IMG/VR virus record: IMGVR_UViG_3300047564_001020
Location: 1 to 27,738 of that record
Reading direction: 5' to 3' (one strand)
DNA length: 27,738 nt
Source of the DNA: a virus
The position numbers were made by a program, and so were the translations under genes. Positions 1 to 27,738 of this stretch are shown piece after piece (the first letter of the stretch is position 1; the number at the start of each line of letters is the position of its first letter). Below the pieces are notes generated by a model, which saw nothing but the letters and a program-made list of their open reading frames with translations, searched no databases and was not told the DNA's origin.

Positions 1-1
1 T

Positions 2-139
2 ACTTATGCAGCTCTTGAATTGTTATTTCCACAACGCAAGTCTACCATACAAAAATTATTTCCACAATACCCTTGCCCACTAATCCTTTCTTTGATACAA
101 TTGGAGTCTGCTCGCCACAAGAGGTGGCTTGAGTTTTAA
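2..139 (+). CDS. 3' end of an unknown gene (partial)
   Basis: The second forward frame is open from the left edge for 45 codons and stops at TAA 137-139. The peptide ends in ARHKRWLEF and contains LFPQ twice, encoded by a 12-nt direct repeat (ttatttccacaa at 23-34 and 56-67). It ends 27 nt before the ribonucleotide reductase start, as expected for a co-directional upstream gene. I do not recognise the family. A chance open frame of this size is possible, so confidence is modest. Confidence 0.4.
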   Translation, partial: TYAALELLFPQRKSTIQKLFPQYPCPLILSLIQLESARHKRWLEF

Positions 140-166
140 CTAAAACGAATTATGGAGATAAAAATT

Positions 167-2089
167 ATGACTAAAAAGCTACCTACAGCGTATCAAGAAG
201 TTATCCACAAGACACGCTATGCAAGATGGATTGAATCGGAAGGTCGCCGCGAAAATTGGGACGAAACGGTAGACCGCTATGTCGATTATGTATTTGATGC
301 AGTTAAGAGATATAACAATTATGAATTCAGTTCGGAGGTAGTTGAAAGCATTCGTGAGTCAATTTTGGACACGAAAGTTATGCCATCCATGCGTGGTCTA
401 ATGACAGCAGGTCCAGCGCTTGAAAGAGACAATACCTGTCTCTACAACTGTTCATACCTGCCAGTCGATAGCCTTCGCTCATTTGACGAAGCAATGTACA
501 TTTTGATGTGTGGCACAGGCGTTGGATACTCCGTTGAGACCCGATATGTTTCTCAGCTTCCAGCCGTTAATGAGCACTTTGAAAAGACCAATACAACAAT
601 TGTTGTGGAAGACTCAAAGGCTGGTTGGGCAAAGGCTCTTAGAGAGCTCTTGGCGCTACTATGGCAGGGTCAGGAACCAACTTGGGATGTATCAGGTGTC
701 CGTCCTGCGGGAGCCCGTCTAAAGACCTTTGGTGGTCGCGCAAGTGGACCAGAGCCTTTGGTAAAACTATTCAAGTTCGCAGTTGAAACCATCAAGGGTG
801 CAGCGGGTCGTAAGATTACTCCACTAGAGGCACACGACCTAATGTGTAAGATTGCAGAAGTTGTCGTTGTTGGTGGCGTTCGCCGTTCGGCAATGATTTC
901 TCTTTCTGATTTGGAAGACCGCAACATGGCAGCAGCAAAGGCTGGAGCATGGTGGGAATATAACGGTCAGAGAGCTCTTGCAAACAACTCTGCTGTTTAC
1001 AACTCAAAGCCAACTATGGAAGTATTTATGGCAGAGTGGAAGTCTCTATACGATTCAAAGTCTGGTGAGCGTGGTATCTTTTCTCGCGAAGCAGCACAGA
1101 AGATTGCATCTAAGAATGGTCGCCGTGAAATCTCAGACTTTGGAACTAACCCATGCTCTGAAATTATTCTCAGACCATACGAATTCTGTAATCTAACAGA
1201 GGTTATTGTTCGTGACACAGATACCCTAGAGGAACTTCTGAATAAGGTTGAACTTGCTACAATTCTTGGAACAGTTCAATCCACCTTTACTCGCTTTAAG
1301 TATCTTCGTAAGCAGTGGCAGAAGAACTGTGAAGAAGAAAGACTTCTTGGAGTTTCACTAACTGGTCAGCTATCTCACAAGGTTCTTAATGGCTCAGAAG
1401 GTTTTGACAAGTTAGCACAATGGCTAGATGAACTTCGTGAACACTCAGTTAAGGTAAATGCAGAGTGGGCAGAAAAGCTTGGGATTAATCCTGCTGCTGC
1501 TATCACCTGTGTTAAGCCATCTGGAACGGTATCTCAGTTGACAAATGCTTCTTCTGGAATGCATCCATGGCACTCACAATACTACTTCAGAACAATTCGT
1601 TCAGATATTAAAGACCCTGTTACCGCTTTGCTAAATGACATGGGCGTTAAGGCTGAGCGCGATGTTATGAATCCAAGCAATACAATGGTATTTACTTTCC
1701 CAATTGCTGCACCAGAGGGCTCACTTCTTCGTGAAAACCTTACTGCAATTCAGCACTTGGAACTTTGGTTGGCATACCAGAGACACTGGTCAGAGCATAA
1801 GCCTTCTATTACTGTTTCTGTTAAGGAAAACGAATGGATGGCTGTGGGTGCTTGGGTGTATGAACACATTGACGAAATGTCTGGTGTATCATTCCTACCT
1901 TACTCAGAGCACACATATCAACAGGCTCCATATCAGGAATGTTCAAAGGAGGAGTACGAAGCACTCCTTGCTGTGACTCCAAAGAACCTAGATTGGGATT
2001 GGCTAAAGCTTTACGAAACTGAAGATATGACAACGGGCTCACAGGAACTTGCATGTGTTGCTGGCTCTTGTGATATTACCAAGCTCTAA
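167..2089 (+). CDS. nrdJ: Adenosylcobalamin-dependent (class II) ribonucleoside-triphosphate reductase
   Basis: This 640-residue enzyme should reduce ribonucleotides to deoxyribonucleotides with a B12-generated thiyl radical, supplying dNTPs in the host cytoplasm. The NPCSEI motif places the radical Cys at 330 and the catalytic Glu at 332. Cys95 (in YNCSYLP) and Cys341 (in EFCNL) fit the active-site disulfide pair, and the 11-residue gap between Cys330 and Cys341 equals that between C408 and C419 of the Lactobacillus leichmannii enzyme. Cys630 and Cys635 near the C-terminus fit the shuttle pair, with the same 5-residue spacing. The protein is about 100 residues shorter than the 739-residue Lactobacillus enzyme, so allosteric parts may be reduced. 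I chose ATG 167 rather than ATG 152 because a GGAG at 154-157 sits 9 nt before 167. A metabolic gene next to structural genes is unusual in position but such reductases are common in phages. Confidence 0.92.
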   Translation: MTKKLPTAYQEVIHKTRYARWIESEGRRENWDETVDRYVDYVFDAVKRYNNYEFSSEVVESIRESILDTKVMPSMRGLMTAGPALERDNTCLYNCSYLPVDSLRSFDEAMYILMCGTGVGYSVETRYVSQLPAVNEHFEKTNTTIVVEDSKAGWAKALRELLALLWQGQEPTWDVSGVRPAGARLKTFGGRASGPEPLVKLFKFAVETIKGAAGRKITPLEAHDLMCKIAEVVVVGGVRRSAMISLSDLEDRNMAAAKAGAWWEYNGQRALANNSAVYNSKPTMEVFMAEWKSLYDSKSGERGIFSREAAQKIASKNGRREISDFGTNPCSEIILRPYEFCNLTEVIVRDTDTLEELLNKVELATILGTVQSTFTRFKYLRKQWQKNCEEERLLGVSLTGQLSHKVLNGSEGFDKLAQWLDELREHSVKVNAEWAEKLGINPAAAITCVKPSGTVSQLTNASSGMHPWHSQYYFRTIRSDIKDPVTALLNDMGVKAERDVMNPSNTMVFTFPIAAPEGSLLRENLTAIQHLELWLAYQRHWSEHKPSITVSVKENEWMAVGAWVYEHIDEMSGVSFLPYSEHTYQQAPYQECSKEEYEALLAVTPKNLDWDWLKLYETEDMTTGSQELACVAGSCDITKL

Positions 2090-2091
2090 AG

Positions 2092-2100
2092 TGGTATAAT
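2092..2100 (+). promoter_or_regulatory. Extended -10 promoter, apparently for a leaderless mRNA
   Basis: TGGTATAAT gives a TGn extension and a consensus -10 hexamer (2095-2100). Only 7 nt separate it from ATG 2108, so transcription would start at or next to the start codon. There is no Shine-Dalgarno sequence before this ATG. No convincing -35 box is visible. Confidence 0.55.
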
Positions 2101-2107
2101 AAGTTAT

Positions 2108-5038
2108 ATGTCGTATGCATCAATAATTCAACAAGACCTTCCATTGGCAGTTTGGGAACTAGAAGAAGCCCCAACCTCTGGAGGGTCTGTTGCATGCGAT
2201 AGATTTCTTGGCTCTACATACAATGGCTCATATACATCTGGAACTGCTCAAACAGAAAAAAGAGTTCCTTTAATTTTTGGCTCTACTAAGTCTGTTCAAA
2301 TAACAGCAAATAACAGTGGATATGCTATGCAAGTAAGCTCACTAGATAGGCTATCCTCTATAACTAAAGAGCAGCCGTTCTCTATTGAGTTCTGGATTAA
2401 GTTTTATTCTCCATCTTTTGCTGCTCCAACAACAATGACAAAAATTATGGGCAAGCCGAACTCTCAGACTGGAATTTATATTCATAACTCTTCAATTGTT
2501 GCAGTTGTAGGAGATGTGGCTGGTGCGGTTGCTAAAACAGCAGTTCAGGTTCCAAACATTAAGAAGCCAATGCATGTCGTAATGACATTCTTCAAAAACA
2601 CAGTATCTCTTTCTGTAAATGGTCAGATATCTTCAAAAAGTGTAGACTTTGATGTTTTAACAAAGACATATAGTTCCGCAGATGAGTTCTTTAGATTTCA
2701 GTTTCCTGGAACAAACCTAGAGTACGCCCTTGACCATATTGCTTTATACTCAAGAGTTTTGGACGCAGCAACAATTAAAAGACACCTAGTTTATGGACTA
2801 GGATATGAAATTCCAAATCAGGTTGCAAGAAACTATGGTGGATTTAGATATAACATGTCTATGGTTCAAACTCCAATTGCTGGAAAGTATGAGAAGGGAG
2901 ATGCTGAATCTTGGGCAAATCCATTTTCTGTTTCTAACATGATAGTTGAAGATGGACACCTTAGAATAGAAAAACACAACCAACCATTACTTAGATATGC
3001 AACAGACAAAACATCTTCTGTTTTCACATGGGATGCCACTCAAGGACTAAAATGTGCTGCAGGTGGATATGTTGAGATTAAAGATATTCAGGCTATTGCA
3101 ACTACTGGAAACTATGGATTTGCTGGATGGTTTAATAAATCATCTGGAGAAACAAAGTTGGCTAACGGTGTCGAAAGCACACTAATGTACTTCGACCATA
3201 AGACCAATAACGAGAGATATGTTCGCTTTTATCTGGTTGGAACATCTACTGGGGAAAACCTAAATGTTCAAATAGATAATGGAACACCAGTTACACTGCT
3301 CTCAAATGCGTCTGCTGTTTTAAGCGGTTCAATGTCTTGTGGTGTCTACTATAATGCGACCAATCAAGAACTAACCGTGTTTGCTGGATACAATACAACA
3401 ACTGGTGTTACTGGGACTCGTGTTTCTACAGTATCAAACTCAACATTTGACCCACTGTCAATTCGTTTTGGTTCAAGTCCAGTTTATTCAGAATCAGAGA
3501 GCTACTCTATTGTGGTTACTGCGTCTGAAGATAAAAGATTCGTTGGTGGTCTTAGAAGAGTTACACACTTTACATCTGCTCCAACAACTACTAGCTTTAC
3601 TACCATTCAAACTGCAGTAGAGACAACCATAAATAACTATGTTGCGGAATCTGACGCAACCAATAAAAGATTCGTAATGAAAGCAATAGGCTCCTACACA
3701 TTCAATGTGGACTTAAAGAGATTGTGTGGCACTAATGGATTTGTTGGAAATCATAGAATAGAATGGGGAACAAGCTCTGGAGAAGTAACTGTAACAGCTT
3801 TAGGAAAGGGATATTCTACAGAAGACGGATGGCTCTCTTCAACAACCCTAACAAACAATTCAAGTCTGGGAACCCTTGTCGATGAATCCCCAGGAACATC
3901 TAAATATCTCAATATTACAATTAGTGTTAGTGCAAACGACATTGAGGATAATCCAACAAAGATTTACTATTTTAGAATTATTTCATATCCAACAACTCTT
4001 GCCTCAAGCCTTTACACAACAACTATGGTTTGTGATGGTCCAGATATCAATATTAATTCTACTGCTGCGCTACCAAATACTCCCCCATCTAGCACAGAAA
4101 CACCATTTCTATTTGATGAGGAGCAGGGTGGGATTTATGTTCGCAAAACAGTAACTATTCCTTATACATCGTCAAACATATCTTCTTCAGCATCTACTGG
4201 AATAAGAGGAATTAGCTTCTTTATAAATTTGTCTTCAGCAACTACAAATGTGTTTACGATTACAGATGGAACTACAACCTACACGCTAACATATAATGGA
4301 AGTGCATTTACTCCAAGCTCAGGTCTAACTCCATATGTAAATACAACCCAGACAAATACTATTTCATCTGGAGTATGGCATCATGTTATGCTAACTTTTG
4401 GAACTAGATTAATTGTCTCTAGCCCAACAAACCTTGTAATAACATTTGGTGTTCCAAGCACTGGCACTGCAAATTTCTACTTAGACGAGGTGATGACCCT
4501 CGATGCGGAAGCGACAATCACATCAACAGAAGTTACTGCAATTAATAATTTATACAAGGGTGCAAGAATATCAACCGTTGGAGACCTAGCTACTAATAAG
4601 GTAACATTCTTCGACAACGAGTCATATCTAGACTCTGATATTTATCAGCCTATAAATAACTCAGTTTCTCATATTCAGGATGTGGACTTTGTTTCATCGA
4701 CAGTTCCTGGAACATACTCTGGAGCTGTGTCTGAGATTATTGTTGATGGTAAGTTGTTATCTCCAGGAGATAGAATATTGGTTCCTTCTAGTGGCATCTA
4801 CACGGTAGTATCTACAATAACAGTTGGCTCTGCAATTGTTGGCTCAGCCTCTAATCCAGCAAACTCAACCGTGTATGTAAATGATGGAAATGTTAATGCA
4901 GGTAAATACTTTAGAAGAACTAATGGAGACTGGTATGAGACAGTTGCAGTTAAGAAGATTAACTCATATGCAGTAAAGACTCCTAGGGCTGTAATTCAAA
5001 GCGGTGGAGTGGTATACTCTGCAAGTACAAACAATTAA
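2108..5038 (+). CDS. LamG/concanavalin-like domain virion protein (probable adhesion or decoration protein)
   Basis: This 976-residue protein is rich in Ser, Thr, Asn and Gly. The first ~235 residues look like a LamG jelly roll: FSIEFWIK at 91-98, a strand pair HVVMTFFKNTVSLSVNGQ near 157-174, and a closing DHIALYSRVLDAATIKRHL typical of LamG-like ends. A second such region lies around 640-800, with WHHVMLTFG starting at W757 and a later FYLDEVMTL. The middle (about 300-470) is also beta-rich and may be a further divergent copy. There is no signal peptide or transmembrane segment. LamG domains in phage virions usually bind glycans on the host surface, so a fibre, tail or capsid decoration is likely. 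Its place before the portal, far from the other tail genes, is odd. It appears to be translated from a leaderless mRNA. Confidence 0.75.
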   Translation: MSYASIIQQDLPLAVWELEEAPTSGGSVACDRFLGSTYNGSYTSGTAQTEKRVPLIFGSTKSVQITANNSGYAMQVSSLDRLSSITKEQPFSIEFWIKFYSPSFAAPTTMTKIMGKPNSQTGIYIHNSSIVAVVGDVAGAVAKTAVQVPNIKKPMHVVMTFFKNTVSLSVNGQISSKSVDFDVLTKTYSSADEFFRFQFPGTNLEYALDHIALYSRVLDAATIKRHLVYGLGYEIPNQVARNYGGFRYNMSMVQTPIAGKYEKGDAESWANPFSVSNMIVEDGHLRIEKHNQPLLRYATDKTSSVFTWDATQGLKCAAGGYVEIKDIQAIATTGNYGFAGWFNKSSGETKLANGVESTLMYFDHKTNNERYVRFYLVGTSTGENLNVQIDNGTPVTLLSNASAVLSGSMSCGVYYNATNQELTVFAGYNTTTGVTGTRVSTVSNSTFDPLSIRFGSSPVYSESESYSIVVTASEDKRFVGGLRRVTHFTSAPTTTSFTTIQTAVETTINNYVAESDATNKRFVMKAIGSYTFNVDLKRLCGTNGFVGNHRIEWGTSSGEVTVTALGKGYSTEDGWLSSTTLTNNSSLGTLVDESPGTSKYLNITISVSANDIEDNPTKIYYFRIISYPTTLASSLYTTTMVCDGPDININSTAALPNTPPSSTETPFLFDEEQGGIYVRKTVTIPYTSSNISSSASTGIRGISFFINLSSATTNVFTITDGTTTYTLTYNGSAFTPSSGLTPYVNTTQTNTISSGVWHHVMLTFGTRLIVSSPTNLVITFGVPSTGTANFYLDEVMTLDAEATITSTEVTAINNLYKGARISTVGDLATNKVTFFDNESYLDSDIYQPINNSVSHIQDVDFVSSTVPGTYSGAVSEIIVDGKLLSPGDRILVPSSGIYTVVSTITVGSAIVGSASNPANSTVYVNDGNVNAGKYFRRTNGDWYETVAVKKINSYAVKTPRAVIQSGGVVYSASTNN

Positions 5039-5047
5039 TGGTAGAAT
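5039..5047 (+). promoter_or_regulatory. Extended -10 promoter, apparently for a leaderless mRNA
   Basis: TGGTAGAAT (hexamer TAGAAT 5042-5047, one mismatch to consensus, with TGn extension) ends 6 nt before ATG 5054. No Shine-Dalgarno sequence lies before that ATG. The arrangement matches the site before the LamG gene. Confidence 0.5.
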
Positions 5048-5053
5048 AGTGGT

Positions 5054-5386
5054 ATGAGTAAGAGACAAAATAAGCTGCAGGTGGTAGAAAGTACTGCAAA
5101 CTACGGAATCTATGTGTGGGTTCTGCCAAACGGAGAGCCTTTTATGGACGACAATGGCAACACCCTGAATGTTCCATCAATGCAGTATGATATCAAAAAG
5201 ATGAAACAACTTGCCGATGCAGCAGCATATTATGGTCAACCAGATGGTCAAGCCCTATTCATGCCAGGTGTTGGTAGAGCAACCGAGACCCAATACCAAG
5301 AAGACATAGAGAGGATGGCAAGTGGATACACCCCGTATGGTGACACAGGAAACTGGAGAGAACTTTTCAAGAATGCAAGAAAGTAA
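5054..5386 (+). CDS. Small protein of unknown function upstream of the portal
   Basis: This 110-residue soluble, mildly charged protein has no transmembrane segment or motif that I can name. It starts MSKRQNK and holds a region YGIYVWVLPNGEPF, followed by a helical segment around 45-60. The start is fixed by a -10 element 6 nt upstream rather than by a ribosome binding site. Its end overlaps the preferred portal start by 14 nt. The position directly before the portal suggests a packaging or head role, but that is inference from context only. Confidence 0.7.
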   Translation: MSKRQNKLQVVESTANYGIYVWVLPNGEPFMDDNGNTLNVPSMQYDIKKMKQLADAAAYYGQPDGQALFMPGVGRATETQYQEDIERMASGYTPYGDTGNWRELFKNARK

Positions 5387-6941
5387 CGAATACCTAGTTA
5401 AAGGTGTCAGAATTGATTCAGTTGGCTCAGGAGAGCAACTTCTTGTATCCACTGATGAGTTTTCTAAGTCTGCAGACGAGTATCTAAAGCTATCTGGACT
5501 TTCACATAATTTCCGCCGTCAAGCACAGCGTAAGATTAAGAAGGCTGACAATAATGAGCTATCTGGAGACCAGTCAGCATCTACCCAGATTATTCCAGAT
5601 AAGTATGGATACGGATTATTCGATGTTGTCGAACCTCCATACAACATGATTGCTCTATCAAAAATTTATGAAGTTTCCCCAGCAAACTATGCTGCGATTA
5701 ATGCTAAGGCTGCAAACATTGTAGGTCTTGGCTATACCCTTGAGCCAACACTTCAGGTAGTACAGAGACTTGAAGATATGACAGACGCTGCACAGCTTTC
5801 TCGTGCTCGTAAGAAGATTGAAAGAATGAAGCAGGAAATTGCAGATTGGTTGGAGTCTCGTAATGATGAAGAGACACTAACTTCTATTCTTACAAAGGTA
5901 TTCATTGACCTTGAGTCTACAGGAAATGGATACATTGAAATCGGAAGAAAGAACACTGGCGAGATTGGATATATTGGACATGTACCCTGCCAGAATATGC
6001 GTGTGCGTAGACTTCGTGATGGATTTGTTCAAATCCAACAGGGCAAGGCAGTATTTTTTAGAAACTTCCAAGACACCCAACAGGCTAATCCAATTGGAAC
6101 AGACCCAAGACCAAACGAGATTATTCACCTAAAAAGCTATACCCCAACAAACACTTACTACGGTATTCCTGCAGCCGTTCCTGCAAAGAATGCAATTGCT
6201 GGTCAGGAATTTGCTTCACGATACAACCTTGAATACTTTGAGAATAAGGCTGTACCAAGATATATGGTAGTTCTAAAGGGCGCAAAGCTTAGCCGTGAGT
6301 CTGAAGCAGCAATCTTTGAATTCTTCCAAAATAAACTTAAGGGGCAGTCACATAGAACCGTCATTGTCCCACTTCCTGCAGATGACGCTGCAAACGGAAA
6401 GGTAGAAATGAAGCTTGAGGCTATTGAAGCTGGAATTCAAGATTCATCATTTAATAACTACCGAAAGAGCACACTTGAGGATATCCTTATGGCTCACAGA
6501 GTCCCAATCTCAAAGGTTGCAACTGCTGGAAATGTCTCAATTGCCGCTGCTAAGGAGTTTGACAGAACCTTCAAAGAGCAGGTTTGCCGTCCAATGCAGG
6601 ACACTCTAGAGAAGAAGATTAACCGTATTGTCTCTGAAAAGAGCGATGCTTTTAAGCTTAAATTTAATGAACTTACACTAACAGATGAGGATACTCAGTC
6701 AAAGATTGATGAAAGATACCTTAGAATGAAGGTGGTAATGCCAAATGAGATTAGACCAAGACTTGGACTACCTCAGATGGAAGGCGGAGATGAGCCAGTA
6801 CAATTGACTGGTCAACAGGCTGCTGAACAAAACGCTCAGGCTTCTGGTAATAGACTAAGAGACCAACAGCGAGAAGCAAATGCTGGAGATTCTAACACTG
6901 GTGCAAGAAATGCACAGGGTGACGGAAGACAGCAAGCTTAA
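5373..6941 (+). CDS. Portal protein (HK97/PBSX-like family)
   Basis: This 522-residue protein would form the dodecameric ring at the capsid vertex through which DNA is packaged and to which the neck docks. It shows family features in order: an N-terminal clip and wing region with NMIALSKIYEVSPANYAAINAKA-like text, the GNGYIEIGRK strand, GIPAAVPAKNAI in the stem region, and the helical FDRTFKEQVCRPMQDTLEKKI crown-side segment. The C-terminus is Gln/Ala/Gly-rich and probably disordered. I prefer ATG 5373, which has GGAGAG at 5355-5360; an upstream in-frame ATG at 5322 lies deep inside the previous gene. The protease, scaffold and capsid genes that follow support the call. Confidence 0.88.
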   Translation: MQESNEYLVKGVRIDSVGSGEQLLVSTDEFSKSADEYLKLSGLSHNFRRQAQRKIKKADNNELSGDQSASTQIIPDKYGYGLFDVVEPPYNMIALSKIYEVSPANYAAINAKAANIVGLGYTLEPTLQVVQRLEDMTDAAQLSRARKKIERMKQEIADWLESRNDEETLTSILTKVFIDLESTGNGYIEIGRKNTGEIGYIGHVPCQNMRVRRLRDGFVQIQQGKAVFFRNFQDTQQANPIGTDPRPNEIIHLKSYTPTNTYYGIPAAVPAKNAIAGQEFASRYNLEYFENKAVPRYMVVLKGAKLSRESEAAIFEFFQNKLKGQSHRTVIVPLPADDAANGKVEMKLEAIEAGIQDSSFNNYRKSTLEDILMAHRVPISKVATAGNVSIAAAKEFDRTFKEQVCRPMQDTLEKKINRIVSEKSDAFKLKFNELTLTDEDTQSKIDERYLRMKVVMPNEIRPRLGLPQMEGGDEPVQLTGQQAAEQNAQASGNRLRDQQREANAGDSNTGARNAQGDGRQQA

Positions 6942-6959
6942 TAATAAAGAATAAGGGTG

Positions 6960-6965
6960 TATAAT
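6960..6965 (+). promoter_or_regulatory. -10 promoter element, apparently for a leaderless mRNA
   Basis: A consensus TATAAT ends 9 nt before ATG 6975, in the 33-nt gap after the portal. There is no Shine-Dalgarno sequence at a usable distance; AAGGG at 6953-6957 is 17 nt away. This is the third gene with this layout. Confidence 0.5.
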
Positions 6966-6974
6966 AAAACTGCG

Positions 6975-8726
6975 ATGATTGATATCAAGAAAGCGCATCT
7001 CGCAACAGACGGCAACCATGTCACCCTGACAATGCCGATTTCTAAAGTAGATGCTGAAAAACGAATTGTTTCTGGCTTTGCTACGCTTGACAATGTAGAC
7101 CGCCAAGGAGACATCGTTACTGCTGAAGCCTCACAGAAGGCTTTTGAACGCTTTCGTGGCAATGTTCGCCTAATGCACCAGCCAATTCCAGCTGGCAAAG
7201 TTGTTAATTTCAGAACAGATACATTTTTTGATAAGGAATCAAATAAGCAATACCGTGGCGTTTATGTAGATACTTACATCTCAAAGGGCGCTCAAGATGT
7301 TTGGGAGATGGTTCTTGATGGGACTCTTACTGGATTTTCAATTGGTGGTGCGATTAAAGACTTTGAAAAAGCATATGATGCGCAGTCAGACTCCACGGTC
7401 AGAGTAGTTAAAGACTACGACCTTGTTGAGCTTTCCCTTGTAGATTCCCCAGCAAACCAACTTGCAAATATCTTCTCGATTGAGAAGGCAGACAAAGATG
7501 GTGTTGCTGCTTCAATCTTTAATAAGTCAGATATTCAAAATGTTTTCTGGTGCGAGACCGACCAGTTGGCATACACAGATTTTGCGGAAACTAGGGATTG
7601 CCTAGTTTGCGAGAAAGACCTATCTCCAGTAGGATGGCTAGACATCGTTGATGGTGAGGATATGGAAAAGGCAATGTGGGATATGATTAACACATTCACA
7701 AAGGCTGATGGAGTAGTAACAAATGAAGACACTCCAAATAAATATCCTAAGCAAGACTCAGGAACTGTTGAGACAGAAGAGCTTGCAGCAAAGCCAGAGA
7801 TTAACGATAAGCCTCTTAATAAGGCTGGAAAATTCTCTACTGGAGATTTTGTTCAGTGGAACTCTTCTGGAGGAACTGCAAGAGGCAGGGTAACAAGAGT
7901 AGTAACTCGTGGTAAAATTAATGTACCTAACTCCTCAGTAACAGTTACTGGCACAGAGGAAGACCCTGCAGTTGTAATCGAAGTCTACAGACAAGATGCA
8001 AAGGGACAGTGGAGACCATCTGGAGTGAGAGTGGGACACAAAATGAAGACGCTTAGAGCATGGGCTACTAAGGTCGTAAAGAGTTTGTCAGATGTTAAAG
8101 ATGACAAAGAAAAGGCAACTAAGCCAGTTGCCCAACCAATTATTAAAGGAGGTGTTGAAGTGGCTGAAAACACAGAAATTACAGAAGCAGTGGAAGAGGC
8201 AGTAGAGGAAACTGTTGAGACCCCTGTTGAAGAAGCAGTTGAAGAAACTCTTGAGAAATCAGACGAGGTTGTTGAAACTGTTGACGAAGTTGTTGAAGAG
8301 GCTGAAACCGCTGCAGAAGAAGTACCAGCAGTTGAAGAGTCTGCTGAAGAACCTGCAGACGCTTCCACCGAAGACGGTGAGGCAGCTGGGGAGGATATTG
8401 CTAAGGCACTTGATGGTATCAAGGCTTTTATTACAGAATCTTTCGAAAAAAGTGCTGAAACAAGCAATGCAAACATTGCTACCGTTGCTAGTTCAATTGC
8501 AGAAGTTGCAAAAGCTACAGCAGAAAAGCACGAACAACTAAACAAGGCGTTGGCTGAAGTACAGGAAGCATTGGCTTCCCTCAACAATAGAGTGGAAAGC
8601 GTTGAGAGCGACACAGCAGTACGCAAGTCGAGTGAGGTAGAAAACCTTGCTCAACCACAAACTACCACAATGAAGAAATCGTTGTGGGGCGGGCGTTTCC
8701 TCGGTTCCGCAGAAATTTTTGAATAG
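6975..8726 (+). CDS. Prohead protease fused to a Cys-rich segment, a Tudor-like domain and an acidic scaffold
   Basis: This 583-residue protein should cut scaffold, and perhaps other head proteins, during capsid maturation. Residues 1-180 resemble HK97/XkdF-type prohead proteases: VSGFATLDNVDRQGDIV, a probable catalytic His68 in RLMHQ, Ser122 in FSIGG, and the closing LVELSLVDSPAN. Residues 190-220 hold Cys193, Cys209 and Cys212 in a zinc-ribbon-like pattern with only three Cys. Residues ~285-360 (GDFVQWNSSGGTARGRV to HKMKTL) resemble the hypervirulence-associated Tudor domain (DUF2945-like). Residues ~396-485 are Glu/Val/Ala-rich and very acidic, followed by a helical, probably coiled-coil stretch and a C-terminal SLWGGRFLGSAEIF. 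The start at ATG 6975 follows a -10 element; a GTG at 6957 overlaps that element and is less likely. The scaffold part also has its own start at 8160. Confidence 0.85.
   Translation: MIDIKKAHLATDGNHVTLTMPISKVDAEKRIVSGFATLDNVDRQGDIVTAEASQKAFERFRGNVRLMHQPIPAGKVVNFRTDTFFDKESNKQYRGVYVDTYISKGAQDVWEMVLDGTLTGFSIGGAIKDFEKAYDAQSDSTVRVVKDYDLVELSLVDSPANQLANIFSIEKADKDGVAASIFNKSDIQNVFWCETDQLAYTDFAETRDCLVCEKDLSPVGWLDIVDGEDMEKAMWDMINTFTKADGVVTNEDTPNKYPKQDSGTVETEELAAKPEINDKPLNKAGKFSTGDFVQWNSSGGTARGRVTRVVTRGKINVPNSSVTVTGTEEDPAVVIEVYRQDAKGQWRPSGVRVGHKMKTLRAWATKVVKSLSDVKDDKEKATKPVAQPIIKGGVEVAENTEITEAVEEAVEETVETPVEEAVEETLEKSDEVVETVDEVVEEAETAAEEVPAVEESAEEPADASTEDGEAAGEDIAKALDGIKAFITESFEKSAETSNANIATVASSIAEVAKATAEKHEQLNKALAEVQEALASLNNRVESVESDTAVRKSSEVENLAQPQTTTMKKSLWGGRFLGSAEIFE
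8145..8153 (+). promoter_or_regulatory. Perfect internal ribosome binding site for the scaffold
   Basis: AAAGGAGGT matches the anti-Shine-Dalgarno end of 16S rRNA at all nine bases. It sits 6 nt before an in-frame GTG at 8160, inside the protease gene and exactly between the Tudor-like and scaffold parts. Confidence 0.7.
8160..8726 (+). CDS. Capsid scaffold protein from an in-frame internal start
   Basis: Starting at GTG 8160, this 188-residue protein (MAENTEITEAV...) shares its frame and stop with the protease fusion. It is acidic with repeated EEAVEETV-like units, then helical (GIKAFITESFEKS, KHEQLNKALAEVQEALASL), and ends in SLWGGRFLGSAEIF, which could be the capsid-binding end. Acidic, elongated coiled proteins of this size are typical of scaffolds. 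Phage lambda makes scaffold Nu3 from an internal start within protease gene C, so the layout has precedent. The start call rests on the perfect ribosome binding site; expression as a separate protein is inferred. Confidence 0.65.
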   Translation: MAENTEITEAVEEAVEETVETPVEEAVEETLEKSDEVVETVDEVVEEAETAAEEVPAVEESAEEPADASTEDGEAAGEDIAKALDGIKAFITESFEKSAETSNANIATVASSIAEVAKATAEKHEQLNKALAEVQEALASLNNRVESVESDTAVRKSSEVENLAQPQTTTMKKSLWGGRFLGSAEIFE

Positions 8727-8749
8727 AAAAGAGAGGTGAAAAAAAAATA

Positions 8750-9793
8750 ATGAGCGACAACATTCTAGAAAAGGCTGCAGCAAGTGGCACAGTTCTTTCT
8801 CCACTTGAGTCTCCTGGTGCTATGACAGCACAGGGCAACTCAAACGATGCTGGTGGTGTTCTTAACCCAACACAGTCAGCACAGTTCATCGATTACATCT
8901 TCGATGAAATGGTTCTTGCACAAGACGGACGCAGAGTCACCATGCGTGGTAACACCATGGAAATTGACAAGGTTCGTGTTGGCTCCCGTTTGGTTGCTAA
9001 GGCAACTCAGGCAGAAGACACTGGCGACAACTCAGCTCCAGCTTTCACAAAGATTGAACTTACAACAACTAAGTTCCGTCTAGACTACGAAATCTCAACA
9101 GAATCCCTAGAGGACAACATTGAGGGACAGAACCTTGAGGACCATATCGTTCGTCTCATGGCTACACAGTTCGGTAACGACCTTGAAGATATTGCTATCA
9201 ACGGTCGCCCTGCAACTTCAGGCAATGGTACATACAACAATACACTCGCAGGTTTCATCCGTCAAGAGTTGGATACAGCTTACACAGGCGCACATGAGGC
9301 TGCAGCAGCTGCTGCTACCCTTACAGGCATCTGGGATGATGGAGATAACACAGAAATGACACTAGATGCTCTCGAAGCAATCTACAACGCAATTCCTCGT
9401 AAGTTCAAGGCTCGCCGTCAGGACTTGAAGTTCTACATGAACAGCAAGCACCTACAGGAGCTATTGAAGGACCTACGCCAGATTGGTGCTGGTGGAGTTC
9501 CAGAGGCAGTTGCAGGTCGTGTTATCGATGGTCAGCTTCCACGAGTTGGCGGTCCAGCAGGTGCTCAGTACTCAGTCTTCGGACTTCCAGTACTTGAGGT
9601 TCCACTGTACCCAGACAACTTCGTTGACTTGACAGTTCCATCTAACCGTATCTGGGGCTTCCAGAGAGATGTTACAGTACACCGTGAATTCAAGCCTAAG
9701 AAGGATACAGTTGAATACACTGTATTCGTTCGTATGGGCGTTGCAATTGAAGAGAAGTCTGCAATTGCTTACGGCGTTCCTGCTAACGCTTAA
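8750..9793 (+). CDS. Major capsid protein
   Basis: This 347-residue protein is the probable shell subunit with the HK97 fold. It has a short Ser/Gly/Asn-rich N-terminus (1-40), then FIDYIFDEMVLAQDGRRVTMRG and MEIDKVRVGSRLV, which fit the start of the core and the E-loop. KFRLDYEISTESLEDNIEG and LEDHIVRLMATQFGNDLEDIAING fit the spine helix region. The end (VTVHREFKPKKDTVEYTVFVRMGVAIEEKSAIAYG) is typical of phage capsid proteins. There is no long N-terminal delta domain, in keeping with a separate scaffold. GAGAGGTGA at 8731-8739 is the ribosome binding site, 10 nt before ATG. Arginine is mostly CGT/CGC here, unlike the AGA-rich tail genes, which fits high expression. A strong terminator follows. 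Confidence 0.92.
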   Translation: MSDNILEKAAASGTVLSPLESPGAMTAQGNSNDAGGVLNPTQSAQFIDYIFDEMVLAQDGRRVTMRGNTMEIDKVRVGSRLVAKATQAEDTGDNSAPAFTKIELTTTKFRLDYEISTESLEDNIEGQNLEDHIVRLMATQFGNDLEDIAINGRPATSGNGTYNNTLAGFIRQELDTAYTGAHEAAAAAATLTGIWDDGDNTEMTLDALEAIYNAIPRKFKARRQDLKFYMNSKHLQELLKDLRQIGAGGVPEAVAGRVIDGQLPRVGGPAGAQYSVFGLPVLEVPLYPDNFVDLTVPSNRIWGFQRDVTVHREFKPKKDTVEYTVFVRMGVAIEEKSAIAYGVPANA

Positions 9794-9808
9794 TCCATTC
9801 GGATTCCA

Positions 9809-9843
9809 TGAGGGGCTAGGGCAACCTAGCCCCTCACTTTTTT
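9809..9843 (+). terminator. Rho-independent terminator after the capsid gene
   Basis: A perfect 12-bp stem (9809-9820 with 9825-9836, GC-rich) closes a GCAA tetraloop and is followed within two bases by six T (9838-9843). It lies 15 nt after the capsid stop codon. Confidence 0.93.
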
Positions 9844-9856
9844 GTTCTACATAGAG

Positions 9857-9875
9857 TATAATTAAGTCAGGAGGT
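9857..9875 (+). promoter_or_regulatory. Promoter -10 plus ribosome binding site of the connector operon
   Basis: TATAAT at 9857-9862 lies just downstream of the capsid terminator, and AGGAGGT at 9869-9875 follows, 4 nt before ATG 9880. The expected 5' leader would be only about 11 nt and consist almost entirely of the ribosome binding site. It would restart transcription for the neck genes. No clear -35 box is seen. Confidence 0.55.
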
Positions 9876-9879
9876 AATC

Positions 9880-10308
9880 ATGTTTGAGAATATGACAGTA
9901 AGTGAATTAAAGTTTGTTTGCAAGGTATTGCGGATTGATTTGGGCAAGGCTACAAAGAAGTCTGACATACTGAACTTGATTAGTGCTACAGGTTTTACCC
10001 ATGATGATTATCTACAAGCCACAGGTGAGCAATTTACCTACACTGAAGGTGAAGAAAAAGAGGTAGTTGTGGAAACTGTTCAACAGCCAGAAACCGATAA
10101 AGTAATCGATAATACCAAGTCGGAGTCTGTAGTCATTAAGATGGTGCATCCACGCGGAGCACTAAATGTGGCAAATAAGGCATACTTTACTCTTGAAGAA
10201 CCCTTCCAGGTCTTCACTAAAGAGAAAGCAGAAGAAATCTTAAGATTAGGAAAGGACGAAGTAAGACTGGCTACACCAGAAGAAGTGAAGTCGTTTTACA
10301 AGGTGTAA
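9880..10308 (+). CDS. Head-region protein with an N-terminal SAP/HeH-like helical domain
   Basis: This 142-residue protein begins MTVSELKFVCKVLRIDLGKATKKSDILNLI, which resembles the SAP/HeH/Rho-N helix-extended-helix fold of small phage head proteins. An acidic linker (about 60-85) follows. The C-terminal part, KMVHPRGALNVANKAYFTLEEPFQVFTKEKAEEILRLG, looks like a small folded domain. Genes of this kind often sit between the capsid and the first connector. The exact role is unknown. The start is secured by AGGAGGT 4 nt upstream. Confidence 0.65.
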   Translation: MFENMTVSELKFVCKVLRIDLGKATKKSDILNLISATGFTHDDYLQATGEQFTYTEGEEKEVVVETVQQPETDKVIDNTKSESVVIKMVHPRGALNVANKAYFTLEEPFQVFTKEKAEEILRLGKDEVRLATPEEVKSFYKV

Positions 10309-10311
10309 GGG

Positions 10312-11274
10312 ATGAAAGAGTATCTAACCACTGAAGGCGATGGTCTAACGATTACATATTCGGCTCCAGGAACGGTGGATGCTGTCATTTATACAATTAC
10401 CGACCTAGACCTAGATGAAGTACTATTTGCAGACGAGGCATCAAAGAATAACGATGACCTATATGAGTTTGAGCTTTCCTCAGATATTTGCAAGTACGAT
10501 AGAAAACTTAGAATTGGTATCGAGCTACTAGATTATGGAACTCCTAGTGCAGTTTCTAGTGTTGGCTCTAACGGCTCATACAACACAGACTTTTTAGACA
10601 TATCACTAGTTAGACCATATGTCACAGCAGATGACCTAGCAGAAGAGCTTGGTCTCACAATCGTAACTGGAACTCCAGCAGACACATCTGAAGTAAAGAG
10701 AGCGACCATTGAAAGATGGGAACGCCAAGCAAGAATGTTTATTAACTCTAAGATTGATGACAAGATTAGGCTTCAATATAAAACGGTAACCGTTGTTGGT
10801 CAGGATACAGATGTCCTATATCTGGACGGGAATAGGATTGAGTCGTTTGATAAGATTACTAAAGATGACGAAGTTCTATATGACACACAAGAAGATATTA
10901 ATTTATTAGACTACCCCATTGAGATTTCAAAGAGTAAGCTACAACTAAAGCCAGTTTCAGTAGGCTCAAATATAGACGAAGGAAAGTCTGTTGTAGCAAT
11001 CTATGACCCAGGCTATTTCGAGCGTGGAAGCATCTACAGCGTCCGTGGAGAATACGGGTGGAAGAATGTACCAGAAGAGCTCAGAGAGGCTACAATCATC
11101 CTTGTAGACGATATGAGATGCAATGACTGGTCATACCGCAATAAGGGTCTAAAGTCAGTTAAGAACGACTCCTTTGATATTGAATATAGCGATGTTATCT
11201 TTAGCGGAACAGGCAACATCTTAGTAGATGCTCTGATTTCAGACTTTAAATCAATAAGGATGTTTGCTATCTAA
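10312..11274 (+). CDS. Head-tail connector (adaptor) protein, probable
   Basis: This 320-residue protein starts 3 nt after the previous stop, with AGGTG at 10301-10305 as ribosome binding site. Residues 1-100 look like a beta-sandwich (TITYSAPGTVDAVIYTITDLD). The remainder starts at VRPYVTADDLAEELG and ends with a helix VPEELREATIILVDDMRCNDWSYR and a C-terminal helix, which fits the HK97 gp6-like adaptor family that docks under the portal. The N-terminal extension is extra compared with small adaptors of about 100-150 residues. The stop overlaps the next ATG by one base (TAATG), which favours translational coupling. Confidence 0.6.
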   Translation: MKEYLTTEGDGLTITYSAPGTVDAVIYTITDLDLDEVLFADEASKNNDDLYEFELSSDICKYDRKLRIGIELLDYGTPSAVSSVGSNGSYNTDFLDISLVRPYVTADDLAEELGLTIVTGTPADTSEVKRATIERWERQARMFINSKIDDKIRLQYKTVTVVGQDTDVLYLDGNRIESFDKITKDDEVLYDTQEDINLLDYPIEISKSKLQLKPVSVGSNIDEGKSVVAIYDPGYFERGSIYSVRGEYGWKNVPEELREATIILVDDMRCNDWSYRNKGLKSVKNDSFDIEYSDVIFSGTGNILVDALISDFKSIRMFAI

Positions 11275-11717
11275 TGGTTTGCGTAACTTCTTCAAAGTAT
11301 GTAATGTTTGCAGATTTATACGCCCCAACAGACAGCGTTGACGAATTTACTGGGGCTATTGTAAAGACATGGGAGCTTGTAAGTACAATTCCATGCCTAG
11401 CTCGTTCAATTATTACAACTTCAACTGGTTCAAACTCATCCAACTATGTCACTGGCAAGTTTATTAACTATCCAGAAAATACAATTAAGTTTCGCTCTAG
11501 AACACCAATTGACACATCATATAGAGTTGTTGCAATTAGAAATGACCAAGAAGTAATCTGGAAAGAAGACCAGTATGGTGCAAATAACGGTGGCATTGAT
11601 GGGGCAACAATTTTTGAACCAAGAGGTAGTACACCGATTACCGACCACACTGGCAGAGTACTTGAGTATGAAACAATGCTTGAAAGACAAGAAATTCAGC
11701 AATTGACGGTGGCGTAA
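11274..11717 (+). CDS. Head closure (stopper) protein, probable
   Basis: This 147-residue, beta-rich protein contains FADLYAPTDSVDEFTGAIVKTWELVSTIPCLAR, a pattern of small head-closure proteins that describe a beta barrel. It lies second in the neck block, the usual stopper slot, and overlaps both neighbours by a single base (TAATG at both ends). The family call comes mainly from position and size. Confidence 0.5.
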   Translation: MVCVTSSKYVMFADLYAPTDSVDEFTGAIVKTWELVSTIPCLARSIITTSTGSNSSNYVTGKFINYPENTIKFRSRTPIDTSYRVVAIRNDQEVIWKEDQYGANNGGIDGATIFEPRGSTPITDHTGRVLEYETMLERQEIQQLTVA

Positions 11718-12415
11718 TGGCTAGACAAATTGGATGGCAGTTAGATAAGATGCCAGAGAAGATAATGGCTCTAGCTGGCTTTCACGAATCTCTATTAACA
11801 GAATTGTCTTCTAATCCAGCTATTGTAAATAGTATAACAAATTCTGGAGCAAAGATTATTTCAAAGTACTTTGAGGCTTATCTAGACTACCTAGCTAGAG
11901 CAGACTCTTCTACATATCACCACATCTATGAGTTTGGAATGACTGGAGACAAAAACAGTCGGCTTTTTAAATCAAAGATTAGAAACGGAAGTGTTTCTTA
12001 TTCTTTTATAGATGCTTCTAGACCAAATGCAAATGGATACATGTTTGCTAAGAAAGCATTTGTTATGGAGCAAGGAGACCCAATAGATATCTACCCAAGA
12101 CAGGCTCAATTTTTAGTTTATGACCTTAACGGAGAAACAGTTTTTTCAAAGCACTCATATGTTAGAAACCCTGGTGGAGATAATGTATCTGGAGCATTTC
12201 AGTCAGCCTTTACATCGTTCTTTAACTCAAATCTACCTGACAAAGCATTAAAAGAGTTTGGGTTCTATACTACTATCATTAATAAAATAGGCTCTGAAAC
12301 TAATTCAGTAGCCCCAATAGTTAGAGCAGCAAATATTTCTTCTGCAAAGAATAAAGGAAAGTCTGCTGCTAAGCTTATAGCAAGGGAGGTAGAGACAATT
12401 GGCGATAGACTATAG
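11717..12415 (+). CDS. Neck or tail-completion protein (HK97 gp10-like position)
   Basis: This 232-residue protein is helical at the N-terminus (KMPEKIMALAGFHESLLTELS) and carries YHHIYEFGMTGDKNSRLF, then beta-rich text, and a basic helical C-terminus. The Lys/Arg-rich end and the position between stopper and tail terminator suit the gp10-like neck family, but no diagnostic motif is visible. Translation is probably coupled to the preceding gene (TAATG). Confidence 0.5.
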   Translation: MARQIGWQLDKMPEKIMALAGFHESLLTELSSNPAIVNSITNSGAKIISKYFEAYLDYLARADSSTYHHIYEFGMTGDKNSRLFKSKIRNGSVSYSFIDASRPNANGYMFAKKAFVMEQGDPIDIYPRQAQFLVYDLNGETVFSKHSYVRNPGGDNVSGAFQSAFTSFFNSNLPDKALKEFGFYTTIINKIGSETNSVAPIVRAANISSAKNKGKSAAKLIAREVETIGDRL

Positions 12416-12905
12416 AGTTCTTCCAATCAATCTTATCAATACATATCTTTGGGATTTAATTAAGGGAGATGTTGATGGAGCAGAAGCCCTTCCTGAAAAT
12501 GTTTGGGATGTTTCTGGATACACCAATACCCCATTCTTCCCAATACATGAAAATCAAGGTGCTGATACTGGAGGAACAAATCCTTTTGTACTTTATGACT
12601 ACCTATTTGAAGAGACTAAAGGAACAATGTATGAGCTTAAGTGCGAGAGGGCAATTTATACTATTGTAGCCTCTAGTCCATCTCAGCTATATGCTATTAA
12701 AAACTTTATTCAGGACACCCTAAATAAGTTTGACTCTACGGCTCAGTCAGTAAATAGGCATATTCAGAATGACTCAATTAGGTTTAAGTTCGTAAAATGC
12801 TCTCAGGACCTATTTGTAATGCAGGAGCTAAAGCAGACGGAGCGCTCATTTGCCCCCAAATTTGCCTCAACACTGTCAATTTCATACGACTATACCCGTT
12901 CATAA
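12399..12905 (+). CDS. Tail terminator protein, probable
   Basis: This 168-residue protein has a rare TTG start, supported by a strong AAGGGAGGT at 12382-12390, 8 nt upstream. It overlaps the previous gene by 17 nt. The pattern INTYLWDLIKG at the N-terminus, LYDYLFEETKGTMYELKCERAIYTIVA in the middle and a final FASTLSISYDYTRS beta strand fits tail terminators, which cap the tail tube at its head end. Its position directly before the tube gene agrees. Confidence 0.6.
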   Translation: MAIDYRVLPINLINTYLWDLIKGDVDGAEALPENVWDVSGYTNTPFFPIHENQGADTGGTNPFVLYDYLFEETKGTMYELKCERAIYTIVASSPSQLYAIKNFIQDTLNKFDSTAQSVNRHIQNDSIRFKFVKCSQDLFVMQELKQTERSFAPKFASTLSISYDYTRS

Positions 12906-12917
12906 TAAGATTATCCG

Positions 12918-12926
12918 TGATACCAT
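12918..12926 (+). promoter_or_regulatory. Possible extended -10 for the tail tube gene
   Basis: TGATACCAT has a TGn extension and a hexamer with two mismatches to TATAAT. It lies in the only 75-nt gap before the tail tube gene and would leave a leader of about 47 nt. The call is weak. Confidence 0.3.
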
Positions 12927-12980
12927 AGTGGTGAGGAAACGCTTTACAAATTCACGCACAAAGGAGGTGCAAATTAAATA

Positions 12981-13646
12981 ATGGCTAATGCAAAAAATAT
13001 TATCGTTGGTGCTGGTGCAGTCTACCTAGGCGCAACCACAACCGCAGAATACGATGAAGATGACATTTTCTCTGCTGGTGCTCTAACTGCCCAGTCTGCA
13101 AATGGAAAGTCTGCTCAAATTGAAGCCAATGTTGATGCTACAAAGTGGCAGTCAGTTGGTTACACATCTGAGGGTGTAGACTTGTCTTTCGAACCAGACT
13201 TCGGTGAGGTTCAGGTTGACCAGCTATTGGATGTTGCTAAGATTTTCAAGCAGGGTCAGAGAGTTATGTTGAACACATCCTTCACTGAAGGAACTCTTGA
13301 GAACCTACTTATCGCTATCGGTGGCAAGGCAGGTGACCTTACAAGCTCTGTTAGTGGTGTTCGTCCACTATGGCTAAATGGTGGTGCTCTAGGATACTCT
13401 CCAGTTGAGCGCTCTATCATGGTTGTAGGACCAGGACCAGATTCACTAAATCAGGGTGGTACAAAGTCTGTAGAGAGAATCTACATCGGCTACCGCGCTC
13501 TTTCTATGGATACTGTTGGTGTTGGTGTTAAGAGAGATGCAGCTACAGTATTCCCTGTAAGCTTCCGTCTTCTCCCATCAAGCACAGCAACTGCTCCAGA
13601 TGGAAACGCTGCATACGGTAAGATTATTGACCGAGTTTACTCTTAA
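12981..13646 (+). CDS. Major tail (tube) protein
   Basis: This 221-residue protein begins MANAKNIIVGAGAVYLG, typical of siphovirus tube proteins, and is followed by beta-rich text including GVDLSFEPDFGEVQVDQLLDVAKIF and a closing YGKIIDRVYS. It should polymerise into the tail tube. The ribosome binding site AAGGAGGTG (12961-12969) is excellent and the codon use is like that of the capsid gene, consistent with high expression. A terminator-like hairpin follows. A single tube gene with no sheath gene beside it supports a siphovirus. Confidence 0.85.
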   Translation: MANAKNIIVGAGAVYLGATTTAEYDEDDIFSAGALTAQSANGKSAQIEANVDATKWQSVGYTSEGVDLSFEPDFGEVQVDQLLDVAKIFKQGQRVMLNTSFTEGTLENLLIAIGGKAGDLTSSVSGVRPLWLNGGALGYSPVERSIMVVGPGPDSLNQGGTKSVERIYIGYRALSMDTVGVGVKRDAATVFPVSFRLLPSSTATAPDGNAAYGKIIDRVYS

Positions 13647-13672
13647 TCAATATCTTCCACAAAAACTTAATA

Positions 13673-13702
13673 GAGCATAGCGGGATTTATCCCGCTATGC
13701 TC
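13673..13702 (+). terminator. Terminator-like hairpin after the tail tube gene
   Basis: A perfect 13-bp stem (13673-13685 with 13690-13702) closes a TTTA loop. The downstream tract is only ATTTATAT, so the U-run is weak. It may reduce rather than stop transcription, or protect the 3' end of the abundant tube mRNA. Confidence 0.75.
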
Positions 13703-13721
13703 ATTTATATATAAAGTACGC

Positions 13722-13748
13722 TATAATTGACACATAACACACAGGAGG
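13722..13748 (+). promoter_or_regulatory. Promoter -10 plus ribosome binding site of the tail operon
   Basis: TATAAT at 13722-13727 lies after the tube hairpin, and AGGAGG at 13743-13748 is 5 nt before GTG 13754. The predicted leader is about 20 nt. It mirrors the terminator-then-promoter layout after the capsid gene. Confidence 0.5.
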
Positions 13749-13753
13749 AATTT

Positions 13754-14089
13754 GTGGCAACAAAGATTTACGAATCAATTGAACTAGAGCTACTAGATGG
13801 CACTACAATTGAAGTAAAACCACTAAGCATTAAAAATCTTAGAGAAGTAATGAAGACATGGGCTAAGGCTCAGGATGTAAAATCCGAAGACGACTTCCTT
13901 GAAGTCCTCGTTGAATGTACGCAGATTGCTATGAGACAATTTGCGCCAAAGCTTGCAGAAGACAAAGCGGCTCTAGAAGACGCTGTTGACTTGCAAACAA
14001 TGTACAAGGTTCTAGAAGTTGGTGCAGACATTAAGTTGAACGACCCAAACCAACTTCAGGTAGCTCTGGAACAAGCTGGTCTGAGCTAG
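13754..14089 (+). CDS. Tail assembly chaperone, short form (gpG-like)
   Basis: This 111-residue protein starts at GTG 13754, set by AGGAGG 5 nt upstream. The sequence MATKIYESIELELLDGTTIEVKPLSIKNLREVMKTWAKA is typical of the first chaperone of siphovirus tails, which coats the tape measure protein during tail assembly. It ends at TAG 14087-14089, inside the loop of a predicted frameshift stem. Ribosomes that slip at 14044-14050 make the longer form instead. An in-frame TTG further upstream (13727) overlaps the promoter and is less likely. Confidence 0.85.
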   Translation: MATKIYESIELELLDGTTIEVKPLSIKNLREVMKTWAKAQDVKSEDDFLEVLVECTQIAMRQFAPKLAEDKAALEDAVDLQTMYKVLEVGADIKLNDPNQLQVALEQAGLS

Positions 14090-14418
14090 ACTTAGCTACC
14101 TACGAATCTGAAGTTTTCCTTCTAGGTCACTGGAAGGATTATAACGAACTAGAGGAGTCTTTATCGATGCAAGAACTTATGGCTACTCTCAAATCAATTT
14201 ATGAGAGAGAGCACAGACACAACAAGTTCTTGGCTTTAATGCAAGGCATTGATATTGACAAAGAAAACAAGGGAGGCGAACAGGACGGAGCCGTGTCATT
14301 CGAAGAAGTTAAGGCAAGAGCAATTGCAAAGATGAGTGGAGACCAGTCACTGGCACATTCAGCAAAGTTTGGCTTTGACGATTTAGATGGTACAGGTTAC
14401 AACATAGTCGGACTATAA
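13754..14418 (+). CDS. Tail assembly chaperone, -1 frameshift fusion (gpGT-like)
   Basis: Slipping back one base at 14044-14050 joins the first 99 codons of the short form to the -1 frame, giving a protein of about 221 residues ending at TAA 14416-14418. The added part contains SWSELDLATYESEVFLLGHWKDY and SMQELMATLKSIYEREHRHNKFLALMQGIDID, the pattern I know from second-frame chaperones of other siphoviruses. An independent start at ATG 14167 would cut off half of that domain and has no ribosome binding site. The product should recruit tube subunits to the chaperone-coated tape measure protein, encoded immediately downstream. Confidence 0.85.
14044..14050 (+). promoter_or_regulatory. Slippery heptamer for -1 frameshifting
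   Basis: CCCAAAC lies in the zero frame as C CCA AAC, a canonical X XXY YYZ site. After slipping, the tRNAs re-pair with CCC AAA. It falls inside the only window where the -1 frame is open (after the -1 stop at 14032-14034) and before the zero-frame stop at 14087. Confidence 0.85.
14058..14101 (+). other. Predicted stem-loop stimulating the frameshift
   Basis: AGGTAGCT (14058-14065) pairs perfectly with AGCTACCT (14094-14101), starting 7 nt after the slippery site. The zero-frame stop lies in the loop. An alternative 6-bp stem TAGCTC/GAGCTA (14061-14066 with 14083-14088) competes with it. Confidence 0.55.
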
Positions 14419-14419
14419 T

Positions 14420-17400
14420 ATGGCAGATTTTGAATCCAAGTTTAGGTACGATAGTGATTTTAGCAAAGTAACCGCTGACATCAAAGCACTTGTCAGAGAG
14501 GCTACTAATGCTAACTCTGTATTCGCCCAATTAAATAAGACAGCTGCAGCCGTGAAAACGGATGCAGCTCGTTCTTTTTCTGCACAAGCAGGATTTGCTG
14601 GATTTAAAGCACAGATTGTAGACCTTACTGGAGCAACAGAAAAATTTGGTCAGCAGTTAATGCGAAACAAACTCACAATGCGTGAGTACTTTAGAGAGGC
14701 TGCACAGGCTTATAAGAAAGACTCCAAAGCCAGAGCACTCGCTGAAAGAGAAGTAAGAAGAGCACAGTCTACCGTTGTTGGTATGGGCGATGTTGGTGGA
14801 AGAAGAAAGGGAATCCTTCTAACACCAGACGCTCTTGATATGTCTAAGGCAAATACTCAGTTGATGGTTGCCTCTAAGCAATACGAAATCTTTAATAATC
14901 TTGTACAGCAAGGTTCAACTGCTCTTGTTAACTGGGGTAAAAATACTCAGTGGGCTGGTCGTCAGCTAACTGTTGGTCTTACCGTCCCAATGGGCATCTT
15001 TACAGGACAAGCACTAAGAGCCTTTGCTGAACTAGACAAGCAAGTAACACGATTTAGAAAAGTATACGGCTCTGACTTAGCTGGAACTGTTGAGAGTGCA
15101 ACGGACGATATGATTAGCACGATTCAAACATTAGGCTCTGAGTTTGCTAAGCAATATGGTATTGCATCCGCTGAAACAATGGCTCTTGCAGCCGACCTAG
15201 CAGCAGCAGGTTTTGAAGGACAAAAACTAGCAACAGCAGTTCAACAAACAACCCGTATGATGGTTCTTGGTGAAGTTGATAGACAAGAAGCAATGAAAGC
15301 TACTTTATCTATTCAAACTGCATTCAATCAAAGCTCAAAGGAGCTTGCACAGTCAGTAGACTTTCTAAACCAAGTAGAAAACCAGACTTCTGCTTCCCTA
15401 CAAGACTTGGTAGAAGCAATTCCTAAAGCTGGTCCAGTTATTCAGTCTCTTGGTGGAGATGTTAAAGACCTGTCCGTCCTTATGACTGCCATGCGTGAGG
15501 GTGGTATTGCTGCAGCCGAAGGTGCTAACGCACTAAAGTCTGGTATGGCATCCCTTATCTCTCCAACAACCAAAGCAATTGATGTTGCTAGACAATTTGG
15601 TATCGACCTTGAGGGTGTTGTAAAGCGCAATAGAGGCGAACTAATGCCAATGCTTATAGAATTCCAGGACCAACTAAGAGGTCTTGACGACTTTGGTAAG
15701 GCAAAAGTTATTGAAGAAATCTTTGGTAAGTATCAGTTTGCTCGTATCTCAGCCCTATTTGATAACCTAAATCAGCAGGGTTCTCAGACTGTTGGAATGA
15801 TTAAACTTATGGATATGTCTGCAGATGAACTTGCAAAGAAATCATATTCAGAACTTAAGGCGCAAGAAAATGCGCCATCAACAAGACTTGCAGCAATGCA
15901 ACAGCAATTAAATGAGCAACTTATCAAAGTTGGTGCAGACCTAGCAGAGACTTTATTGCCAATTATGCAGGGTGCATTAGATATTCTTTCTAAGATTGTA
16001 GATGGATTTAATAATCTTCCAGGACCAATTAAGTCATTTGCTAAAATTATTGGTGGTATTACACTAGCAGCAGGTCCAGTATTGATGCTTGCTGGTGTGT
16101 TTGGAAACTTGATTGGTAACGCAATTAAGTTTGGTATGAGTATTGTAAATATGTTCAAGAAGATGACTGGACATCCAGTTCAAGAACTTCAAATTCTTTC
16201 TGACGAAGAGCTTGCTGCAAAACTTGCTGCAGACCAATTAACAGGGGCATATGAAAGACAGAGAACATCTGTCATGGAACTTAATGCTGCTCTAGATATG
16301 TATATTGCAAATCTAAGAGAGGCAGCAGCAGTTGCACCTCCTGGAGCAGTAATGCCAGGAAGAGCTGGAAGACCTCCACAAAGAAGACAAAGCGGTGGAA
16401 TTATCTTTGCTCAAAATGGTGTCGACTCTGGTGGCAGAATTAATGGTTATGGTGGTGGGGACACAGTTCCTGCAATGCTAGAGCCAGGCGAGTTTGTTAT
16501 TAATAAGAAATCTTCTAAAAAGTATAAGGGTCTGCTAACAGATATTAATCAAGGGAAAAATATTCCTGGATATACAGATGCTGGAATGGTTGGACCAAAT
16601 GGTGCTATTCCTGGAACAGAAAGAGTTCCTTCTGGTAGCTTTAAAAATACTGGATTGAAGGACGCAGCTAGAACTGTTAATGATGAATGGATGAGGTCAT
16701 CTTCTACATCATTCCCAAAAATAATTCAAGAATTAGAAGCTCTCAGAGGAGTAGCTGAGCCAGGTTCTCCATCTATGAGAATCCTTGAGGAATTATTACA
16801 GCAATCTAGAGATAGGGCAGTAGATAGCACTAAAACAAGTGCAAAAGCACACCTAATAGAAGCCATATCAATTATTGAACAAGAGCTCACAGATGCAGAA
16901 AGAAAAACTTTAGGAATATCTGACCAATCTATAACTGTTGAAAAGAAACAGTTTGGAATGACACAAAGAGCAGAGCAATATTCATATAATAATATGATTG
17001 AAACTCTTGGAAGAGCTGGAAACCTAGCAAAAATTGAATCATTTGATATAGATAATAGGGATGAGGTTCTAAAGCTACTAAGAAGAACAGAATCCCCTAT
17101 TGAACCAAGAGAAGTAAAAATTCTAGATGCCTTCTTTAAGCAGGTATCTGGCAATGATGAAATGAGAAAAGCCTTAAATCTAGTTGCTGGAGAGTTTAAT
17201 GGAAAACAACTAGACTCAGCTCTCAAGTTCTCTGACAGAATGACAGGAATTATCCTTGAAGATGAAGCTGCAATGCAAAGAGCAATTGACAGAGGTGAGC
17301 AACCAAAAGGATATAGTGGCTATAGAAGTAAACTATCAGAGCAATATGTTGCTGGTCAGATAGGAATTCTAACTGATGAAACCATAGAAAAGGCAACTGG

Positions 17401-20400
17401 GTTAGCGGCAGGTAAGGGAGACTTAGCAGCAAAGTCTAGACAAATTGACGAATTGTATAGAGTTGCAGATGATATTTTTAGTCCTTTAGACTCTTTAACG
17501 CCAAGTTCTACATTAGAACAAAGAGCAAGAGCAAAGGTTCTAATTGGAGACAGAATTGCATCTGTCTCAGAAGCTATAACTGGTAAAAAACTTGCAACTT
17601 CAGAGCAGATTGAGAGTCTTAGAAAAAAGGTTAATCGTGGTCACTACTTAGGAAAAACTTTTTATAAGCAAGCCGCAATAAAGGTTGGTGGAGCAAGAGC
17701 AAGACAGATTCCTGCAACTCTAGATGATATCTTTATAGGTAGAAATATTGATAGAACAGACCCACTACTTGGCTTACTAACTAGAAGAATGGGCATTGGA
17801 AAGAAAGATGGCGGTCTAATCAAGGGATACGCTAAAGGTGGTATGATTGGTGGTCTTCTACAAATTCTTTCAAAGCAGGAGCAAAGAGCACTGCCAAACG
17901 CCACTGAGTTTCTACAAAAAGGATTTAATGTCAGCCGACTTGGTGGATTAGAACTTGCAGCAGTAAGAAAGAAACAAACTGGTTTAATGCACGACACAAA
18001 AATGTTTCGTGGCGGAAGATACAATTGGGACGCTGCTGAGGTAGGACAAACAATTACAATCCCTGGCTCTCGTTCTTGGTCTACTCGTGAAGATGTTGCA
18101 GATACATTTATGAGAATGAATGCCCTTGGTGGCGAAAAGAGAAGCGCACACATTGCTAAGAATCTTCTTATACAAAATGGAATTGACCCACAAACATTTG
18201 GTGTACCAGATTCATATGATGCATTCAGAGTTGCAAAAACTAAAGAAGAAGAATTAATGCTTCACAGGCTTGAGAGAATGCGTGAACAGGAGCGTGGACG
18301 AAAAGACCTAGATAGAATAAAAGAGCTTCAAGCTCAAAAGAAGGCTCTTATGGATTCTCCATATCCATCTCAAGAATCTACATTATTCGGTCTTACCGAA
18401 CCAAAACAATTTGAGGTTGCAAACAGACAAAGAGAGATTAAAGAGCTTGATAGATTAATTCATTCATCATATGTAGACTATGAAGTAGCAAAAGAACAAA
18501 TGGCTCGCCGTAGAGAAGCAATGAGAACGGCTGATGAATCTCCAGTAATCTTTGAAATGGTTACTCCAAAGGGAACTCAAACTCTTCCAGTAAGCGACCT
18601 AACAGGTCGTGGAAGATTTATTCAAGGCATGGGTGCAATGGATGAGTTCGAACATCTACTTACTGATGGAACAATGAGAATTGTCAAGAAGTATATTGAT
18701 GAGCGTGGAGTTAAGAGAATTGTTGGAGAGTTCGTAGGAGCTAAAAAGTTTGCTCTTGGTGGAGTTGTTCCTCCTAAGTTTGCTATGCAAAAAGCAGTAT
18801 CAGAAGAGCTAGTTGCTACATTTGGAAGAATGAATCCTCCAACATCTGGACATAAGAAATTATTAGACCTTGCAGCTACCACGGCAGCCGAAAGAGGAGC
18901 AGACTTTAGGTTTGGTGTATCACAAACTGTAGATGGGAAGAAGAATCCATTTACTCTACAACAAAAGACTGCAATGATTGACGAAACCATGTCTGAATAT
19001 GCTCAGAACTTAATTAGAGACGCAGCCTTAAGAACTCCCGTACAGTTTGTTGAATCTGCCCTTGAAGCGGGATATAAGAAGTTAACATTTGTTGTTGGTG
19101 AAGATAGACTAGACTCATTTAAGTTCCTAGAGAAGATGGGGGCAGAAAAGGGACTTGCTGTTGAACTAGTTGGAATTGCAAGACCAGAAGGCGCAATGTC
19201 TGCTTCTGCGGTTAGAGACGCTATGTCAAGAGGAGATGTTGATTTTGTTGCAAGTAGCCTACCTGGAAGCCTTTCTGAAGAAGATAGAAGAAGAATTGCT
19301 AAGGATAGAATTAAGCAATTTGAAGCAATTGCTCAAAAACGCAGAAGTGGCGGAGTAATCTTTGGTCATGGAATGAATTCTGGTGGAAGACTAAATGGCT
19401 ATGGCGGAGGAGATACAGTCCCAGCCATGCTTGAGCCTGGGGAGTTTGTAATCAACAAGCAATCCTCTTCCAAGTATGCACCACTTCTAGAAAACATCAA
19501 TAAGGATGCTCTTCCTGGATTTGCAGGTGGATTTACTGAAAAGGTAGAAAATGCCTCTAGAATGAGTGGTGGCTTAATGGGTCTTGGAATGAGCATTCCA
19601 TTTATGCCAATGATGGTTGAGTCATTTAAGACTGCCACCGACCCAATGACAAAAGCACTAACTGGTTTAGGATTAGCAATTCAAACTCTTCAAGCTGGGA
19701 TTGTTCTTTTAAATGGAGCAATTAAGCTTAACACAATGGCACAGGGAGCTGATGGTCTTGGTGGTCTTGGTGGAATGAAGAATAAAATGGCTAATGCTGG
19801 AAGTCTGGTATCTGGCAAAGGAAAGTCTATGATGGACGCTGGAAAGTGGGCAAGCGGTCTAGGCGGTAAGGGTGCTGGAATGGCTAAGGCTGGAGGAGTT
19901 CTAAAACAAGCAGCTGGAAAGTCTATGATGGCAGTTGGCTCAACGATTACAAGACTTGCACCTATGCTATTTAATCCAGTTACTGCTGCATTAGCAATTG
20001 CTGGTGTTGCAATTGTCGGTGGTATTATGCTTTGGAATAAGCACCTAGATGAGTTAAAGAAAAAGGCAGCATCTGCATATAACGAAGCTACTGAGATGGC
20101 TAAAGTATATAATATTGAACTTAAGAAGACTAGTACAGCACTAAAGGAAAATGCTGACCAGGCTCGCTCACTAGGAATGGGTAATGTTATCAAGGGTCGT
20201 GGACAGGTTGAAAAAGACTACGCAAAGGCTGTAACAAAAGACTATGGTGACCTTATCACTAAGGTTAAAGAAGCATCTACTTCACAAGAAAAGATTAATG
20301 ACCTAACATCAACCTACGCATCTCTGATTACACAAGGATTTTCTGCCGACCAAGCAAAAGAGATTACTGCAGAAATTGCAAGACAGGCTGGAGCAACTCA

Positions 20401-22360
20401 AGAACTTAGCGTTGCAATGTCTGGCATGGCAGGTAACATTAAGAATGCTGGAGATGCAATGGATGTCCTAGTAACATCTGTTACAAATGCAATTGACGCT
20501 CTTGAAACAACCGAGGAAAGAGTAGCAGCACTAAATGGAGCATACGCAAACCTTGTAAGACAAGCAGCAGATAATCCAGTTCAATTCTCAATTTCTTCAA
20601 ATGAGCTAATTGACAATGCTGTTGCAATTGACCCATCAGCAGCAAGACAAATGATGGAACAGCAACTTGCAGATGCTGGATACGGAGAAGGCTCAACCCC
20701 AAGAGATGTTTTAGATAGCCTAAATCTAACAACAGAAGAGGGTAAGAAGAGAGCTCAGCTTGTAATGCGGGGAGTAGCTCTTGGTCTCAAAGAAGGAGAC
20801 TTTAAAGGTTCAACAGTAGAATTAGAAGCTAAAGTTAACAAACTAACAGTTGCTGAACAGGCAAAGGTAGACCTTAATAAGCAAATGGATGCCTTGATTG
20901 CTGCAGAAGAAAAGAATATTGAAGCCACAAATAAGTGGGCAAATGCAGCAATTGATAGAATTGAAGCAGAAAAAGATGCTCTTCAAGACGCTCATGAAAA
21001 GAGAATGAAGCAACTAGAAGATGAGGCAGAAGCACTTCAAGATAGAGCAGACCTAATCCGTGAAAACTCTGATTTCTATATCAAGCAGCTTGAAAAGGAA
21101 TATGATACAGAGCAGTATTACCAGCAACAAAGAGATAATGCTGCAGGTGGTCTAAAGTCACTAGCAGAGGGAGACATTTTTGGATACCTTCAGTCTCAAA
21201 TGCAAGCATCCTCTGACGCTGCACAGTTTGGTAGAGAACAGGCAATGCAGCAGATTGAAGATACTAGAGACTCTGCCCTCAAAGCAATTGATGATGCGCT
21301 AAAAAGAAATAACGATGCTCAACAAGCAGCAGATGACTCTCTAAATAAAGCTCTTGAAAATGCAGATGACAGAATTGAAGCAATTAATAGCAAGCGTTCA
21401 AAAATTATCAAGGGTTTCCAAGATATTATTGATGCAGCACAAAAAGTAAAAGATGCTAAAGTTGGAGAAGTGACCAATGAGCAGCTTCAAAAGATTGAAA
21501 ATGCTGGAAAAGAAGTTTCCAAGATTGTTCCAAAACAAATGGAAGCTGGAGTAAATGAAGCCTCAGATATGATTGTTGAAAACTTTGGTACATCAATTGG
21601 AAAGGCTGTTAATACGGTTGCAAAAGATTCTAAGCTAACAAAGGGAGAAGCAGGAAAACTTCTTCAAACCGTTCTTGGAATCTTTACTGGAACTGGAGTA
21701 AATCCAGAAACTGTAAGACAGGCGGAAAACCCTAACTTTGGAAGAAATCAAACCTCAGACCAAGCAGACTCTGATGCAGCAAATTCAGCTGGAAATGCGG
21801 AAGGAACTACAAATTCTACTGCTGGCGGTAATGCTAAAGTCTCATACTATGCATATCCAATTACAACTCAGTCTGGTACAACTTATACTGTATATAAGAA
21901 GGTTGGAAAAGGAAAATGGAAACGACATCAAATAGGTGTAACATCTGGCACCGCATTTGGTGGAGTAAAGGTAGAAAATCTTAAAACAAGACCTTATAAC
22001 ATGGGTGGAAAAGTAATGAATTTTAATGATGGAAGTATAGTTCCAGGATTTGGTAACTCAGATACTGTAAACGCTATGCTTACCCCTGGAGAATTTGTTA
22101 TTGATAGAACTGCAACCAGAAGAAATCTTCCAGTTCTACAAGCGATGAATGCAGGTGCTACATTCTCTGTCCCACAACTTAAGAGCCTAGGTGGTAAAAT
22201 GGGCTCTGAAAGCGAAATTAATAACAACAATATCAACATGCCAGTGAATATTACAATCAATGGCTCCAATCTGACTATTGACCAGATTAAGAATGATATT
22301 TACGGAGAATTAATAAAGGCAAAGAACATGATTGCAAATTCAATTGGAGAGGGTAGATAA
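14420..22360 (+). CDS. Tape measure protein with embedded enzyme-like domains
   Basis: This 2646-residue protein sets tail length and probably helps DNA ejection. Residues ~200-460 match the TP901-type tape measure core (KQYGIASAETMALAADLAAAGF, GDVKDLSVLMTAMREGG, KAKVIEEIFGKYQFARISALFDNL). Hydrophobic stretches lie at ~541-575 and around residue 1855 (VTAALAIAGVAIVGGIMLW). A Gly-rich PGEF module occurs three times (655-702, 1641-1686, 2528-2569). Between copies 1 and 2 lie an unknown helical region (~745-1125), an ADP-ribosyltransferase-like region (~1185-1440) and a nucleotidyltransferase-like region (~1455-1635), separated by Gly-Gly hinges. Residues ~2180-2380 are strongly charged coiled coil. 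ATG 14420 follows the chaperone stop by one base and has no good ribosome binding site, so translation is probably coupled. Confidence 0.9.
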   Translation: MADFESKFRYDSDFSKVTADIKALVREATNANSVFAQLNKTAAAVKTDAARSFSAQAGFAGFKAQIVDLTGATEKFGQQLMRNKLTMREYFREAAQAYKKDSKARALAEREVRRAQSTVVGMGDVGGRRKGILLTPDALDMSKANTQLMVASKQYEIFNNLVQQGSTALVNWGKNTQWAGRQLTVGLTVPMGIFTGQALRAFAELDKQVTRFRKVYGSDLAGTVESATDDMISTIQTLGSEFAKQYGIASAETMALAADLAAAGFEGQKLATAVQQTTRMMVLGEVDRQEAMKATLSIQTAFNQSSKELAQSVDFLNQVENQTSASLQDLVEAIPKAGPVIQSLGGDVKDLSVLMTAMREGGIAAAEGANALKSGMASLISPTTKAIDVARQFGIDLEGVVKRNRGELMPMLIEFQDQLRGLDDFGKAKVIEEIFGKYQFARISALFDNLNQQGSQTVGMIKLMDMSADELAKKSYSELKAQENAPSTRLAAMQQQLNEQLIKVGADLAETLLPIMQGALDILSKIVDGFNNLPGPIKSFAKIIGGITLAAGPVLMLAGVFGNLIGNAIKFGMSIVNMFKKMTGHPVQELQILSDEELAAKLAADQLTGAYERQRTSVMELNAALDMYIANLREAAAVAPPGAVMPGRAGRPPQRRQSGGIIFAQNGVDSGGRINGYGGGDTVPAMLEPGEFVINKKSSKKYKGLLTDINQGKNIPGYTDAGMVGPNGAIPGTERVPSGSFKNTGLKDAARTVNDEWMRSSSTSFPKIIQELEALRGVAEPGSPSMRILEELLQQSRDRAVDSTKTSAKAHLIEAISIIEQELTDAERKTLGISDQSITVEKKQFGMTQRAEQYSYNNMIETLGRAGNLAKIESFDIDNRDEVLKLLRRTESPIEPREVKILDAFFKQVSGNDEMRKALNLVAGEFNGKQLDSALKFSDRMTGIILEDEAAMQRAIDRGEQPKGYSGYRSKLSEQYVAGQIGILTDETIEKATGLAAGKGDLAAKSRQIDELYRVADDIFSPLDSLTPSSTLEQRARAKVLIGDRIASVSEAITGKKLATSEQIESLRKKVNRGHYLGKTFYKQAAIKVGGARARQIPATLDDIFIGRNIDRTDPLLGLLTRRMGIGKKDGGLIKGYAKGGMIGGLLQILSKQEQRALPNATEFLQKGFNVSRLGGLELAAVRKKQTGLMHDTKMFRGGRYNWDAAEVGQTITIPGSRSWSTREDVADTFMRMNALGGEKRSAHIAKNLLIQNGIDPQTFGVPDSYDAFRVAKTKEEELMLHRLERMREQERGRKDLDRIKELQAQKKALMDSPYPSQESTLFGLTEPKQFEVANRQREIKELDRLIHSSYVDYEVAKEQMARRREAMRTADESPVIFEMVTPKGTQTLPVSDLTGRGRFIQGMGAMDEFEHLLTDGTMRIVKKYIDERGVKRIVGEFVGAKKFALGGVVPPKFAMQKAVSEELVATFGRMNPPTSGHKKLLDLAATTAAERGADFRFGVSQTVDGKKNPFTLQQKTAMIDETMSEYAQNLIRDAALRTPVQFVESALEAGYKKLTFVVGEDRLDSFKFLEKMGAEKGLAVELVGIARPEGAMSASAVRDAMSRGDVDFVASSLPGSLSEEDRRRIAKDRIKQFEAIAQKRRSGGVIFGHGMNSGGRLNGYGGGDTVPAMLEPGEFVINKQSSSKYAPLLENINKDALPGFAGGFTEKVENASRMSGGLMGLGMSIPFMPMMVESFKTATDPMTKALTGLGLAIQTLQAGIVLLNGAIKLNTMAQGADGLGGLGGMKNKMANAGSLVSGKGKSMMDAGKWASGLGGKGAGMAKAGGVLKQAAGKSMMAVGSTITRLAPMLFNPVTAALAIAGVAIVGGIMLWNKHLDELKKKAASAYNEATEMAKVYNIELKKTSTALKENADQARSLGMGNVIKGRGQVEKDYAKAVTKDYGDLITKVKEASTSQEKINDLTSTYASLITQGFSADQAKEITAEIARQAGATQELSVAMSGMAGNIKNAGDAMDVLVTSVTNAIDALETTEERVAALNGAYANLVRQAADNPVQFSISSNELIDNAVAIDPSAARQMMEQQLADAGYGEGSTPRDVLDSLNLTTEEGKKRAQLVMRGVALGLKEGDFKGSTVELEAKVNKLTVAEQAKVDLNKQMDALIAAEEKNIEATNKWANAAIDRIEAEKDALQDAHEKRMKQLEDEAEALQDRADLIRENSDFYIKQLEKEYDTEQYYQQQRDNAAGGLKSLAEGDIFGYLQSQMQASSDAAQFGREQAMQQIEDTRDSALKAIDDALKRNNDAQQAADDSLNKALENADDRIEAINSKRSKIIKGFQDIIDAAQKVKDAKVGEVTNEQLQKIENAGKEVSKIVPKQMEAGVNEASDMIVENFGTSIGKAVNTVAKDSKLTKGEAGKLLQTVLGIFTGTGVNPETVRQAENPNFGRNQTSDQADSDAANSAGNAEGTTNSTAGGNAKVSYYAYPITTQSGTTYTVYKKVGKGKWKRHQIGVTSGTAFGGVKVENLKTRPYNMGGKVMNFNDGSIVPGFGNSDTVNAMLTPGEFVIDRTATRRNLPVLQAMNAGATFSVPQLKSLGGKMGSESEINNNNINMPVNITINGSNLTIDQIKNDIYGELIKAKNMIANSIGEGR
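16382..16525 (+). repeat. Tape measure PGEF module, copy 1
   Basis: Residues 655-702 of the tape measure protein carry SGGRINGYGGG followed by GGDTVPAMLEPGEFVINK and KSSKKY. Over the 33 aligned residues from SGGR onward, 30 are identical to copy 2, but the DNA differs at 22 of 99 bases, almost all at third codon positions. Confidence 0.85.
16640..17800 (+). other. Unrecognised helical region of the tape measure protein
   Basis: Residues ~742-1127 are helix-rich, with segments such as MRILEELLQQSRDRAVDS and REVKILDAFFKQVSGNDEM, and no motif that I recognise. The region ends at a hinge, KKDGGLIKGYAKGGMIGG. It has far less hydrophobic content than typical tape measure rod sequence and may be another folded cargo domain. 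Confidence 0.4.
17972..18757 (+). other. ADP-ribosyltransferase-like region within the tape measure protein
   Basis: Three motifs of the R-S-E class of ADP-ribosyltransferases occur in order. Arg1197 is in MFRGG. Ser1221-Thr1222 are in SRSWSTREDVADTF, matching the STS strand followed by a helix with A..F. Glu1409-x-Glu1411 are in EFEHLLTDGTMRIV, matching the ExE loop and strand. PVIFEMVTPKGTQTLPV before the last motif fits the expected central strands. A charged helical insertion of ~100 residues separates the second and third motifs, which is long for this family. Such enzymes transfer ADP-ribose from NAD+ to proteins or RNA. The assignment rests on motifs seen by eye. Confidence 0.6.
18773..19335 (+). 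other. Nucleotidyltransferase-like domain within the tape measure protein
   Basis: Residues ~1452-1638 match the HxGH nucleotidyltransferase superfamily (NMN adenylyltransferase, cytidylyltransferases). GRMNPPTSGHKKLL holds the nucleotide-binding T-x-G-H at 1475-1478. FVVGEDRLDSFKFLEKMG fits the GxDR strand and helix. MSASAVRDAMSRGD (Ser1594 to Arg1599) fits the ISSTxxR-type motif. The same combination of GRFNPPT-GH and MSAS-xR motifs is known from large myovirus and cyanophage proteins. The substrate cannot be told from sequence. It is bounded by the hinge FALGGVVPPKF and PGEF copy 2. Confidence 0.75.
19340..19477 (+). repeat. Tape measure PGEF module, copy 2
   Basis: Residues 1641-1686 repeat the GGDTVPAMLEPGEFVINK module exactly at the protein level in its core, 986 residues after copy 1. 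It closes the enzyme-bearing insertion and is followed by hydrophobic tape measure sequence. Confidence 0.85.
22001..22126 (+). repeat. Tape measure PGEF module, copy 3 (diverged)
   Basis: Residues 2528-2569 read MGGKVMNFNDG, then IVPGFGNSDTVNAMLTPGEF and VIDRTATRRN. This is the usual C-terminal form of the module in tape measure proteins, with the same DTV-AML-PGEFVI skeleton as copies 1 and 2. Confidence 0.75.
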
Positions 22361-22902
22361 TGGCATACGCATCGCTAAGTAAGAAATACCTTCGCCCATC
22401 AATGATTATCTTTTCAGACACTATGCCAATTGCTGGCACTGGTGGTAACGCTGGTAAGTGGGAGCTAGGAACAACATACCTATACCTAACTGACGATGGA
22501 AGAGATGCAGTATCTGTTCAGCCACAAAGAATTGAAAACCGCCAGAGAATGGTAAATGGAAGAATGCGTTCTTACTATATTGCAGATAAGAAATCATTTT
22601 CTACATCTTGGGAAAATATGCCATCTCGTAAAACTAGACCAACTGTGTCAGATGGATTAAGCAATCAAATTACTAGTGATGCCTTTGGAGCTGGTCAGGA
22701 CATCAAAGACTGGTATGAAAGCCATACTGGAGACTTCTGGATGATGCTAGTTTATGACGCTGACTCTACTGTTGGTGGTGCAACACACACAAATCAGGTA
22801 GAGCTATACAATGTTTTCTTTGACTCTTTCGATTTTGACATAATTAAAAGAGGTCAATTCAATGACCTATGGAGTGTAAATATCAGTTTGGTGGAGGTCT
22901 AA
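22360..22902 (+). CDS. Distal tail/minor tail protein
   Basis: This 180-residue protein follows the tape measure gene with a one-base TAATG overlap and has GGAGAGGG (22346-22353) as ribosome binding site. It is beta-rich, with YLYLTDDGRDAVSVQPQRIENRQRMVNGRMRSYYI and a final DFDIIKRGQFNDLWSVNISLVEV. Position and size suit a distal tail protein, or a tail-tip tube protein, that joins the tube to the hub. It is not a clear match to a named family. Confidence 0.6.
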   Translation: MAYASLSKKYLRPSMIIFSDTMPIAGTGGNAGKWELGTTYLYLTDDGRDAVSVQPQRIENRQRMVNGRMRSYYIADKKSFSTSWENMPSRKTRPTVSDGLSNQITSDAFGAGQDIKDWYESHTGDFWMMLVYDADSTVGGATHTNQVELYNVFFDSFDFDIIKRGQFNDLWSVNISLVEV

Positions 22903-25900
22903 TGCTAACGACTACTGACACCTCAATTCCAACCCTGTTGAAGTCTAGCATGTCCATTGAGTCTTTAAGTAAGGCTACTATTGAGATTAACTATAATTCA
23001 ATTTATGAAAAACTTAATTCAGGATGTTACTTAGCAACATATAGTTCTACATATGACTCTACTAATGCTAACGGAGCATATGATACTGGAGCGTCTTTCC
23101 AGTTCTTTAATGGAACTGGTGTAGACACAACTATGACAGCAAGTGCTAACTCGTCTACTATAACAGTTGCTTCTGCCACTGGAATTTCTACTGGCATGAG
23201 AGTAATTGGAGACTTTATTCCAGCAGATGCATATGTAACAAATGTTTCTGGAACTACAGTTACAATCTCCCCTAATACATCTGGAACAATTTCCGCTGGC
23301 ACACCAGTATCATTTTTCTCTTACAAGATTGCAGAGGACAAAGAAAGAAACGCCCTAACACCACTGTCTTCTATTTTTACTCCAAATAGACCAGACGCAG
23401 GAATCGTAAATTTAGTTGCGTATAGAAAAGGTTCAAGCGTTATTCCGCTAGAGAATCTAAAGATTGGAAACCTAGGCAGTATCTATAATGGAACAGCGTC
23501 TGACAGAGTATACCCAATTAGCAAAAACTCAAGTTTTAAATACTGGAATTCCCTAAGAAGAGTTAAAAGTTCAAATGTTATTTCTACTGTGGGACTATCT
23601 AATGGCTCAAATGTAATAACCCATGCTGCTCCATTTGCCGTATACACAGACTCTTTTTATGCAAATAAGATAGTTGTTAAAACACAGAAATATGATGGGA
23701 ACTATCCAGTTAGATTTAAGGTAGAATATCTTCCAAATGGAAGTAACACTTGGACTACAGCAGCAGATTACTCAGCATCAGACACATCAGTCCTGTCTGA
23801 CGGAAAACTAGAGATTTTCTATAATGGCTCAAGCTGGAGCACTACTCCATATGCAAGTACAAAATTTACATCTGCAACTACAGATGCTATCTATATGCGT
23901 GGCGTAAGATTGTCAATTACAAAAATGTCTAAGACTAGAATTCCAGCCGAGGTAATTGAGATAAGCCCAAGACTAGTATTAAATGTAACAGACTATACAA
24001 TGTCATTTGACTACTCTAAAGCTATTGCAAACACTAGCTATGGAATGCCAGTAGCAGGAACAGTATCTGGCTCTGGAAGCATAGAACTATCAAATGTTGA
24101 TAAGTATTTCTCTTCAGTTTCTGGAACATCAATTATAAAGAACTCTATGGTTCAAGGCGTTGAGATTAAACTGTACCAAACAATCAACTCTGAGGATATT
24201 CCGCTTGGAACATTCTATGCAACAGACTGGGCAGAATCTAGCAATAGCTCTGTATCCGTAAGCTTTGAAGACTACTTCTATTTCCTGAAAAGAATGAAGT
24301 CTCCAGAAATTTCTATTGCAAACCTAAGTGGTATAGAAGCATCTGTCGCGCTTCTACTACTGTTTGATAATGCTGGAATAACTAATTATAGATTTGTTAA
24401 GCAGTCAGCGACATCAGATGACGACTTTGTATTCGACTATTTCTTTACTAGCGAAACCCAAACTATTGCGGAGGTGCTAGAACAAATTGCAATCTCAGCA
24501 CAATACGCCATCTATGTAGATGCTAACAATGTAATTCGTGCTATGACAAAAGAAAAAATGACAGATTTAGTTGGTATTGCAAATACAGATTTTTGGCTTG
24601 TAGGCACAGAAGAATGGATTAACACAGAGTCAGAATACTCATATCTTAATGGCTCATATGTTGCTAACATATCTTCAATCGATGAATCTAAAATTATTCC
24701 AATTACAGAGGCAGAAATTCAGTATGCTGGTATTGGCATCAAGAGACAGCCCAAAGAGATTCTTAGAAAGCCAGAGTTGTTTAATGACAAGAACATTCCT
24801 TACTACAATGCGTCTATTGTAAATAGAGGTCTATCATTTGTAAATACTGAGCTGTGGTCAATTGACTCAGCAGATGTTGGCTCAGATAAGGTGCTTCTTT
24901 CCATGCCCTATATCTCAGATATCTCAGATACTAGACCAACAATCTTAACGGTGGCAAGCAATACTGCCCCAGGAGACAATGACAATCTATCTGCTAAGTC
25001 ACAGAACGACCTTATTAGAACTATCTACACTAACTCAACTGCTACAGACAAGAAGTATTTTGAAATCGTAGTTGACCAAGAACGAGGAGTAGAGATTGTT
25101 CAATCCAGAAAGTTTAATGGACATGTCGTAATTGACGCTGAATTAATTAAATACAATGGAATTGTAGTAGATGTGTTTGATGAAAAGCAACCACAAAACT
25201 CTGGTAGATTTATCGTATTTGACAATGCAGAATTTCAATATCTAATCAATAAGTCTTCTTCTGGAGTATCTGTAGTATGCTACTCAATCTTAGTAGAGAT
25301 TCTGTTTAAGCCTAAAAATATTACTACTGCTTTAACTTCAAATGTCGTTTCTTATGAATTTTTATCAGATGGAAGAGGACAGGAGAATACATCTGTTGCA
25401 TCTCACACAAAGCAAACAGAGACTACATTCTCTAGCAACATTATTAGAACAAAGCTTTATGCAACTACAGTAGCATCAACTGTAACACCACAAGGAACTA
25501 TGTCTTCTAAGAGCATTAACCTACTCGACCCAAGAAATCCAAGTCTAGGAAACACTGTTTCATATCCAGGATACCTTAAGATTTCTGGTCCAAAAAGCAT
25601 TGGTGGGGCAAACAAGAAGGTAGATTTCTCTGATTCTGATACAGTTCCAGCAAAGAAACTTAACATAGATAATCTTGGAGAGCAGTTCATTACTGGATTC
25701 TATAAGACTCTTACATTCTCTCCAGACAAGATTTCAACACGAATGAGACTGCTTGAAAAGCCTAAGAAGCAGGTGTTTAATGGCACAAGCGCGGAAGTAA
25801 AACAGCCATTCGAAAATAGAGGAATTGCTGGCATTGGTTTTAGATTAAACTACAATGCTAATGGCGTAACTGGATATTATGTAGAGATTGAAGATATTGC

Positions 25901-27038
25901 AAATATCACTGAAAGTCAGATGGAGAATGTAGACTTCAAGAATCTTAGATTATACAAGGTTATTAGAAGTGGAAGCACATATAAGCCCGTAGTTCTTGCA
26001 AAGGCATGGGTTAATGTTTCTGCTGTAGCTGGAGAGTCTATAGATTTTGGAGATGTAATTCTCAACGAGGGCAGGTCATATGCTGGAACATCGGACCTTT
26101 CTGTTGTCATAGAGACTGGAACAAACAATACAACCTATAAGATTTATTGGGAAACAAATCTTGTGTGTAAGTATGTAGAAAAGAATGCAGAAAGAACCAA
26201 CCCAAACAGCACAACAATAGGTCTTATTGTTCGCTCTGACTCAGAGGCTATGTTTGATTATATTTCGGCTACGGCTCTTGCCAAGAATGGTAAATATCGC
26301 CTACCAGTTTTGATGGCTGGAAACAGCGAGTACATTACAGAGTCTGAGGCAGCAGAAAGAGGAATGCTCCCTGTATCACTTACATCATCTGTAGTCGGAG
26401 AAAACTCAAAGGATTTCTATTACGAAGATTTTGGAAATCAAATGCGAGAGGTAAAGAAGTTTTCGGTATCATTTGAAAAGCCATCAGTCTTATCCCGTTT
26501 AATTTCTCTTACTAAGACCAATAAAGATTACTATGTAACTGACTACTCTTACTCTTCTCAAAAAGCAGAGTTCTGGGTATTCAACACAGGTAGAGCATCT
26601 ATCGGTCTTTCTCTAGATATGAACACCCCTCTGATTATCTCTGGCATCGCCCTTGAAGAAATCAATGCTGGTTCAATTAATCTATCCGATTACTTAAAGA
26701 CAAAATCATCTTCCTACTTAGACTATATCAATCTAAATAAGAATAAATATGGTGAGAACAAAGTATCTTTAGCTGGAAACTATATTAACAACTTAGACCA
26801 AGCTCAGAAGCATTTAGAGTGGATTTATAATAAGTGTGGAACCCCTAAGAAAGAGTTTGATATTAAAATGTTTGCTAACCCACTCCTCGAACTAGGAGAT
26901 AAAGTAAGAATTTATAACTCAGATATTAATCACACAATTGGACTTTTAGGTACGGATAAGGTATACTACATCACTTCAATATCTTACAATGTGTCTGGAA
27001 ACGGTCCAGAAATGAATATAAGGGTTAGGGAGGTATAG
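22902..27038 (+). CDS. Large tail hub/baseplate protein
   Basis: This 1378-residue protein should form the tail-tip hub. The N-terminus has a small beta domain at ~71-137 (SSTITVASATGISTGMRVIG, GTTVTISPNTSG). Around residues 380-560 are hub-type features: IPLGTFYATDWAESSNSSVSVSFEDYFYFLKRM and IAEVLEQIAISAQYAIYVDANN. The last 70 residues (HLEWIYNKCGTPKKEFDIKMFANPLLELGDKVRIYN, then YYITSISYNVSGNGPEMNIRVREV) are the usual C-terminal end of hub proteins. The central part is beta-rich and may include carbohydrate-binding modules. I chose ATG 22902 (TAATG overlap, GGAGGT at 22893-22898) over an in-frame ATG 22869 lying inside the previous gene. Confidence 0.72.
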   Translation: MLTTTDTSIPTLLKSSMSIESLSKATIEINYNSIYEKLNSGCYLATYSSTYDSTNANGAYDTGASFQFFNGTGVDTTMTASANSSTITVASATGISTGMRVIGDFIPADAYVTNVSGTTVTISPNTSGTISAGTPVSFFSYKIAEDKERNALTPLSSIFTPNRPDAGIVNLVAYRKGSSVIPLENLKIGNLGSIYNGTASDRVYPISKNSSFKYWNSLRRVKSSNVISTVGLSNGSNVITHAAPFAVYTDSFYANKIVVKTQKYDGNYPVRFKVEYLPNGSNTWTTAADYSASDTSVLSDGKLEIFYNGSSWSTTPYASTKFTSATTDAIYMRGVRLSITKMSKTRIPAEVIEISPRLVLNVTDYTMSFDYSKAIANTSYGMPVAGTVSGSGSIELSNVDKYFSSVSGTSIIKNSMVQGVEIKLYQTINSEDIPLGTFYATDWAESSNSSVSVSFEDYFYFLKRMKSPEISIANLSGIEASVALLLLFDNAGITNYRFVKQSATSDDDFVFDYFFTSETQTIAEVLEQIAISAQYAIYVDANNVIRAMTKEKMTDLVGIANTDFWLVGTEEWINTESEYSYLNGSYVANISSIDESKIIPITEAEIQYAGIGIKRQPKEILRKPELFNDKNIPYYNASIVNRGLSFVNTELWSIDSADVGSDKVLLSMPYISDISDTRPTILTVASNTAPGDNDNLSAKSQNDLIRTIYTNSTATDKKYFEIVVDQERGVEIVQSRKFNGHVVIDAELIKYNGIVVDVFDEKQPQNSGRFIVFDNAEFQYLINKSSSGVSVVCYSILVEILFKPKNITTALTSNVVSYEFLSDGRGQENTSVASHTKQTETTFSSNIIRTKLYATTVASTVTPQGTMSSKSINLLDPRNPSLGNTVSYPGYLKISGPKSIGGANKKVDFSDSDTVPAKKLNIDNLGEQFITGFYKTLTFSPDKISTRMRLLEKPKKQVFNGTSAEVKQPFENRGIAGIGFRLNYNANGVTGYYVEIEDIANITESQMENVDFKNLRLYKVIRSGSTYKPVVLAKAWVNVSAVAGESIDFGDVILNEGRSYAGTSDLSVVIETGTNNTTYKIYWETNLVCKYVEKNAERTNPNSTTIGLIVRSDSEAMFDYISATALAKNGKYRLPVLMAGNSEYITESEAAERGMLPVSLTSSVVGENSKDFYYEDFGNQMREVKKFSVSFEKPSVLSRLISLTKTNKDYYVTDYSYSSQKAEFWVFNTGRASIGLSLDMNTPLIISGIALEEINAGSINLSDYLKTKSSSYLDYINLNKNKYGENKVSLAGNYINNLDQAQKHLEWIYNKCGTPKKEFDIKMFANPLLELGDKVRIYNSDINHTIGLLGTDKVYYITSISYNVSGNGPEMNIRVREV

Positions 27039-27040
27039 GT

Positions 27041-27613
27041 ATGGCAAATACAGCAGCAGAAGTTGTTGGTAATAATAACTCTTCAGGAAATCAAGTATCT
27101 GGAAGTAATAGCTCTAAACCAACTAAATATCCAAGCCTATTTTATTCTCCAGACTATCAGCAACTTTTTAATAAAGAAATTAAAGAGATTACGATGGAGC
27201 TTCTGCAGACAGCAGAGTCAGCCCTATCATCCTTTGACTACAAGACAATTCAAACGTTGCAGGATTCTGGTCCACTAGTTCAATATGATGATTTTGGAAA
27301 GATTATATCTATAACTCCAAGAGAAGAAAAAGGTCTGGTTCTACCACAAACAAATCCAGATATTGCAAACAACATATTTGAGCTGTCGGAACTTGTAGTT
27401 AGTCCAATTAAAGATGCTTTACAGATAAGACCAAATATTGCATATTCTTCAATTCTATCAAACTACGGATACTATCGTTCTGGTCCAGATATCGTAAAAT
27501 ATAAACCAGGATATAGCGCAAGCGGGTCACCATATTATGACCTAGAGGTCTCAGTAACTGACCCAGATAGCGTTGTATTGTATAATATATACATAATAGA
27601 GGAAGTGGAATAG
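27041..27613 (+). CDS. Tail protein of unknown function
   Basis: This 190-residue protein starts 2 nt after the hub stop, with AGGGAGGT just upstream. The first ~30 residues are Asn/Ser/Gly-rich and probably disordered. A helix (FNKEIKEITMELLQTAESALSSF) and a beta-rich C-terminus follow (YYDLEVSVTDPDSVVLYNIYIIEEVE). It could be a connector between hub and fibres, by position only. No family is recognised. Confidence 0.65.
   Translation: MANTAAEVVGNNNSSGNQVSGSNSSKPTKYPSLFYSPDYQQLFNKEIKEITMELLQTAESALSSFDYKTIQTLQDSGPLVQYDDFGKIISITPREEKGLVLPQTNPDIANNIFELSELVVSPIKDALQIRPNIAYSSILSNYGYYRSGPDIVKYKPGYSASGSPYYDLEVSVTDPDSVVLYNIYIIEEVE
27581..27586 (+). promoter_or_regulatory. Possible -10 for the next tail gene
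   Basis: TATAAT inside the end of the previous gene lies 26 nt before GTG 27613, the same distance as between the TATAAT and GTG of the chaperone gene. The surrounding DNA is AT-rich, so chance is a real possibility. Confidence 0.3.
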
Positions 27614-27738
27614 TGAAAATAGAAGGCGTATACAAGTTTTTCCAGGATGGAAAGTGCATTGGTGAGCACAAGAATAACATCACTGAGACTGGAAGAATCC
27701 TAGCAATTAAGACCATTATGGGTGCTGTGCCAAGCTTT
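27613..27738 (+). CDS. Start of a further tail gene (partial)
   Basis: GTG 27613 overlaps the previous stop by one base (TAGTG) and has GAGG around 27599-27602 as a likely ribosome binding site. The 42 codons up to the window edge read MKIEGVYKFFQDGK, then NNITETGRILAIKTIMGAVPSF. Short N-terminal beta hairpins followed by a TxxGR-L segment are common in minor tail proteins that attach to the tail tip. The rest lies outside the window. Confidence 0.6.
   Translation, partial: MKIEGVYKFFQDGKCIGEHKNNITETGRILAIKTIMGAVPSF

Follow-up and report, generated by a model that had tools for sequence, protein, structure and literature searches.

A stretch of 27,738 bases from the virus record IMGVR_UViG_3300047564_001020 (hereafter the window) contains, with a probability that we put at about 0.93, a programmed −1 ribosomal frameshift site in a pair of phage tail assembly chaperone genes, predicted from the sequence and its comparison with relatives (Table 1). 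Such a site is of the lambda G/GT type, a kind already known in phages. Most ribosomes would read the zero frame to its end and produce the short G-type chaperone, and a minority, positioned at CCA AAC with tRNA-Pro and tRNA-Asn, would move back by one base, to CCC AAA, and continue in the −1 frame. The predicted product of the slip is a GT-type fusion of 221 aa, with 122 aa added past codon 99, in which the C-terminal helix of G would be replaced by a Ser/Gly-rich linker followed by the T domain. In the clade of the window, a hairpin situated about 7–8 nt past the heptamer probably pauses the ribosome and would thus raise the frequency of the slip. We infer the slippage, its efficiency and the role of the hairpin from the presence and phase of the heptamer, from the conservation of heptamer and −1 frame, and from gene order. 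By analogy with lambda, G would bind the tape measure protein and T would recruit the tail tube subunit.

Table 1. Features of the chaperone locus and its surroundings, in positions of the window.
Feature	Position	Strand	Basis
Major tail / tail tube protein (context)	12981..13646	+	PF25681 Phage_TTP_17, E 3e-7, above cutoff; phrog_2175
Zero-frame tail assembly chaperone G (lambda gpG-like)	13754..14089	+	111 aa; phrog_10504; annotated Streptomyces phage chaperones
Overlap of zero frame and −1 frame	14035..14089	+	−1 frame open 14035–14418; zero frame ends at TAG
Predicted slippery heptamer C_CCA_AAC, codons 98–99	14044..14050	+	phase; conservation in relatives
T-like −1 frame extension	14050..14418	+	phrog_10474, E 3e-13
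5′ arm of 8-bp downstream stem, AGGTAGCT	14058..14065	+	folding; comparison with relatives
Weak inner hairpin AGCU(N6)AGCU in the large loop	14074..14087	+	corresponds to an inner helix that is stronger in relatives
3′ arm of 8-bp downstream stem, AGCTACCT	14094..14101	+	folding; comparison with relatives
Tape measure protein (context)	14420..22360	+	TIGR01760 tape_meas_TP901, E 1.6e-30

The gene for G starts at the GTG at 13754, with AGGAGG just upstream, and stops at the TAG at 14087–14089, and its 3′ end is overlapped by a second open reading frame in the −1 frame. The pair lies between a gene matching a tail tube model upstream and one matching tape_meas_TP901 downstream. As in lambda, the overlapping frames are thus situated between the major tail protein and the tape measure, and slipping into the −1 frame close to the 3′ end of G would give a G–T fusion; unlike lambda, where the slippery heptamer is GGGAAAG, the window has CCCAAAC.

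The G protein matches the profile phrog_10504 (E 5e-23), whose family is listed as of unknown function, as is that of the T match, phrog_10474. A tblastn search of a phage collection with G (E <= 0.01) identified 127 records, all from Streptomyces phages, and hence gave no sequence link of G to lambda; the best 20 of the 127 matches, with E down to 3e-22, were all annotated as tail assembly chaperone, and some of the further rows as hypothetical protein. No Pfam family was found for G; weak matches of G and of the T frame below the cutoffs of Pfam and NCBIfam were taken as chance. Likewise, sequence searches of solved structures with the G and T profiles gave nothing convincing. The AlphaFold2 model of G had a mean pLDDT of 82.7, and that of T was poor (58.8). 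Compared with solved structures, the G model gave weak matches to YqbN (3klu, first row; Z 5.4, rmsd 4.5, 85 residues aligned), which we take to be a phage-type chaperone, and to HK97 gp13 (2ob9, third row; Z 3.9, rmsd 6.2, 85 aligned), Z values of 3.9–5.4 being within the range of common arrangements. A Foldseek search of the PDB with G returned no match at E <= 0.001, and since the best E was 1.1 the likeness in fold is only suggestive. In BFVD, G had two matches at E <= 0.001, one of them named tail assembly chaperone and the other without a name, and further matches named chaperones had E values of 0.05 and above. The identity as chaperones given to both frames in the initial annotation is supported by gene order, annotated relatives and the weak fold matches.

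The same annotation had proposed CCCAAAC as a slippery heptamer within the overlap of the two frames, and the positions that it gave for the heptamer, the stem and the stop all hold. The zero-frame phase is GA(C CCA AAC), AAC being codon 99 counted from the GTG, and this is the phase needed for a −1 slip. Composition alone would give such a motif at times: the genes of the window have 22 in-phase X_XXY_YYZ heptamers in 9017 codon positions, i.e. a chance of ca. 3.6 % per overlap of 15 codons, so the observation needs comparative support. We obtained it from two separate searches of IMG/VR, one with the zero-frame protein (80 of 120 matches kept and examined) and one with the −1 frame protein (80 of 119). 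The heptamer was present in phase in every locus kept, as CCCAAAC in 75 and CCCAAAT in five of the first set, and in 76 and four, respectively, of the second; the two sets share contigs, and four rows are cut by contig ends. The distance from the heptamer to the zero-frame stop was 43 nt in 157 of the 160 rows and 49 nt in the remaining three, and none of the 160 had a second in-phase heptamer in the overlap. The conservation in relatives that could have failed to appear was thus found with both queries, and the in-phase X_XXY_YYZ motif is conserved in the overlap, with the exception of nine Boydwoodruffvirinae-type records carrying CCCGGAA, described below. A heptamer present by chance in an ordinary overlap, or an assembly error splitting a single gene, is hence an extremely improbable explanation: the 3.6 % expectation speaks for the former, whereas both are contradicted by the conservation of the heptamer and its phase in those 160 rows, from partly overlapping and, in four cases, truncated contigs, and by the fact that all 18 regions fetched from isolated Streptomyces phages have the two frames arranged alike.

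Variation at silent positions was not evenly spread. Because the amino acids at the heptamer are likewise conserved, these positions are the fair test of selection on the nucleotides. The Pro codon of the site was CCA in all 82 distinct sequences, versus 130 of 175 Pro codons elsewhere in the G genes. The preceding codon ended in C in 82 of 82 (81 GAC and one AAC, in locus L146), GAC making up 209 of the 561 Asp codons in the rest of these genes. The codon before that one, for Asn, was AAC in 58 and AAT in 24 of the 82, which indicates that there has been enough time for codons to vary. We put no probability on these counts, since related sequences are counted as separate, and the silent positions of the heptamer look constrained. 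Taken with the conservation of the heptamer, the −1 frame and the gene order, this makes the frameshift reading of CCCAAAC well supported.

The overlap appears to be under constraint in both frames, as over 60 rows the first 12 residues after the heptamer have a mean identity of 63 % in frame 0, compared with 59 % in frame −1. In frame 0, positions 14051–14086 encode QLQVALEQAGLS, an Ala/Leu/Glu-rich segment in which AlphaFold2 predicts a helix at residues 98–107, with low confidence there; in frame −1, positions 14050–14085 encode PTSGSSGTSWSE, a Ser/Gly-rich linker. The overlap is thus probably dual-purpose, forming a helix when read as part of G and a flexible linker when read as part of GT, as far as the models allow. 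A TGA of the −1 frame directly abuts the 5′ side of the heptamer in 22 of 61 distinct sequences, so that the change of frame is possible at or after the heptamer and never upstream of it. Past the slip, the −1 frame reads approximately PK[PS]xSxGSGTxWxELDLA...FLLGHWKDY, a pattern common to metagenomic and Streptomyces members.

The T frame might instead be translated apart, from an internal ATG at 14167 and with no frameshift, G and T then being independent proteins. In the window, a T-only protein is conceivable, because a good Shine-Dalgarno-like GAGGAG (14152–14157) lies 9 nt before this ATG; moreover, an ATG occupies the equivalent codon in 50 of 61 distinct sequences, and a separate downstream T gene is annotated in 13 of the 18 GenBank records fetched. 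However, a Shine-Dalgarno-like 4-mer precedes that ATG in only six of the 50, including the window, and the other 11 of the 61 have another codon there. The −1 frame is, besides, conserved over ca. 39 codons upstream of the ATG, a part that contains no ATG, GTG or TTG before the FLLGHWKDY motif in 22 of the 61 sequences, the window among them (the other 39 have at least one), and an internal start leaves the constrained heptamer unexplained. We therefore consider independent translation of T very unlikely as a replacement for the frameshift.

As to what stimulates the predicted frameshift, a perfect 8-bp stem had been described 7 nt downstream of the heptamer (spacer 14051–14057), with the zero-frame stop within its loop, and this was confirmed. 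The stem alone folds at about −16 kcal/mol and does not stand out from dinucleotide shuffles (z −1.18 to −1.45). Silent-codon shuffles after the stop matched the MFE of the window in 12.6 % of cases and all seven core pairs in 9.3 %. These shuffles covered 31 of the 61 rows, picked by hand, and an MFE as low as the native one arose in at most 5 % of shuffles for six of 11 stem-bearing rows and four of 20 others. Since the stem is ordinary in shuffles of the window alone, it gains support solely through its relatives. The 61 distinct sequences used for this comparison were chosen as carriers of the heptamer, leaving out nine loci without it, and three loci (L064, L073 and L124) were excluded for their short length. 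At least six of the seven core pairs can form in 22 of the 61 and not in 39, the heptamer being present in all 61 by choice. In an alignment of 60 of these rows (all except L081), 62.3 % of the stem cells pair. A second alignment, of 22 rows, was picked by eye for apparent pairing ability, and its figures consequently lean towards the stem; we relied instead on a branch defined by a tree (A3), which holds the window among its 15 rows (13 distinct), all of them among the sequences with at least six core pairs, and whose support of 84/90 is below the starred level of the tool.

It is possible, if rather less likely, that the heptamer is used and that the 8-bp stem is incidental, frameshifting then depending on the heptamer alone or on some other element. 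The 39 sequences that keep the heptamer with fewer than six core pairs and the shuffle frequencies given above are in agreement with this, as is the fact that in branch A3 changes on both sides affect only two of the eight pairs, a number also attained in 168 of 500 shuffles, and that the outermost (eighth) pair is kept in four of its 13 distinct rows and unpaired in nine. Against it, 90.4 % of the stem cells of A3 are paired, a value as high in none of 500 shuffles, and the covariation score exceeds those of all 500 shuffles and of every slid register. In the four-row clade of the window, pairs 18–55 and 19–54 change and yet remain paired, although pair 22–51 is broken in L005. Additionally, the 60 nt starting 5 nt past the heptamer fold better than other segments of their own locus (z <= −1) in 56 of the 61 sequences, a comparison in which G+C was not controlled. 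The pairing at the level of the clade, the 39 sequences without the stem and the low z values in 56 together suggest that a stimulatory hairpin is likely in the clade of the window, with a form that differs between clades. The stem is as described in position and pairing, and with at least six core pairs in 22 of the 61 sequences it is a feature of a clade and not of the family.

A competing 6-bp stem had also been suggested, and TAGCTC at 14061–14066 can indeed pair on paper with GAGCTA at 14083–14088. We rejected it as a functional alternative, because on branch A3 it showed no covariation and three of the 13 distinct rows keep its end pair (alignment columns 18–45). No single consensus structure was obtained for all relatives, RNAalifold on 60 rows giving only −2.36 kcal/mol. 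In L051 and L061, which are among the stronger members, the stem runs on into the inner helix and reaches about −25 kcal/mol, and a larger hairpin of three tiers, in which 77.0 % of cells pair across 57 distinct rows, is limited to part of the family. A longer fold of the window, 14051–14140 (MFE −33.6, z −3.8), pairs 14052–14061, which adjoins the heptamer, with 14106–14115; examined by eye on the alignment, its core is present in L004 as well as the window, and in part in L087. Separately, a strong local hairpin at 14117–14138, UCCUUCUAG-GUCA-CUGGAAGGA, lies over the conserved FLLGHWK codons, ca. 70 nt past the heptamer; the consensus of 60 relatives has only four pairs here, in a different register.

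The 18 regions fetched from the 127 Streptomyces phage records divide equally between two forms of the site. Nine (L001, L002, L165–L168, L171, L172 and L175) have CCCAAAT 43 nt before the stop and belong to the Loccivirinae (Stanwilliamsviridae) wherever the record has a taxonomy line below realm. Like the window, they have homologous G (ca. 37–45 % identity in the rows listed) and T, in the −1 frame, and the same distance to the stop in nine of nine; unlike it, their heptamer ends in T instead of C and the outer stem of the window is absent. The other nine (L003, L169, L170, L173, L174, L176–L179), which are Boydwoodruffvirinae of the same family wherever such a line exists, share with the window homologous G and T, the −1 frame and the LNDP context, whereas at the homologous codons all nine have C_CCG_GAA (GAC CCG GAA), situated 52–61 nt before the stop, that is, 9–18 nt farther. 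No in-phase X_XXY_YYZ motif exists in the overlap of these nine, and their −1 frame begins with PG[TI]xxR, after which the same T motif follows. The Pro codon at the site is CCG in nine of nine records (eight distinct), versus three of the 24 other Pro codons of those genes. On balance, we favor somewhat the view that a homologous slip site has been exchanged between the canonical C_CCA_AAC/T and the non-canonical C_CCG_GAA, with no loss of the −1 frame, the position or the Ser/Gly-rich linker. If true, the exchange would make CCCGGAA a genuine slippery site, so far hypothesized from phage annotations alone, and the natural CCCAAAY/CCCGGAA swap at one homologous site would be a testable pair on the limits of the X_XXY_YYZ rule.

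Chaperone genes of this kind are easily annotated as two separate ORFs. A chaperone CDS joined from two pieces is present in GenBank for five of the 18 (Emma1919, Sham, Patelgo, Francob and Yaboi), four of them among the nine Loccivirinae and one, Yaboi, among the nine Boydwoodruffvirinae. The remaining 13 (L003, L165, L167 and L170–L179) have two separate genes and no joined CDS, and the frameshift was probably missed in these annotations. In the same 13 records T is given its own gene, starting farther downstream and in Faust (L171) only 60 bases long.

In lambda, some ribosomes shift to the −1 frame close to the end of g, so that G and GT arise at ca. 30:1; G binds to the tape measure and T to the tail tube subunit, and the system is widely conserved in long-tailed phages (PMC5009743, which attributes the frameshift to Levin 1993 and Xu 2004). 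According to the same source, C_CCA_AAG is highly shift-prone in E. coli, where A_AAA_AAC is much less so than A_AAA_AAG, and the sites of HCTV-1 and -2, two haloarchaeal viruses, are G_GGA_AAC and A_AAA_AAC (PMC5009743). The lambda system and these shift-prone heptamers are the grounds on which we assign the site of the window to a known kind. For the non-canonical form, the PRFect paper gives a hypothetical slippery motif, 'threetwotwo', of which CCCGGAA is the commonest form, and suggests G:U pairing (PMC10885494). This motif shares CCCGGAA with the Boydwoodruffvirinae, and the available part of the paper draws no link to a homologous CCCAAAY site (PMC10885494). The homology between CCCGGAA and CCCAAAY would thus add support to the PRFect motif, with the proviso that its SEA-PHAGES data may include the same phages. 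Judged by title or the start of the abstract, no paper among the literature matches listed deals with this site, apart from PMC10885494 for CCCGGAA and PMC5009743 for C_CCA_AAG, and a search for frameshifting in Stanwilliamsviridae gave no match. The conservation on both sides of the slip thus supports a frameshifted tail chaperone in a large, little-studied and mostly environmental group of phages; beyond this group and the CCCAAAY/CCCGGAA swap, the locus represents ordinary phage biology.

Apart from the chaperone genes, residues 1467–1589 of the tape measure protein gave sub-threshold matches to cytidylyltransferase-like and nicotinamide-nucleotide adenylyltransferase models (E 1e-3 and 0.044), which suggests that an enzyme-like domain may be embedded in this protein.
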